Assembly: GCF_030070105.1 (NCBI RefSeq)
Contig: NZ_JASJOO010000006.1
Span: 62,001 to 126,000 of the forward strand
Length of the DNA stretch: 64,000 bases
Direction: 5' to 3'
From: Bermanella sp. WJH001
GTDB taxonomy: Bacteria > Pseudomonadota > Gammaproteobacteria > Pseudomonadales > Oceanobacteraceae
Position 1 is the first letter of the stretch. Every line of letters begins with the position of its first letter. This document shows positions 1 through 64,000 of the stretch, piece by piece. A program made the translations under genes and the position numbers. Below the pieces are notes generated by a model. The model was not told the DNA's origin and did no database searches. It saw nothing but the letters and a program-made list of their open reading frames with translations.

Positions 1-304
1 CATCCTGTTTTTTGTTTGATTAATGAACAGCCCTGAAAAGGCTGGGGCCATACATTGGGTATAGCACATATGTGTAAAAGCGCTAAAAAAGAGAAAAAAA
101 GTCTCAAAAAAGAGTAAGAATGGAAAAAATTGTCTAATAAACTGGTAGGTTTGTGCCAACTGTTTAGACGTGGCGGGTTCTGGTGACTTTTGCGGCTTAT
201 ATTAGTGCGCACTGTATTTTGATGGTGTTGTTAAATGGCGCCTACCAATTTCAAGGTCTTTGGTTTTAAATAGGCTCACAAAATTAAGGTCATACAAATT
301 AACC
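1..304. other. Upstream region of mpl, no gene recognised
   Basis: This stretch before mpl is A/T-rich and I see no convincing open reading frame that is complete in the window. In many gammaproteobacteria mpl lies divergent from fbp, and a CAT at the first three bases could be the start codon of a leftward gene, but its coding part is outside the window so this cannot be tested. The mpl promoter should lie here, but no clear -35/-10 pair stood out. Confidence 0.4.
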
Positions 305-1672
305 ATGCATATTCATATTTTAGGTATTTGCGGCACGTTCATGGGGTCGTTGGCTCAACTGGCTATTGCACAAGGGCATCGTGTTACCGGCTCTGACCAA
401 AATGTTTATCCACCCATGAGTACCCAGCTTGAGCAGGCAGGCATCGAAATCATGCAAGGCTTTGATGAAAGCCACTTACAGCCCAAGCCAGATTTAGTTG
501 TAATTGGTAATGCCATGAGCCGTGGCAATGTGGCGGTTGAGTATGTGTTAAATCAACAGATTCCATATACCTCTGGGCCTGCATATTTAGCGGAGCATAT
601 CTTAAAAGGTAAATGGGTGATGGCGGTGGCAGGCACTCACGGTAAAACCACCACCACAAGTATGCTGACTTGGGTATTGCAAGATTGCGGTTTTGAACCG
701 GGCTTTTTAATTGGCGGTGTGCCTAAAAACTTTGGTGTGTCCGCCCGTATGGGCTCAAGTGACTTTTTTGTGGTTGAAGCAGACGAATATGACAGCGCGT
801 TTTTTGATAAGCGTTCAAAGTTTGTGCATTACCACGGTCGCACGGTGATTTTAAATAATCTTGAATTTGATCATGCGGATATTTTTAATGACATTGAGGC
901 CATTAAAACTCAGTTTCATCACCTAGTGCGCACGATTCCAAGTGATGGCCAGATCATTTATCCAGCGGATGAAACGCATCTGCAAGCTACCCTGGAAAAA
1001 GGCTGCTGGACCCCTAAAGTACAAATTGGGGTGGATTGGCAATATCAGTTAATTGATGCATCTGGCTCACATTTTAAGGTGTTGCAAAAAGACAATGTGG
1101 TGGGTGAGGTCAACTGGAGCCAAACCGGTATTCATAACGTGAAGAACGCATTGGTATGTATTGCGGCAGCTTACCATGTGGGTATTTTACCAAAGGACGC
1201 CATTGCGGCGTTAAATCGCTTTGAGGGTGTGAAGCGCCGCATGGAGCTGGTTTGCAAGGTGAACGACATCGAGGTTTACGATGACTTTGCTCACCACCCA
1301 ACGGCCATTGAGAGCACCTTGGCAGGGGTTAAAAACAGCGAGCGTTATACCCATATCTGGGCTGTGATTGAACCAAGATCCAATACCATGCGTATGGGAA
1401 TACACAAACAGGCCCTACCAAGCTCAGTTAAAAATGCCGATACCAGTATTTGGTTTCAACCTAAAGGCCTTGATTGGGAAATGCAGCCAGTTATTGATGG
1501 ATGTAGTGAATTAGGCCAATCGGCACTATTAATGGATGACGTAGACGCTATAATCGCCCACCTTGTGGAAAATGCCCAAGCAGGTGATGCCATCGTATTA
1601 ATGAGTAATGGCGGTTTTGCCGGTATTCACCAACAGCTGGCAAACGCTTTAAAGGAAAAGTATGGCGCTTGA
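305..1672 (+). CDS. mpl: UDP-N-acetylmuramate:L-Ala-gamma-D-Glu-meso-DAP ligase
   Basis: Mpl recycles cell-wall peptides in the cytoplasm by ligating a released tripeptide to UDP-MurNAc with ATP. The 455-residue product has the Mur-ligase layout: an N-terminal UDP-binding domain ([14 protein letters not shown]), the central P-loop [11 protein letters not shown] near residue 110, and a C-terminal domain with [10 protein letters not shown]. Its length is normal for Mpl. The frame is open from 260, but I chose the ATG at 305 because family members begin MHIHILGI. The last 11 bases overlap ubiX, so the two are probably cotranscribed. Confidence 0.95.
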
Positions 1673-2282
1673 ATATGAACAGCATGCACCGATAACCGTT
1701 GCCATTACCGGTGCATCTGGTGCCCCTTATGCTTTGCGGTTGCTGCAGTGTTTAGTGGCCGCTAAGCGCCCTGTGTATGTGATGGTCAGTAAAGCGGCGC
1801 AAGTTGTGTTTGCCACCGAAACACAAGTGAAACTGCCCGGTACACCAGAAAAGATGCAAGCTCATTTAACGCAGTACTGCCAAGCGCAAGAAGGTCAAAT
1901 CCAAGTATTTGGCCGTGAACAATGGTTTGCACCCGTTGCCAGTGGCTCGGGTCGAAAAGGAGCAATGATTGTTTGCCCTTGTTCAACCGGAACCTTAAGT
2001 GCTATTGCCACGGGCGCCAGTAATAATTTGATTGAACGAGCTGCGGATGTGGCCATCAAAGAAAAACGCACTTTAATTTTAGTGCCAAGAGAAACCCCAT
2101 TTAGCCCGATCCATCTAGAGAATATGCTTAAGCTTGCCAATATGGGGGTGACGATCATGCCAGCAAGCCCAGGGTTTTATCATAACCCTCAAAGCATCGA
2201 TGATTTGGTGGACTTTATGGTGGCAAGAATGCTGAATCATTTAGGGATTGATCAAAACTTAATGCCTATGTGGGGCGAATAA
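1662..2282 (+). CDS. ubiX: Flavin prenyltransferase UbiX
   Basis: UbiX makes the prenylated FMN cofactor used by the UbiD decarboxylase in ubiquinone synthesis. The 206-residue protein opens with the family signature [15 protein letters not shown] (flavoprotein Rossmann fold) and carries the conserved [14 protein letters not shown] segment and the [20 protein letters not shown] segment that binds the prenyl donor and flavin. Its start lies inside the end of mpl (11-bp overlap), which suggests translational coupling. No ubiD is visible in the window. Confidence 0.95.
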
Positions 2283-2368
2283 AATTTTAAATGTTCATAA
2301 ATCTTTAGTGGCGTCGCAATAAAAGCCAGTCATTATTGATTTGTTGTGTGAATGGATTAGGAGTCCAA

Positions 2369-2704
2369 ATGAAGTTAACCGAAAGAGATATTAAAATAGC
2401 TATTGTTGCAGCCATTATTGCGTTTGCTGTAGCCGTTATCATGTTAGATATGAAAGGCTATATAAAACATGTAAGTGAAGAAGACGAAAATGTGATTGCT
2501 GAGCTGAAAGTGCTGTCAGTTGATGTAAAAAGCACCACTAAAGTATCGCCAAAATCTTCAAACAAAGAAGCATTTTGCGTAGACGGTTATTTGCTGGTTC
2601 GTCCGCAAAAGAATAACTCAGGCAATGCGGTTGCCGGTATTTTAGTTGATGATAAAAACCGAGCCATTGCTTGCTCAAAAGAATTACCAGCACCCGGCTT
2701 ATAA
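2369..2704 (+). CDS. Small single-pass membrane protein, unknown function
   Basis: I do not recognise this 111-residue protein. After a short charged start (MKLTERDIK) there is one hydrophobic helix of about 20 residues (IAIVAAIIAFAVAVIML), then a soluble part of about 85 residues with two cysteines. It is probably an inner-membrane protein with a periplasmic tail. The ATG at 2369 is preferred over the upstream ATG at 2336 because AGGAG sits 6 bases before it. It follows ubiX by 86 bp and may belong to the same transcript. Confidence 0.65.
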   Translation: MKLTERDIKIAIVAAIIAFAVAVIMLDMKGYIKHVSEEDENVIAELKVLSVDVKSTTKVSPKSSNKEAFCVDGYLLVRPQKNNSGNAVAGILVDDKNRAIACSKELPAPGL

Positions 2705-2801
2705 GCTAGGTGTAAGCTGACCATGGATGGCCAGCTATATTGATTAATTTGCACAGACTTTTAGAATAGTGTGCGCTAAAGGATTTAATAAGATTCAGCT
2801 T

Positions 2802-3032
2802 ATGAATAACAATAATAAAGACGAGCAAATCCATAAATTAGAGCGTGAAATTTGGCTGTTTGAACAATGGCTGCAAAGCATTGACGGTCAAGAAGGGGAT
2901 ACTCAGTCTCGTATTCGTCATGCTTACAAAGAATGCATCACATCACGCAAAGTCGAGCTGGCCAAGCTTTTATCGGTCCAAGATGACTCAGTGGCTGAAA
3001 ACGCGCAAAAACCTTCACAGCAACTGGGTTAA
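2802..3032 (+). CDS. Small charged helical protein, unknown function
   Basis: This is a 76-residue soluble protein rich in Glu, Lys and Gln with heptad-like spacing (HKLEREIWLFEQWLQ), so it is probably helical or coiled-coil. It has no signal peptide. The frame is open from a GTG at 2769; the ATG at 2802 gives a more natural N-terminus (MNNNNKDEQ) but has only a weak ribosome site. I do not recognise the family. A second frame across the same DNA (from 2845) is read as a shadow. Confidence 0.55.
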   Translation: MNNNNKDEQIHKLEREIWLFEQWLQSIDGQEGDTQSRIRHAYKECITSRKVELAKLLSVQDDSVAENAQKPSQQLG

Positions 3033-3134
3033 CTTTTTATTATAAGCGGATAACAAGCTTAATTGAGCCGATGATGACTTTCGTTGGCTGTGTGGTAGAC
3101 TTGCGAAAAATAATAATTAAAAAAGCGGTTTCTC

Positions 3135-3794
3135 ATGGGTAAATTCGCCTTATTTCTAATGTGTTTTGGCGCATTAGGGTTAGTTAGTTCATATTCTCAA
3201 GCAAAAGACATCGATAGCGACGGCGACGGCATAGCTGATCGTTTTGAGCGCCTATTAAAAACCGATCCCAAAGATGCAAACAGCAAACCAGCTGATTTAG
3301 ATGGTGACGGTATTCCAGATGGTTACGATTTGGATATTGACGGTGATGGCGTCAATAACTGGCAAGATCCTTTCCCTCGCAATGCACAAGAAAGCGCCGA
3401 TGTAGATGGCGATGGTGTGGGGGATAAAAAAGACAACGACAGTGATGGTGATGGCTTTAGCAATGAACAAGAATTGCAAGCAGGCACCAACCCTAACAAT
3501 AAGAATAGTTTTCCTGATCAGTCCGGCCCAGTACTTGAGGTGATGGAAATGCCAGAGTCTGTTAATGAGCGTATTGTTGCCATAAGAGGCATGGCGTTTG
3601 ATATGGGCATGGGCATCAAGAAAGTTCAGGTGGTGAATGCCGATGGGGATATTTTCCCTGGTCAGTTTGATTACACCACGCACTTTAGTGTCTTGGTGCG
3701 CCTAAGCCGGGGTGAAAACCAGTTGCAAGTAGCCGCTTACGACAATGCAAACAATGTCAGTCGCCAGTTTGTGACCTTAAGTTATAATCCATAG
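3135..3794 (+). CDS. Secreted thrombospondin type 3 (calcium-binding) repeat protein
   Basis: A 219-residue exported protein. Residues 1-23 form a signal peptide ending SYSQA. Residues about 25-125 hold at least five Asp-rich calcium-binding repeats of the DxDGDGxxD type (DSDGDGIADRFE, DLDGDGIPDGYD, DIDGDGVNNWQD, DVDGDGVGDKKD, DSDGDGFSNEQE), as in thrombospondin type 3 and surface-protein stalks. The last 85 residues look like a beta-sandwich of the kind found in adhesins (VLEVMEMPESVNERIVAIRG). It probably acts in the periplasm or at the cell surface, with a fold stabilised by calcium. A strong terminator follows. Confidence 0.8.
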   Translation: MGKFALFLMCFGALGLVSSYSQAKDIDSDGDGIADRFERLLKTDPKDANSKPADLDGDGIPDGYDLDIDGDGVNNWQDPFPRNAQESADVDGDGVGDKKDNDSDGDGFSNEQELQAGTNPNNKNSFPDQSGPVLEVMEMPESVNERIVAIRGMAFDMGMGIKKVQVVNADGDIFPGQFDYTTHFSVLVRLSRGENQLQVAAYDNANNVSRQFVTLSYNP

Positions 3795-3890
3795 AGTCTA
3801 GATTTAACTTTAATAAACCAACTTAATCTAAGGTCAAAGGGCTGGTAAGCTAAAGTAAAGATTAAGCCTAAATATGCACCCTAGGTGAGA

Positions 3891-3919
3891 AAGGCCGCGA
3901 AGGAATCGCGGCCTTTTTT
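3891..3919 (+). terminator. Rho-independent terminator
   Basis: A perfect G/C-rich stem AAGGCCGCGA / TCGCGGCCTT with a short AGGAA loop is followed by a run of T. It lies between the secreted repeat protein and the convergent dedA gene and ends the plus-strand transcript. Confidence 0.85.
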
Positions 3920-3946
3920 TTGCTTGATGTGGGCTTAATGGCCGTT

Positions 3947-4543
3947 TTATTTTTTAGTTTTTAGTAAGATGCTCACAAGTACCGCGATAGCAGAAATCAC
4001 CCCAAGGGCTAATATTCCCTGCCAACTCAGTAACCATTCAATGTTTAGTTGTTCACCTAAATAATAACTAGGCAGCAGATAAACAAGCCCCCAGGCAATA
4101 GCGGACAAACCATTTAGCAGCATGAAATAATTTTGTGGCATAGCCATCATGCCTGCAACCATGGGAATAAATGGGCGAATAGGTCCGATAAAGCGCCCAA
4201 AGAAAATACTTTTACCACCATGTTGTGCAAAAAAGTCATGGCCGTTATTGATCCAGCTAGGGTGTTGTTTAAATGGCCAAATATTGGGCAGGTTAGGTTG
4301 AAAAAAACGACCCAGATAAAAACTGGCGACATCGCCCATGAATGCACCAGTGATGGCACAAACCAATAATAAAAATACATCGAGCTGTAAATTCCCCGCC
4401 ATGATGCTAGCGGCAGTGATTAACCCTACACCAGGTACAATAATACCGACGACAGCAAGAGACTCGCATAACGCAACAATAAATACGGTAATAAAAATGT
4501 ATTCAGGGTTTTGAGACAGAAAAACAACAACAGAATCGATCAT
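3947..4543 (-). CDS. DedA family inner-membrane protein
   Basis: A 198-residue polytopic membrane protein of the DedA (SNARE-associated/VTT) family, whose members help undecaprenyl-phosphate and phospholipid recycling across the inner membrane. It shows the family marks: an early acidic residue in a hydrophobic helix (ALCESLAVVGIIVPGVG), the GDVASFYLGR segment and the GRFIGPIRPFIPMVAGM motif near residue 120. About five membrane segments are visible. It starts one base after the end of the GGDEF-like gene upstream on the same strand, so the three minus-strand genes here are probably one operon. Confidence 0.88.
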   Translation of the reverse strand: MIDSVVVFLSQNPEYIFITVFIVALCESLAVVGIIVPGVGLITAASIMAGNLQLDVFLLLVCAITGAFMGDVASFYLGRFFQPNLPNIWPFKQHPSWINNGHDFFAQHGGKSIFFGRFIGPIRPFIPMVAGMMAMPQNYFMLLNGLSAIAWGLVYLLPSYYLGEQLNIEWLLSWQGILALGVISAIAVLVSILLKTKK

Positions 4544-4544
4544 A

Positions 4545-5522
4545 CTAATTATTAAAAGACATTAACCTTAATGCAGTTTGCTGTTGCTTGTGAACAAAGC
4601 CGCTTGCACGATGTAAAAAACTTTCGGCGTTTTCTTTATGGTTTAAGCTCGCTAGACCAATATTCAACTGCAGGTCTCCAATGTCACCCCAGTGTTCATT
4701 ATCCATATCTTTTAAGAGGCGTTCTTTCAAAATCACGCCGCCTTCCATCGAACAGTTAGGCAGTAATATGTAAAAAGTCCCTTTAGCGTTATGAAAAATA
4801 TCATCACCAGCGCGCAATAGGGCAATCAGTTTGTGCCTAAATAGTTTAACTAATCGATTACTAGCGTCTTTACCGTGAATCTCTTGGATTTGCTGATAAT
4901 CATCGATAGTGATGGCCAGCATAGACAGTGTACGGCTGGTGGTTTCACTGCGAGCGATTTCTTGATGCAGTTTTTCTAAGAGGTAGCGACTATTGTATGC
5001 GCCGGATTGATAATCTGTCACGGCTAATTTAAGTAAATTAGTTTGCTTTAGCGTATTTACATAGGCATAACATAATGAACACGTACCAACTAACATATAA
5101 ATAAACATGAATTTTAATGTTTGTTGTGCGCTGAGTATAAAAATAAGTTGAGAAATTGAACTAAACATCACAGCAAAATTTAGTAAAAAAGCCCACTTGA
5201 TCGGTAATGCGAAATAACTAATAACTGGAAATACATAGATCCAATGTAATGTGAGTTCTGAATTAAAATTTAACTGATATTGCATGAGCAATGCGATAGA
5301 GATAAGTGTTAATAAATTAATATACTGACTAAGTGCACGGTTGCGATTTAAGAATAAAAATACAGACGTAAAAATAAAGATGGCAATACTCATTAATTGA
5401 ATGAGCAATACATCAAAGTGGCCAAAAAAGTAATGAGACACACACAGCAACCCCATGGCGGCTGCTATTAGGGCATAAAGTAAACTTAAGGCAGGTTCTT
5501 TCTCCATGCTAATGTCAAACAT
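4545..5522 (-). CDS. Membrane protein with degenerate GGDEF domain
   Basis: This 325-residue protein has about six membrane helices in residues 10-170 and a C-terminal GGDEF-like domain (about 175-315). The domain keeps the fold marks (TDYQSGAYNSRYL, LAITIDDYQQIQEIHG, FYILLPNCSMEGG), but where an active diguanylate cyclase has GGDEF it reads AKGTF, so metal and substrate residues are missing. It is probably not a c-di-GMP synthase and may be a sensor, a binder or a remnant. The ATG at 5522 is supported by AGGAG 7 bases upstream. It overlaps the next gene of similar design by 8 bp. Confidence 0.82.
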   Translation of the reverse strand: MFDISMEKEPALSLLYALIAAAMGLLCVSHYFFGHFDVLLIQLMSIAIFIFTSVFLFLNRNRALSQYINLLTLISIALLMQYQLNFNSELTLHWIYVFPVISYFALPIKWAFLLNFAVMFSSISQLIFILSAQQTLKFMFIYMLVGTCSLCYAYVNTLKQTNLLKLAVTDYQSGAYNSRYLLEKLHQEIARSETTSRTLSMLAITIDDYQQIQEIHGKDASNRLVKLFRHKLIALLRAGDDIFHNAKGTFYILLPNCSMEGGVILKERLLKDMDNEHWGDIGDLQLNIGLASLNHKENAESFLHRASGFVHKQQQTALRLMSFNN

Positions 5523-6417
5523 GTTTTAACTCCTGCTGTGCCAGTTGAATAAGGCTCTCTTCATTATCCCCAACATTCAAGCTGGCAAACCCAACTTGCA
5601 TTTGGTTTTGTATATCACTTGGCATTTCATTAGACATTTTTTTTACGGTAATCAAAGCATCACCCGAGTTGGTGTGGGGCATGATAATGGCGAAATCGTT
5701 ATTTTGCAGCCGGTAATATTGATCAAATGGTCGTAAAAAGCGTGAAATCCCATGGGCGCATTGTTTCGCAAGGGCCGTACTGTTTTCATACTTTTGGTGA
5801 TGCGTTTGATGTTTGATATAAACCAATAATAAGCCAGTGCCTTCGCGTTCTGCTCGATTAATTTCGGTGGTAAGGGCAGGGCGAAAAAATTTCTCAAGCT
5901 GGGCGCCAGTTTCTTCATCACTACTAATGAGCGGCTCAAGCAATTGATTGGTGCGCGATTTTACCATGGCAAGAAATAGCGCAATGGTACTGATGGCTGC
6001 GTAGGAGAATATAATTTGAGCCTGAATCAGTGCAGGGCTGTATTGAATAAAAATATACAGCGCTAAAGGTGTATAGGCCAATACGCACCAAATCGCGCTG
6101 CGCAGTGAAAATAAGAAAAAAGCGGCAATGGGGAAAAAATATGACCAATAGCTATGCTCAGCTTTAATGTCAGCGGCAAACAATGAAAACGCCGCTAGCA
6201 GTATCAAAAACAGAACATCCACATGGTGTCCCGCTTGTTCTTGCTTGCCTAACCAAATATATAGGCCATTGATAATCAACACGGCGCCCAATAGCAGTGT
6301 GAACAACGCGATGATGTTAGCCCCAGCTAAATAATCTAGATAGGCAATGAGACTGAGTATTACAGTACCCACAAAGCAAAACAGGATTCGAATATGGTTA
6401 ACCGTTAATGCCTGCAT
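5515..6417 (-). CDS. Membrane protein with degenerate GGDEF domain (paralogue)
   Basis: A 300-residue protein built like its downstream neighbour: about six membrane helices, then a GGDEF-like domain (about 180-295). The signature position reads QNNDF instead of GGDEF (YRLQNNDFAIIMPHT), so catalysis is unlikely. The pair looks like a tandem duplication that has drifted. The ATG at 6417 is chosen because AAGGA lies 8 bases upstream; the in-frame TTG at 6423 is too close to it. The gene overlaps the downstream start by 8 bp, so translation is probably coupled. Confidence 0.82.
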   Translation of the reverse strand: MQALTVNHIRILFCFVGTVILSLIAYLDYLAGANIIALFTLLLGAVLIINGLYIWLGKQEQAGHHVDVLFLILLAAFSLFAADIKAEHSYWSYFFPIAAFFLFSLRSAIWCVLAYTPLALYIFIQYSPALIQAQIIFSYAAISTIALFLAMVKSRTNQLLEPLISSDEETGAQLEKFFRPALTTEINRAEREGTGLLLVYIKHQTHHQKYENSTALAKQCAHGISRFLRPFDQYYRLQNNDFAIIMPHTNSGDALITVKKMSNEMPSDIQNQMQVGFASLNVGDNEESLIQLAQQELKHV

Positions 6418-6611
6418 GAACAAAGTCCTTATTGTGCCTAAAAAGCAGTCCCTAGCCGACAGAATGCGGGCATATCTTACCCATACTCATGGCTTTAATA
6501 CTAGCACGTGTGAATCATTGTTTGGGTAAGCCCGCGGTTAAGGTATAATCGGCGCACTTTTCTTACGATTTGTCTCCTAGGCCTGTGCCATATATTAAGG
6601 GGAGGCAGCGA

Positions 6612-7880
6612 TTGGGTAACAAGATGGATGTAAAAGATTACATGCTGCAAGTGGGCCAACAAGCCAGAGCAGCCAGCGCCGCTATTGCAAAAGCAGACAG
6701 CGGTGAAAAAAACCAAGCGCTTCAAGCCATTGCGAATGCCATTGAAGCGGCCCGTGATGAGCTGATTGCAGCCAACCAAAAAGACATGGCCCGTGGCCAA
6801 TCAAATGGCTTAGATGCGGCCCTACTTGACCGTTTAGAGTTAACCCCCGCTCGTATTGACGGCATGCTTGAAGGCCTAAACCAAGTGATTGCACTGCCTG
6901 ACCCTGTGGGTGGCATTACCGATTTAGATTATCGTCCTTCAGGTATTCAAGTGGGTAAAATGCGTGTGCCACTAGGGGTGATTGGCATTATTTATGAGTC
7001 TCGCCCTAATGTGACCATTGAAGCGGCCAGTCTATGCTTGAAATCAGGTAACGCAGCCATTTTACGTGGGGGCTCAGAAGCCATTGAGTCTAATCAGGCA
7101 TTAGCCAAATGTATTCGCCAAGGTTTGGCGCAAGCGGGCCTGCCTGAGCATGTTGTGCAAGTGATTGAAACCACAGATCGCGCTGCGGTGGGTGAGTTGA
7201 TCACCATGCAAGAATATGTGGATGTGGTGGTGCCTCGTGGCGGCAAAAGCTTGATTGAGCGCATCAGCAAAGACGCAAAAGTGACGGTGATCAAACACCT
7301 TGATGGTATTTGCCACGTGTACATCGATAGCGATGCAGATCTAACCAAGGCGGTGAATGTATCCATCAATGCTAAAACCCATCGTTATGGCACCTGCAAT
7401 ACCATGGAAACCTTGCTGGTTAATGAAGCAGTTGCTGAAAAAGTACTGCCACAATTGGCCACGGCTTACGCTGAATTGGATGTGGAGTTGCGCGGTTGTG
7501 AAAAAAGTCGAGACATCGTAACCAGCATGCAAATAGCCACTGAAGAAGATTGGTCCACTGAATATTTAGCACCTATCTTGGCCGTTAAAGTGGTGCAGGA
7601 TATGGCTGAGGCTATTGTGCATATAAACCAGTATGGCTCTCATCATACCGATAGCATCATTACCGAAAATTACACCAAGGCACGTCAGTTTCTGCGCCAA
7701 GTGGACTCAAGCTCTGTCATGGTAAATGCCTCCACCCGATTTGCAGATGGCTTTGAATATGGTTTAGGGGCAGAGATCGGTATCAGTACGGATAAAATTC
7801 ATGCCCGTGGCCCAGTAGGTTTAGATGGTTTAACCTCGCAAAAATGGGTGGTATTAGGTGATGGTCATATCCGTCACTAA
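6612..7880 (+). CDS. proA: Gamma-glutamyl phosphate reductase
   Basis: ProA is the second step of proline synthesis, reducing gamma-glutamyl phosphate to glutamate semialdehyde with NADPH. The protein (422 residues from this start) has the aldehyde-dehydrogenase-like fold with the catalytic Cys in [14 protein letters not shown] (about residue 260), and the [16 protein letters not shown] and ALCLKSGNA-type cofactor segments. I placed the start at TTG 6612 because GGGGAGG lies 6 bases upstream; the in-frame ATG at 6624 is the alternative and lacks a good site. It heads a run of cell-envelope genes, and its usual partner proB is 17 kb away. Confidence 0.94.
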
Positions 7881-8520
7881 GCACAAAACTGAATATGTCG
7901 TAATGGGGGGCACGTTTGACCCTGTTCATAATGGGCATATTCAAAGTGCTCAAGCGCTGGCAAAATTCATGGGATACGCCCATGTTTATATGATGCCTTG
8001 CGGTGATGCCTATCATAAACAAGGGGTATCACCGGCACAGCATCGATTGGCTATGCTGCATGAGGCACTGGATAATCAGCGTGTATTGCAAATAGACCCA
8101 AGAGAAACCCAGCGTAAAGGGGCGACTTATACGGTTGAAACACTGCAGCAGCTGCGAGACGAGCTGGGTGTGGGTGCGCATATTTGTTGGATACTAGGAA
8201 CCGACGCCGCCAAAGGCTTAACTCTTTGGCAAGATTGGCAGCAGGTTTTTGAGTTGGCCAATGTGATTGTGATCAATCGAGCTGGGGAGGCATTACCTGA
8301 TCAAGTTTCACAGTCGTGGCCAGCCAAACAAGAGTACGATGTAGAAAAATTTAAACAGCGGGCAAGTGGCTGTTTTATGCAATTGGCACTTGAACCGGTT
8401 GCAGTGTCTTCGACGGAGATTCGACAAGCATTGCACAAACAAGAATCTGTGGGTCACCATGTGCCACAGGCTGTTATGAACTATATTGAGCTACATGGGC
8501 TCTTCAAAGGTAAAAACTGA
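7861..8520 (+). CDS. nadD: Nicotinate-nucleotide adenylyltransferase
   Basis: NadD adenylates nicotinate mononucleotide in NAD synthesis. The 219-residue protein carries the nucleotidyltransferase signature [11 protein letters not shown] near residue 17 and the C-terminal SSTEIR motif (ISSTxIR type), both needed for ATP binding. It overlaps proA by 20 bp; a GTG at 7858 and the ATG at 7861 are both in frame, and ATG is preferred. The order nadD-rsfS-rlmH is standard in gammaproteobacteria. Confidence 0.95.
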
Positions 8521-8525
8521 AATCA

Positions 8526-8861
8526 ATGGACTCAGCAAAGTTAAGTGAAGTTGTAATCGATGCGCTTGAAAGTTTAAAAGCACAAGACATTGTTACTATC
8601 GATGTAAAAGATCGCACATCCGTAACCGACATGATGGTGATTGCCACGGGTACGTCTAGTCGTCACGTACAAGCAGTGGCCGACAATGTCTCAGAAAAAG
8701 CAAAAGCTGCAGGCCTAATGCCGCTTGGCTCTGAAGGTCGTGGTAATAGTGATTGGGTGCTGATTGACCTAGGCGATGTCATCGTTCATGTCATGACAAG
8801 CCAAGCCCGTGAACACTACGATCTTGAGCGTTTATGGAGCGAGCCGCGCGTGGCGCAATAA
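8526..8861 (+). CDS. rsfS: Ribosomal silencing factor RsfS
   Basis: RsfS binds ribosomal protein L14 on the large subunit and blocks subunit joining in poor nutrient conditions. The 111-residue length is typical, and the family core is visible: [35 protein letters not shown] and the C-terminal [22 protein letters not shown] stretches, each quoted here as landmarks of a longer match. It lies 5 bp after nadD and 4 bp before rlmH, clearly in one operon. Confidence 0.95.
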
Positions 8862-8865
8862 TGTC

Positions 8866-9333
8866 ATGAAGATACGAATTCTTGCCGTTGGGGGCAAAAT
8901 GCCCTCATGGGTAGAACAAGGTTTTAATGAATATGCCAAGCGTCTACCTAATGATTGCCGCTTAGAGTTAGTCGAATTGCCACTGGGTCCCAGAGGTAAA
9001 AACCAATCACCAGCCAAGGCCATCGAAAAAGAAGGCCAAGCCATGCTCGCGGCCATGAAGCCGCAAAATACCTGTGTGGCACTGGAAGTATTAGGTAAAC
9101 CTTGGAGCACAGAAGTGCTGTCAGAACAATTAACTGATTGGCGCATGATTGGCCAAGATGTGGATTTGTTGATTGGCGGTCCAGATGGTTTGAGCCCTGA
9201 GTGCTCTAGCAAAGCAAAATATAAATGGTCATTGTCACCGCTGACGTTGCCCCATCCGTTGGTGCGCATAGTATTGGCCGAGCAGTTATATCGTGCTTGG
9301 ACAATTTTGAACAATCACCCATATCACAAGTAA
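8866..9333 (+). CDS. rlmH: 23S rRNA (pseudouridine1915-N3)-methyltransferase
   Basis: RlmH is a SPOUT-class methyltransferase that methylates pseudouridine 1915 in helix 69 of 23S rRNA on assembled ribosomes. The 156-residue protein begins [16 protein letters not shown] and has the knotted SAM-binding part [12 protein letters not shown] and the C-terminal [17 protein letters not shown] with the conserved HPYHK tail. The open frame extends up to 8809, but ATG 8866 matches the family start exactly and leaves 4 bp after rsfS. Confidence 0.95.
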
Positions 9334-9406
9334 GCACTTGTTTTTTAATAATAAAAAAGCCTAAATGGTACGCAATCTATTTATCTGCTCCATAAGTGAT
9401 GACTAA

Positions 9407-11263
9407 ATGAGTTTTGCCTTAAAGGACGCACGAGTTGAAAAAGACATATTTGTTAAGCGCGCTTATCTAGCGGGCTTATTTGTGTTTTTGTTGGTGTGTG
9501 CCTTAGCGGCTCGTATGACCTTCCTACAGATTACCCAGCATGACCTCTATGCCAGTAAGTCCGAAAACAACCGTGTTCAATTAAAAACTGTCGAACCAAT
9601 CCGCGGCCTGATCTTTGATCGTAACGGTGTGCTGCTGGCTGAGAATTTACCCAGCCACAGTTTAACCATCGTGCCTGAGCGTGTGGACGATATGAGTAAG
9701 ACCTTAGGCTTAATAGACGCGCTTATTGGCATCACGTATGAAGAGCGTGAAAGTTTTGAAAAGCGTGTTAAATCTTACCGACGCCCTTACGAAGCCATCC
9801 CACTTAAATATCGCCTTAACGAAACCGAGATCGCTAAAATCAGTGTGAATGATTATTTTTTAGCCGGTGTACAGGTAGAGGCAGAACTTGTTCGACATTA
9901 TCCAATGGGTGAGGATTTTGCCCATGTGCTTGGGTATGTGGGGCAAATGAATGAATCAGAAAAAAAGCGTGTAGACCCCGTTCAATATAAAGTCACCCGA
10001 CGCATCGGTAAAATTGGCATCGAGCGCTATTACGAAAAAGAACTGCACGGCCAAGTGGGTTATCAAAAAGTTGAAACCAACGCGCAAGGGCGAATTTTAA
10101 AGGTCATAGAAAAGCAAAGCTCGATTCCAGGAAAAAACATCATTCTGAATTTAGATGCACGCTTGCAACGTGCCGCCATGGAAGCATTCAAAGGTCGTCG
10201 TGGCTCTTTAGTGGCAATGGAGCCAAAAACCGGCGGGGTGTTGGCCATGGTGTCGAGCCCATCGTTTGACCCCAATTTATTTGTGAATGGCATTAGTTAT
10301 AAAGATTACAACGCATTAAGAGACTCACTGGATACCCCATTATTTGATCGTGCGACCCGTGGGCAATATCCCCCAGGCTCCACCATGAAACCGTTTATTG
10401 GTTTGGGTTTCTTAGAAAGTGGCGTGACCAACTGGCAAGAAGAAATTAAAGATCCAGGTTGGTACATGCTTGAAAATGATGAGCGCGTTTATCGAGATTG
10501 GAAGCGACAAGGGCATGGAGAGCATATCAGCCTGCGTGATGCCATTATTCAAAGTTGTGATACCTATTTTTATGAAATGTCTTTTAGAGCCGGTATCGAC
10601 AACCTTCATCCGTTTTTATCCCAGTTTGGTTTTGGCCAAAATACCGGTTTAGATATTGGCAATGCCTTGCCTGCTTTATTACCCGATCGAGAATGGAAAA
10701 AAACATACCGAGGGCGCTCATGGTACGCCGGTGACACCCTTAACCTTGGTTTGGGGCAAGGCTTCATGCTCGCGACGCCTTTGCAGCTTGCCACCGCTAT
10801 GAATGTGTACGCGGCAAAAGGTGAATGGCATCGGGCAAAACTGGTTCAGTTGATTGATGGCCAACCTTTATTAGAAGATACCAAGCCTGAAAATATCGTA
10901 CTTAAAAATGCTGATAACTGGAATAAAATGAACTACGCAATGGAAGGCGTGATTAAGCACTATTTAGGTACCGCCAAAGGCCTACAGCGAAACCTGAAAT
11001 ACAGGCTTGCAGGTAAAACCGGTACCGCACAAATAGTGGGTATCAAACAAAACGAAGAGTACGACTCGGAAGCGCTACTTGAGCGCCAGCGTGATCACGC
11101 TTTGTTTGTCAGTTTTGCACCGGTTGAAGACCCTAAAATCGCAGTGGCGGCGGTTGTTGAAAATGGTGAATCCGCTGGTACAACCGCAGCTCCAATTTCT
11201 AAAAAAGTAATTGATATATTTTTGAATGACGATCAGCCAAAGGGTATTGCCTATGATTTCTAA
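9407..11263 (+). CDS. mrdA: Penicillin-binding protein 2 (transpeptidase)
   Basis: PBP2 is the elongation-specific peptidoglycan transpeptidase that works with RodA to keep rod shape. The 618-residue protein has one N-terminal membrane helix (residues about 18-40), a dimerisation domain and a transpeptidase domain with SxxK in PPGSTMKPF (about 330), SCD in IIQSCDTYFYEM, and KTG in LAGKTGTAQIVG (about 545). Length is usual. It is followed by rodA after 52 bp, the standard pairing. Confidence 0.96.
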   Translation: MSFALKDARVEKDIFVKRAYLAGLFVFLLVCALAARMTFLQITQHDLYASKSENNRVQLKTVEPIRGLIFDRNGVLLAENLPSHSLTIVPERVDDMSKTLGLIDALIGITYEERESFEKRVKSYRRPYEAIPLKYRLNETEIAKISVNDYFLAGVQVEAELVRHYPMGEDFAHVLGYVGQMNESEKKRVDPVQYKVTRRIGKIGIERYYEKELHGQVGYQKVETNAQGRILKVIEKQSSIPGKNIILNLDARLQRAAMEAFKGRRGSLVAMEPKTGGVLAMVSSPSFDPNLFVNGISYKDYNALRDSLDTPLFDRATRGQYPPGSTMKPFIGLGFLESGVTNWQEEIKDPGWYMLENDERVYRDWKRQGHGEHISLRDAIIQSCDTYFYEMSFRAGIDNLHPFLSQFGFGQNTGLDIGNALPALLPDREWKKTYRGRSWYAGDTLNLGLGQGFMLATPLQLATAMNVYAAKGEWHRAKLVQLIDGQPLLEDTKPENIVLKNADNWNKMNYAMEGVIKHYLGTAKGLQRNLKYRLAGKTGTAQIVGIKQNEEYDSEALLERQRDHALFVSFAPVEDPKIAVAAVVENGESAGTTAAPISKKVIDIFLNDDQPKGIAYDF

Positions 11264-11315
11264 CTTTGTAAAAGTGGTTGTTCAATGAATTTAATAACTA
11301 TGTTTGAGGCTTTCC

Positions 11316-12446
11316 ATGGCCGGTGATTTTATTCGTCAGCTAGACGATTCAAGCATGCAAAGTGGCCGTGGTATTTTGCGTCGTTTGAATATCGATATCA
11401 CGATGTTGTGTTTATTGTTGCTATTGTGTGCTGGTGGATTATTTATTTTATACAGTGCCAGTGGTCAGAATATGGGCATGGTATATCGCCAGATGGTGTA
11501 TTTTGGTTTGGGTTTCTTGGTGATGTTTATCGTGGCTCAGATCGATCCTCGCTGGTTTCAAATGGCGGCACCTTGGGTTTATGGTGTGGGTATTGTTGCG
11601 CTAATACTGGTGTTACTTGTGGGAGTAGGGGCTAAAGGGGCTCAACGTTGGTTGAGTGTATTTGGCATGTTTCGTTTTCAGCCTTCTGAAATTATGAAAC
11701 TGGTGACCCCCATGATGGTTGCTTGGTATTTATCATCTAAATTGTTGCCGCCTCGGTTAAAGGTGATTGCCACTGTATTGGCTTTGATCATGCTACCTGC
11801 CTTGTTGATCTTTAAGCAGCCTGATTTAGGTACTGCATTGCTCATCTCGTCGGCGGGTATTTTTGTACTATTGTTTGCTGGGTTAAGCAGCCGCTGGATT
11901 GCCATTGCCGTTGTAACGGTGTTGGCGGTCGCCCCTGTCATGTGGTACGGCGTCATGCACGACTACCAAAAGCAACGAGTGCTGACTTTTTTAGATCCAG
12001 AAAGTGATCCACTTGGCTCAGGTTGGAATATTATACAAAGTAAAACCGCAATCGGTTCTGGCGGCTTAGAAGGTAAAGGTTGGATGCAGGGGACACAGTC
12101 TCAATTGGAGTTTCTACCTGAGCGCCATACGGATTTTATTATTGCCGTTTACGCAGAAGAGCAGGGGCTTATTGGTGTTCTGCTGTTATTGTTTTTGTAT
12201 ATGATCATCACAATTCGTGGAATTTATATGGCATCCTGTGGTCGAGATACCTTTGCAAGACTCTTCGCAGGTGCGTTAATCGTCACGTTTTTCATTTACG
12301 TGTTTGTTAACATAGGAATGGTGAGTGGAATTTTGCCGGTAGTGGGTGTGCCTTTACCGCTAATTAGTTATGGTGGTACCTCCATCGTTACCCTAATGGC
12401 GGCATTTGGCGTTATTATGTCAGTTTATATGCATCGTCGGATTTAA
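11316..12446 (+). CDS. rodA: Rod shape-determining SEDS glycosyltransferase RodA
   Basis: RodA is the SEDS-family peptidoglycan polymerase of the elongasome, paired with PBP2. The 376-residue protein has ten predicted membrane segments and the SEDS marks GKGWMQGTQSQLEFLPERHTDFI-type loop and the C-terminal LPLISYGGTS motif. I prefer ATG 11316 (TGAGG 7 bases upstream) over an in-frame TTG at 11304. It sits directly after mrdA and before mltB. Confidence 0.95.
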   Translation: MAGDFIRQLDDSSMQSGRGILRRLNIDITMLCLLLLLCAGGLFILYSASGQNMGMVYRQMVYFGLGFLVMFIVAQIDPRWFQMAAPWVYGVGIVALILVLLVGVGAKGAQRWLSVFGMFRFQPSEIMKLVTPMMVAWYLSSKLLPPRLKVIATVLALIMLPALLIFKQPDLGTALLISSAGIFVLLFAGLSSRWIAIAVVTVLAVAPVMWYGVMHDYQKQRVLTFLDPESDPLGSGWNIIQSKTAIGSGGLEGKGWMQGTQSQLEFLPERHTDFIIAVYAEEQGLIGVLLLLFLYMIITIRGIYMASCGRDTFARLFAGALIVTFFIYVFVNIGMVSGILPVVGVPLPLISYGGTSIVTLMAAFGVIMSVYMHRRI

Positions 12447-12450
12447 TTTT

Positions 12451-13419
12451 ATGAGGTTTATTGTGTTAGCAGCCAGTTTCGTTTTTTTATTAAGTAGTAT
12501 TTCGGTTTCCGCAGGTGATTATAAAGAGCACCCCAAGTATGAGCCCTTTATTGCAGAGATGGTTAAAGAGCATAACTATGACGAGAAGGTTCTACGTGAA
12601 GTGCTGTCTCAAGCTGAACGCAAAGAAAGCATCCTAGAGGCAATTTCGCGCCCGGCTGAAAAAGTAAAGCCGTGGCATGAATACCGAGACATCTTTTTAA
12701 CAGAAGGTCGTACAAAAGCCGGTAAAGCATTTTTAAAAGAACATAAAGCCACGTTTGATGCCGTTGAAGAAAAATACGGTGTGCCCCGTGAAATCATTGC
12801 CGCCATCATCGGTGTTGAAACCTATTATGGTCGTCATACGGGTAGTTATCGAGTGATTGATGCACTGGCCACGTTAGGATTTGATTATCCTAAACGCTCT
12901 TTGTTTTATCGCGAATTAAAAAATTACTTTTTAATGATTCGCGATAATAATTTAGACCCACTAACCATTAAGGGCTCTTACGCAGGCGCTATGGGTCTTG
13001 GGCAATTTATTCCATCAAGCTACATAAGTTATGCGGTTGATTATGACGGTGATGGTAAAAAAGACTTATGGACCAATGTCGATGACGCTATCGCAAGCGT
13101 TGCGTATTATTTTAAACGTTATGGCTGGCAAACAGGTGAGCCAGTTGCGGACTTGGTAACACTTTATAATGCCGAAGCGGATTCATTTGCAAATACCGGT
13201 TTATCTTTAAGTGCGCCAGTTTCACAATGGAAAAAACGCGGTGTAAATACTCCTAAAAAAGCCGTTGAGCAAGACGCAGCACTGTTTCGTTATGACTTAG
13301 AAGACGGTAAAGAATACTGGTTGGTGTATAAAAACTTTTATGTGATTACTCGCTACAACCGCAGCAGTATGTATGCACGAGTGGTATCTGACTTCAGTGA
13401 GATTTTGAAACAACCATGA
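12451..13419 (+). CDS. mltB: Membrane-bound lytic murein transglycosylase B
   Basis: MltB cleaves the glycan strand of peptidoglycan to give 1,6-anhydromuramic ends. The 322-residue protein begins with a signal-like hydrophobic stretch (MRFIVLAASFVFLLSS) and has the family active site with Glu in GVETYYGRHTGSYR and the substrate groove motif YAGAMGLGQFIPSSY. Unlike the E. coli lipoprotein I see no clear lipobox cysteine, so it may be soluble in the periplasm. ATG 12451 starts 4 bp after rodA; the longer frame from 12406 lies inside rodA. Confidence 0.93.
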   Translation: MRFIVLAASFVFLLSSISVSAGDYKEHPKYEPFIAEMVKEHNYDEKVLREVLSQAERKESILEAISRPAEKVKPWHEYRDIFLTEGRTKAGKAFLKEHKATFDAVEEKYGVPREIIAAIIGVETYYGRHTGSYRVIDALATLGFDYPKRSLFYRELKNYFLMIRDNNLDPLTIKGSYAGAMGLGQFIPSSYISYAVDYDGDGKKDLWTNVDDAIASVAYYFKRYGWQTGEPVADLVTLYNAEADSFANTGLSLSAPVSQWKKRGVNTPKKAVEQDAALFRYDLEDGKEYWLVYKNFYVITRYNRSSMYARVVSDFSEILKQP

Positions 13420-14174
13420 GTTTTGTCCAAGCTTGCAGCATTGTTCTAATTTTGAGTATGGTGCAAGCTTGCTCCACTTCGCGCTATCAGCAGAGCCATG
13501 ATAGTACGCCCATCTTTCAGGCCAGTATTTTAAATCTAGCTGAACCTAAACCCATTAGAGAGCCGCTTTCTCGTAAAGGTAATCCTGACAGTTATGAGGT
13601 TTGGGGGCAGACTTACCAGGTGCAAAAGGGTCTGACGGAATATTCTCAGCAAGGCATTGCCTCTTGGTATGGCGAAAAATTCCACGGTCATGATACCAGT
13701 AATGGCGAGAAGTTTGATGTTTACCAGTTTAGTGCCGCTCATAAATCCTTGCCTTTGCCTAGTTACGTGCGAGTGACCAATATAGATAACAATGAAAGCT
13801 TAGTTGTTCGAGTGAATGATCGTGGGCCTTTTCATGACGATAGGCTCATCGACTTATCTTATGCCGCGGCTGTTCGATTGGGTTTTCATAAGCAAGGTAC
13901 GGCGAATGTAAGGGTAGACTTACTGGCTCCGCCACTTGCACAAAGTGATTATTTATTTTTACAGGTCGCAGCATTTGAAGCGGAACCCTCAGCCTTGAAA
14001 ATGCAACAACGATTGGCCAGCGCCATTGAAGAGCCGGTGTACATCACCAAAGATGCAGCCAATGGCAAATTGCTTCATAAAGTGCGTATTGGGCCATTGG
14101 ATCCTGCCAAAATAGATGCGCTACAGAGCACATTACAAGCACAAGAGATACATTCTACTCTTATCGTGCCATAG
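13416..14174 (+). CDS. rlpA: Rare lipoprotein A, septal lytic transglycosylase
   Basis: RlpA is an outer-membrane lipoprotein that acts on denuded glycan strands at the septum. The 252-residue protein has a signal peptide with a lipobox at MVQAC (Cys 19), a double-psi beta-barrel domain (about 80-165: GIASWYGEKFHGHDTSNGE, VRVNDRGPFHDDRLIDLS) with the catalytic-site aspartate in NDRGPF, and a C-terminal SPOR domain (about 180-250) that binds denuded peptidoglycan. Its ATG overlaps the mltB stop by 4 bp (ATGA). Confidence 0.94.
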   Translation: MSFVQACSIVLILSMVQACSTSRYQQSHDSTPIFQASILNLAEPKPIREPLSRKGNPDSYEVWGQTYQVQKGLTEYSQQGIASWYGEKFHGHDTSNGEKFDVYQFSAAHKSLPLPSYVRVTNIDNNESLVVRVNDRGPFHDDRLIDLSYAAAVRLGFHKQGTANVRVDLLAPPLAQSDYLFLQVAAFEAEPSALKMQQRLASAIEEPVYITKDAANGKLLHKVRIGPLDPAKIDALQSTLQAQEIHSTLIVP

Positions 14175-14243
14175 CCACGCTTACCAAACACAAGAAGCGT
14201 GCTACAATACGTCACCATTTTATTAATAGCTAATTACGGTCCT

Positions 14244-15386
14244 ATGCGTTTATTTACTTTTTGCTTGGTCTTTCTGTTTTCTTCCTTTTCTTTGGCGGTT
14301 CCTAATATCATTCCTCAGCCCCCGGTTTTGGCGGCAAGCTCCTATATCTTGATTGATGCCAACAGCGGTGAAGTATTGGTAGAAAATAATGCCGATGAAA
14401 TACTGCCACCTGCGAGCCTTACCAAGATGATGACCAGCTTCATCGTTACCGAAGAGCTGGATTACGGCAATATTAAAGAAGATGACCTAACCCGTATCAG
14501 TGTTAAAGCTTGGAAAGCCGAAGGCTCTCGCATGTTTATTCGCGAGGGCACTTATGTCTCTGTGATCGATTTATTAAGAGGCGTCATTATTCAGTCTGGC
14601 AACGATGCCAGTATCGCCCTAGCTGAACACATCAGCGGAACAGAAGAAGCATTTGTTGACGTAATGAATCAATATGCAGCGTCACTAGGCATGGTGAATA
14701 CTCGATTTGAAAACGCCACTGGTCTACCGGCTAAAGGTCATGCTTCCACCGCTCGTGATATGGCAAACCTTGCTAAACACATCATCAGTGACCACAAAAA
14801 TTATTATCCGATTTATAAAGAAAAAGACTTCACCTACAACAACATTCCTCAGCAAAACCGTAACCGCTTACTGTTTTGGGATCCACGTGTTGATGGCTTA
14901 AAAACAGGCCACACAGAAGAAGCAGGGTTTTGTTTGGTATCAAGTGCCACCGAAGGGGATATGCGCTTGATCTCTGTGGTGATGGGAGCAAGCTCTGATC
15001 GCGCCCGCGCCCGTGAGTCACAAAAATTGCTAACGTATGGTTTCCGTTATTATGAAAGCCATAAGTTGTATGAAGCTCAAGAAACATTGCAGACCCACCG
15101 TGTATGGTTAGGTCAAGAAGATGAAATTGCTCTGGGCGTTAAGGACAGTGCTTTCATCACGATTCCAAGAGGCCAAAAAGGCAACCTAGACGTTAAGTAC
15201 AGCATTAATGATGTGATTAAAGCGCCTATTACTAAGGGGCTTGATTACGGCAGAATGACGGTATCTCTTGGGGATAAAGTATTGATGGATAAGCCAATGA
15301 TCGCACTCAATGATGTTGAAGAGGCTGGCTTTTTCTCTCGTATTCTTGATTATATTAAATTGTTCTTTTACTCCTTATTTAGTTAA
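14244..15386 (+). CDS. dacA: D-alanyl-D-alanine carboxypeptidase (PBP5/6)
   Basis: DacA trims the terminal D-Ala from peptidoglycan stem peptides in the periplasm. The 380-residue protein has a signal peptide, the penicillin-binding triad SLTK (PPASLTKMMTSF), SGN (QSGNDASIALAEH) and KTG (DGLKTGHTEEAGF), and a C-terminal amphipathic helix (FFSRILDYIKLFFYSLFS) that anchors it to the inner membrane. The ATG at 14244 gives the proper signal peptide; the frame upstream to 14199 is open but unlikely. Confidence 0.95.
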   Translation: MRLFTFCLVFLFSSFSLAVPNIIPQPPVLAASSYILIDANSGEVLVENNADEILPPASLTKMMTSFIVTEELDYGNIKEDDLTRISVKAWKAEGSRMFIREGTYVSVIDLLRGVIIQSGNDASIALAEHISGTEEAFVDVMNQYAASLGMVNTRFENATGLPAKGHASTARDMANLAKHIISDHKNYYPIYKEKDFTYNNIPQQNRNRLLFWDPRVDGLKTGHTEEAGFCLVSSATEGDMRLISVVMGASSDRARARESQKLLTYGFRYYESHKLYEAQETLQTHRVWLGQEDEIALGVKDSAFITIPRGQKGNLDVKYSINDVIKAPITKGLDYGRMTVSLGDKVLMDKPMIALNDVEEAGFFSRILDYIKLFFYSLFS

Positions 15387-15398
15387 TTTCTTGCAATT

Positions 15399-15432
15399 GC
15401 CTGTTTAGCAACCATATTAGGGTTAAACAGGC
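15399..15432. other. Inverted repeat between dacA and ybeD
   Basis: Perfect 9-bp arms GCCTGTTTA and TAAACAGGC enclose a 16-bp loop. No T run follows, so it is probably not a simple terminator. It may be a weak attenuator, an RNA-processing site or an operator between dacA and the ybeD-lipB-lipA genes. Confidence 0.45.
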
Positions 15433-15448
15433 ACACACTAGATGTATT

Positions 15449-15724
15449 ATGGCTCAAAAAACACAACCCCCTAAGATTGAATACCCGTGCCCTAACTACC
15501 CTGTTAAGGTATTAGGTTTAGCTGCGGATGACTACGAAAGCTTTGTTATTGAAACCATGCGCATACATGCACCCGATTTTGATGTGACAAAGCTGAAAGT
15601 GAATCACAGCAGTAACGGCCGCTTTACGTCTATTACCTTCTTTATTACGGCCACTTCTGAAAAACAGCTTCAAGATTTACATGCTGAATTCATTCAGCAC
15701 GAACGCATTAAGATGGTTATGTGA
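15449..15724 (+). CDS. ybeD: YbeD family (DUF493) protein
   Basis: A 91-residue member of the YbeD/DUF493 family, small ferredoxin-like regulatory-type proteins found between dacA and lipB in gammaproteobacteria. Landmarks are [14 protein letters not shown] near the N-terminus and the [21 protein letters not shown] strand region, with length as expected. Its biochemical role is not settled in the family. It ends in ATGTGATG, sharing bases with the lipB start. Confidence 0.9.
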
Positions 15725-16368
15725 TGCAGCTCGGTGTTCGATTCTTAGAAGGTGAGCTGCCATATGAGCCTGTTTGGCAGGCCATGAAAGCATTCACCGA
15801 CTCAAGGGACGAGAACACCCAAGACGAGGTGTGGATACTGCAACACCAAAGAGTTTTTACCCAAGGTCAAGCAGGTAAGCCTGAGCATCTATTATTTACC
15901 GGTGATATTCCTGTGGTTCAAGCGGATCGCGGTGGTCAAGTTACTTATCACGGCCCAGGGCAAATAACCGCTTACATCATGGCGGATTTAAAACGCCTTG
16001 ATTTAGGGCCAAGAACATTAGTCGATGCCATAGAAACAAGCCTAGTGAAACTATTGGCTTTATATGACATTGAAGCGTTTCCAAAAGCGGATGCACCTGG
16101 CGTGTACGTGGGGGAAAGCAAGATAGCATCATTGGGTTTACGTATTCGCAAAGGATATAGCTTTCATGGGCTTGCACTTAATGTGGATATGGATTTAGAG
16201 CCCTTCTTACGCATAAACCCATGTGGGTATGCTGGAATGAACATGACACAAATGGCTGATCATACATCGCAGCCTGATATAAAGGTCGTTGGCCAAAAGC
16301 TGGTCGATCAAATTGCAACCTGCCTGCCTTATGAGGGCACACAAGAATTAGGTCATCACTTACCATGA
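15724..16368 (+). CDS. lipB: Octanoyltransferase LipB
   Basis: LipB moves octanoate from acyl carrier protein to the lipoyl domains of ketoacid dehydrogenases and GcvH. The 214-residue protein has the [12 protein letters not shown] motif, the catalytic Cys in INPCGYAGM and the Lys in [12 protein letters not shown] that together form the Cys/Lys dyad. The ATG at 15724 overlaps the ybeD stop (TGATG); a GTG at 15721 is in frame as well. The 4-bp overlap with lipA shows tight coupling of the two lipoate steps. Confidence 0.95.
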
Positions 16369-17330
16369 GTACAGATCAAAAAGCCAAAGTGGTTCAAGGT
16401 GAAAAAAAGCGTGGCGCTGACAAGGTTGCTCGCATCCCAATTAAAGTGATACCCACAGAAACCATGCCGCGTAAGCCGGATTGGATTCGTGTGCGTATTC
16501 CAGCCAGCCCAAAGATCAACGAAGTCAAACAAAAGCTACGCAAACACGGTCTGCACACGGTTTGTGAAGAGGCATCGTGCCCAAATATTGGTGAATGTTT
16601 TGGTGGCGGCACGGCAACCTTTATGATTATGGGTGATATTTGTACCCGTCGCTGTCCGTTTTGTGATGTGGGCCATGGCCGCCCGAACCCACTTAATGAA
16701 GACGAACCAAAAGAGTTGGCGACAGCCATCGCGGACATGGGCTTAAAGTATGTGGTGATCACCTCAGTTGACCGTGATGACCTGCGTGATGGTGGTGCGC
16801 AACATTTTGCTGATTGTATTCGCTACTCACGGGAATTGAGCCCTAAGCTTGAGATGGAAATCTTAGTGCCAGACTTCCGTGGGCGCATGGATATCGCAGT
16901 GGATATTCTCGCGCAAACCCCACCGGATGTGTTTAACCATAATCTAGAAACCGTGCCGTCTTTATATAAAAAAGTACGCCCAGGATCTGATTACCAGTGG
17001 TCTTTAGATTTACTGAAAAAATACAAAGAAAAGTGCCCAGATGTTATGACCAAGTCTGGTTTGATGTTGGGCATTGGTGAAACCAAGGAAGAAGTGATTC
17101 AGGTGATGCAAGATATGCGTGACCATGATATCGATATGATCACGTTAGGGCAGTACCTACAGCCGAGTAAGCATCATTTGGCAGTAGAGCGTTTTGTACA
17201 CCCTGATGAGTTTGAAGAGCTAGGTGAACTGGCCAAAAAAATGGGATTCAAGCGAGTGGCCAGTGGCCCAATGGTGAGATCCTCATACCATGCAGACCAA
17301 CAAATGAAAGGCGAACCACTGCTGAAATAA
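16365..17330 (+). CDS. lipA: Lipoyl synthase LipA
   Basis: LipA is a radical-SAM enzyme that inserts two sulfurs into the octanoyl chain. The 321-residue protein has both cysteine sets: the auxiliary cluster [12 protein letters not shown] (about residue 66) and the radical-SAM cluster CTRRCPFCD (about 93), plus the C-terminal RSSYHAD motif. It starts at the ATGA overlap with lipB. It is the last gene of the proA-to-lipA run. Confidence 0.96.
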
Positions 17331-17479
17331 ACTCAGCAGCTGGTTAAAAAGTGGTCTTTAATTAACCTGAATATAGCTATTTAATGTGTTTATTGTTGGG
17401 CAATCAGAGTGAAATAGCACTGATTGCACCCATAAAGCACTGTAAATAGAGAGTATTTTAATTTTTAACTGTATTAGTT

Positions 17480-17508
17480 TTGGCCTATTGCGCGAAGATG
17501 CGTATAAT
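17480..17508 (+). promoter_or_regulatory. Sigma-70-like promoter of the H1-like gene
   Basis: TTGGCC and a perfect TATAAT are separated by 17 bp, about 60 bp before the start codon of the histone-like gene. A 7-bp inverted repeat (CAATCAG/CTGATTG, 17401-17426) lies upstream and could mark the end of the lipA transcript or an operator. Confidence 0.65.
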
Positions 17509-17566
17509 ATGCGCGACTAGATTTATAGACGCCCTCAAAACTATTTCAGGAGTGAGCAACTGATTC

Positions 17567-18481
17567 ATGGCTAAACTTGGCAAGCGTTCAAAAGTATCAC
17601 AGAAACGCCCTTCCTATAAAAAAATCATCAAACAGCAAGAAAGCCAACCAGAGAACATTGTCGATCAAATCGCGGCATTGGAAGCTCTATTAGGTGGCGG
17701 TAGTGATGATTCTAAGGAAGTGGTTACAGCCAAAGCTGAGCCTCAAAAAGACCCTGAGGAACAAAAGCGCTTAGAAGAAGAGCGTGCAGCACGTAAGGCA
17801 GAAATCGAAGCACTTGAAGCGGAGCGTGCAAAAGAACGCGCCTCTCGCGAAGAAGAGCGTCGTAAGCTACAGCAAGAGTTGATCAAGCAGCAAGAAGAGC
17901 GTGAAGCTCGTTACAAAGAAGAACAAGAGAAGCTTAAGGCTGAACAGCAAGACAAGAAAGAGTTGAAAAAACAACTTGTCGAAGCTAAAAAAGAACTTAA
18001 GCGTCTACAAAACTTAGATCGTATCGGTAAGCTAGATGCTGTGCAGAAAAAACGCATGGCTGAAATTGCTGAATTCGTTAAAAGTGGTGTAGCACCAAAA
18101 GCAGCGGCCAAAAAAGCTGAGCCAGCTAAAGCTGAAAAAGCAGCTAAAGCGCCAGCTAAAAAGACCACCGCTAAGAAAACAACGGCGAAGAAAACCACTG
18201 CTAAAAAAGCAGCAGTGAAAGCAGACGACGAAACCGCTGAGAAGAAAACCACAGCGAAGAAAACCACTGCTAAAAAGTCGACAGCTAAGAAAACCACAGC
18301 TAAAAAGACTACTGCCAAGAAAACCACAGCGAAAAAGTCCACAGCTAAGAAAACCACAGCTAAAAAGACAACCGCTAAGAAAACGACGGCCAAGAAAACC
18401 ACAGCTAAAAAGACAACCGCTAAGAAAACCACAGCGAAAAAGTCCACAGCTAAGAAAACCACAGCCAAGAAGACTAAATAA
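17567..18481 (+). CDS. Histone H1-like / AlgP-type lysine-alanine repeat protein
   Basis: A 304-residue highly basic protein. Residues about 1-60 are a short unique head, 60-165 a charged coiled coil rich in Glu, Lys and Arg, and 185-304 a tail made almost wholly of KKTTA pentapeptide repeats with KKSTA variants. The tail resembles eukaryotic histone H1 tails and the AlgP (AlgR3) protein of Pseudomonas, which acts in regulation of alginate genes. DNA binding and nucleoid organisation are the likely role, by inference. The repeated DNA can change copy number by slippage in 15-bp steps without breaking the frame. Confidence 0.88.
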   Translation: MAKLGKRSKVSQKRPSYKKIIKQQESQPENIVDQIAALEALLGGGSDDSKEVVTAKAEPQKDPEEQKRLEEERAARKAEIEALEAERAKERASREEERRKLQQELIKQQEEREARYKEEQEKLKAEQQDKKELKKQLVEAKKELKRLQNLDRIGKLDAVQKKRMAEIAEFVKSGVAPKAAAKKAEPAKAEKAAKAPAKKTTAKKTTAKKTTAKKAAVKADDETAEKKTTAKKTTAKKSTAKKTTAKKTTAKKTTAKKSTAKKTTAKKTTAKKTTAKKTTAKKTTAKKTTAKKSTAKKTTAKKTK

Positions 18482-18496
18482 CTTCTACTGTATTTT

Positions 18497-18542
18497 CGTG
18501 GTAATAAAAAAACCAGCGTATGCTGGGTTTTTTATTACCACG
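18497..18542. terminator. Bidirectional terminator between H1-like gene and dsbD
   Basis: A very long stem: CGTGGTAATAAAAAA...CCAGC pairs with GCTGG...TTTTTTATTACCACG around a GTAT loop. A and T runs flank the G/C core on both sides, so it can end both the plus-strand histone-like transcript and the minus-strand dsbD transcript. Confidence 0.85.
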
Positions 18543-18559
18543 ACTTTTAATCGTATCTA

Positions 18560-20347
18560 TTAAGGGTCAAATTGTTGCAGGTGATTAATGAATTTCTCTT
18601 TGCTGATTTCACCAAGAATATTTGCCTCAGTAATTAACCCACCATCTAGGCCGTAAAATAATAACGCTGGTGGACCAAATAAATTATGTTGCTCTAAAAA
18701 ACGTTTGTGAAAGTCATCGAACGAGGTGATATCAAATTTAATTCGAACAAAGTTTTCAAGTTGAGCTTGCACATCTGGGTCTTTAAATAGTGTATTGCTC
18801 ATGATTTGACATTCAATGCACCAGTCAGCATAAACATCTAAAAACACAATCTTTTCGTTTTGTTTCGCTTGGTTTAATACGTTTGTAAGTTCGGCCTCTT
18901 CGCTTATCGTTTGAAAGAAGCGATCACCTTGCTGCGGTGTTGAGCTAGCTTGTGGTGTTGCAGTGTTTACATTCACAGTGTTGTCACCAATCACCAGCTT
19001 AAACATAAGCACACAGGCAAAAACAAAAGCCAATAAAGCAAAACCTTTAATAACACGTTTTGAAATGCTTTGAGCTGGTTCAAACGCACCTAATACAACG
19101 GCATAAACACTGATGAGAATAATCCAACCTGCCATATAAATTGACTCTGGAATAAAACGGCCCAGTAACCAAAGGGCAACGGCTAATAACAAAACACCAA
19201 AGAAGTATTTAACGCTGTCCATCCACGCCCCTGCTTTTGGTAAAACATAAGCGCCACTGGTGCCAATAATAATCAACGGTAAGCCCATGCCTAAGCCCAG
19301 TGAAAATAATGCAAGACCACCCAATACAGCATCACCGGTTGTACTAATATAAAGTAAAGCACCCGCCAGTGGTGCACTGACACAAGGGCTCACAACGATG
19401 GCACTCAGTGCCCCCATTAGTAACACGCCAATTAAACTGCCACCTTGTTGCTTTTGATTTAAATTATCTAATGGTTCTTGAATGAAGCGGGGTAAACGCA
19501 GTTCAAATAAACCAAACATAGCAAGAGCAAGCATCACAAAGAGTGCGGCAAAGATACTCAGCACCCAAGGCTGTTGCATATAAATTTGAATATTAAAACT
19601 GGCACCAAGCGAGCCCACTAAAACTCCGGCCAGTGCAAATGTAAGGGCCATACCTAAAACATACACACCGGATAAAACAAAACCTTGTTTTGCAGTAAGC
19701 ATTTTTTGCCCTGCAATAATGCTAGAAATAATTGGCATCATAGGCAGTACACAAGGGGTAAACGTTAAGCCCATGCCCAATAATAAAAAGGTAGCGAGAA
19801 TTAATACCAGCCCCGCGCTTTGTAAAAAACCTAAAATACCGCTGGCTTGATCAAGATTGGTTTGTGTTGATGGTGTTTCTGTCTTTGTAGATTTAATCGC
19901 TACAGATTGCTCAAAAGATTGAATATCTACCACGCTGGTTTGTGGTGGGTAACATAACCCAATGGCTTGGTCACAACCTTGGTAGCGCATTTTAAGTTGT
20001 GATGTATTGTCAGGCAGATTTGTTAAGTCTAGTTTTGCAGTGGCGCTATTAAAAAAAACAGCCACGTCACCAAAACTTGGGTCGCTGATAACTTCAGGGG
20101 TTTCAATAAAATTTGCAGAAGCATAAGGGGTTTTATCTAATAGACTAAATTTTAGTTTGTCTTGATATAGGTAAACATTGTCGGCTAATTCGAATGCGAT
20201 AGTGAGCACAGAGCCATCTTGTTCGGTTGTAAATTGAATGGCTTCATGAGCGGGGAGGGGGCCGTCAGTGTCATTTGAAAACAAACCGGCCCAGCTTGAT
20301 GGCGCGGTTAACAAGACAAAGCAAAAAGAGAGAATAAATCGTAGCAT
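18560..20347 (-). CDS. dsbD: Thiol:disulfide interchange protein DsbD
   Basis: DsbD carries electrons from cytoplasmic thioredoxin to periplasmic reductases. The 595-residue protein has a signal peptide, an N-terminal periplasmic domain with the CDQAIGLC cysteine pair (about 120-127), a membrane domain with eight helices and the paired cysteines in TFTPCVLPMMP and VVSPCVSAPLAG, and a C-terminal thioredoxin domain with ADWCIECQ. The active site CIEC replaces the more usual CVAC. The ATG at 20347 gives the signal peptide; the frame open to 20413 would spoil it. Confidence 0.94.
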   Translation of the reverse strand: MLRFILSFCFVLLTAPSSWAGLFSNDTDGPLPAHEAIQFTTEQDGSVLTIAFELADNVYLYQDKLKFSLLDKTPYASANFIETPEVISDPSFGDVAVFFNSATAKLDLTNLPDNTSQLKMRYQGCDQAIGLCYPPQTSVVDIQSFEQSVAIKSTKTETPSTQTNLDQASGILGFLQSAGLVLILATFLLLGMGLTFTPCVLPMMPIISSIIAGQKMLTAKQGFVLSGVYVLGMALTFALAGVLVGSLGASFNIQIYMQQPWVLSIFAALFVMLALAMFGLFELRLPRFIQEPLDNLNQKQQGGSLIGVLLMGALSAIVVSPCVSAPLAGALLYISTTGDAVLGGLALFSLGLGMGLPLIIIGTSGAYVLPKAGAWMDSVKYFFGVLLLAVALWLLGRFIPESIYMAGWIILISVYAVVLGAFEPAQSISKRVIKGFALLAFVFACVLMFKLVIGDNTVNVNTATPQASSTPQQGDRFFQTISEEAELTNVLNQAKQNEKIVFLDVYADWCIECQIMSNTLFKDPDVQAQLENFVRIKFDITSFDDFHKRFLEQHNLFGPPALLFYGLDGGLITEANILGEISKEKFINHLQQFDP

Positions 20348-20435
20348 CGTGGATGTCCCAAATTTTTTATTAAGACAATGATGCTGTAAATAAGTGCCAT
20401 TGCCCAGAGGCAATGGCAGGTTTTAATGAGAGTTG

Positions 20436-21404
20436 TTAACTGCTGCGCGAAAGCGCCATTTCGGCCAAGGCGTGCAATGCTTGTTTGGCTGGGCATTCTG
20501 GTAATACGCTAATGGCAGCTTGGGCTGCATTTACATGATCTCGGGCTTTTTGATTGGTGTAATCAATGGCGCCACAGGCTTGAACGATTTCAATTATTTC
20601 AGCTAAGTTTTCTGTGCCACCTTTACGGATAGCTTGGCGAATCAATTGCACTTGTTCGGCTGTGCCATTTTGCATGGTATAGATAAGTGGCAGGGTAGGT
20701 TTGCCTTCGGCAAGGTCGTCGCCCACGTTTTTGCCTAGCTCTGCTGCGTTGCCTACATAATCCAGTACGTCATCAACCAGTTGAAAGGCCATGCCAGTAT
20801 GGTGGCCATATAAGCGCAGCGCTTCTTCTTGCTCAGGAGTGGCGTTGGCCAGAACGGCACCAGAATGGGAGCTGGCTTCAAATAACATGGCGGTTTTGCC
20901 TTCAATAACGGCCATGTATTGCTCTTCACTTACATCCGGATTTTTTACATTCATCAACTGCATGACTTCGCCTTCGGCGATAACACGAGTCGATTTAGAC
21001 AGGATATCCATGATTTTCAAAGAGCCTAGCTCAACCATCATTTCAAATGCGCGGCTATATAAAAAGTCACCAACCAGTACGCTTGGAGCGTTGCCCCATT
21101 TGGCGTTAGCTGTGGCTTTGCCACGGCGTAGATCAGAAGTATCAACCACGTCATCGTGTAATAAGGTTGCGGTGTGCAGAAATTCAATAATGGCCGCTAA
21201 AAGGGCGTGATCTTGTTTGTCATAAGAAAGTGATTTGCTTGCCAAAAGTACTAAAAGCGGGCGCATGCGCTTGCCGCCACTTTCGATGATGTGCTGGCCT
21301 ATTTTAACTACCAATGGAACATCGCTGCTGAGTTGCTCTAAAATCAGCTGGTTAACTTGCTGGAAGTCCTGTTCTACTACTTGATATATGTCTTTTACTA
21401 GCAT
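20436..21404 (-). CDS. ispB: Octaprenyl diphosphate synthase
   Basis: IspB makes the polyprenyl side chain of ubiquinone from farnesyl diphosphate and IPP. The 322-residue protein has the two aspartate-rich motifs of trans-prenyltransferases: LLHDDVVDTSDLRRG (first, DDxxD) and QLVDDVLDYVG (second), and the early GGKRMRPLL motif. It is divergent from rplU, the standard gammaproteobacterial arrangement. It lies 88 bp upstream of dsbD on the same strand. Confidence 0.95.
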   Translation of the reverse strand: MLVKDIYQVVEQDFQQVNQLILEQLSSDVPLVVKIGQHIIESGGKRMRPLLVLLASKSLSYDKQDHALLAAIIEFLHTATLLHDDVVDTSDLRRGKATANAKWGNAPSVLVGDFLYSRAFEMMVELGSLKIMDILSKSTRVIAEGEVMQLMNVKNPDVSEEQYMAVIEGKTAMLFEASSHSGAVLANATPEQEEALRLYGHHTGMAFQLVDDVLDYVGNAAELGKNVGDDLAEGKPTLPLIYTMQNGTAEQVQLIRQAIRKGGTENLAEIIEIVQACGAIDYTNQKARDHVNAAQAAISVLPECPAKQALHALAEMALSRSS

Positions 21405-21540
21405 GGGTGAATCACTTTCCTCAAGGAGGCCGCTATCCTAATGAGTAGGGCTAAAAGAGGCAAGAAAACAGCCTAAATTGTCGCTAATTTCAGCCTTTAA
21501 AGCGGTAAATCGCCGAGCTGGGTTCGAAACTCGTAAATCT

Positions 21541-21569
21541 TTGCTTATTCTACTTGCTTGCTATATAAT
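21541..21569 (+). promoter_or_regulatory. Sigma-70 promoter of rplU-rpmA
   Basis: TTGCTT and a perfect TATAAT stand 17 bp apart, about 170 bp upstream of rplU. A C/G-rich stretch (CCGCGGCC) follows the -10 box, as in growth-controlled ribosomal promoters with a discriminator. Confidence 0.75.
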
Positions 21570-21574
21570 CCGCG

Positions 21575-21742
21575 GCCGACTTGTAGTGCATTAAATGTAC
21601 ATGGTCCGCTCCCTACCATAGAGCTTCAAAGCGAGGTTCATAGAAGTAGGCGCCATCAGCCCGAAAGGGTGGCAACAAAGCAGCAACCGATAGACAAGCG
21701 ATATTGATTGGCTCAAGCCATTAAAGCTCTTTGGAGAGAAAC
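21575..21742 (+). promoter_or_regulatory. Structured 5' leader of rplU
   Basis: About 165 transcribed bases lie between the promoter and rplU. They hold a compact hairpin at 21652-21673: GCCA and CCC arms pair with GGG and TGGC around a GAAA tetraloop with a four-base bulge. Ribosomal protein operons often carry such leaders for feedback by their product, but I cannot match this one to a named family. Confidence 0.45.
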
Positions 21743-22054
21743 ATGTACGCAGTTATCGTAACTGGCGGTAAGCAATACCGCGTTGAAGAGGGTCAAACCC
21801 TTAAAGTTGAAAAAATTGAAACTGCAACTGGCGAATCTGTTCAATTGGACAAAGTTTTGCTAGTTGGCAACGGCGACGACGTTAAAATCGGTCAGCCTGT
21901 TGTTGAAGGTGCTAAAGTGACTGCAGAAGTCGTAGCTCATGGTCGTCACAAAAAAGTGAAAATCATCAAGTTCCGTCGTCGTAAGCACTCTATGAAGCAA
22001 ATGGGCCACCGTCAGTGGTTCACTGAACTGAAAATTACTGGCATTTCTGCTTAA
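21743..22054 (+). CDS. rplU: 50S ribosomal protein L21
   Basis: L21 binds 23S rRNA in the large subunit. The 103-residue protein begins [18 protein letters not shown] and has the C-terminal signature [19 protein letters not shown]. The ATG at 21743 has GGAGAG upstream; the open frame to 21731 adds four unsupported residues. It is followed by rpmA and obgE, the near-universal order. Confidence 0.97.
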
Positions 22055-22162
22055 TTTTCAAAGAATTGAACGGCATTAACCCAATAGCGGGTTAACGCAA
22101 ACACTAATTAAAAGCTGTATATATTGTTGGTGACGGTGATATATCAGTGAAGGAGAAAAGGC

Positions 22163-22423
22163 ATGGCTCACAAGAAAGCCGGTGGTTCTACCCGTAACGG
22201 TCGTGATTCCCAGAGTAAACGCTTAGGTGTAAAAGCCTTCGGTGGTCAGTTTGTTAAAGCTGGTTCTATCATTGTTCGTCAGCGCGGCACTAAAGTGCAC
22301 CCTGGTGACAATGTAGGTTGTGGTAAAGACCACACTCTATTCGCGAAAGCCGATGGTTTCGTGAAGTTCGAGCAAAAAGGTCGCATTTTCCGTAAGCAAG
22401 TTAGCATTGTAGCTTCTAACTAA
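22163..22423 (+). CDS. rpmA: 50S ribosomal protein L27
   Basis: L27 reaches into the peptidyl-transferase centre. The 86-residue protein starts [20 protein letters not shown], with the short N-terminus of gammaproteobacteria that needs no cleavage, and has the [22 protein letters not shown] core. AAGGAG precedes the ATG by about 9 bases. A terminator follows about 45 bp after the stop codon. Confidence 0.97.
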
Positions 22424-22466
22424 TACGGCCTTAAAAACTGGAAACCAAGCACGCTTGGCTCCAGTC

Positions 22467-22502
22467 AAAAAGCTCTGTTGCTTAAGGCACAGGGCTTTTT
22501 TT
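22467..22502 (+). terminator. Terminator after rpmA
   Basis: AAAAAGCTCTG pairs with CAGGGCTTTTTT (one G-T pair) around a loop that can itself fold (TGC/GCA), followed by seven T. A smaller hairpin (CCAAGC/GCTTGG) lies just upstream. It separates rplU-rpmA from obgE, so obgE probably has its own promoter or depends on readthrough. Confidence 0.7.
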
Positions 22503-22524
22503 AATTGCAGCTCGTGCTTTTTAG

Positions 22525-23850
<1,326 letters not shown>

Positions 23851-23875
23851 TTTGAAACCCTGCAGTTAGAATCGG

Positions 23876-23925
23876 TCGTGGGGTTGCATGCCCCGCTTTC
23901 GAAAAAAGTGTTTTGGGTATTGCTG
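23876..23925. repeat. Single copy of the GCATGCCCCG palindromic repeat
   Basis: GTGGGGTTGCATGCCCCGC followed by an AGTGTTTTGGGTAT-like tail matches the repeats downstream of kdsA (44157-44310) and, in its tail, those at 49.3-49.5 kb. The GGGGTTGCATGCCCC part can form a hairpin. Confidence 0.6.
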
Positions 23926-23937
23926 GCGACCAGCTAG

Positions 23938-24290
23938 TAGGATGGGTTAGAGATGAGAGCAACGAATCTCGAAACCCATCAAATTGATACATGTAGGAGG
24001 TTGCCTCGCGCCCGACCTCAATCGAAGTTAATCCTCAACTTAAAAAGTAAGCGTCTGCTTGCAGGCGATCGGTTGGTAAAGCGGGTAAAAATGAGAGTAA
24101 CGAAGCTCGAAACCATGAAATTCATACCTGTAGGAGGGTGCCCCGCGCCCGACCTCAACTGAAGTTAATCCTCAACTTAAAAAGTAAGCGTCTGCTTGCA
24201 GGCGATCGGCTGGTAAAGCGGGTATAAATGAGAGTAACGAATCTCGAAACCATGAAATTCATACCTGTAGGAGGGTGCCCCGCGCCCGAT
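23938..24290. repeat. 137-bp tandem repeat array, about 2.5 copies
   Basis: The unit contains ATGAGAGTAACGAA, CTGTAGGAGGGTGCC and AAAGTAAGCGTCTGCTTGCA segments. Copies of the GTAGGAGG element start at 23993, 24130 and 24267, spaced exactly 137 bp; the ATGAGAG element recurs at 23953, 24091 and 24228. The array begins with the GATGGGTTA element that is also found near 61.3 and 63.1 kb. It fills the gap between obgE and proB and codes for nothing convincing. Confidence 0.85.
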
Positions 24291-24366
24291 AAACCAAAAA
24301 CTTATTTATAGCCTACCCTTAATCTATTAAGATTAGCCCACATCAAAACAGACCAAATCAAAACAC

Positions 24367-25485
24367 ATGTCCAGAGAAGCACTAACCAGCGCCAAACGCA
24401 TCGTCATTAAAATTGGGAGTGCATTACTCACCAACGATGGCGCGGGTCTAGACAAACAAGGCATCGCCAACTGGGTAGACCAAATCGCAGCCCTTAAACA
24501 GCAAGGTGTCGAAGTGATTCTTGTCTCCTCTGGCTCAGTAGCCGAAGGCATGACACGCCTAGGCTGGAAAAAACGCCCAAGCGCATTGCATGAACTACAA
24601 GCCGCTGCCGCAGTAGGGCAAATGGGTTTAGTGCAATGTTATGAAAGTAACTTTGCACGTCATGAATACCTCACCGCCCAAGTATTATTAACCCACGCCG
24701 ATTTAAGTAACCGTAACCGTTACCTAAACGCCCGCTCAGCCATTCGCACGTTAATTGATTTAGGCGTGGTGCCCATCATCAATGAAAACGATACCGTCAT
24801 TACCGATGAAATCCGTTTTGGTGATAACGACACCCTAGGTGCCTTGGTTGCCAATTTAATAGAGGCGGATGCGTTAATCATACTTACCGACCAAGATGGC
24901 CTATTCACCGCCGACCCACGCATTGATAAAACCGCCACACTAATTGAAAGCGCCCGCGCAGAAGACCCAATGATACAAGCCATGGCCGGAGACGGTGGCG
25001 CATTAGGGCGCGGTGGCATGATCACCAAAGTACGGGCAGGTCGATTAGCAGCTCGTAGCGGCGCATGTTCTGTCATTGTCGGCGGTCGCATTGAAAACGT
25101 ATTAACTCGGCTTTATCAAGGTGAAAGTCTAGGTACTTTACTAATCAGCGACCAAGAACCCATGGCCGCGCGCAAACAATGGATCGCAGGGCATTTACAA
25201 ACACGCGGTGAAATTACTTTAGATGACGGTGCTGTAAAAGCATTAACCCAAGGTGGTAAAAGTCTATTGCCAGTGGGTGCAGTAGCCGTAAGTGGTCACT
25301 TTGGGCGTGGTGAAGTAGTGGCCTGTGTTAATCAAACTGGGCAAATCATTGCCAAAGGTTTGAGTAATTACAGCGCATTAGAAACTCAAAAAATTCTTAA
25401 AAAAGACAGTAAAGACATTATGAATATTTTGGGTTACATGGATGAGCCAGAGCTCATACACCGAGACAACTTGGTGTTGGTTTAA
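24367..25485 (+). CDS. proB: Glutamate 5-kinase
   Basis: ProB phosphorylates glutamate, the first and feedback-inhibited step of proline synthesis. The 372-residue protein has the amino-acid kinase domain ([42 protein letters not shown]) and a C-terminal PUA domain (about 275-365). Both the kinase and PUA parts are complete. It follows obgE as in many gammaproteobacteria, here separated by a repeat array. Confidence 0.95.
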
Positions 25486-25508
25486 TCTTTCAACTTGAAG
25501 TACATAGA

Positions 25509-25533
25509 AGCAGCCAATGGCTGCTTTTTTTTT
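25509..25533 (+). terminator. Terminator after proB
   Basis: AGCAGCC pairs with GGCTGCT around AAT and is followed by about nine T, 24 bp after the proB stop. Confidence 0.85.
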
Positions 25534-26253
25534 GCTTTGAAAAGAGTTGATTTATTTAAATATCATGCAGTTTCTATTCGGTTTAAATTGATGATAAAGC
25601 TAAGAATTATTGCATTGAATTGATAAAAAAGTGCTATGGGATGATCCATTTTCTGATCTTAAGGTTCATTAATATTGCATTCAGTGTATCGAGTTTAATG
25701 TTTATTTGTAAATGATAGGGAGCTTAAGTCTTAGGTGGTTCAAAGTGATTTTTAGAGAGGTGAGGTGTAAATAAGACAGTAAAATTTGTATGAAAAACAA
25801 TCAGCGTGTCTTTTTTTAGTGAGGTTGTTCACAAAAATAGGGTGTGCAAATAGAAGATAAGTGTGTTTTTTGTTCGATTTTGTGGCCTGTGGATTATTTA
25901 ATTTGTTTGAATTTGCACAAAAATATTCCACCATAATTTAGAAAGTATGGGCAATACTGGTGCAAGTAATTGAGGGTTGTTTTCTTTTTGAGCAGTAGTG
26001 TAAGCATTATCTTACACTGTTATAGGCTGATAAATTAATATGCTAAAAGTGTTGTTTAATTGTTACCTTTTCGTTTGAAGTGTAATTTTTTGAAACTATA
26101 ATGCCAGCATTAAATTTATGAACTGCCGATCAATGTCTTCTCAAGGAGATTGCGCGAAGCTGATCTGTATTAATCATTCTATTTTCGTAGATAAGTACAA
26201 TATTAAATAATTGATATTGAAGTACTGCGGATTCATCATTGACGAGATATAAC
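25534..26253. other. Long A/T-rich intergenic region upstream of the capsule locus
   Basis: About 720 bp without a credible gene separates proB from kpsF. It is strongly A/T-rich, which suits a regulatory region silenced by H-NS-like proteins. A good promoter sits at 26075-26102. I looked for the ops/JUMPstart core GGCGGTAG that recruits RfaH in E. coli group 2 capsule operons and did not see it. The small frames that remain open here look random. Confidence 0.55.
26075..26102 (+). promoter_or_regulatory. Sigma-70-like promoter of the capsule locus
   Basis: TTGAAG and a perfect TATAAT are 16 bp apart, about 150 bp before kpsF. This gives a long 5' untranslated leader. It is the best match in the 720-bp gap and probably drives kpsF-kpsM-kpsT-kpsE-kpsD. 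Confidence 0.6.
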
Positions 26254-27231
26254 ATGGCTGTTGTTTTAAACTCAATCAAAGCTACCCCTTCATTAAAACA
26301 ATCTGTTGTTGAGGCTCATAACTCCGTTTTAGAGCAAAGCCGTCAGATTCAACGTTTAGCTCAGTTTATCGATGAACAGTTTAGATTAGCGGTTGACGCT
26401 ATTCATAAATGCAAAGGCCGTTTGATTATTTCTGGCATGGGTAAATCAGGCTTAATCGGTAAAAAAATCGCTGCCACTATGGCGTCCACTGGAACATCGT
26501 CTTTTTATGTGCATCCGGGAGAAGCATTTCATGGTGACTTAGGGATGATTCGACCAGAAGATATCGTACTGTTAATTACTAACAGTGGAGAGACAGACGA
26601 AGTAATCAAATTAATTCCATCTCTAAAGAATTTTGGTAATACCATCATTGGTATGACGGGCAAGATGGACAGTACGTTAGCCCAATATGCAGATATTACG
26701 CTTAATGTCTCAGTAGAGCGTGAAGTTTGTCCTAATAACTTAGCCCCTACTGCGTCCACCACTGCGACACTAGTAATGGGTGATGCACTTGCTGTAGCGC
26801 TGATTCACATGAGTGATTTTAAACCAATGGACTTTGCCATGTTTCACCCAGGTGGCAGCCTAGGCAGAAAACTATTAACCAAAGTGAAAGATGTCATGGT
26901 GAAAAGTGATTTACCGTTTGTTAATCCTGATGACACCATGCACAGCGTTATTATGACCATGACAAACAGCCGCTTAGGTTTAGCCATGGTGATGGAAGAC
27001 GATGAATTAATTGGTGTCATTACAGATGGAGACTTACGTAGAGCCTTGGCCGAAGGGGTTGATTTAAAAGTCGCCACAGCTAAGCAAACCATGTCATTTG
27101 CACCTATCACAATTAAAGAAGAGGCCATGGTTGCTGATGGTGAAGAGCAAATGCGTGCAGCGCAGATTAAGCAAATCATTGTTAAAAATAGTGAAGATCG
27201 TGTAACAGGTGTATTAGAGTTTTTTCAATAA
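26254..27231 (+). CDS. kpsF: Arabinose-5-phosphate isomerase KpsF/KdsD
   Basis: KpsF converts ribulose 5-phosphate to arabinose 5-phosphate, the sugar precursor of Kdo. The 325-residue protein has an N-terminal SIS domain (GMGKSGLIGKKIAATMASTG at about 60-80, ITNSGETDEV) and two CBS domains (about 205-325). Its place at the head of the capsule genes marks it as the capsule copy; a housekeeping kdsD would lie elsewhere. The in-frame TTG at 26239 is a weaker start choice than ATG 26254. Confidence 0.93.
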   Translation: MAVVLNSIKATPSLKQSVVEAHNSVLEQSRQIQRLAQFIDEQFRLAVDAIHKCKGRLIISGMGKSGLIGKKIAATMASTGTSSFYVHPGEAFHGDLGMIRPEDIVLLITNSGETDEVIKLIPSLKNFGNTIIGMTGKMDSTLAQYADITLNVSVEREVCPNNLAPTASTTATLVMGDALAVALIHMSDFKPMDFAMFHPGGSLGRKLLTKVKDVMVKSDLPFVNPDDTMHSVIMTMTNSRLGLAMVMEDDELIGVITDGDLRRALAEGVDLKVATAKQTMSFAPITIKEEAMVADGEEQMRAAQIKQIIVKNSEDRVTGVLEFFQ

Positions 27232-27237
27232 ACTATT

Positions 27238-28023
27238 ATGGCGCTTAATAAAAGAAACTCCTTCCAAATAGCTCGAGATACAATAAATGCATTATTGATG
27301 CGAGAACTAAAAACTCGTTTTGGAGTGTCTAAGCTTGGATACTTTTGGGCAGTAGTTGAGCCAGTGGCTCAAGTGGCAATATTGGCGATATTGTTCACTC
27401 TAATTGGAAGAAATAGCGTATCAGGTGTTCCAGTTGCACTGTTTTTGATATCTGGAGTTATGCCATTTAAGACTTTCGGCAAGACTCTAACACAGCTATC
27501 AAGTGCAATATCTTCGAATAAGGCGTTGTTAGCATACAGACAAGTTAGCCCAATAGACCCCATTCTAACTAGGCTGATAATTGAAGTGGCCACATTTTTT
27601 ATAGTATATGTCATTATCCTCCTATCTATGTTTTGGCTGGGGTTTGATGTCTGGCCACAAAATTTATTAGGTTTAATTTCCGCTTCATTGCTTTTGATCT
27701 TGTTGGCGCTTGGCTTGGCATTATGTGTGACTTGTGGGTCATTATATTGGGGGGATGCGGGGAAGATAGTTGCTTTAATAATGAGGCCAATGTTTTTTAT
27801 ATCTGGAATATTTTATTGTGCAACTATGATTCCTGCAAAGTATTGGTATTTATTTTCGTGGAATCCAGTATTTCATGCAATCGAGCTTAGCCGAGCTTCA
27901 TTTTTTTACAATTATGAGACACCTATTGGAAGTTGGAGTTATCTAGCATTAATAACACTTTGTTTTGTGACGTTTGGACTTATGCTCTATAGAATTAATC
28001 GACAAAAATTTGTAAGTATATGA
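27238..28023 (+). CDS. kpsM: Capsule ABC transporter permease KpsM
   Basis: KpsM is the inner-membrane channel that exports lipid-linked capsule polymer, working as a dimer with KpsT. The 261-residue protein has six membrane helices and the ABC-2 family marks ELKTRFGVSKLGYFWAVVEP at the N-terminus and RPMFFISGIFY in the last third. It overlaps kpsT by 4 bp (ATGA). From here the DNA becomes clearly A/T-richer than the flanks. Confidence 0.94.
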   Translation: MALNKRNSFQIARDTINALLMRELKTRFGVSKLGYFWAVVEPVAQVAILAILFTLIGRNSVSGVPVALFLISGVMPFKTFGKTLTQLSSAISSNKALLAYRQVSPIDPILTRLIIEVATFFIVYVIILLSMFWLGFDVWPQNLLGLISASLLLILLALGLALCVTCGSLYWGDAGKIVALIMRPMFFISGIFYCATMIPAKYWYLFSWNPVFHAIELSRASFFYNYETPIGSWSYLALITLCFVTFGLMLYRINRQKFVSI

Positions 28024-28691
28024 TTGAATTTAAAAATGTATCAAAATTTTATACTACTAAACAAGGTCGTAGATATATTTTTAAATCTTTAAATTTGTCT
28101 ATTCCAACAGATGTAAATATTGCCGTTTTAGGGCCGAATGGCGTTGGTAAGTCAACTCTCATTAGGCTGCTTGGTGGTGCCGATATACCTAATAGTGGGG
28201 AGATATTGTCAGATAAAAAAATATCATGGCCACTAGGTTTGCAGGGGGGGCTGCAGGGAAGTATGAGTGGGCGAGAGAACTCTCGCTTTGTTGCTCGTAT
28301 TCATGGCTTTCAAGAGACCCGAGAAATAGAAAGGAAGGTTGAAAAGTTCGCCGATATTGGTAGCTATTTTGATGAACCTGTTAAGACATACTCTAGTGGT
28401 ATGCGTTCAAGGGTTACATTTGGCTTAACAATGGCGTTTGATTTTGATTTTGATGTTTTATTAATTGATGAGATCAGAGCTGTTGGAGATAAAAACTTTA
28501 AGCAAAAAAGTGCAAGACTGCTAAAAGAAAAGCTTCATAAGACTAAATTAATAATGGTTAGTCATAGTATGAGTGAGCTTAGGAAGTATTGTCAGGCGGG
28601 AATATTAATAAGGGATCAATCCCTCATATATTACTCAAATATTGAAGACGCAATAGAAGAATACGAAAAAGAATATGTCAGAACCTGCTAG
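28020..28691 (+). CDS. kpsT: Capsule ABC transporter ATPase KpsT
   Basis: KpsT powers export through KpsM. The 223-residue protein has Walker A GPNGVGKST (about 40), the signature YSSGMRSRVTFGL (about 125), Walker B DVLLIDE (about 151) and the switch His in MVSHSMSE. Length is as usual for KpsT. A run of seven G lies in the coding sequence at 28244-28250. It overlaps kpsM by 4 bp and kpsE by 17 bp. Confidence 0.95.
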   Translation: MIEFKNVSKFYTTKQGRRYIFKSLNLSIPTDVNIAVLGPNGVGKSTLIRLLGGADIPNSGEILSDKKISWPLGLQGGLQGSMSGRENSRFVARIHGFQETREIERKVEKFADIGSYFDEPVKTYSSGMRSRVTFGLTMAFDFDFDVLLIDEIRAVGDKNFKQKSARLLKEKLHKTKLIMVSHSMSELRKYCQAGILIRDQSLIYYSNIEDAIEEYEKEYVRTC

Positions 28692-29898
28692 TAAATTAAA
28701 AGAAACGGAAAAGGTTCCGTTAAGTAAATTGCAGCGTAAAGCTAGAAAACTTAAAAGGGATCCTAGGCAATTCTTTTTAGATAGTAAGGCGTATGTAGGC
28801 ACAAGAAAGGCCGCATACCTTGCTTGGGCAAAGTTAGGCTCATTTGCACTAGTATTGTTTGCCTCATTGTTAGTTGTAGGATATTACGCGGTAGTAGCTT
28901 CTCCAAGATACGCAACTGTAACCTTATTTGTAGTGAAAGAGGCGGGTAATAATGAGGCTGCTTTGATGGGTATTGCTGCGTTAGGTAGTACATCGACCGC
29001 TATGCGTGATGCATTAATTATTAAGGAATATATAGAATCCCGTGAAATGGCGGTATCGCTAGACAATGAGATTGGATTAAAGGCCCATTATCAAGATGAT
29101 AAATGGGATACGTTAAGCAGTCTAAGAGACAGTGCAACAGTGGAAGATTATGTGGAATTTTATAAACAGCACATTAGCGTGCGCCATGATGAAATGTCAG
29201 ACATTGTACATATAGAAGTACAAGCCTTCACCCCAGAATACAGTTTGTTACTAGGGCAAACATTATTAGAGAAGAGTGAAAGTTTTATAAATTCACTTGG
29301 CGATAAAATGGCCAAAGAACAACTGGCTTATGCTCAAAAAGAAGTTGAACGGTTATATGCAAATATGAAAAACCAACAGCGATTGTTGGTGCTCTTTCAA
29401 AACAATAATGAATTATACAACCCCGAACAGCAAGGTAGCGCTATGTTGGCGGCTATCGGTAACTTGCAAGCTCAAATCATAGGTGCTCAGGCTAAGTTAA
29501 AAGAAATGATTGCAGTAATGCGTGATGATGCCGCTGAGGTAAAAAGTCAGCGTATTTTGATTAAATCATTGCAGCAGCAGCTAACTGAGGAGCAAGGTAA
29601 ATTAACCTCAGACGATCAAAAGTCGTTGAATCAAATAACGGCGAACTTTCAAGAAATTAAACTTAATACAGAGTTGGCAACAGGCCTTTATCAAGCTGGT
29701 TTATCTAGTATGGAGGTAGTGCGAGCAGATGCATATCGTAAATTAAAGCACTTGCTTATTGTACAACAACCAGCGCAACCGGAGACCGATCAATATCCAA
29801 GGCGTATATACAGTATTATGACTTGGTTTGTGTCTTTGTTATTGGTGTACTTATTAGGTCGTTTAATGTGGGCTATTGTGAAAGAACATAAGGAATAA
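28675..29898 (+). CDS. kpsE: Capsule export inner-membrane protein KpsE
   Basis: KpsE is a polysaccharide co-polymerase-type protein that bridges KpsMT and the outer-membrane KpsD. The 407-residue protein has a cytoplasmic N-terminus, one membrane helix (about 48-72), a long periplasmic coiled-coil part (about 215-330) and a second helix near the C-terminus (about 380-400). Residues 24-38 read RKLKRDPRQFFLDSK, a motif that recurs at the N-terminus of the GT29 enzyme encoded at 31540. The start lies 17 bp inside kpsT. Confidence 0.92.
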   Translation: MSEPASKLKETEKVPLSKLQRKARKLKRDPRQFFLDSKAYVGTRKAAYLAWAKLGSFALVLFASLLVVGYYAVVASPRYATVTLFVVKEAGNNEAALMGIAALGSTSTAMRDALIIKEYIESREMAVSLDNEIGLKAHYQDDKWDTLSSLRDSATVEDYVEFYKQHISVRHDEMSDIVHIEVQAFTPEYSLLLGQTLLEKSESFINSLGDKMAKEQLAYAQKEVERLYANMKNQQRLLVLFQNNNELYNPEQQGSAMLAAIGNLQAQIIGAQAKLKEMIAVMRDDAAEVKSQRILIKSLQQQLTEEQGKLTSDDQKSLNQITANFQEIKLNTELATGLYQAGLSSMEVVRADAYRKLKHLLIVQQPAQPETDQYPRRIYSIMTWFVSLLLVYLLGRLMWAIVKEHKE

Positions 29899-29900
29899 TA

Positions 29901-31532
29901 ATGATGAAGTTTATACAGGGTCTTGTGGCGTGCTCATGTTTACTGTTTGCTGTGAATTTATATTCAATAGATATTCAAAAAGATCAGAGTGCTGAAGAAC
30001 GAAATATACTAGGAGAGAGTACTCGTGCGCCAGAGTTTGCTCAGTGGCTATTTAGTGGTGCATTCACAAAACAAGGTTTTAGCGGTGTAAACCCTGAATA
30101 CCGCATTAACCAAGGTGATACCTTATTAGTACAACTTTGGGGCGGTTTAGATTACCAGCAAGAAACCCAAGTAGATGCTCAAGGTAATATTTTTATTCCT
30201 AAAGTAGGTCCAGTAAAAGTACTAGGGGTTGAAAACAAAAAATTAAACGAAGTAGTGCTTAAATCTATTAAGCGTGTCTATAAGGCGAATGTTCAAGCTT
30301 ATGTAACATTGCTTTCAAGTCAAACCGTTAAAGTGTTCTTATCAGGCATGGTCAATAACCCTGGATTATACGAAGGTCAAAGCGCAGACAGTGTATTGGC
30401 GTTTGTCGATAAAGCAGGAGGCATCCGTAAGCATATGGGCAGTTACCGCAATATTAGTGTTAAGCGTAACGGTAAAACAGTAAAAGAGATTGACCTGTAT
30501 GCCTTTATACAAGAAGGCACCATGCATAATGTGCAGTTGCATGAAGGAGATGTAATTTTTGTGGCACCTAAAACCGGTGATATTACCATAGAAGGTGAAG
30601 TGGGTTTTGCTGGTAAATACGAGCTTAAAGACAAACAAGCTAACCTAAATGAAATATTGACCGCTGTAGCAATTAATGAAAACGCTACCCATGTAACCCT
30701 TGTACAACCATTTAATAAAAACGGCATGAAAGAAGTGAGCGCAAAACAATATGGCTTAACCGAACTTCACAATGTTAATATTCAAGCGGGTTCAACTGTA
30801 AAAGTATCCTCCCAACTACGGGCCAACAGTATTAGCGTTGAGGTCGTAGGTGAACACAACTCCCAATATGAAATGGTTCTTCCTTGGGGCGCAACCCTTA
30901 AGGATCTATTAGCACAAGTCGAATTCACAGAGCTTTCAAATCAAAGCGCTATTCAGTTGTATCGTAAATCTGTGGCTAAGCGCCAAAAAGACATGTTAAT
31001 TGCATCGCTATCATCATTAGAACAAAGCGTATTAACCGCACGCTCTTCCACTAACGAAACGGCGCAGTTACGCAAAGCTGAAGCAGAAATTATTCTACAG
31101 TGGATTGATAAAGCAAAAAAAGTACAGCCCAAAGGCCAAGTGTTATTGGCCGATGGCTACGATGCTAAACAAGTCACGTTGCAACAAGGTGACCGCATTG
31201 TGGTGCCGGCCAAACAAAGCTTAATCATGGTGCATGGTGAGGTATTATTCCCAACGGCCATAACCTACGATGCCGAATTTAATACCCAAGATTACATCAA
31301 CAAAGCTGGTGGTAGCACCGCAGATGTAGACGACATGAACGTTCTCATCATGAAGCCAAACGGTTCATTTATTGATGTGAATTCAGATTTAAGTGACGAA
31401 GAAGAAATTTACCCTGGTGATGAAGTGTTTGTGCTGGCAAAACCAGATGTAAAATCTTTGCAATTAACCAAAGATATTATGCAAGTAATATATCAGGTGG
31501 CGGTGTCGGCGGCCGTAGTATTGGCATTATAG
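29901..31532 (+). CDS. kpsD: Capsule polysaccharide export protein KpsD
   Basis: KpsD is the periplasmic/outer-membrane export component of group 2 capsules. The 543-residue protein has a signal peptide (to about residue 23), a polysaccharide-export domain (YRINQGDTLLVQLWGGLDYQ region, about 65-150) and several SLBB domains (for example VFLSGMVNNPGLYEG, GDITIEGEVGFAGKYEL, LIMVHGEVLFPTAITYDA). A hydrophobic segment ends the protein. It starts 3 bp after kpsE; ATG codons at 29901 and 29904 are both possible. Confidence 0.93.
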   Translation: MMKFIQGLVACSCLLFAVNLYSIDIQKDQSAEERNILGESTRAPEFAQWLFSGAFTKQGFSGVNPEYRINQGDTLLVQLWGGLDYQQETQVDAQGNIFIPKVGPVKVLGVENKKLNEVVLKSIKRVYKANVQAYVTLLSSQTVKVFLSGMVNNPGLYEGQSADSVLAFVDKAGGIRKHMGSYRNISVKRNGKTVKEIDLYAFIQEGTMHNVQLHEGDVIFVAPKTGDITIEGEVGFAGKYELKDKQANLNEILTAVAINENATHVTLVQPFNKNGMKEVSAKQYGLTELHNVNIQAGSTVKVSSQLRANSISVEVVGEHNSQYEMVLPWGATLKDLLAQVEFTELSNQSAIQLYRKSVAKRQKDMLIASLSSLEQSVLTARSSTNETAQLRKAEAEIILQWIDKAKKVQPKGQVLLADGYDAKQVTLQQGDRIVVPAKQSLIMVHGEVLFPTAITYDAEFNTQDYINKAGGSTADVDDMNVLIMKPNGSFIDVNSDLSDEEEIYPGDEVFVLAKPDVKSLQLTKDIMQVIYQVAVSAAVVLAL

Positions 31533-31539
31533 GTGGCAT

Positions 31540-32940
31540 ATGAGTTTTAAGCGGAAGCTGAGAAAGCTTATTAATGATCCAGCTTTATTTTTTTCAGATT
31601 CAAAGATGGTTAAAAAAATTGCTGGTGATGATGTGAAGGAAATTTCAAAAGTGATACAAGTAGCACCTAAAACTAAGCCAAAAACAAACTTGGATAAAGC
31701 CTCAACAAATTTTAAATTAACAGTAGAAGATACATCTATCCGATCAATGAAGATGATAGAGCTGTCAAAAAATAGCCTTGATGAAGGGGATATAAAATCT
31801 GCTATAACTTTTGCTGATAGGGCGGTAGCTTTAGATAAATTTAATATATTTGCATATATAGCATGCTGCCGAGCTAGAGAAAAAGAAGAAGGTCAGCCGC
31901 TTGTTATGGAGTATGCGAAGTTTATTTATGAATTATTTCCGAATAATAACTTATCTAAACTAAATTATGCTCGTTGTGCGAAAGCCCATGGAATATACGC
32001 AGAATCTATAAAGTCTATTTACATGGATTTATTTGATAGTGATGCAAGCGAGGAAATACTCACTGAATATATACAGTATATGTGGGAATGCAAGGAAGCA
32101 GAAAAAAGCATTGCGATTCTATTAATAGATAGAATGCAGTCTCATGATTATTCCGATAAAACTAAAGCTTTAATCGGGGCATATTTATTTGATGCGGGTC
32201 TAAAAAAAGAAAGTCTTAAGTTAGCGAGGATCCTTATAGATAATAAATCTGCAAGATACGTTAAAAAATACAGCGCATATTATTATTATTTGAATTCATA
32301 TTACGCTATTGCAAAAACCGAATCGGATAAAAAAAATATATTGATGTATGAAAAAATAGACAAAGGAGAGGATGAGTTACTAGATAGAATAAAACTTGCA
32401 AATAGAGTGGTGATTGTCGGTAACTCTCCTCGTGAAATAGGTAAGTATAAGGGAGCTGATATTGATAGCTCTGACTTAGTGATACGATTTAATAACTTTC
32501 CAGAAACAGAAGAAATTAGAAAGGATTATGGGTCAAAATGTGACATATGGGTTCGAAGTATCGGTTCATGGGTTGATGTAAGAGATGAACGAAATTTTAA
32601 GCATGTTGTAATAAGTGGTACAAATCTATTGTCAAGAGGCTTTAACTTAAATCATTTTTTGCATTTTAATGAGATTGATACAGAGATTAGTGTATTTAAT
32701 CCCCAGTATCACTATGAACTCATTCAGCTGCTTGAAGGTCCTCCTTCAGCTGGGTTAATGCTTTTGTATATTGTATATCGCCTCAAGGGTAGATTAATAG
32801 AGAGCGATATATTTGGTTTTGGTTTTGTCGACCAGTTAGAGGAAGGTGTTGTAAATATTGGTAAATCGCCGGCTGGTGTTAGGCATCATTGGCAAGCAGA
32901 ACTAGATGTTTATCAGTCTATGTTAAAAGGGAGTTTGTAA
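31540..32940 (+). CDS. GT29 sialyltransferase-like glycosyltransferase with TPR region
   Basis: This 466-residue protein probably adds a CMP-activated acidic sugar to the capsule. Residues 1-22 carry the KLRKLINDPALFFSDSK motif shared with KpsE. Residues about 65-275 form TPR-like helices. The C-terminal part has all three sialyltransferase motifs: L (VIVGNSPREIGKYKGADID...DLVIRFNN, from 291), S (PPSAGLMLLY...DIFGFGF, 401-429) and VS (HHWQAE, His449-x4-Glu454). GT29 enzymes use CMP-sialic acid, and no neuA/neuB genes are present here, so the donor may be Kdo or the product of the neighbouring aldolase set. The DNA is A/T-rich. Confidence 0.8.
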   Translation: MSFKRKLRKLINDPALFFSDSKMVKKIAGDDVKEISKVIQVAPKTKPKTNLDKASTNFKLTVEDTSIRSMKMIELSKNSLDEGDIKSAITFADRAVALDKFNIFAYIACCRAREKEEGQPLVMEYAKFIYELFPNNNLSKLNYARCAKAHGIYAESIKSIYMDLFDSDASEEILTEYIQYMWECKEAEKSIAILLIDRMQSHDYSDKTKALIGAYLFDAGLKKESLKLARILIDNKSARYVKKYSAYYYYLNSYYAIAKTESDKKNILMYEKIDKGEDELLDRIKLANRVVIVGNSPREIGKYKGADIDSSDLVIRFNNFPETEEIRKDYGSKCDIWVRSIGSWVDVRDERNFKHVVISGTNLLSRGFNLNHFLHFNEIDTEISVFNPQYHYELIQLLEGPPSAGLMLLYIVYRLKGRLIESDIFGFGFVDQLEEGVVNIGKSPAGVRHHWQAELDVYQSMLKGSL

Positions 32941-32941
32941 G

Positions 32942-35422
32942 ATGCTTTTCTCAATTTCATCACTGTTTAAGTCAAACCAAGAAGATAACTATATAGCTGG
33001 AGATAGAGAAAAGAAAACAATTTTATTGTTGGATTTAGATCCTGAACTTCCTCGTCTGTGTGCAATCTTTCAAGAGCTTAATCACCCTGTAGTTATAATC
33101 GCTGTAAACAGTTGTTTTACCGCTTCTAAAATTTATGATGCTGGACAGCGTGTTACTAGAGGAAAAATTTCAGAGAAAATGCTTGCTTATTCTACTTTCT
33201 CATCAATGTTATTTGTTTCATCGGATGTGAATTCACACTTGAGAGAAGTTGTCGATGTATCAAATACATTAGGGATCAAAACGACTCTTTTGTCATTTGA
33301 GTCAATAGGCGATGGTAGTGGTAAATACAGGAATGTAAGAGAAGGATATGATTACCCGATTACTGATAGAGCTTTATTTGTTGATCAGAATCTTATGCGT
33401 GAAGTCGCAAGTCGTAATAAAGGTCCTTCAAGCTATTTTTGTGTAGGAAAAAAAGATTGGTTTATTGTTTCTAAAGAGCACAAGAAATTTGTATTGTCCG
33501 ATTATAATTGTTGCTGTTTGATCGAGAGCGCCCCTGTTGATTATATTGGATGGATAATTAAACATGGCTTAGAAAATAATATTAAAATATTTGTAAGGCA
33601 AGATATCTTTAAAAAAGCTGAGCGCGATGCTTACTCTAAATATTGCACATTTATACCATCTGGTGAGAAATATAAAACTATTTATAGTGCTGCTCATATT
33701 ATTTATAAGGAAGGGAATATTGTTCAGCATGGAGAAGAAGAGAGTTCATATCTCACTTTGCCAGAAGCGCTATACCATCTTTCTTCAGTGAACAAGGATA
33801 CTATTAAACAACATCTGACTTTTTCTTTGGATATTGATGAGCTTTCAAGGCTTATCCCTATTTCTTATGATAAACCTAAATATACTACATTGGTTTTAAA
33901 CTTGAAGAGAGGTGATAACTTATTTGGGAGTTTAAATTGGTACCCTAAATTATTAGGCTGTAATAACCATGTTATATATCGAGGCGGTGACGTGGATGGT
34001 GATGTCTATGCATCTTTTGGGTTGCCTGATGATAAAACACAAGAAAAATTAATTGCAATAGCAAATAAAAATAGCGCACCTTATTATAACATTGAAAATG
34101 GCTTCCTCGCTTTTTCTGGTATCGCTTTGTTAAATTCAGCCAAGTCACACTCATTATTACTTGATAGTAAATCAATGTATTTTGATGGTATATCTGGATC
34201 GAGTATTGAAGATAATATTTTATTTTCAGATGATTTGACCCACGAAGAAGAAGTTAAAATAAATTCATTGATAGAGCGGATTACAGTCCATAATTTATCG
34301 AAGTATAACCATGCACCACAAGTCAATCCAATATTGCCCGGCGACAATGCAGATAAAGTGCTGATTGTTGATCAGCGTTACGCTGATAAGAGTATTGGTT
34401 ATGCTGGAGCAACAGAGGAAACGTTTAATCAAATGCTGATGGATGCTTATAAAGAACATCCGAATTCAGACATAATCATTAAAGTTCACCCTGATGCACT
34501 TACAGGTTTGGTTAAGGGCCACTTTGATAAGTCTGTAGAAAATATGCCTAGGGTGTACTTATACTCAGAAGATATCAATCCGGTGTGTTTACTTAAATCA
34601 ATTCATTCTGTTTATGTAGTGTCTTCTCAGATGGGCTTTGAGGCGTTGATGTTGAATAAGCCTGTGCATGTTTATGGCAAAGCTATCTATGCTGGCTGGG
34701 GATTAACGATTGACCGAACAATTATTGAAAGAAGAGGTCAAGAGAGAAGGAGTATACAGCAACTATTTAAAGCCCTTTATATGGATAATGTCCCTTATAT
34801 TGATCCTGTATCTGGAGATCAAATAAGTATTGATTCATATTTGGATGAATTGATAAGTGTAAGAGGGTCAACTAATGCAAATTCAAAAGTGATTAATGTT
34901 GGTGATGGCCAAATTGTCTATAACTCAGTAGTGGATCGTTTTTATTTAGAGAAAGATGGAGTAATTACATCAAATACTGTTCTAAATGCCTTATATAACT
35001 TACCGACTAGCGCTTCGATTAAAACGGTTTTATGCAGTCTTAAAACTACTCGACAATTTCCACCTTCAAGTGATTTATTAGAATATATGGTTGATTTCTT
35101 TCAAGGTGAAATGAATTTAAGCTCACTAGAAAATAAATTAATTGATTTTAATAAGAAGAATGATGTGTTCAATTTATTAAAAGTTTTTAGCCGAGAGTTT
35201 AAGCAAGAGTCGATTATTCGTATAGCAATGGATGCTTGTAAAAAATCAAAAAGTGCCATTTTTGTCGAAAAATTTTTATATTGGAGTATAAGTGTATTGG
35301 CTAAAATGGGAGTTGAAAAAAATCAACTTTATTTCTTGATTTCCGAATCTGATGCTCTAGATGTAAATAGTAAGAATAAACTTATAGAATTTAGTGAAAT
35401 AGTCTCAGGTGAAGCCTGTTAG
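32942..35422 (+). CDS. KpsC-like capsule glycosyltransferase with extra domains
   Basis: An 826-residue protein. The middle (about 370-640) matches one KpsC module: YYNIENGFLAF, LDSKSMYFDG, VDQRYADKSIGYAG (about 477), IIKVHPDALTG (about 513) and SSQMGFEALMLNKPVHVYG (about 561) align with kpsC at 44473. KpsC modules are beta-Kdo transferases, so a Kdo or similar sugar may be used. The first 290 residues are unrecognised and may be a second, diverged transferase; the last 180 are helical. No signal peptide is seen. It starts 1 bp after the GT29 gene. Confidence 0.75.
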   Translation: MLFSISSLFKSNQEDNYIAGDREKKTILLLDLDPELPRLCAIFQELNHPVVIIAVNSCFTASKIYDAGQRVTRGKISEKMLAYSTFSSMLFVSSDVNSHLREVVDVSNTLGIKTTLLSFESIGDGSGKYRNVREGYDYPITDRALFVDQNLMREVASRNKGPSSYFCVGKKDWFIVSKEHKKFVLSDYNCCCLIESAPVDYIGWIIKHGLENNIKIFVRQDIFKKAERDAYSKYCTFIPSGEKYKTIYSAAHIIYKEGNIVQHGEEESSYLTLPEALYHLSSVNKDTIKQHLTFSLDIDELSRLIPISYDKPKYTTLVLNLKRGDNLFGSLNWYPKLLGCNNHVIYRGGDVDGDVYASFGLPDDKTQEKLIAIANKNSAPYYNIENGFLAFSGIALLNSAKSHSLLLDSKSMYFDGISGSSIEDNILFSDDLTHEEEVKINSLIERITVHNLSKYNHAPQVNPILPGDNADKVLIVDQRYADKSIGYAGATEETFNQMLMDAYKEHPNSDIIIKVHPDALTGLVKGHFDKSVENMPRVYLYSEDINPVCLLKSIHSVYVVSSQMGFEALMLNKPVHVYGKAIYAGWGLTIDRTIIERRGQERRSIQQLFKALYMDNVPYIDPVSGDQISIDSYLDELISVRGSTNANSKVINVGDGQIVYNSVVDRFYLEKDGVITSNTVLNALYNLPTSASIKTVLCSLKTTRQFPPSSDLLEYMVDFFQGEMNLSSLENKLIDFNKKNDVFNLLKVFSREFKQESIIRIAMDACKKSKSAIFVEKFLYWSISVLAKMGVEKNQLYFLISESDALDVNSKNKLIEFSEIVSGEAC

Positions 35423-35431
35423 GAGAAAATT

Positions 35432-36982
35432 ATGTTATTGGATTGCACCTTCAGAGATGGTGGTTATTACACTAACTGGGAATTCGACGATAATCTTGTA
35501 CGTTCGTATTTGCGTGCGGTGGAGCAAGCAGGTGTTGATGTTGTTGAAATAGGTTATAGAGCATTAAATAATAAATCATGGAGTGGGTATTTGTTTTATA
35601 CCCCGGATGAATATTTGAACAAAGTTGCGATAAACTCTACTGTTAAATTAGCTGTGATGGTTGACTCTGGGGATATTATCTCCGAAGGTCTGGATAAAGC
35701 ATTGAGTTTCTTTCCTGCATCCCATGAAAAAATTTCTGTCGTTCGTGTTGCTGCTCATAAGCATGAAGTTGAAAAGTCGATTCCGTTTTTGAGTGAATTA
35801 AAGAAAAGAGGATATCAAACTTGTTTGAATCTAATGGGTTTTCAGCAATACACTGAAATAGAATTAAAAGAGCGATTAAAAACACCATTGTTTGATCAAA
35901 GTGTTGATGTTTTATATTTTGCAGATAGTTTTGGTTCTATGTCTATTGAGGATGTTCGTAAATCGGTATCGCTTCTAAAAAGATTTTGGGATAAAGAAGT
36001 AGGATTTCATGCTCATAATAACCAAGGGGCTGCTCTTAGTAATGCCCTTGTTGCCATTGAAGAGGGGGTTGAATGGATTGACTCAACAGTTACAGGTATG
36101 GGACGTGGAGCTGGCAATCTTGCAACTGAAGAAATTCTCATACAATTAAGTCGTCAAAATGCTAAGTATGACCCTGTTCCTATGATGGGAATAATTCATG
36201 ATTATTTTGAACCATTAAAACGTAAGGAATCTTGGGGTGCTTCAATTGCTTATGGTATAGCTGCATTAAATGGTATGCACCCTACTTATATTCAGAAATT
36301 GTATAAAAAAGATTACAGTAGCAAGCAAATGATTGATTGCTTACGTTACTTAGTTGCAAGGGGGGCTTCTAAATTTAATCAGGATTTATTTAAAGATGCT
36401 CAAAATCATATAGTTTTATCATCTATGTCTGGTTCTAAGCGCTTTCCATTTGTTGAAAAAAAGAAGGTTTTATTGGTAGGAGCTTCTGCTTATAAAGATT
36501 CTTATAAAGAGGAGTTTAAGCTGCTGGTTGAATCCGGTGACTATTTTGTAATCTCATTAAATGACCAGGGTATTGAGCCTAAATATATTGATTTGTATGT
36601 CACGATTAATAGTCGACGATTTAGAGAATCTAAAGATCTCTACTCTAGTATTCGAGAAAAGGTATTGCTGACTCCACAAGCAAATGAAGATGCAGAGGAA
36701 GGTTATTTTATTGAACCTATGTCTTATGGTATTGGTCTTTTTTCATATAAAAGTGACTTTATTATTCCGGATAATGACGTTTTTTGGTTTGGGTTGGCAG
36801 TAGCGCTTAAAATGAAGCCTGAACAGATTGTAATGTTTGGTATTGAAAAGCCTTATAGAGACGAAAGTTTTGATGACTTACTAACAAATGCATTAGGTGG
36901 AGTAGATTGCATAGCACTTGGTAAAACCACTTTTGGCGTAAAATCAGTTTCAATTGTTGGTTTGTTGCAGGGTGTTATTTAA
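35432..36982 (+). CDS. DRE-TIM (HMGL-like) aldolase with extra C-terminal domain
   Basis: A 516-residue two-domain protein. Residues 1-300 are a DRE-TIM metallo-aldolase: the DCTFRDGGYYTNW motif at residue 4 supplies the catalytic Arg and metal Asp, and HAHNNQG (about 193) supplies the two metal histidines; TGMGRGAGNLATEE follows. This is the 4-hydroxy-2-oxovalerate aldolase/HMG-CoA lyase superfamily, which makes or breaks 4-hydroxy-2-keto acids from pyruvate-type donors. Residues about 340-516 form a Rossmann-like domain (KKVLLVGASAYKDSY) that I cannot name. With a cytidylyltransferase and a phosphatase next to it, it may build a 2-keto-3-deoxy sugar acid. Confidence 0.8.
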   Translation: MLLDCTFRDGGYYTNWEFDDNLVRSYLRAVEQAGVDVVEIGYRALNNKSWSGYLFYTPDEYLNKVAINSTVKLAVMVDSGDIISEGLDKALSFFPASHEKISVVRVAAHKHEVEKSIPFLSELKKRGYQTCLNLMGFQQYTEIELKERLKTPLFDQSVDVLYFADSFGSMSIEDVRKSVSLLKRFWDKEVGFHAHNNQGAALSNALVAIEEGVEWIDSTVTGMGRGAGNLATEEILIQLSRQNAKYDPVPMMGIIHDYFEPLKRKESWGASIAYGIAALNGMHPTYIQKLYKKDYSSKQMIDCLRYLVARGASKFNQDLFKDAQNHIVLSSMSGSKRFPFVEKKKVLLVGASAYKDSYKEEFKLLVESGDYFVISLNDQGIEPKYIDLYVTINSRRFRESKDLYSSIREKVLLTPQANEDAEEGYFIEPMSYGIGLFSYKSDFIIPDNDVFWFGLAVALKMKPEQIVMFGIEKPYRDESFDDLLTNALGGVDCIALGKTTFGVKSVSIVGLLQGVI

Positions 36983-36983
36983 A

Positions 36984-37697
36984 ATGAAAAAAAAAGTTTA
37001 TATACCGGCTAGATTTAAATCTTCACGTTTACCGGGTAAGCCGCTTTTGAAAATTGCAGGTAAAGAGATGATCCTGCATGTTTGTGAGCGTGTTGCTGAG
37101 GCAGTCGGCAGTGATAACTTGGAGGTTCTTACTGATGATGAAAGAATTTATAACCTTGTAGTAGCTGCTGGTTTCTCTGCGAGTATGACCCCAGATGACT
37201 GTTTAACAGGTACGGACAGAATTGCCGAAGCCCTTAAACATAACGATATTGATGTGGCTATCAATGTTCAGGGTGATGAACCGCTGATTCCTATAGAAGA
37301 TGTTAAGCGTATTTTTGATATGGCAAATGAAAGTGAGATCTTGAATTGTTATACCGCCATAACAGGAACTTCTGACTTGAACCGTTCAACCTTGCCAAAA
37401 GTCGTTTTTGATGAAGAAAATTATTTGCTTTATATGTCTAGAGCTCCAATACCAAATAATAAAGATTTAACAGGTGATGAAGGTTATAAACAAGTATGTA
37501 TTTATAGCTTTCCACGTAGAGCCTTATCTTTATATGGCTTAGGCTCGGTGAAGACTCCACTAGAGTCAATAGAGGACATTGAAATCCTGAGGCTCCTTGA
37601 AAAAGGTTGGAAAATAAAAATGATTGAGGCGCAAAGTACAATTGCAGTGGATGTACAGGCAGATCTAGATAAAGTTGAGTCAATTATTAATGACTAA
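36984..37697 (+). CDS. KdsB-like CMP-ketosugar cytidylyltransferase (second copy)
   Basis: A 237-residue homologue of CMP-Kdo synthetase. It has the CTP-binding IPARFKSSRLPGKPL at the N-terminus, GTDRIAEAL, and the metal-binding VQGDEPLIP. It differs from the housekeeping-type KdsB at 42372 in the substrate loop: TPDDCLTGTDR here against TREDHESGTDR there, so the conserved His and Ser are lost. It therefore probably activates a related but different keto acid. It starts 1 bp after the aldolase stop and overlaps the phosphatase gene by 8 bp, a tight set of three. Confidence 0.85.
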   Translation: MKKKVYIPARFKSSRLPGKPLLKIAGKEMILHVCERVAEAVGSDNLEVLTDDERIYNLVVAAGFSASMTPDDCLTGTDRIAEALKHNDIDVAINVQGDEPLIPIEDVKRIFDMANESEILNCYTAITGTSDLNRSTLPKVVFDEENYLLYMSRAPIPNNKDLTGDEGYKQVCIYSFPRRALSLYGLGSVKTPLESIEDIEILRLLEKGWKIKMIEAQSTIAVDVQADLDKVESIIND

Positions 37698-38310
37698 ACG
37701 AATAAATATTTTTGACTTTGATGGAACAATAGCTGAATCAAATTTATTAAAAACGGAAGCTTTTAAGCAGTGTGCTATTGAGTTTGGTGATGAAGTGGCT
37801 GATTGGTTTGTACGATATCACCAAGAAAATGGAGGAGTAACACGTCAAGTTAAAATAGAAGCACTATGTCAAAAAATTAATAACATGAACTTATATAATG
37901 ACTTGATGAATAAATATGAACGCTACTTAAGTGATGAGTGGCTTAACTGTCCGTTGTTGCCAGGTTTTAGGGGCTATATTGAAACACTGCCTGGAGTGCA
38001 CTTAATTCTAAGTGGCGGATCAAAATCTGAAATTGAGCATTACTTAGAAGAGAATCATTTAAAACAATATTTTAAAGAAGTATACGGTAATCCCATAGAT
38101 AAAAGCACCAATCTTGAGGTGATTCAAAATAAATATCTTCAAAATGATGTGGAAGTCTTTTTTTATGGCGATAGTAAATTAGATTTTCAGTTGTCAAGTA
38201 AAGTATGCGCTAATTTTGTTTTTGTTTCAGGTGTAAGTGAATGGAAACCATCATTAATAGAATCACACCAGTTTAGTATGTGTGTAGAAGATTTTATTGG
38301 ATTAATATGA
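37690..38310 (+). CDS. HAD-family phosphatase
   Basis: A 206-residue haloacid-dehalogenase hydrolase with motif I FDFDGTIAES (nucleophile Asp about residue 8), a small helical cap (about 15-85), motif II LILSGGSKSE, and motif IV FFYGDSKLDFQ. In Kdo synthesis the HAD enzyme KdsC removes the phosphate before CMP activation; this one has a different HAD subclass cap but the same place in the gene order. Its natural substrate is inferred, not shown. It overlaps the cytidylyltransferase by 8 bp. I set the start at ATG 37690. Confidence 0.82.
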   Translation: MTKRINIFDFDGTIAESNLLKTEAFKQCAIEFGDEVADWFVRYHQENGGVTRQVKIEALCQKINNMNLYNDLMNKYERYLSDEWLNCPLLPGFRGYIETLPGVHLILSGGSKSEIEHYLEENHLKQYFKEVYGNPIDKSTNLEVIQNKYLQNDVEVFFYGDSKLDFQLSSKVCANFVFVSGVSEWKPSLIESHQFSMCVEDFIGLI

Positions 38311-38483
38311 ATTCGAAACACTTCTAACAGTTAATTTTAAAATCGAGATATTTTTTGTTTACCTACTTTAAATGCTAGCTCAATATGTTTTATTCAATCT
38401 GAAGCTTTTAGCAATAAAGAGTGAATGAAAGATTATTTTAAATCTCAATGAAATGTATAGCTAAGATGCTACAAAGGGTTGAC

Positions 38484-39650
38484 ATGAATCAAAAATCATA
38501 TTTGAACGGTTTAGTATGTGTTAAGGATAAAGGCTCGGAAATTAGTGTGTTATGTTTTTCTGGTCCTGTACCAGGTGAGCGCTTCCATTTTTATAGGTCT
38601 TTTGATCAAGAGCATGTCAATGTTATCTATGTTAAGGAGTCATTACCAGGGTGGTTTCAAAATGGACTTCCTGGTGCACGAAGTTATGTTGGCCTAAAAG
38701 AATTTTTAATAGATTTAATTGATGGTTTGGGTTCTAAAAAGTTATACTGTTTTGGTGCTTCAATGGGGGGGTATGCTGCTCTTCTCTATGGGGCGTTACT
38801 TAAAGCTGAGAGGATATTAACTTTTGGAGCAAGAACCTATATACATCCTAATTTCATAACAAATTCTCGTATTATAGCGAATAAAGGGGCTACAGAATCT
38901 ATTAAACGGCTTTACCCTATTATTCAGGATTATGTTAATACAGGTGGTTTGATTATTAATGTATGTGGCGAGGATGAATGGTTAGATATTTTTCATTTAT
39001 CAAGACTTTCTAAGCTGGATGGAGTCAAATCTTATACCTTGCCAAATGCTGGCCACAATGTTGGTGCTTGGTTAAAGGCTCACTATTATTTAGACGAGTT
39101 TCTTGTTCAGGGTTTACTTTATGGTAATTGTGAGATTATTGAGCCTTTAAATTCGTTTATTTTTTCTAATACAAAAGCGCTTGATTGCGTTGTTGAATTT
39201 ATCAAGAAATATCACTCTGGTGATCTGAATGCTTGTAAGAATGTTTTAGATCACTTAAATGAGTTATTTCCATTGTGGTCCTTAGGTCATTTTCATAGAG
39301 CTCTAGTTGCGGCTGAGTCCGGCGAAATAGAGTTATCTATAAAGAGTAATCAAAAAAGTTTGCAGCTTGATCCTAGTTCTTTGAAGTCTCTGTATCTGTC
39401 TGGAAAACTTAATATGCAATCTTCAAGATGGGTTGAAGCAGTAAGAATATTTCAAGATGTAGTGACCAAGAAGCCAACTTTAGATCGACCCATAGTATTG
39501 CGGAAAGCATATTATGGTTTAGCTTATTCTTTACAGATGGTTTCAAATCATGATGAAGCATTAAAATATTTAGAGTTAGGAAATAATGTGATTCCTGGTA
39601 AGCAAACAGAAATTGATGATTTATCTTTTAAGAAGTCAGTGCTTATTTAG
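38484..39650 (+). CDS. Alpha/beta-hydrolase with C-terminal TPR repeats
   Basis: A 388-residue cytoplasmic protein. The first 220 residues look like a serine hydrolase: nucleophile elbow CFGASMGGYAALLYG (Ser93), an acidic stretch VCGEDEWLD, and the catalytic-type His in PNAGHNVGAW (about 191). Residues about 235-388 are TPR-like helices (LGHFHRALVAAESGEIELSI). Substrate is unknown; an esterase acting on capsule substituents or a scaffold are options. ATG 38484 with AAAGGG upstream is chosen over 38448. A run of seven G (38765-38771) falls on the elbow codons. A second hydrolase of related type lies at 41152. Confidence 0.72.
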   Translation: MNQKSYLNGLVCVKDKGSEISVLCFSGPVPGERFHFYRSFDQEHVNVIYVKESLPGWFQNGLPGARSYVGLKEFLIDLIDGLGSKKLYCFGASMGGYAALLYGALLKAERILTFGARTYIHPNFITNSRIIANKGATESIKRLYPIIQDYVNTGGLIINVCGEDEWLDIFHLSRLSKLDGVKSYTLPNAGHNVGAWLKAHYYLDEFLVQGLLYGNCEIIEPLNSFIFSNTKALDCVVEFIKKYHSGDLNACKNVLDHLNELFPLWSLGHFHRALVAAESGEIELSIKSNQKSLQLDPSSLKSLYLSGKLNMQSSRWVEAVRIFQDVVTKKPTLDRPIVLRKAYYGLAYSLQMVSNHDEALKYLELGNNVIPGKQTEIDDLSFKKSVLI

Positions 39651-39674
39651 GCTTACAGTGGATTTGGTTATATT

Positions 39675-40439
39675 ATGTTGATTAACAATGAAAAATTAAA
39701 TTTAGTTCAGTCTGCTATTGAGAATCTGGATTTAAATACTGAAAATTATCATTTACTAGCATCATCAAGCGATCTAGAGAATAAGAACTTTGTTTATATT
39801 AAGGGAGATCTCCAACCTCAAAGTTTTAAAATTAAATTTATCGAAGGTGTGACTGACAGTATAATATTTATAGGTGATAAGCAAAAAGGAAAGGGTTGCC
39901 ATATAAGAGTAGAATATAGTTCGTCTCTTATTTATATAGGAGGGAACTGTAATTTGAAAAACCTTAGTTTAAGAGGGGGGAATATATTAATAGGGGATGC
40001 AGTTAGTAGTCACGAAGGGCGTTGGCAGGCAGGTGTTAACTCTAGAGAGGTTTTGGATGGAAAGCCAAACCTTGAGGCTATGATTATTGTTGGTGATGAC
40101 TGTATGTTTTCACGTGATATTACTATTAGGACTTCTGATGCGCATCCTATTTATGACTTTAATTCTAATAAAATTGTTAATCTTACCGATAAATCAGTTT
40201 TTATTGAGCCTCACGTGTGGGTGTGTGAAAAGGTATCCATTATGAAGGGTATTAAAATAGGAGCATGTTCTATATTGGCATTAGGAGCGGTTGTCACTAA
40301 AGATGTTCCTCGCAATAGCTCTGCTGGAGGTGTGCCTGCTGTTTTTCGGTCCTTAAATGGCAAGGTTTGGGCAAGAAATACGTTTAAAACTTCGAAGCTT
40401 CAATCGGAGTACTATTTTAATAAATATATAAATATATAA
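39675..40439 (+). CDS. Left-handed beta-helix acetyltransferase
   Basis: A 254-residue protein with hexapeptide repeats from about 60 on (LIYIGGNCNLKNLSLRGGNILIG, MIIVGDDCMFSRDITIR). It contains the likely catalytic His in TSDAHPIYD (about 158) and the coil HVWVCEKVSIMKGIKIGACSILALGAVV followed by VPRNSSAGGVPA. This matches O- or N-acetyltransferases that use acetyl-CoA, including capsule O-acetyltransferases. It probably decorates the polymer or a precursor, by context. The first 60 residues are not from the helix. Confidence 0.8.
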   Translation: MLINNEKLNLVQSAIENLDLNTENYHLLASSSDLENKNFVYIKGDLQPQSFKIKFIEGVTDSIIFIGDKQKGKGCHIRVEYSSSLIYIGGNCNLKNLSLRGGNILIGDAVSSHEGRWQAGVNSREVLDGKPNLEAMIIVGDDCMFSRDITIRTSDAHPIYDFNSNKIVNLTDKSVFIEPHVWVCEKVSIMKGIKIGACSILALGAVVTKDVPRNSSAGGVPAVFRSLNGKVWARNTFKTSKLQSEYYFNKYINI

Positions 40440-40534
40440 ATATTTTATTGATAGTTTTTTGACGTTATACGACATATAAACTTATATGTTATTTATCTAT
40501 GATTGGATATTCATGTTAAAGATTAAGGATGATA

Positions 40535-40978
40535 ATGAAAACTAAATATACACTACTCTTACTTGTTGCTTTTTTTTCTATTAATACTAACGCTGACCCT
40601 AGAGAGCGATTCCTTGGAATAAAAGATCAGTACATACATAAGTGGAAACAAAAAATAGTTTTGGAGGATGCCCCTCAACTTTCTTTTGACACTGATGAGT
40701 TAAAAAACCATAAGCTTAAAAATATTGTTGCATGGGATGATGGTTTGATTCATGTGTTTTTTAAAAAGAATACACCTGAATTTTATTTAAATTCTCCTGA
40801 ACATGAATGTGATCATGAAATGAAGCATAGATATATACTTGATCCAGCACGACTTGGTTTTCAAGACAAAAAGGAGTTACTTTATAAAAATAATCTTTTG
40901 AGTATTGGTTACGAGTGCGTAGATTATAAGGATTATGGTCACATTCCCTTTATTACGATTGTAAGAGCTAAGATGTAA
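40535..40978 (+). CDS. Secreted orphan protein in the capsule locus
   Basis: A 147-residue protein with a clear signal peptide (MKTKYTLLLLVAFFSINTNA) and a mature part of about 125 residues holding two cysteines (EHECDHEMKH and IGYECVDY), which may form a disulfide. I do not recognise it. It is probably periplasmic. The ATG at 40535 is favoured over 40529 because AAGGA lies 6 bases upstream. It is A/T-rich like its neighbours and stands alone with gaps of about 95 and 170 bp. Confidence 0.65.
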   Translation: MKTKYTLLLLVAFFSINTNADPRERFLGIKDQYIHKWKQKIVLEDAPQLSFDTDELKNHKLKNIVAWDDGLIHVFFKKNTPEFYLNSPEHECDHEMKHRYILDPARLGFQDKKELLYKNNLLSIGYECVDYKDYGHIPFITIVRAKM

Positions 40979-40987
40979 TCGTATCTG

Positions 40988-41025
40988 TAAGGTGGCATAT
41001 TAAAAGATGCCACTTAAATTTTTAA
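40988..41025 (+). terminator. Possible terminator after the secreted orphan
   Basis: AGGTGGCAT pairs with ATGCCACTT (7-9 bp stem) around ATTAAAAG, followed by an A/T-rich stretch with a TTTTT run. Moderately convincing as a terminator. Confidence 0.5.
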
Positions 41026-41151
41026 AGCTACCCCTTTTAATAATTTAAGAAATGATAAAATGTATCCTCTTTTATAAGGCAAATCTTTTATTTTATTTTT
41101 GTTCTTTTTTTGTGGTATAGTTATCAAAAATATTTATTTTTGGGTGATCAT

Positions 41152-42273
41152 ATGCAGGAAGCATTAAATTCAGCTGTTGTGGAATTTTTAAAAGAAGGTA
41201 TTACTCAGAATGGGGTTTTAGAATTTTCTGGTTTTCATATCGATTTTAGGTATAGAAAGGGTAACAAAGAATTTTTACTCGTTGGCTTTGATGGATGGGA
41301 TCCAGAAAAAAGTTATAGCCATGCTCCAACTTATAGTAAATGGCGATACCTTAAGAGTATGGATTGTAATTGTTTATATATCAGTCATCCTATTTTTCAG
41401 GGAAAGCGTATTTCTCATTCAATCTACACTGCACTGCTAAATGCTCTTAAAATCCAAAATATTGTTTTTCATTTAATTAGACTGGCCGTAAATTCATTAA
41501 AACTAAACACTGCAAATATCATTTTCTATGGTGGTTCTTCGGGAGGGTTTTCAGCTCTACAATACGCGTTACACTTTAAAAATTCTAAATGTTGCACTAT
41601 TAACCCTGAAACGAGTGTGCTTGCGCATAACCTAGATATTATAAACAAATATAAGCATTTAGTTTTAAATCATAATGCTAATAATAAGAGTGTAGCTCGT
41701 CTTAATTTGAATAATCATGTTGTCAAAAAAAATATTGGGCTGCCCAATATTATAATTCATCAAAACCTACTTGATGAATTTTATTATGATAGTCATTTTT
41801 TAGGTTTTAGTGAGATATTTAGAAGTAGAGTGAAAGAGGTTGGTACTGGAAGTCTCGCTGTTATTGAGTATGTATCTGACGTTGGGCATACCAGCGAAAT
41901 TAGTAACTCTTTGTTAGGTGCAAGTCTATTAATGCTTATGAATACGAATAGACCAGCTACTTTGACTGCGGACTGTAAGCTAAGATTAATTTATAAAAAA
42001 ATATCTATGTTAAGTTTAGATATTATCGTAACGATTAAATTTTCACCTGCGAATGCATTGCCAGTTAATAGTATTTTTTTGTCCTTTAGTCGTAATAAGT
42101 TGTATGCCGGAATTGAGATTGTTAATAGAGTGTCACTTGAAGACTTTGAACGCGATGGTGATTTGTTAATTTGGAGTGGTAAGCTTGACTCAAATCAAAA
42201 CTATGTATATTTGCAATCTGATGAGGATCTTTCTGGATTATTGGTAAATATTGATGAGATTTTTGAGAGCTAG
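41152..42273 (+). CDS. Second alpha/beta-hydrolase-like protein
   Basis: A 373-residue protein with a serine-hydrolase elbow FYGGSSGGFSALQYALHF (Ser about 129) and a late His in SDVGHTSEIS (about 246). A further beta-rich part (about 265-373) follows. It resembles the hydrolase at 38484 in the arrangement of elbow and His, but lacks TPR repeats. I cannot assign a substrate; esterase activity on capsule material is only a guess. The ATG at 41152 is preferred since GGGTGA lies just upstream, while the frame to 41110 runs through A/T-rich leader. Confidence 0.68.
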   Translation: MQEALNSAVVEFLKEGITQNGVLEFSGFHIDFRYRKGNKEFLLVGFDGWDPEKSYSHAPTYSKWRYLKSMDCNCLYISHPIFQGKRISHSIYTALLNALKIQNIVFHLIRLAVNSLKLNTANIIFYGGSSGGFSALQYALHFKNSKCCTINPETSVLAHNLDIINKYKHLVLNHNANNKSVARLNLNNHVVKKNIGLPNIIIHQNLLDEFYYDSHFLGFSEIFRSRVKEVGTGSLAVIEYVSDVGHTSEISNSLLGASLLMLMNTNRPATLTADCKLRLIYKKISMLSLDIIVTIKFSPANALPVNSIFLSFSRNKLYAGIEIVNRVSLEDFERDGDLLIWSGKLDSNQNYVYLQSDEDLSGLLVNIDEIFES

Positions 42274-42371
42274 CTGTGTTTTACTTGGATCTAATTTATA
42301 CGTTTAAGTAGATTTAGTATTGCAAAGATAATTGTTAGATCACTTTTTTCAAACAGGTTTTTTAAAGGTTT

Positions 42372-43148
42372 ATGAATTATAAAATAGTCATCCCTTCTCG
42401 ATTTGGTTCATCCCGCTTACCCGGTAAACCATTAAAAGACATCAATGGTAAACCTATGGTTTGGCATGTGTACCAGCGTGCCTTAGAAACTAATATTGGT
42501 GTGCAGAATATTGTGGTGGCCACAGACCACCAAGGTATTTTTGATGTGTGTACTCAATTTGGTATTCAGGCGGTCATGACCCGTGAAGATCATGAATCTG
42601 GTACTGATCGCCTAGCAGAAGTTGCCGATATCATGGGCTGGGGAGATGACGACTTGGTGGTGAATTTACAAGGCGATGAGCCTTTGATTCCGCCTGAATT
42701 AATTGCGCTTGCAGCAAAAACATTGAGCGATTCACCACTGGCGGGCATAGCGACCTTAGGCTGCCCTATTAATGATGAAGCGGATATTAATGATGCAAAC
42801 TGTGTGAAACTTGTTGCTGACCATTCTGGTCGAGCTATGTATTTCTCTAGGGCTGCTATTCCGTTTGCCCGTGATGGCTTTGATGCGAAATTTATGACGG
42901 GCAAGGACACTCCTTGGCTACGCCATATTGGTATGTACGCGTACCGTGTATCAGCCCTTAAAAAAGTCGCAGCCATGCCAATGGCGATGATTGAAGGTTT
43001 AGAAAAGCTAGAACAGTTACGTGCTCTGTGGAATGGTGTGCATATTCAGGTGGCGGCCATTGAGTCGGCACCGGGCCATGGTGTTGATACGCAAGCTGAT
43101 CTTGGTCGTGTTCGTCAATTAATGTCTGAGATGGCTATTGAGTCATAA
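42372..43148 (+). CDS. kdsB: CMP-Kdo synthetase
   Basis: KdsB activates Kdo with CTP to give CMP-Kdo, the donor for lipopolysaccharide and for the capsule poly-Kdo linker. The 258-residue protein has IPSRFGSSRLPGKPL, TREDHESGTDRLAEV and VNLQGDEPLIPPE, all canonical. Base composition returns here toward that of the flanking chromosome, unlike the second KdsB-like gene at 36984. It lies 160 bp before kdsA with a long hairpin between. Confidence 0.94.
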   Translation: MNYKIVIPSRFGSSRLPGKPLKDINGKPMVWHVYQRALETNIGVQNIVVATDHQGIFDVCTQFGIQAVMTREDHESGTDRLAEVADIMGWGDDDLVVNLQGDEPLIPPELIALAAKTLSDSPLAGIATLGCPINDEADINDANCVKLVADHSGRAMYFSRAAIPFARDGFDAKFMTGKDTPWLRHIGMYAYRVSALKKVAAMPMAMIEGLEKLEQLRALWNGVHIQVAAIESAPGHGVDTQADLGRVRQLMSEMAIES

Positions 43149-43160
43149 GTTTATTCCTAA

Positions 43161-43202
43161 ATAGATAAAGTATTTCAAGTTTGCACTTGAAGTACTTTAT
43201 CT
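43161..43202. terminator. Long inverted repeat between kdsB and kdsA
   Basis: TAGATAAAGTA...TCAAG pairs with CTTGA...TACTTTATCTA (about 16 paired bases) around TTTGCA. The right arm is followed by TATTTATCATTTTTAA, so it can act as a terminator on the plus strand. Confidence 0.65.
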
Positions 43203-43298
43203 ATTTATCATTTTTAACCGTCTGTTTTATATACAGACAATTCCCTGTGTTTTTACTACAATATCGGCCTTATTTTTTATAACAGATGGCTGATTTAA

Positions 43299-44349
<1,051 letters not shown>

Positions 44350-44371
44350 TTATTTAGATTGATTATTGGTG

Positions 44372-44431
44372 CTTGCCCTGCGAACGAAGAATACCCAAAG
44401 GGCATGATAGTGCCTTGGGTACACCCTCGTA
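44372..44431. repeat. Partial palindromic repeat before kpsC
   Basis: TGCCCTGCGAACGAAG, a short AATACCCAAAGGGCATGA insertion, and AGTGCCTTGGGTACACCCTCGTAC match the unit of the preceding array. This copy leaves only about 40 bp to the likely kpsC start and makes the upstream extension of the kpsC frame non-coding. Confidence 0.7.
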
Positions 44432-44472
44432 CAATCGTATGGAAATTCGGAGCTCGATCACTTAATAGAAAT

Positions 44473-46779
44473 ATGGACGTTTATACTTCTTCTCGCGGCA
44501 TTGCTAATAACCCACAGATTAGCCAGTTATTAAAGACGAACAAGGTTCGTCTTTTGTCGTTTTTGTCGCCTAAGTATTTGGCCAAATCAAAGCCTGTTTT
44601 AGTTGGCTGGGGTTATAAACCTAACACTTTAAAAACGCGAGCATTAGCGCAAAAACATCAATTACCTTATTGGGCGTTAGAAGATGGTTTTATTAGTTGG
44701 CTAAACCACCCAAATCAATCCAAACCTTACCAGCGCTTGTCATACATTATTGATAAAACCGGTATGTATTACGATGCCTCTAAACCATCGGGTTTGGATG
44801 TGGTGTTGATTGAACAAACAAATATTGATAACAACCGTGTGGAGCGTTTACGTGCCCAATTGCTTAAACTGGGTATAAGTAAATACAATCAAGCTCGCTG
44901 TAAGGCCGAACACTTCCCCAGCTGGCTGCAAGAATTAAAGCGGGCTCAGCTTTCTTGTTTATTATTAGTTGATCAAACCTTTGGTGATGCGTCTATTGAG
45001 TTTTCAGGGGGCAGTGAAAAAAGTTTTGAGCGTATGCTGAGTTGGGCAATTAATCGTTTAACTCATGATAAAAAACTGCACGTCATCATCAAAACCCACC
45101 CTGATGTTTTATTAGGGAAAAAATCAGGTTATTTATTTGCGGCACTTCATGCATTACAACTGGATAATGATTTAACCCAGCGTATTCATTTATTAAGTGA
45201 CGATATAGCGCCAGCAGAATTAATTGCTATGGCAAGTGAAGTGGCGGTAGTTAGTAGCCAAATGGGGTTTGAGGCACTGTGGCAAAATAAAATGGTGACG
45301 TGTTTTGCTTGGCCATTTTATGCTGGGCGTGGTTTGACCGTTGATCAGTGTGAATCCCCTTTAAATTACCAGCGTAAGCCTGTTTCTCTTAATCAATTAT
45401 TACATGCAGCGTTGATTGAATACCCTGTTTACTTACAGCCAGATACGCAAAATGAATGTGAAATAGAAGATGTTGTAGACTATCTACAGGCCCACTTATT
45501 AACCCGTGAAATGCACTGCGACTCTTTGGCAATACCGAATGTGAGTTTGTGGAAGCGCAGTTTTATTCCGGAATTTGTTTCAGCTTCAGCCGATATATTA
45601 CGGTTTGGTTCACCAAAAAATAATGATGTGGCTTTGTTGTGGGGAATGAAAGATAAGGCGAACATGATGGGTATGCACTCACGCCTGCGCGGGAGTGACG
45701 TGGCGAGTGGTTCGCATGATACAAGTGTTGACGTGGCTGATATAAATAAAGCGCTTGCTGGAAAACTCAAAGGCGATGGTGTCAGCGGGAATAATGCAGG
45801 CAATGCAGTTACCCCGTCATACACTCCCACGGGGGTATCCAGTTTTCATGCATTAAAACCTATAACCGTTACAAATCATAAAACATGGCGCATTGAAGAT
45901 GGTTTCATTCGCTCGGTCGGCTTGGGGGCGGATCTGCGTCGCCCAAGCTCTCTTGTGTTAGATGATCAAGGGATTTATTACAACGGCAAACAAGCATCAC
46001 GTTTAGAACGTTTATTTGAGCAGTATGATTTAAACGCCTATGAGCAATACCGTGCTGCGAATTTATTAGCTCAATTACGTGAGTCTAATATCACCAAATA
46101 CAATGTAGAAAGCAGCAGTGATGTTGCCCAGTTTGTGGCTCAAGCCAACGGCAAAGAGATTGTGCTGGTAACGGGGCAATTTCAGCAGGATTTATCCATG
46201 CAGTTTGGTGCTGAAAACATTCGCGATAATCTAAGCTTATTGCAGCAGGTGAAAGCCGACTTTCCTCATGGGTTTGTTATTTATAAAGAGCACCCAGATG
46301 TTTATAGCGGGGTGCGTCCGGGGCGACTAGATGAGAGTCAGGTGTTTCAATATGCCGATGCCTATGTCACCGATACCAGCCTGACGGATTTATTTGGTAT
46401 CACTCAGCGTTTGTGCACCATTTGCTCGTTGGCGGGCTTTGAAGCGTTAACTCGCGGTATCGCCGTAACTACCTATGGTTTGCCGTTTTATGGTGGTTGG
46501 GGGTTAACAGACGATAAGTGTGATTTTCCTCGTCGCACCCGCATGCGTACAAATGAAGAGTTAGCTTATATAGCGCTTGTGCTGTATGGGCGCTATGTGA
46601 ATTGGGATACGCGACAAATCACCACTGTAGAATCGACGATTAATACTTTAGTATGTGATCGACCGCAAACTATGCAACTTAAAACCAGTTGGATGGCGCG
46701 GCAATCCCGTAAAATAGGGTATCTGTTTCAAGCGTTATTTAAGGCTCGTCGTTCATATCGTTCTGGGTCTAGGAGCTAG
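44473..46779 (+). CDS. kpsC: Capsule poly-Kdo linker transferase KpsC
   Basis: KpsC is a dual beta-Kdo transferase that extends the poly-Kdo linker on lysophosphatidylglycerol at the inner membrane. The 768-residue protein has two KpsC modules: the first with LEDGFISWLN, VDQTFGDASIEFSGG, IIKTHPDVLLG and SSQMGFEALWQ, the second (from about 475) with IEDGFIRSVGLG, VTGQFQQDLSMQFG, YKEHPDVYSG and CSLAGFEALTRG. The linker (about 400-460) is partly made from a repeat-like DNA element at 45672-45850. I chose ATG 44473; the frame upstream to 44359 runs through intergenic repeat. Confidence 0.92.
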   Translation: MDVYTSSRGIANNPQISQLLKTNKVRLLSFLSPKYLAKSKPVLVGWGYKPNTLKTRALAQKHQLPYWALEDGFISWLNHPNQSKPYQRLSYIIDKTGMYYDASKPSGLDVVLIEQTNIDNNRVERLRAQLLKLGISKYNQARCKAEHFPSWLQELKRAQLSCLLLVDQTFGDASIEFSGGSEKSFERMLSWAINRLTHDKKLHVIIKTHPDVLLGKKSGYLFAALHALQLDNDLTQRIHLLSDDIAPAELIAMASEVAVVSSQMGFEALWQNKMVTCFAWPFYAGRGLTVDQCESPLNYQRKPVSLNQLLHAALIEYPVYLQPDTQNECEIEDVVDYLQAHLLTREMHCDSLAIPNVSLWKRSFIPEFVSASADILRFGSPKNNDVALLWGMKDKANMMGMHSRLRGSDVASGSHDTSVDVADINKALAGKLKGDGVSGNNAGNAVTPSYTPTGVSSFHALKPITVTNHKTWRIEDGFIRSVGLGADLRRPSSLVLDDQGIYYNGKQASRLERLFEQYDLNAYEQYRAANLLAQLRESNITKYNVESSSDVAQFVAQANGKEIVLVTGQFQQDLSMQFGAENIRDNLSLLQQVKADFPHGFVIYKEHPDVYSGVRPGRLDESQVFQYADAYVTDTSLTDLFGITQRLCTICSLAGFEALTRGIAVTTYGLPFYGGWGLTDDKCDFPRRTRMRTNEELAYIALVLYGRYVNWDTRQITTVESTINTLVCDRPQTMQLKTSWMARQSRKIGYLFQALFKARRSYRSGSRS
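45672..45850. repeat. Repeat-like palindromic element inside kpsC
   Basis: ACTCACGCCTGCGCGGGAGTG at one side and CCGTCATACACTCCCACGGG with GGTATCCAGTTTTCATGC at the other look like the ends of the intergenic palindromes typical of this genome (compare 61389-61417). The stretch codes in frame for a low-complexity linker (HSRLRGSDVASG, then NAVTPSYTPTGVSS) between the two KpsC modules. Confidence 0.5.
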
Positions 46780-46781
46780 GT

Positions 46782-47984
46782 TTGTCTGTACTGCTGCTAC
46801 AAGGCCCGTTAGGCCCATTTTTTGATCACCTTGCTCGTAGGTTTAAGCAAGTCGGCTTGCCTGTGCATAAAATTCATTTTAATGGCGGTGATGAGTCTTA
46901 TTACTATCAAAACAACGCACTAGCTTTTAGCGGCTCCCCTGAGCAGTGGCCTGCGTTTTTATCGCAATTTATGCGTGATCATAATATCAAGTTAGTTATG
47001 GCCTATGGTGACTGTCGTTTTTATCATCATGAAGCCAAGCGCCTCTGCATCAATAATGGGGTGCAATACATTGCCCTTGAAGAAGGTTACCTTCGACCAA
47101 ACTACATTACGCTAGAAGTTAATGGTGTAAATGGCCATAGCCCAATCAAACATGACGGGGTTGAAGCCTATAGGCCCATGCATACCATTCACGATGAAGT
47201 GGTGATGCCGGGTAACTTTTTGAAGCGCACTCGTTATGCCATTAAGTATTACGTCACGAACATTCTTAAAAAACAGAAATTTGCTCACTACATGCATCAC
47301 AGGGCCTATAACGCGTTTGCCGAAGCTGGGTGTTGGATTCGAGCATATGCACGTAAACAATTTTATAAGATTAGTGAGCCATCAGCTTCACGTTTAACAC
47401 GTAAAAGTGACTTTTTTTTAGTTCCTCTGCAAGTGCATAACGATGCGCAAATTGAATTTCACAGTCAGTACGAATCGATTGAGCATTTTATTCAAGAAGT
47501 GATGTTGTCTTTTGCTTTAAATAAATGCACGCAGCGCTTAGTAATCAAACATCACCCTATGGATCGTGGCCATGTGAATTACAAACAGTACATTAATAAG
47601 CTGGCTAAAGAGTTAGGGATATCGCAGCAAGTCGATTATATTCATGACCAGCATTTACCTACTTTATTAAAAGCGTGTAAAGGTATTGTGACTATTAACA
47701 GTACCACGGCGTTGCAAGCGTTTTATCATGAGGCGCCAGTTAAAGTAATGGGTAACGCGTTTTTTAATATGCCAGGTTTGACGGACCAAAAAACGTTGGC
47801 GGAATTTTGGGTGAATCCAGAAAAACCAGATATGGAATTTGCCGACCGCTTTCGTGGTTATCTATTAGATCATGGCCAAATCAACGGCAGCTTCTATTGT
47901 CAGTTTCGGTTTACTTGCGACAACATTATTCAATACATGCAAAGCCATGGCATGTTGGATCTACAGCCCGTTAATAATACTTAA
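46782..47984 (+). CDS. kpsS: Capsule lipid linker Kdo transferase KpsS
   Basis: KpsS adds the first Kdo to lysophosphatidylglycerol, which KpsC then extends. The 400-residue protein has the capsule-synthesis family marks LALEEGYLRPNYITLE, PLQVHNDAQIEFHSQY, LVIKHHPMDRG and TINSTTALQAFYHEAPVKVMG. It starts with TTG at 46782, supported by AGGAG 6 bases upstream and by the location 2 bp after kpsC. A repeat array begins at its last codons. Confidence 0.92.
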   Translation: MSVLLLQGPLGPFFDHLARRFKQVGLPVHKIHFNGGDESYYYQNNALAFSGSPEQWPAFLSQFMRDHNIKLVMAYGDCRFYHHEAKRLCINNGVQYIALEEGYLRPNYITLEVNGVNGHSPIKHDGVEAYRPMHTIHDEVVMPGNFLKRTRYAIKYYVTNILKKQKFAHYMHHRAYNAFAEAGCWIRAYARKQFYKISEPSASRLTRKSDFFLVPLQVHNDAQIEFHSQYESIEHFIQEVMLSFALNKCTQRLVIKHHPMDRGHVNYKQYINKLAKELGISQQVDYIHDQHLPTLLKACKGIVTINSTTALQAFYHEAPVKVMGNAFFNMPGLTDQKTLAEFWVNPEKPDMEFADRFRGYLLDHGQINGSFYCQFRFTCDNIIQYMQSHGMLDLQPVNNT

Positions 47985-48365
47985 TTGTACGAACCGACAC
48001 CCAGTGAATGCTTTGGCTGCGCGGGTGAATCAGTTGTTATTCGTGCGCAGGCTCGACTCGTACAGCTTTTTGCGCAGGTAAACATTAATTGTATGAACCG
48101 CACCGGCGGGTGAATCAGTGGTTATTTGTGCGCAGATGTGTAACTCGTACAGTTTTTTGTGCAGGTAAACATTAATTGTACGAACCCGCACCGTCGGGTG
48201 AATCAGTGGTTATTCGTGCGCAGGTGCGCAACTCGTACAGTTTTTTGCGCAGGTAGGCATTAATTGTACGAACCCGCACCGGCGGGTGAATCAGTGGTTA
48301 TTCGTGCGCAGGTGCGCAACTCGTACAGTTTTTTGCTCAGGTAAGCATTAATTATACGAACCTAC
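47981..48365. repeat. 88-bp tandem array of GTACGA palindromic repeats
   Basis: About four and a half copies. The TTAATTGTA junction recurs at 47981, 48085, 48172, 48260 and 48348, spaced 87-88 bp after the first. Each unit has GTACGAACCCGCACC, GGCGGGTGAATCAGTGG, TTATTCGTGCGCAGGTGCGC and AACTCGTACAG. The GTACGA and TCGTAC ends are inverted and the inner parts can fold as two small hairpins. Confidence 0.88.
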
Positions 48366-48389
48366 ACCGAAACGCCTTTTCAGACCCAT

Positions 48390-48428
48390 AAAAAAACCGT
48401 TTACGTTTTACCGTAAACGGTTTTTTTA
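48390..48428. terminator. Bidirectional terminator between kpsS and the PagL-like gene
   Basis: AAAAAAACCGTTTACG pairs with CGTAAACGGTTTTTTT around TTTTAC. The A and T runs on both sides allow it to end the plus-strand capsule transcript and the minus-strand transcript that converges on it. Confidence 0.88.
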
Positions 48429-48452
48429 TTAGCGCTTGTTGAGGTGAATGGA

Positions 48453-49013
48453 CTAAAAATTAATACCTAGGGTGACGGTATGGGTTTCTAGTGCGGGGTT
48501 GTATTCATACACATCACCATTGCTCATGTGTTGCCACATATAACTGGCAAAGGTGTTGATGCCGAGATTCGTTTTTAAACCAAAGCCATAGGTCCAATGG
48601 ACGGGGCCACCGTAACGCTTTCTACCAAAATCATCTCTTGTTAAGTAATGAATCTTGCCATGGGCGGTAAAGTGCAGGTTGCCATTTGAGCCACCAATGG
48701 GAATGCTCATGGCTGGGCCAAAGCCGTATACATAACCCTTCTCTTCGCCAACATTTAACTGGCTCACACTCAGTTCAAAGGCTGGTGTAATGAGTGAGCC
48801 GGTGATTGGATGCAAGCGGTGTTGGAAATAAAATTCTTTAGTATTAATAGGCACAATTTGTTTATTGCTAGGTGCGCCATACCTAAGACCTATGGTGTTT
48901 TTTAGCAGCATGTTGGAAATTATGTCATCTAAACTTTGCTGCGATGAATAGTTATCAGCATGAGCAAATAGGCAACTCAATGTGAGCATCATAATTAGTG
49001 TGATCGACTTCAT
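48453..49013 (-). CDS. PagL-like lipid A deacylase, outer-membrane beta-barrel
   Basis: A 186-residue exported protein with a signal peptide (to about residue 19) and alternating beta-strand patterns of a small outer-membrane barrel, ending with Phe as barrels do (LGINF). Near the C-terminus QHMSNGDVYEYNPALETHT fits the PagL active-site pattern with His-x-Ser-Asn and a later Glu. PagL removes the 3-O acyl chain from lipid A. The N-terminal half is less typical, so a related acyloxyacyl-hydrolase fold without PagL function is possible. Confidence 0.65.
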   Translation of the reverse strand: MKSITLIMMLTLSCLFAHADNYSSQQSLDDIISNMLLKNTIGLRYGAPSNKQIVPINTKEFYFQHRLHPITGSLITPAFELSVSQLNVGEEKGYVYGFGPAMSIPIGGSNGNLHFTAHGKIHYLTRDDFGRKRYGGPVHWTYGFGLKTNLGINTFASYMWQHMSNGDVYEYNPALETHTVTLGINF

Positions 49014-49240
49014 AACGACTTCCTAATGGTTACGAATCAACCTGCATCCTTGGCGTGGTATTGCGAAATGAGCAGGTCCCTTAACGTTGAGATTAGTCAG
49101 GATCTGTCAGATTTCTCGTTATGTTGCAAAATAGTCTAATAAAATAACAATACATTACACTTAGGCAAAAAGAGTCAAAGTATGGGTTTTATTGACGTTT
49201 TTTGGCGTGGATAATTTGACGTTTTGGCTGGATTTGCTGA
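49014..49240. other. Intergenic stretch with no recognised feature
   Basis: This A/T-rich region upstream of the PagL-like gene should hold its promoter on the minus strand, but I saw no convincing box pair. A repeat array follows it. Confidence 0.3.
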
Positions 49241-49596
49241 TCGTGCGCGGGGCACACTCGTACAGTTTTTTGCGCAGGTAAGTATTAATTGTACGAACCC
49301 GCACCCAGTGTGCCCCACGAACGCAGTGAGTGTTTTGGGTATGTGGGTGATAAGTCGATCATTCGTGCGCAGGGCACACTCGTACAGGGTTTTTGTAAGT
49401 AAGTGATATATCGTACGAACCCGCACCCAGTGTGCCCCACGAACGCAGTGAGTGTTTTGGGTATGTGGGTGATAAGTCGATCATTCGTGCGCGGGGCACA
49501 CTCGTACAGGGTTTTTGTAAGTAAGTGATATATCGTACGAACCCGCACCTGCGGGTGAATCAGTTGTTATTTGTGAGCAGGGCGCACTCGTAAAGG
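49241..49596. repeat. 122-bp tandem array of GTACGA palindromic repeats
   Basis: GTACGAACCCGCACC recurs at 49291, 49413 and 49535, exactly 122 bp apart. The unit holds AGTGTGCCCCACGAACGCAG, TGAGTGTTTTGGGTATGTGG, CATTCGTGCGCAGGGCACAC and TCGTACAGGG. It mixes parts of the 47.98-kb array and of the array after kdsA, so the three are one family with different inserts. Confidence 0.85.
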
Positions 49597-49599
49597 GAT

Positions 49600-49637
49600 A
49601 AAAAAACCGCTTTCACTTTATAACGAAAGCGGTTTTC
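49600..49637 (-). terminator. Terminator of the small secreted protein gene
   Basis: Read on the minus strand, AAAACCGCTTTCG pairs with GAAAGCGGTTTT with a T run after it. It follows the microsatellite and closes the transcript of the gene at 49785-50129. Confidence 0.8.
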
Positions 49638-49640
49638 ATA

Positions 49641-49780
49641 ATCCGACATTCGACATTCGACATTCGACATTCGACATCCGACATCCGACATCCGACATCC
49701 GACATCCGACATCCGACATCCGACATCCGACATCCGACATCCGACATCCGACATCCGACATCCGACATCCGGCATCCGAC
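49641..49780. repeat. 7-bp microsatellite, 20 units
   Basis: Twenty head-to-tail copies of ATCCGAC (ATTCGAC in units 2-5, and one ATCCGGC near the end) fill 140 bp. The array lies 3' to the stop codon of the minus-strand secreted protein and before its terminator, so it is in the 3' untranslated region. Unit length 7 is not a multiple of three, as in many phase-variation tracts, but here it is outside the main frame. Confidence 0.92.
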
Positions 49781-49784
49781 AGTG

Positions 49785-50129
49785 TTAAAACTCAACCCCA
49801 ACTTTAACCGCTGATTGGCCACCATCTTGTTCTGTGACCACCACTTGTGTGTATAAAAATGGCGTAATTTGTTGGTGCACACCAAAACCTAATAATTGCT
49901 CAACTGACTGGCTGTTATCTAAGTATTGCTGGGTGCGAATAATCTGGGTGAAGCCCATTAACTGAATGTCACCTTTATTGCCAATTAACCAGCTAGGTTG
50001 AACGGTTTGCTGATGAAACGCATTTGAGCTTTTCTGTTGGCTAAAAACGCTCATTTCTAATTCTTGCGCGCAGCATGCTTGGGCATAGGCGGCCAAGGTT
50101 GTGATTAATGTGGCCAGAATGATTTTCAT
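49785..50129 (-). CDS. Small secreted protein, possible beta-barrel or periplasmic protein
   Basis: A 114-residue protein with a signal peptide (MKIILATLITTLAAYAQACCA) that may be a lipoprotein signal or a normal one with adjacent cysteines. The mature part alternates polar and hydrophobic residues in beta-strand fashion (IQLMGFTQIIRTQQYL, FLYTQVVVTEQ) and ends in Phe (VKVGVEF), typical of outer-membrane beta proteins, though it is short. I do not recognise it. AGGAG lies 6 bases before the start. A microsatellite follows the stop. Confidence 0.6.
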   Translation of the reverse strand: MKIILATLITTLAAYAQACCAQELEMSVFSQQKSSNAFHQQTVQPSWLIGNKGDIQLMGFTQIIRTQQYLDNSQSVEQLLGFGVHQQITPFLYTQVVVTEQDGGQSAVKVGVEF

Positions 50130-50321
50130 GGGTAACTCCTGCCAAGGTTGTGGTTGTCTACTAATAACTCTAGTTCATGGTTTGACAGGGGGAGCAAAGA
50201 AAATAGCCTAGGATAAAAACAGACTAATAAGGGTTTTAGACATAGCTGGCAGTTCTTTATGAATATTTACGATGTAAGTGGTTACTTACGGTATGGGAGG
50301 AAGAGAGAATGTAGCAGGCAT

Positions 50322-50350
50322 AAAAAAAGCCAGCAAAGCTGGCTTTTTTT
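50322..50350 (-). terminator. Terminator of rpsT
   Basis: AAAAAAAGCCAGC pairs with GCTGGCTTTTTTT around AAA. It lies 30 bp past the rpsT stop on the minus strand. Confidence 0.85.
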
Positions 50351-50381
50351 ATTGGGCTATAAGATAACCCGCGCTGAGCGA

Positions 50382-50648
50382 TTAGCCTTTAAGAGCAACA
50401 ACCGCAGCGTTCAAACGGCTTTTAACACGAGCCGCTTTGTTCTTGTGCATAATGCCTTTAGTAACCATCTTGTCTACGAAAGGTGCAGCAGCAGTTAGAG
50501 CTGCTTGTGCATCGTCGTAGTTTTTAGTGTCGATGGCAGCACGTACTTTTTTGATATAAGTACGAACCATAGAACGTAGGCTAGCGTTGTGAGAGCGACG
50601 GTTAACCGCCTGACGAGCGCGTTTACGTGATCCAGCTGAATTTGCCAC
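50382..50648 (-). CDS. rpsT: 30S ribosomal protein S20
   Basis: S20 binds 16S rRNA in the small subunit. The 88-residue basic protein starts MANSAGSRKRARQ and has the RSMVRTYIKKVRAAI and HKNKAARVKSRLN helices. The start codon is GTG with AAGGAG upstream; in E. coli rpsT starts with UUG and the weak start takes part in its self-control. It is divergent from murJ, the usual gammaproteobacterial order. Confidence 0.96.
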   Translation of the reverse strand: MANSAGSRKRARQAVNRRSHNASLRSMVRTYIKKVRAAIDTKNYDDAQAALTAAAPFVDKMVTKGIMHKNKAARVKSRLNAAVVALKG

Positions 50649-50836
50649 TATCAGGCTCCTTCGAATAAGTGTATTTACAATAGATTTAAGGGTGCCGAAT
50701 TATCCGGAGTGGCGACCTTTTTGTCAAACCCTTTGTAGGTTTAAGCCTAAATCTTATTTAAGGCTCGTGCCATTGGCACGCTCAGATTACAATGGGAGCT
50801 AACTTTTAATAAAAACAATGGCTTAAGTCTCCTTGC

Positions 50837-52411
50837 ATGAGTAATCCTGAAACGCCGGTTAATCCGCAGCCAATCCCAGTAAAATCGGGCCTGTTACGCT
50901 CTTCTTCTATCGTGAGTGCCATGACGTTGTTGTCGCGGGTGCTGGGCTTGTTTCGTGATATTTTGGTGGCGTCGTATTTTGGTGCTCGCGCCGATGCCTT
51001 TTTTGTTGCGTTCAAAATCCCTAACTTCTTTCGCCGTTTATTTGCCGAAGGGGCATTTAGTGTGGCCTTTGTGCCGGTTTTGTCTGAATACAAGGTACAA
51101 GAGAAGGATGTAAAGGCACTAGTAAAGGCGGTTTCGGGCACGCTTTTGGCCATTATTGGGCCATTTACCATTTTGGCCGTGGCGGCGGCACCCTTACTGA
51201 CCTGGGTGTTTGCCCCAGGTTTTGCCGCCAATCCTGAAAAGTTTGCCTTAACCAGTGACTTATTGCGTATCACCTTTCCGTACTTGTTGTTAATCAGTTT
51301 AACGGCGTTTTATGGCAGTGTGTTAAATACCTATGGCAATTTTGCCATTCCAGCGGTGACACCCGTTTTACTGAATCTATGTTTGATTCTGGCCACGTAT
51401 TATTTTACCCCTTGGTTTGACGAGCCGCTTATGGCCCTTGCATGGGGGGTGATGCTGGCGGGGGTTGTGCAATTAGGCTTTCAATTGCCGTTTGTGATGA
51501 AGCTGGGTTTGTTAGCGCTGCCTAAGCCTGCATTTGCTGATTCTGGTGTGAAGCGAATTTTAGTGTTGATGGTACCTGCGCTATTTGGGGTGTCGGTTAG
51601 TCAAATCAACTTATTGTTGGATGTGTTACTGGCCTCGTTTTTAGAAACAGGCTCAGTAAGCTGGCTGTATTATTCCGACCGTTTAGCGCAATTGCCACTA
51701 GGGGTGTTTGCCATTGCCATTGCGGTGGTGATACTGCCAAGTCTTTCTAAGAAACACGCGGGCAAAGATCAGCAGCAGTTCAGCGCCACACTAGATTGGG
51801 GCTTGCGCATGGTGTTATTAATTGGTGTGCCCTCGGCTTTGGCCTTGGTATTACTGGCAACACCGCTTATGGCCACCATGTTCTACCGTGGTGAAATCAC
51901 CGATTACGATGTGCAAAATATGTCTTTAAGCCTCATGGCGTATGGCGCAGGTTTGTTGGCCTTTATGTTAATTAAGGTATTAGCCCCAGGGTTTTACGCC
52001 CGCCAAGATACCAAAACCCCAGTGAAAATCGGCATCAGAGCCATGGTGGCCAATATGGTGTTTAACTTGCCGCTGGTATTGCTATTGGCGCACACAGGGT
52101 TGGCGTTAGCGACCACATTATCTGCGTATTTGAATGCCTTTTGGTTGTTTAGCGGTTTGCGCAAGGCAGGTTACTACCAAGCTCAGAGTGGCTGGGGTAG
52201 GTGGGCGTTACGTATTGTGGTAGCCAACAGCGTGATGGCGGGTGTGCTTGTGGTGATGAATCCAGGCATTGATCAGTGGATGCTGTTTAGTGAGTGGCAG
52301 CGCATAAGCTGGATGCTCGCACTGGTGACGGCGGGTGTGGGTAGTTATGGCGCGAGCTTATTGTTAATGGGGGTACGGTTAAGAGATTTATCGGCCTCAA
52401 CGGGCTCATAA
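50837..52411 (+). CDS. murJ: Lipid II flippase MurJ
   Basis: MurJ flips lipid II across the inner membrane for peptidoglycan synthesis. The 524-residue protein has 14 membrane segments and MviN-family marks: SAMTLLSRVLGLFRDILVAS, FFRRLFAEGAFSVAFVPVL and GVFAIAIAVVILPSLS. Its length is normal. It starts a conserved run murJ-ribF-ileS-lspA-fkpB-ispH. The first ATG at 50837 follows a TCTCCTTGC stretch without a strong ribosome site. Confidence 0.95.
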   Translation: MSNPETPVNPQPIPVKSGLLRSSSIVSAMTLLSRVLGLFRDILVASYFGARADAFFVAFKIPNFFRRLFAEGAFSVAFVPVLSEYKVQEKDVKALVKAVSGTLLAIIGPFTILAVAAAPLLTWVFAPGFAANPEKFALTSDLLRITFPYLLLISLTAFYGSVLNTYGNFAIPAVTPVLLNLCLILATYYFTPWFDEPLMALAWGVMLAGVVQLGFQLPFVMKLGLLALPKPAFADSGVKRILVLMVPALFGVSVSQINLLLDVLLASFLETGSVSWLYYSDRLAQLPLGVFAIAIAVVILPSLSKKHAGKDQQQFSATLDWGLRMVLLIGVPSALALVLLATPLMATMFYRGEITDYDVQNMSLSLMAYGAGLLAFMLIKVLAPGFYARQDTKTPVKIGIRAMVANMVFNLPLVLLLAHTGLALATTLSAYLNAFWLFSGLRKAGYYQAQSGWGRWALRIVVANSVMAGVLVVMNPGIDQWMLFSEWQRISWMLALVTAGVGSYGASLLLMGVRLRDLSASTGS

Positions 52412-52531
52412 TGAATGTGAAATACGCCTTTGCGTATTTAATTGGTCACAGAAACCTGTAGCAAGGCCGTTATGGCTATTCACTGGGCCTTGCCTCCTCT
52501 ATAATGCGGGCTTTTATTTTGCAGTTGTACT

Positions 52532-53458
52532 ATGCAGTTTTTCCGCGCATTACATAATATTCAAACCTTTGAACAAGGTTGTGTACTAACCATTGGTAAT
52601 TTTGATGGCGTTCACCTTGGGCATCAGCGTGTATTGAATAAATTAAAAGCCACGGCAAACACCTTAGGTTTGCCAACGGTTGTCATGGTGTTCGAGCCAC
52701 AACCAAAAGAATGGTTTGATGTGCAAACAGCTCCGGCTCGTTTAAGCACCTTAGCGGAGAAAACAGAATTACTAGCTGCCCAAGGCATTGATGCGTTAGC
52801 GTGTATGGCATTTAACAACCGCTTTCGGGGTTTAAGTGCTGAGCAGTTTGTGAAACAAGTGCTGGTGGATGGCTTAAATGTAAAAGCCATCATTATTGGC
52901 GATGACTTCCGATTTGGCTGTGATCGCAGTGGCGATTTTGCTTACTTGCAAAAAAGCGGTGAACAATACGGTTTTGACGTACAAGATACCCGCACCGTGG
53001 AGCAAGAAGGGGAACGCATCAGCAGCACGTTAATTCGACAAGCGCTAAATGATGCAGACCTGAGTCTTGCACAAAGTTTACTGGGCCGTGAATACAGTAT
53101 TTCGGGTCGTGTTGCCCATGGGCAAAAGCTGGCCCGCACCTTTGGTGTGCCAACGGCCAATGTTTTATTAAAACGCAATCACACGCCATTGGTTGGTGTG
53201 TTTGCGGTAGAAGTATTTACCCAAGCGGGTAACTTTAATGGCGTGGCCAACATAGGCATGCGCCCAACGGTAGGTGGAACCAAGCCTATATTAGAACCTC
53301 ACTTATTCGGGTTTGCCGGTGATTTATATGGGCAGCGAATTAAAGTGGTGTTCAAGCAAAAAATACGAGATGAAAAACGCTTTAACGGATTAGATGAACT
53401 TAAAGCGGCCATTCTCAACGATATTCAATTGGCCAAGGCCTATTTTAACGAACAGTAA
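52532..53458 (+). CDS. ribF: Bifunctional riboflavin kinase/FAD synthetase
   Basis: RibF turns riboflavin into FMN and then FAD. The 308-residue protein has the FAD synthetase domain with [15 protein letters not shown] (about 20) and SSTLIRQAL, and the C-terminal flavokinase domain with [18 protein letters not shown] and [13 protein letters not shown]. Both are complete. It lies 8 bp before ileS. Confidence 0.95.
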
Positions 53459-53466
53459 GAGCCAAA

Positions 53467-56373
53467 ATGACCGACTATAAATCGACACTTAACCTTCCAG
53501 AAACCGATTTCCCAATGCGCGGGAACTTGGCTCAGCGTGAGCCGGCCACTTTGAAAAAATGGCAAGAAATGGATTTATATAAAGCCATTCGTAATGCGCG
53601 CTCTGGTCGTGAAAAATTCATTTTGCATGACGGCCCTCCGTACGCCAATGGTGATATTCACATTGGTCACTCGGTGAATAAAATCCTAAAAGACATCATC
53701 ATTAAATCTCAAACCTTAAGTGGCAAAGACGCCCCTTACGTGCCAGGTTGGGATTGCCATGGTTTACCAATCGAGCTAAACGTAGAAAAGCAAATTGGCA
53801 AAGCGGGCGTGGCGGTGGATGCTAAAACCTTCCGTCAAAAATGTCGTGAATACGCACAAACGCAAGTGGATGGTCAGCGCAACGACTTTAAACGTTTGAT
53901 GGTGTTGGGTGATTGGGATAAACCCTACCTAACCATGGATTTCAAATTTGAATCCAACATCATTCGCACACTGGGTCGCATTATTAATAACGGCCACCTA
54001 CACAAAGGTGAAAAGCCGGTTAACTGGTGTATGGATTGTGGCTCTGCCTTGGCAGAAGCGGAAGTGGAATACCAAGATAAAAAGTCTGTATCCATTGATG
54101 TGAAATTTGCATTCCAAAATACAGCGGATTTATTAGCGAAATTTAAGCTAGAAAAAGAAGCCGCTGATTTTGCAACTAAAACAGCCAGCATTGTTATCTG
54201 GACAACCACGCCATGGACACTTCCTGCAAACGAAGCGGTTTCGGTTCACCCAGAAATTGAATACGCCTTGGTGCATTTAAAAGAAGCAGATGAATTAATT
54301 ATTTTAGCCACTGATCTAGTACGTGATGCCATGGAGCGTTACGGCATTGCAGCAGACGGTTATGAAACCATCGGTTTTGCAAAAGGTGCGGACTTTGGTT
54401 GGGTGCGCGAAGAAAGTGATAGCGCGCCATTTAGTGTTAAACATCCGTTTATGCCAAGCGATGATGGCGCTGCTGAAAAATATGTGCCGATTATTACAGG
54501 CCTGCACGTAACCGCAGACTCAGGTACGGGCTCTGTGCACACCGCACCATTCCACGGTGCAGACGATTACGTGGTATCCAATAAATACGGTGTGACCTCT
54601 AAAGCTATGTTAGTAAACGCAGAAGGTTTGTTTATTGAAAATGAAGCCTTGTCGGCATTAGAGCTTTCAGGGTTAAGCGTGGCTGATAAAGGTAACTTTA
54701 AAGTACTGGGCATTTTAAGTGAAAAAGGCGCGCTGCTTAAAAAGCAAAACCTGACTCACAGCTACCCACATTGCTGGAGACATAAGAGCCCAATTATTTT
54801 CCGTGCGACACCTCAGTGGTTTATCTCGATGAAACAAAATGGTTTGTTAGAGCAAGCCATGAACGAGGTAGAAAACTCAGTTGACTGGCGTCCAAGTTGG
54901 GGTAAAGCCCGTATTGAAGCCATGATGGGCACACGCCCAGACTGGTGTATTTCGCGTCAACGTACTTGGGGCGTGCCCATTGCATTATTTGTACATAAGG
55001 TTACAGGTGAGTTGCACCCAAATACTCAAGACTTAATTGAGCAAGTAGCCAAAAAAGTTGAACTAGAAGGCATTGATGCTTGGTTTGATTTAGCCCCTGC
55101 TGAACTATTGGGCAGCGAAGCGGATGATTATCAAAAAATCACCGACACATTAGATGTATGGTTTGATTCTGGTGTGACACACGCGGCTGTTTTAGAAGAG
55201 CACCCAGAGCTACATGTGCCTGCGGACTTATACCTTGAAGGTTCTGACCAACACCGTGGTTGGTTCCAGTCTTCAATGCTGACCAGTGTCGGTGCCCGTG
55301 GTAAAGCCCCTTACAAAACCGTATTAACCCATGGTTTTACCGTTGATGGCGAAGGCAAAAAAATGTCTAAGTCATTAGGTAATGTTATGTCACCACAAGA
55401 TGTGGTGAATAAACTAGGTGGCGATATTTTACGTTTGTGGGTGGCCTCTACGGATTACTCAAGTGAAATGACCGTGAGTGATCAAATTTTAAATCGTACA
55501 GCGGATTCCTATCGTCGTATTCGTAACACGGTACGTTTTTTATTAGCCAACATTAATGGTTTTGAGCCACAAAAACATATGATGGCGGCCGATGAGTTAT
55601 TGCCTTTAGATGCATGGATTGTTGATCAAACCAATAAACTACAAGGTGACATTCAGAAGCATTACAACGAATATCAATTGATCAATATTTATCAAAAACT
55701 GCATCACTTCTGTGTAAATGAATTGGGTGGTTTTTACCTTGATGTGATTAAAGATCGTCAGTACACAACCAAAGCAGATTCAGCGGCACGTCGTTCTGCG
55801 CAAACGGCTTTGTATCATGTGGCAGAGGCGATGATTCGTTGGATGGCACCGATTTTAAGTTTCACCGCTGAAGAAGCATGGGAGCAAATGCCGGCACCTG
55901 TGGGTCGTGAGCGTGAGCCAAGTGTGCTACTGGCAGAATGGTACGGTGATTTATTCAGTGCCAAAGATGAAAAATTTGATAACGCATTTTGGCGTCGTGT
56001 CATGACGGTGAAAACCGAAGTGAACAAGCTGCTAGAAAAAGCCCGTAACGAAAAAATCGTTGGTGCAAGCTTAGGTGCAAAAGTGACGTTATTTGTTGAT
56101 GGCCAGTTAGCCAAAGACCTTGCCAGTTTAGGTGATGAACTACGTTTTGTAACCATTACCTCTACGGCCGATGTAAAAGCCTTTGACGAAACAGCAGGGC
56201 AAGCCACTGAGATTGATGGTTTGCGTGTATTAGTTGAAGCCAGTGAACACGAGAAGTGTGATCGTTGCTGGCACCACCGTGAAGACGTCGGCGCGCACAA
56301 AGAACACGAAACACTGTGTGGCCGTTGTGTTGAAAACGTAGCGGGTGATGGCGAACAAAGGTCTTTTGCTTAA
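53467..56373 (+). CDS. ileS: Isoleucyl-tRNA synthetase
   Basis: IleS charges tRNA-Ile. The 968-residue class I synthetase has the HIGH-type motif [13 protein letters not shown] (about 60), an editing domain with [18 protein letters not shown], the KMSKS loop [12 protein letters not shown] (about 635) and the C-terminal zinc-binding cysteines (CDRCWHHR and CGRC). Full length is normal. It overlaps lspA by one base (TAATG). Confidence 0.97.
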
Positions 56374-56894
56374 TGTTAAAAAAACTGATTCAAGAACAGT
56401 TTACTGGCCTACAAGTGTCGAGACTAAAATGGTTATGGTTAGCGGTGCTAACCATCATTTTAGATTTTGCCACTAAACAAATGGCTGAACACTTTTTGCA
56501 ATACGCGCAACCTGTGTATGTTTTGCCCGTTTTTGATTTGACGCTGCTTTACAATAAAGGGGCGGCGTTTAGTTTTTTAGCCAATGAAAGCGGTTGGCAG
56601 CGCTGGTTCTTTACCCTTATTGCGATTTCTGTCAGCAGTGTGCTGTGTGTATGGCTAATGAAATTAAAAGAACATGAAAAATGGCTGGCGATTTCATTAT
56701 CGTTAGTGATTGGTGGAGCGCTGGGTAATTTATATGATCGCTTAGCGTATGGTCATGTTGTGGACTTTATTCATGTTCACTGGGGGCCTCATTATTTTCC
56801 CGCATTTAATATTGCAGATAGCGCCATTTCAATTGGGGCAGTCATGTTACTGATCGATAGTTTGTTTTTACAAAATAAAGACACATCGAAATAA
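56373..56894 (+). CDS. lspA: Prolipoprotein signal peptidase (signal peptidase II)
   Basis: LspA cleaves the signal peptide of lipoproteins after lipid attachment. The 173-residue protein has four membrane helices and the aspartyl active-site motifs NLYDRLAYGHVVDF (about 127) and FNIADSAISIG (about 148). Coupled to ileS by the one-base overlap. Confidence 0.96.
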   Translation: MLKKLIQEQFTGLQVSRLKWLWLAVLTIILDFATKQMAEHFLQYAQPVYVLPVFDLTLLYNKGAAFSFLANESGWQRWFFTLIAISVSSVLCVWLMKLKEHEKWLAISLSLVIGGALGNLYDRLAYGHVVDFIHVHWGPHYFPAFNIADSAISIGAVMLLIDSLFLQNKDTSK

Positions 56895-56917
56895 ATTTTT
56901 AAAGTGAAGTAAGCATT

Positions 56918-57352
56918 ATGCAAATCGAACAAGGTAAACAAGTTGAACTCCATTTTGCACTCAAACTTGCAGATGGTCAGGTTGTAGATTCAACATTTGA
57001 TCGCAAGCCTGCTGTGTTAAAAATTGGTGATGGTAACTTACCCGATGGCTTTGAAGAGTTGTTATTAGGTTTGCAAGCGGGTGATAAAAAAAGCTTTGTT
57101 GTGCCACCTGAAAAAGCGTTTGCTCAACCCAATCCAAATAATATCCAGAATATGAAGCGCAGCGATTTTGCTGCTGACATGGAATTAGAAGTAGGTATGG
57201 TGGTGTCGTTTGCTGATGCAAACAAAGCCGAGTTGCCAGGGGTGATCAAAGAGTTTGATGACACCGCAGTCGTGGTTGATTTTAACCATCCGCTTGCAGG
57301 CAAAGAATTAACGTTTGATGTTGAAATTATTCAAGTGACGAATGGCCAATAA
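56918..57352 (+). CDS. fkpB: FKBP-type peptidyl-prolyl isomerase FkpB/SlpA
   Basis: A 144-residue FKBP-fold prolyl isomerase of the SlyD/FkpB group. The fold is visible in [38 protein letters not shown] and [16 protein letters not shown], with the insert-in-flap region and the [17 protein letters not shown] end. Found between lspA and ispH in most gammaproteobacteria. Confidence 0.95.
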
Positions 57353-57353
57353 A

Positions 57354-58298
57354 ATGGATATTACGTTAGCAAACCCTCGTGGTTTTTGTGCTGGTGTGGA
57401 TCGCGCGATTGATATTGTTAATCGTGCGTTAGATTTGTTCGAGCCGCCAATTTATGTGCGTCACGAAGTGGTACACAATAAATTTGTGGTGGATAACCTG
57501 CGTGACCGTGGCGCTATTTTTGTGGATGAATTACACGAAGTACCAGACGATTGCATTGTTATTTTTAGTGCTCACGGTGTTTCCAAGGCGGTACAAGAAG
57601 AAGCGAAAGAGCGTGGTCTTAAAGTATTTGATGCGACCTGCCCATTAGTGACAAAAGTGCATATGGAAGTGACCCGCTACGCCAAAAAAGGCAGCGAAGT
57701 GATTTTAATTGGTCACAAAGGTCACCCAGAAGTTGAAGGCACCATGGGGCAATATGATCATAGCGCTGGCGGTGAAATTTATTTGGTTGAAGACGAAGAA
57801 GATGTTGCCGCTCTTGAGCCTCGTGACCCAACGGCTTTGTCTTACGTCAGTCAAACCACCTTGTCCATGGATGACACGGCCATTGTTATAAACGCTTTAC
57901 GCAAAAAATTCCCTAAAATCCACGGCCCAAAAACCGATGACATTTGTTATGCCACACAAAATCGTCAAGACGCGGTAAAAGATTTAGCCACTAAATCTGA
58001 TTTGATATTGGTGGTGGGCAGCCCAAATAGTTCGAACTCCAATCGCTTGCGCGAACTAGGTGAGCGCATGGGGGCCAAAGCGTTTTTAATTGATAACGCA
58101 GACGAGATTCAAGCGGATTGGTTTGCCGACTCTAAAAAAGTAGGCATCACCGCCGGTGCGTCAGCGCCTGAGGTGCTGGTACGCCAAGTGGTGCAGCGTG
58201 TGCAAGAGCTAGGTGGCACTACGCCGGTTGAGCTAAATGGCCGCGAAGAAAATATCACTTTTAGCCTGCCAAAAGAGCTGCGATTAAAAGAAGTTTGA
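57354..58298 (+). CDS. ispH: 4-hydroxy-3-methylbut-2-enyl diphosphate reductase
   Basis: IspH makes IPP and DMAPP, the last step of the MEP isoprenoid pathway, using an iron-sulfur cluster. The 314-residue protein has the three cluster cysteines in [23 protein letters not shown] and [13 protein letters not shown] 57354 starts just after the fkpB stop and matches family starts; an in-frame ATG at 57342 overlaps fkpB and is the alternative. Confidence 0.96.
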
Positions 58299-58329
58299 TT
58301 GCACATAATTTTTTATGTGCCACTTGCTG

Positions 58330-58521
58330 TATTTGTAAAAACCCGCACTCGCGGGTGAATATTGGTTATTCGTGCGCAGGTGCGCAACTCGTACAAGGTT
58401 TTGCAGGTAGTCATATTTTGTACGAACCCGCACCCGCGGGTGAACATTGGTCATTCGTGCGCAGGTTCGCAACTCGTATGATGTTTAGAGTGGTTTGGTC
58501 GGTCGCAGGGCAACCTCGTAC
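58330..58521. repeat. GTACGA palindromic repeat array after ispH
   Basis: Two copies about 85 bp apart of the unit ACCCGCACYCGCGGGTGAA...TTCGTGCGCAGGTGCGCAAC...TCGTAC, followed by a partial third (GGTCGCAGGGCAACCTCGTACGAAG). The same family as at 47.98 and 49.24 kb. It fills the gap between the convergent ispH and yaeQ genes. Confidence 0.82.
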
Positions 58522-58592
58522 GAAGTCCTTGCTTTTAAAGTACTTTCGATTACTAGATCGTGAACACGTTGTTTCTTGCACAGTGCTAACTA

Positions 58593-59135
58593 TCAAGCAG
58601 GAAAACGCTGCTCAGGGGTAAACGTCACCTCACCTTGTTCGCTGCTGACAAATACCTCACCGTCTTGAATACTCACTTGAATATCCATGTTTTTACTGAC
58701 TAGTTTAGCAAGCTGTTCACTGGCGGAACTGTTTATGTGAAACACCTCTAGTGCCTTTTGACGCTCAAAATGGCTTTGCATTTGGCTCATCCAAGGGCCG
58801 GCTTGCTTATCATGATAAGTGTAAATCACCACTTTTTTGGCTTTGCCGCAGGCTTGGCGTAAGCGCTTCTCTTCTAGTTGGCCCAGTTCAATCCATAATT
58901 CAATTTCATCACTTAAGGTTTTGTGCCATAGATCAGGCTCCTCTTGGTTGCTTAAGCCCTTAGTAAAACTCAGCTCTTCATGAGCATTTAGGGCAAAGGC
59001 CATGAGGCGCACCATCATGCGTAAATCGTTTTCACTTGGGTGTTGCGCCAAGGTGAGTGAGTGGCTTTGGTAGTAATGGCGGTCCATGTCACTGATGTGG
59101 AGCTGTACTTTGAAAATACTTGCGGTTAAAGCCAT
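58593..59135 (-). CDS. yaeQ: YaeQ family protein
   Basis: A 180-residue YaeQ-family protein with a PD-(D/E)XK nuclease-like fold. It shows the family start MALTASIFKVQLHISDMDRHYYQ, the LRMMVRLMAFALNAHEELSFTKGLS core and the DLWHKTLSDEIELWIELGQ segment carrying the conserved acidic residues. In E. coli it is linked to hemolysin expression (RfaH suppression), but its molecular role is unclear. Divergent from ppiC. Confidence 0.92.
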   Translation of the reverse strand: MALTASIFKVQLHISDMDRHYYQSHSLTLAQHPSENDLRMMVRLMAFALNAHEELSFTKGLSNQEEPDLWHKTLSDEIELWIELGQLEEKRLRQACGKAKKVVIYTYHDKQAGPWMSQMQSHFERQKALEVFHINSSASEQLAKLVSKNMDIQVSIQDGEVFVSSEQGEVTFTPEQRFPA

Positions 59136-59234
59136 GGTTCACCTAATTATTAAGCGGTTACAAATGTTAATCATCAAACAGGGTATTATACGGTAAAATA
59201 CGGTTAATCATGATGTTAGATTTTTGGAGCCTTT

Positions 59235-59513
59235 ATGCCTGTTGCCAGTGCCTGCCATATTTTAGTAAAAGACAACGCCTTAGCTGAGAAGCTAAAAGAA
59301 CGTTTAGCCAAGGGTGAAGACTTTGCCACCTTGGCAAAAAAGTTCAGCACCTGCCCAAGTAAGAAAAACGGCGGCAACCTAGGTGAATTCCAAAAAGGCG
59401 ATATGGTTAAAGCGTTTGATGAGGTGGTATTTAAGCGCCCGATTCTTAAAGTCCATGGTCCAATCAAAACCCAGTTTGGCTATCATTTGATTAAAACCCT
59501 GTACCGTAGCTAA
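59235..59513 (+). CDS. ppiC: Peptidyl-prolyl cis-trans isomerase C (parvulin)
   Basis: A 92-residue stand-alone parvulin, nearly the whole protein being the rotamase domain: SACHILVKDNALAEKLK, AKGEDFATLAKKFSTCPSKKNGGNLG, FQKGDMVKAFDEVVF and VHGPIKTQFGYHLIK. It is cytoplasmic (no signal peptide) and folds proline-containing substrates. GGAGC lies 7 bases upstream of ATG. Confidence 0.95.
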   Translation: MPVASACHILVKDNALAEKLKERLAKGEDFATLAKKFSTCPSKKNGGNLGEFQKGDMVKAFDEVVFKRPILKVHGPIKTQFGYHLIKTLYRS

Positions 59514-59515
59514 CT

Positions 59516-59914
59516 ATGTTTGAAGCGGTTGTACACTTTGCTAATGAGCAGCGGGCGATAATTCACTTATTTTTGCATGTATTGCTGCCATTAGGTGTGG
59601 CACTGGTGTTTACCAAGGGTGATCACTGGAAATGTGCATTTGCTTTGATGATGGCCACCATGCTGGTGGATGTGGATCATTTATTGGCGACACCCATTTA
59701 TGCGCCTGATCGTTGCAGCATTCTGTTTCACCCCTTACATCAGCTTTTGCCCATTGGGGTTTACCTGTTAATGACAGCTTGGCCGCTTGGTAAGTACTGG
59801 TTGAAACAACCCATAACCACCACCGATTCTGTGATCGGCTGGGTTGGCTTAGGGCTATCAATACATATGTTGTTAGATGCCACTGACTGCCTATGGATGA
59901 AAGCACTCGGGTAA
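59516..59914 (+). CDS. Small polytopic membrane protein
   Basis: A 132-residue membrane protein with about four helices. It has several conserved-looking polar residues inside or next to them: HLFLHVLLPLG, MLVDVDHLLATPIY (Asp-x-Asp-His), LFHPLHQL and SIHMLLDATDCLW. The His/Asp pattern recalls membrane metal-dependent hydrolases of the YdjM/DUF6122 type, but I would not assign an activity. It follows ppiC by 2 bp and is probably cotranscribed. Confidence 0.7.
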   Translation: MFEAVVHFANEQRAIIHLFLHVLLPLGVALVFTKGDHWKCAFALMMATMLVDVDHLLATPIYAPDRCSILFHPLHQLLPIGVYLLMTAWPLGKYWLKQPITTTDSVIGWVGLGLSIHMLLDATDCLWMKALG

Positions 59915-60042
59915 GCCTGCACATTATGTAGGATTCCCCTAGGCTTGCTTATTTTCTTTGTCAGTTGATCTATTTTTAATAGTGTAATTTGGGTAAAATT
60001 CCGCCCTATTTTTTTGTTATGGCCATGCCCCTAGGAGTTTCC

Positions 60043-61138
60043 TTGGAAGTTCAACCGATTATCAACCAGATTAAAGACCTTAAAGCACGTACTGACATGC
60101 TTAGGGGGTATCTTTGACTACGATACAAAGGCCGAGCGCCTACAAGAAGTTGAACTAGAACTAGGCCAGTCAGCCATTTGGAATGAGCCAGAAAAAGCCC
60201 AAGAACTAGGCCGTGAACGCTCTAGCCTTGAAGCGGTTGTAAACACCATCGACGGCATGGATACCGGTCTTAGCGACTGTGAAGAATTGCTTGAAATGGC
60301 GGTTGAAGAAGACGATGCCGACAGTGTGACAGAAGTAGAATCTGAATTAGATAATCTTCAAGCGCTGCTAGAAAAACTCGAATTTCGCCGCATGTTCTCC
60401 GGTGAAATGGATCCAAGTAATTGCTATTTAGATATTCAGTCCGGTTCGGGTGGTACAGAGGCCCAAGACTGGGCTGAAATGATCCTGCGCATGTATTTAC
60501 GCTGGGGTGAAGCAAAAGGCTTTAAAGTTGAATTGATGGAAGTCACCGCAGGTGAAGTGGCCGGCATCAAAGGTGCAACCATTCGCTTTGAAGGTGAATA
60601 CGCCTTTGGTTGGCTACGCACTGAAACCGGCGTGCATCGTTTGGTGCGTAAATCCCCATTTGACTCCAGTGGCCGTCGTCACACTTCGTTTGCTTCTGTG
60701 TTTGTGTCTCCTGAAATTGACGACAATATCGAAATCGATATTAACCCTGCGGATTTAAAAATTGATGTATACCGTGCATCAGGTGCCGGTGGTCAGCACG
60801 TTAACACCACAGAGTCCGCTGTGCGTATTACCCACGTGCCAACCAATACTGTGACCCAGTGTCAGAACCAGCGTTCGCAGCATAAAAACAAAGACCAAGC
60901 CATGAAGCAGTTAAAAGCAAAACTGTATGAACTTGAGTTAAGTAAACGAAATGCCGAAAGCCAAGCCCTTGAAGACAGTAAAAGTGATATTGGCTGGGGA
61001 TCGCAAATACGCTCTTACGTATTGGATGATTCGCGCATTAAAGATTTAAGAACGGGTGTTGAAAATCGTAATACACAGGTTGTATTGGATGGTGCATTGG
61101 ACCCGTTTATGGAGGCCTCACTTAAAGCGGGTCTCTGA
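60043..61138 (+). CDS. prfB: Peptide chain release factor 2, with programmed +1 frameshift
   Basis: RF2 ends translation at UGA and UAA. The first 24 codons start at TTG 60043 (AGGAG 5 bases upstream) and reach the in-frame UGA at 60115-60117. The shift site AGGGGGTATCTTTGAC (60103-60118) is the classic RF2 signal: an internal Shine-Dalgarno AGGGGG, then CUU U|GA. Reading moves +1 to GAC at 60116 and continues to 61138, 364 residues in all. The product has the stop-codon SPF motif ([12 protein letters not shown]) and the catalytic GGQ (GAGGQHVNT). Naive gene calls would show only the downstream part from about 60257. Confidence 0.97.
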
Positions 61139-61297
61139 TCTGAGTGCACTAACTCGATGATAGTGCGTTAAACTAAAAACTCGGCATGCTCATTTAGGAA
61201 TACTAAACTCCGCAGCCTCGTTTTTAGTTTGCCTTCTCTCATCATCGTTATAACAACTCAGACAGTGTGTCACATAAAGTAATATTTTATAGAAAAG

Positions 61298-61335
61298 TAG
61301 GATGGGTTAGCGAGGCACGAGCGTAACCCATCATG
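61298..61335. repeat. GATGGGTTA/TAACCCATC palindromic repeat
   Basis: Arms GATGGGTTA (61301) and TAACCCATC flank a GCGAGGCACGAGCG centre. The same element occurs twice after lysS and once at 23940. Confidence 0.75.
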
Positions 61336-61382
61336 AAAGCAGAAATTTAAACGTCATACCGGCTAAGGCTGATATCCAATGA

Positions 61383-61420
61383 AAGCCTAAGTGGATTCCC
61401 ACATTCGTGGGAAAGACGAG
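61383..61420. repeat. TTCCCAC hairpin repeat
   Basis: GGATTCCCACATTCGTGGGA followed by AAGACGAG has arms TTCCCAC and GTGGGAA. It resembles, on the opposite strand, the element ending GGTATCCAG inside kpsC and the common intergenic REP-type palindromes of proteobacteria. Confidence 0.5.
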
Positions 61421-61540
61421 TAGGTAGGTTGGCAGGCAGCGAGTCTCAATAGGCTGGCAATCTATTACACTAAAACAGAATTTAAACAAAAGCGTCTTAC
61501 GTTTCCCGTTAAACGTCTTACGTAAAACTAAGGTAAAAAA

Positions 61541-63079
61541 ATGACTGAACCACGTGATGAAAATAAATTGATCGCTGAACGTCGTGCAAAATTAGATGCA
61601 CTACGTGAAGGCTGCCCAGCTAATGGACACAAGAACGATTTTGATCGAAAACACGTGGCCGCTAAACTACAAGCTGAGTTTGGTGAATTAGATAAAGAAA
61701 CCCTTGAAGAGCAAGATAACCAAGTGGCGGTTGCCGGTCGTATCATGTTTCAACGTGGCCCGTTTGCTCAAATCCAAGACACCTCTGGCACAATCCAAGT
61801 GTATGTGGATAAAGCCGTTCAAAAAGAAATCAATTACAAAAGCGTATTTGATTTAGGTGATATTATCGGTGCACGTGGTGCATTGCATAAATCAGGTAAA
61901 GGTGAGCTGTACGTTAACGTAACCAAAGTTGAAGATTTAGTGATGTTAACTAAATCATTGCGTCCACTGCCGGATAAATTCCACGGTCTTGCAGACCAAG
62001 AAACCAAATACCGTCAACGCTACATTGATTTAATCATGAGCCAAGACACCCGTGAATTGTTTAAAGTGCGTTCAAAATTGATTGCAGGCATTCGTCGCTA
62101 CTTAAGTGAGCGTGACTTCATGGAAGTGGAAACCCCAATGCTGCAAGTGATTCCAGGTGGTGCCACGGCTAAGCCATTTGAAACCCACCACAATGCGTTA
62201 GATTTAGGTATGTACTTACGTATTGCACCCGAATTAAACCTTAAGCGTTTGGTCGTCGGTGGTTTTGAGCGTGTGTTTGAAATTAACCGCAGCTTCCGTA
62301 ACGAAGGTCTATCAACTCGTCATAATCCTGAATTCACCATGATTGAATTCTACCAAGCCTACGCTACTTACCATGACTTAATGGACACCACAGAAGACAT
62401 GTTGCGCACCCTTGCTCAAGATGTAATGGGTACAACAGACATTGTGAACACCACAAAAGACAATGAAGGTAATGTAGTGAGTGAAGTGGTTTACGATTTC
62501 GCTCAACCGTTCACTCGTATCACCATGGCCGATGCGGTGATTAAATATAACCCTGACTTTGATCCTGCTGTGATTCAAGATTGTGAAAACAATATTGAAA
62601 AACTAAAAGAATACGCCAAGCAAGTGGGTATCAAAGACGAGCCAAAACAAAGCGTTTGGGGCCCTGGTAAGTGGTTATGTGAAATTTTTGAAGAAACCGC
62701 TGAGCACAAGCTTGATCAACCAACTTTCATTACGGCTTACCCGTGGGAAGTATCACCACTAGCTCGTCGTAGCGATGACAACCCGTTTTTCACTGACCGC
62801 TTTGAATTTTTTGTAGGTGGTCGTGAGCTTGCAAACGGTTTCTCTGAGCTTAACGATGCGCAAGACCAAGCCGAGCGTTTCCAGCGTCAAGTTGATGAAA
62901 AAGACGCGGGTGATGATGAAGCCATGCATTACGATGCTGACTACATTCAAGCATTGGAATACGGTATGCCACCAACCGCTGGTGAAGGCATTGGTATCGA
63001 CCGTTTAATGATGTTATTTACCGATAGCCCAACCATCAAAGACGTAATCTTGTTCCCGCATATGCGTCCTTTGAAATAA
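61541..63079 (+). CDS. lysS: Lysyl-tRNA synthetase (class II)
   Basis: LysS charges tRNA-Lys. The 512-residue protein has the N-terminal anticodon-binding OB fold ([19 protein letters not shown], about 65-85), motif 2 [20 protein letters not shown] (about 255) and motif 3 [17 protein letters not shown] near the C-terminus. Class II length is normal. It follows prfB, the usual order in gammaproteobacteria. Confidence 0.97.
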
Positions 63080-63095
63080 GTCACTTTGTGGCATT

Positions 63096-63201
63096 TGATG
63101 GGTTACGAAGTTCGTTGTACTCACTTCTAACCCATCCTACCGCTATAAAGCGAGGTAGGATGGGTTAGCAGTTCCCCGAAGGGAAGCTGCGTAACCCATC
63201 A
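63096..63201. repeat. Two GATGGGTTA palindromes in inverted array
   Basis: The first element runs from TGATGGGTTACG to TAACCCATCCTAC (63096-63140), the second from GTAGGATGGGTTAG to CGTAACCCATCA (63155-63201), facing each other like a BIME pair. They lie after the lysS stop. Confidence 0.8.
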
Positions 63202-63282
63202 ATTACCCATACCTCTCGCATCCCCTTCCCCCTGTCGATATACTTAAGTCTATTGATAATTAAAATTCGAGATATGTTTCAT

Positions 63283-64000
63283 ATGAATACAACCGCTGTC
63301 GATATTTTAAAACAGAGCTTTAACTTTTATGGTCGCTTATTTAATAAAATTTTCTGGTTAAGTGTTGCCTATAGTTTACTCCCTATGCTGATTGGTGGAG
63401 CAATCATGGGAGGTGGCGCTGCGAATAACAGTATTGGTATTATGCTACTGGGCATTGCTGTGGCAATGTTTACTGTTTGTTTTTTCTATGCTTATCAAGT
63501 GGTATTGATTAACCAATTTTCAGAAGATAAAAACGATAGTTTAAAAGATGCACTGCCAATAGCCCTTAGTAAGACATTTCCATTCGTTTGCTCTGCGTTA
63601 GCATTAGGGTTCGTATTTTTAATTGTAACGATCCCTGTGGCAGGCATAGCTGGCTCTTATTTAGGCGAGGATCTTACCCCTGAAAGTGATCCTATTAAGT
63701 TTATGGTTATATCTTTAATTATACTTGCCCCTATTGCTTGGCTAGCCTATCGTTTTATTTTTGTCCCATTTCACGTGATATTAAATGGTAGTTCAATCAT
63801 TTCAGCTTTTGGTAAAAGTAACCAACAAGTTAAATCTGACTGGCTAGTTTTTAGAGGTTTAAATGTAATAGGTTTGATTTTCATAATATATATGGTCGGA
63901 TTGTTTTTAATCCAATTTATGATTGCCCTAAACCCTATGCTAATAGCCTTTGTTCAATTTGCGTTCGGTATTCTTATTTCTCCCTTCTTTACGATTTATC
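63283..64000 (+). CDS. Polytopic membrane protein, cut by the window end
   Basis: An open frame runs from ATG 63283 to the end of the window with no stop (239 codons seen). The product is rich in hydrophobic helices, about six in the part visible (for example YSLLPMLIGGAIMGGG, FTVCFFYAYQVVLINQF, AWLAYRFIFVPFHVILN, GLIFIIYMVGLFLIQFMI). The start MNTTAVDILKQSFNFYGRLF resembles the cytoplasmic lead-in of BPSS1780/YciC-like and glycerophosphodiesterase-linked membrane domain proteins. I cannot give a function. An in-frame ATG at 63274 would add three residues. Confidence 0.7.
   Translation, partial: MNTTAVDILKQSFNFYGRLFNKIFWLSVAYSLLPMLIGGAIMGGGAANNSIGIMLLGIAVAMFTVCFFYAYQVVLINQFSEDKNDSLKDALPIALSKTFPFVCSALALGFVFLIVTIPVAGIAGSYLGEDLTPESDPIKFMVISLIILAPIAWLAYRFIFVPFHVILNGSSIISAFGKSNQQVKSDWLVFRGLNVIGLIFIIYMVGLFLIQFMIALNPMLIAFVQFAFGILISPFFTIY

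Follow-up and report, generated by a model that had tools for sequence, protein, structure and literature searches.

Why should a capsule locus of the kps type, already equipped with canonical kdsA and kdsB genes, also carry an aldolase, a second KdsB homolog, and a phosphatase in immediate succession? This question is raised by the window, the 64,000-nucleotide stretch of Bermanella sp. WJH001 DNA analyzed here, in which the relevant features are as follows.

26239..27231, + strand: kdsD/kpsF-type isomerase with SIS and CBS domains (PF01380, PF00571)
31540..32940, + strand: GT29-domain protein, TPR-like N-terminus plus GT29 (sialyltransferase-family) domain (PF00777, E 2.2e-6); candidate CMP-ulosonate transferase
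32942..35422, + strand: KpsC-like glycosyltransferase, 826 aa (PF05159, E 3.6e-37); second candidate CMP-ulosonate transferase
35432..36982, + strand: DRE-TIM metallo-aldolase, 516 aa, ATG at 35432, catalytic barrel at about residues 1-330; proposed to form a ulosonate phosphate
36434..36979, + strand: C-terminal domain of the aldolase, about residues 335-516, Maf/GT42/MptE-like fold
36984..37697, + strand: KdsB-like cytidylyltransferase, 237 aa, CTP_transf_3; proposed activator of a non-Kdo ulosonate
37690..38310, + strand: HAD-IA phosphatase, 206 aa, HAD_2; proposed remover of a terminal phosphate
42372..43148, + strand: canonical kdsB (TIGR00466), sugar-site His and Gln kept; internal control for Kdo activation
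43308..44147, + strand: canonical kdsA, Kdo8P synthase (NF009109)

The data described below indicate that the trio probably represents a complete module for making and activating a 3-deoxy-2-keto sugar acid other than Kdo. The gene coordinates agree with the tight packing described in an earlier note on this DNA: 1 bp separates the aldolase gene from the KdsB-like gene, which in turn overlaps the HAD gene by 8 bp. The family assignments made in that note are likewise borne out. Specifically, the sole Pfam family over cut-off on the aldolase, HMGL-like (E 3.8e-23), spans residues 2-244 of 516 and leaves the remainder as a C-terminal extension, the second protein belongs to CTP_transf_3 (E 3.1e-37), the third is a HAD phosphatase (HAD_2, E 2.3e-12), and the canonical kdsA and kdsB of the same locus score 476 and 267 bits, respectively, both over their NCBIfam cut-offs. 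At blastn sensitivity, the trio DNA is without a match in E. coli.

Linkage of the trio across bacteria and viruses

Bacterial loci were fetched using the aldolase family as bait, and the set comprises the best 80 of 582 confirmed stretches and is hence biased; samples of 369, 398, and 293 genomes served as a check. The fetched loci include those of marine gammaproteobacteria, alphaproteobacteria such as SAR11, Prochlorococcus, and bacilli. Among the best 80 of 582, a cytidylyltransferase is present in 72 loci and a HAD homolog in 62, while the seeds used did not find a HAD gene in 18, some loci ending at contig edges; a cytidylyltransferase of the NeuA type occurs in 21. All three gene types are found in 59 of these 80 aldolase-baited loci, such that the arrangement is not due to chance. 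In the genome samples, a cytidylyltransferase gene is found close to the aldolase gene in 17 of 17 genomes, Bermanella included, whose aldolase possesses the C-terminal domain. In 16 of these, a KdsB- or NeuA-type gene lies in the flank of about 1.5 kb, separated by at most a single gene, which is HpcH in three genomes and HAD in one, and in the 17th a wider fetch located the cytidylyltransferase beyond an acyltransferase-like gene. Short aldolases from the same samples have a cytidylyltransferase in the same flank of about 1.5 kb in none of six cases.

In viruses, aldolase and KdsB are fused in 40 of 62 loci; in one (L137) the fusion is followed by an overlapping HAD gene. Additionally, evolutionary distances among aldolases correlate with those among KdsBs (Mantel r 0.658, 0 of 5000 permutations, 50 loci, all KdsBs within 900 bp), and removal of locus L056 leaves this correlation in place (r 0.659, 49 loci). 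Six named phage records matched, each at less than 30% identity and with coverage of at most 56%.

Given this linkage, it is pertinent to consider whether the DRE-TIM enzyme itself forms the acid, or makes a side intermediate (an aldehyde or keto acid, for example) while the acid destined for CMP activation comes from a different aldolase or synthase. The latter explanation, which we regard as doubtful, draws on at least nine bacterial loci in which a second pyruvate-type aldolase lies between or beside the aldolase and cytidylyltransferase genes (HpcH/HpaI in L014, L016, L023, L027, L051, L072, L085, and L195; DHDPS-family in L041), and an HpcH gene is present in viral L101 as well; the true synthase in those loci may thus be an enzyme other than the DRE-TIM aldolase. 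However, HpcH was not detected in the remaining loci, Bermanella included, and the partner to which viral KdsB is fused is the DRE-TIM aldolase itself, with no other synthase. Searches for NeuB point in the same direction: of the 21 genomes in which the partner enzyme is of the NeuA type, 8 have NeuB and the other 13 gave no match, and of the 18 NeuA-type genomes without a neighboring HpcH gene, 10 have no NeuB match. Direct synthesis of the acid by the trio aldolase is the preferred reading.

The KdsB-like enzyme

A different question is whether the acid is Kdo after all, that is, whether the trio KdsB-like protein is a second CMP-Kdo synthetase for the capsule whose gene merely shares an operon with unrelated aldolase and phosphatase genes. 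A duplicated kdsB serving the capsule (kpsU) has precedent, and kdsA and a kdsD-type gene, the latter presumably supplying arabinose-5-phosphate for Kdo, reside in the same locus. Moreover, the trio protein scores just over two NCBIfam subfamily models named for Kdo cytidylyltransferase (255.1 vs 255 bits and 213.3 vs 193 bits). It falls, however, under the kdsB equivalog cut-off (136.6 vs 155.2 bits), a threshold that the linked KdsBs of Prochlorococcus (157.7 bits) and Shewanella (155.6 bits) barely exceed. The enzyme retains the CTP/Mg residues R10, R15, K19, D95, and D219 (A. aeolicus numbering, PMC3149649), and they are kept in all 58 bacterial and all 46 viral KdsB rows, which is compatible with CMP-Kdo synthesis.

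Differences emerge at the sugar site. The substrate loop is altered, in keeping with the earlier note, reading LYMSRAPIPNNKDLTGDEGYKQVCIYSF in the trio enzyme vs MYFSRAAIPFARDGFDAKFMTGKDTPWLRHIGMYAY, and the sugar-site His and Gln (His181 and Gln211 in E. coli) are replaced in the Bermanella trio enzyme by Gln and Ile, respectively. The aldolase-adjacent KdsBs (those within 900 bp of the aldolase in the fetched loci) comprise 53 bacterial and 46 viral sequences, of which 52 and 45, respectively, have Gln where canonical KdsB has His, and 50 and 41 have Ile where it has Gln. Canonical KdsB copies from the same genomes keep both residues in 16 of 16 cases, L178 being a Prochlorococcus trio gene that stands outside this count. 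In a tree of 101 rows obtained after a 90% identity filter, aldolase-adjacent KdsBs form their own branch, and the Bermanella enzyme falls on the aldolase-linked side of a branch supported at 99/91; the exceptions are L056, which retains the canonical His, and L117, both on the canonical side. These two belong, along with the aldolase-adjacent L141 and L143, to a group of nine "odd" rows picked after the motif had been seen; by adjacency, L141 and L143 group with the linked rows and L056 and L117 do not.

By itself, the residue change does not prove a non-Kdo substrate, since in Bacillus ISL-41 the KdsB-like protein beside kdsA (L090:3099-3839) is also without both His and Gln, demonstrating that such loss is possible next to kdsA. 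Yet a redundant CMP-Kdo synthetase is unlikely given the largely separate branch on which these residues are replaced, the viral fusions, the correlated distances, and the occurrence of the KdsB-like gene in organisms where KdsA went undetected: in the Gram-positive Rossellomorea, which carries the trio, nothing scores over cut-off for KdsA, KdsB, or NeuB, and a Prochlorococcus single-cell genome bearing the trio KdsB-like gene has no KdsA match. The same observations (conserved linkage, fusion, and coevolution, the changed sugar site, and genomes possessing the module with no PEP-dependent synthase over cut-off) support the proposal of the earlier note that the trio serves an acid other than Kdo, as does Bacillus ISL-41, where a kds-like gene set adjoins a full trio.

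The aldolase barrel and its C-terminal domain

The structure closest to the aldolase by sequence (E 1.2e-49) and ranked first by fold in Foldseek is 3dxi, the N-terminal domain of Bacteroides vulgatus BVU_2661, with which it shares 32% identity over 303 columns; this structural-genomics entry, in which the N-terminal domain alone was solved, is titled "putative aldolase" and states no function. The Bermanella protein is divergent, with at most 33% identity to any of 75 full-length relatives, a point against the proposed role. Its R8, D9, H193, and H195 are invariant in all 76 aligned sequences and align to R17, D18, H200, and H202 of 1nvm (a further alignment, A2, holds 67 of the 75 relatives plus Bermanella). 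The trio enzyme thus has in common with the 4-hydroxy-2-oxovalerate (HOA) aldolases DmpG and BphI a DRE-TIM barrel and an Arg, Asp, and HxH metal site. It differs in that Tyr12, a Tyr in 75 of 76 sequences, sits at the position of the DmpG catalytic His (His21, following the RDG motif), as well as in its C-terminal domain, its biosynthetic locus, and the lack of a partner dehydrogenase in the scanned segment. That the protein is an ordinary catabolic HOA aldolase residing in a capsule locus by chance is rejected as highly improbable, for while HOA aldolases are the closest enzymes that are well studied (DmpG, E 2.9e-22) and the Arg and metal ligands are retained, it scores 109 bits vs a TIGR03217 cut-off of 286 (NCBIfam), its active site is altered, no aldehyde dehydrogenase family was found by Pfam among the ten proteins of the scanned segment, and its recurrent neighbor is a cytidylyltransferase. 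The proposal of pyruvate as the donor comes from family membership.

The C-terminal domain of the aldolase adopts the fold of the Maf/GT42 CMP-sugar transferases (the Maf glycosyltransferase 5mu5 and GT42 CstII), which is a new observation. It departs from these transferases in being fused to an aldolase and short (about 200 aa). Candidate catalytic or CMP-binding features seen in the sequence alignment are a loop resembling GxGPG and an Asn (N377) that is unchanged in 76 of 76; several near-invariant residues of the domain are lost in the Bermanella protein. Most likely, the domain binds a CMP-sugar, as in feedback sensing, or hands the product on. The same fold is also found in pyrophosphokinases and SteA.

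Relationship to known pathways

Like the Kdo pathway (KdsA-KdsC-KdsB), the trio would combine formation of a C-C bond to give a keto-acid phosphate, dephosphorylation by a HAD enzyme, and CMP activation, the third enzyme of both being a KdsB homolog. The two differ in that the trio begins with a DRE-TIM metallo-aldolase rather than PEP-dependent KdsA, whose gene lies separately at 43308, in the sugar site of KdsB, and in the HAD protein, of the HAD_2 type and 206 aa vs the 173-aa KdsC-sized HAD of L090. The sialic acid pathway, NeuB-(phosphatase)-NeuA, resembles the proposed one in CMP activation of a ulosonate but employs a NeuB-type PEP synthase, for which Pfam finds no counterpart among the trio genes. 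No description of the module was found in the literature searched, with most subscription papers and all preprints outside the search.

Firstly, the DRE-TIM barrel would add a pyruvate enolate to a phosphorylated aldose, yielding a 4-hydroxy-2-keto-3-deoxy acid phosphate. Secondly, the HAD enzyme would strip the terminal phosphate, freeing a hydroxyl for ring closure. Thirdly, as the conserved CTP/Mg residues suggest, the KdsB-like enzyme would produce the CMP derivative. The products of the two genes immediately preceding the trio, the KpsC-like enzyme and the GT29-domain enzyme, are the likely users and may direct the acid into this ABC-transporter-dependent capsule.

With regard to these transferases, a GT29 enzyme does end 2.5 kb upstream of the trio, as the earlier note had it, and shows weak PDB matches to ST3Gal enzymes and to designed TPR proteins. 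GT29-like genes were seen in only 3 of the best 80 of 582 bacterial loci and 13 of 62 viral loci; GT29 as a constant partner is therefore rejected, and no element of the original interpretation is weaker than its link to GT29. Between the GT29 gene and the trio lies the gene for the KpsC-like transferase, which matches KpsC 6mgb (E 8.9e-43, residues 344-641) and has one detected Capsule_synth module. L095 encodes a fusion of a related domain with GT29.

Implications

The trio looks like an unrecognized, widespread route, in bacteria and some viruses, to an activated acidic sugar that is neither Kdo nor sialic acid. More tentatively, and with the balance of probability somewhat against the proposal in full, it may constitute a third, PEP-independent route to CMP-ulosonates, one that is widespread in bacteria and that viruses carry in the form of an aldolase-cytidylyltransferase fusion. 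In bacterial aldolases, the domain with the CMP-sugar-transferase fold would then sense or transfer the end product, and the acid would differ in chain length from both Kdo and the nonulosonates. If the module functions as proposed, genes now annotated as Kdo or valerate catabolism allow diverse bacteria, together with some viruses, to make an acidic surface sugar, and one main class of activated sugars gains a new first step. Such a route would explain why kdsB-like genes are found where Kdo genes are missing and would imply that a building block of capsules or other surface glycans has so far been missed; for its production, the viral fusion would be a ready-made enzyme.

Genomic context of the trio

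The trio is set in a kps-type capsule locus in a host genome of 6 contigs and 3.62 Mb. The earlier note's description of three adjacent open reading frames, with 1 bp between the first two and 8 bp shared by the last two, holds at the same coordinates, and the canonical kdsB and kdsA that it placed in the same locus were matched in the family search.

Features of the capsule locus in the window
Upstream part of the locus: kdsD-type isomerase
Upstream part of the locus: ABC-transporter and export genes, assigned by eye
31540-32940: GT29-domain gene
32942-35422: KpsC-like gene, matching solved KpsC modules (E 8.9e-43)
35432-36982: DRE-TIM aldolase with C-terminal domain
36984-37697: KdsB-like cytidylyltransferase
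37690-38310: HAD phosphatase
38448-39650 and 41110-42273: two alpha/beta-hydrolase-like proteins with GxSxGG-type motifs, assigned by eye
Between the trio and kdsB/kdsA: acetyltransferase-like gene
42372-43148, then 43308-44147, downstream of the acetyltransferase-like gene: kdsB, then kdsA
Beyond kdsB and kdsA: kpsC/kpsS-like genes

For the hydrolase-like pair, Pfam returned only TPR for 38448-39650 and no match for 41110-42273. Elsewhere in the window, a 304-aa protein (17567-18481) ends C-terminally in a long lysine-rich repeat of KTTAKK type.

Linkage of the aldolase with a cytidylyltransferase and a HAD homologue

The analysis covered the best 80 of 582 bacterial loci retrieved by an aldolase-family search: 72 have a cytidylyltransferase of KdsB or NeuA type anywhere in the stretch retrieved, 62 have a HAD homologue and 59 have both. 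GT29 is not a constant partner of the three gene types (3/80). Of the eight loci scored as lacking a cytidylyltransferase, two (L027, L041) have one close by as judged by eye, L065 has one 4.5 kb off, and in L049, L097 and L098 the contig ends near the aldolase. Because these 80 loci are best matches, linkage was also checked in samples of 369, 398 and 293 genomes, in which G158 and G363 are congeners. The two-domain aldolase was found in 17 genomes, our own included, with a cytidylyltransferase in the short flank in 16 and within a wider stretch in the 17th; none of the six genomes carrying only a short aldolase, without the C-terminal domain, had one in the flank. At E 1e-40 no aldolase match was found in the one same-genus and eight same-family genomes of the order-level sample, and the segment is therefore sporadic.

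Some short aldolases have other neighbors. On plasmids of Paraburkholderia (L008:9926-13806) and Mesorhizobium (L009:7929-11215) they lie beside SDR and HAD genes, in L008 also near an annotated phosphoserine aminotransferase, with no cytidylyltransferase found; related chemistry toward an amino acid product is perhaps performed there. In L017 (2433-3068) and L018 (2446-3063) a gene resembling a KDPG-type aldolase by eye follows the short aldolase, suggesting another role, perhaps catabolic.

The KdsB-like enzyme

All KdsB-like rows (58/58 bacterial, 46/46 viral) retain each of the five residues tested for CTP and Mg binding. The sugar site differs. At the positions of E. coli KdsB His181 and Gln211, which we take to be Kdo contacts, KdsBs encoded no more than 900 bp from the aldolase carry Gln (52/53 bacterial, 45/46 viral) and Ile (50/53 and 41/46), whereas all 16 canonical KdsBs of the same genomes keep His and Gln. 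This change is by itself no proof of a non-Kdo substrate, since the KdsB of L056 has His, that of L117 has Ala, and in Bacillus sp. ISL-41 (L090) a KdsB-like gene adjoining kdsA also lacks the canonical His and Gln. In a tree of 101 rows, a 100/92 branch has the 17 canonical sequences, and no others, on one side. Across a second branch (99/91), 77 aldolase-linked sequences stand apart from the canonical group and seven further sequences; of those seven, L056 and L117 are aldolase-adjacent. The Prochlorococcus and Shewanella trio copies score narrowly over the kdsB cut-off (155.2 bits).

A canonical KdsB is encoded elsewhere in 16 of 20 trio genomes; in G749 and G764 a second KdsB-like gene, below the cut-off, adjoins a kdsA over its cut-off. 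In the remaining two the trio copy is the only KdsB-like gene. Firstly, Gram-positive Rossellomorea aquimaris (G750) has no NeuB match and no KdsA over the cut-off (127.5 against 314 bits), in a search that also gives a match in the control Bacillus subtilis and whose cut-off only 4 of 14 controls passed. Secondly, a Prochlorococcus single-cell genome (G756), which may be incomplete, has NeuB and no KdsA match. The Gram-positive ISL-41 carries, in L090:2300-11067, a KdsB-like gene, kdsA, a SIS-CBS isomerase and a KdsC-sized HAD, then the trio, with three MptE-like genes in the same stretch.

Source of the acid

We infer every chemical step of the proposed route: an aldose phosphate and pyruvate would yield a 2-keto-3-deoxy acid phosphate, the HAD would free the terminal hydroxyl, and the KdsB-like enzyme would make the CMP form; the aldolase C-terminal domain may bind a CMP-sugar. 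No description of the module was found in the open-access library searched, an absence from that set and not proof of none.

Aldolase and KdsB distances correlate (r 0.658 over 50 loci; 0/5000 permutations as high). Additionally, where a NeuA-type enzyme replaces KdsB, NeuB is unmatched in 13 of 21 genomes and present in eight; excluding three genomes with a neighboring HpcH, it is unmatched in 10 of 18. In the genomes with NeuB unmatched, no PEP-type nonulosonate is evident for the cytidylyltransferase, and the aldolase is the obvious supplier. A point against the DRE-TIM enzyme as acid source is that at least nine bacterial loci encode a second pyruvate-type aldolase alongside the module, of the HpcH/HpaI (L014, L016, L023, L027, L051, L072, L085, L195) or DHDPS family (L041:12191-13198); HpcH also shares a region with the DRE-TIM aldolase in viral L101:9711-10628. 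At such loci the DRE-TIM enzyme may serve a different function. A cytidylyltransferase is mostly present there too, and the second aldolase may make a second acid.

Viral loci

Among 62 viral loci, near-duplicates counted, aldolase and KdsB form a single protein in 40, and eight more have a separate KdsB-like gene; free-standing MptE-like genes lie nearby in 26 and GT29-like genes in 13. Clamp loader or exonuclease PHROGs matches near the aldolase support a phage origin of L107, L134 and L137; the two fusion proteins tested had no PHROGs match. On the viral contig L137 (3537-10344), NeuB, NeuA, a GT29 enzyme, the aldolase-KdsB fusion and an overlapping HAD form one run, placing two CMP-ulosonate modules side by side.

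Candidate users of the product

In the window, the GT29-domain and KpsC-like proteins encoded directly upstream of the trio are candidate users of its product. KpsC modules are retaining beta-Kdo transferases (compare PMC10148158). A GT29-domain gene and a KpsC-like gene also occur as a pair near the trio in L067, and in L095 (11027-13648) an 873-aa protein encoded right after the trio combines GT29 with a KpsC-like Capsule_synth domain. Since GT29 is rare in the other bacterial loci (3 of the best 80 of 582), the users of the product probably differ by locus.
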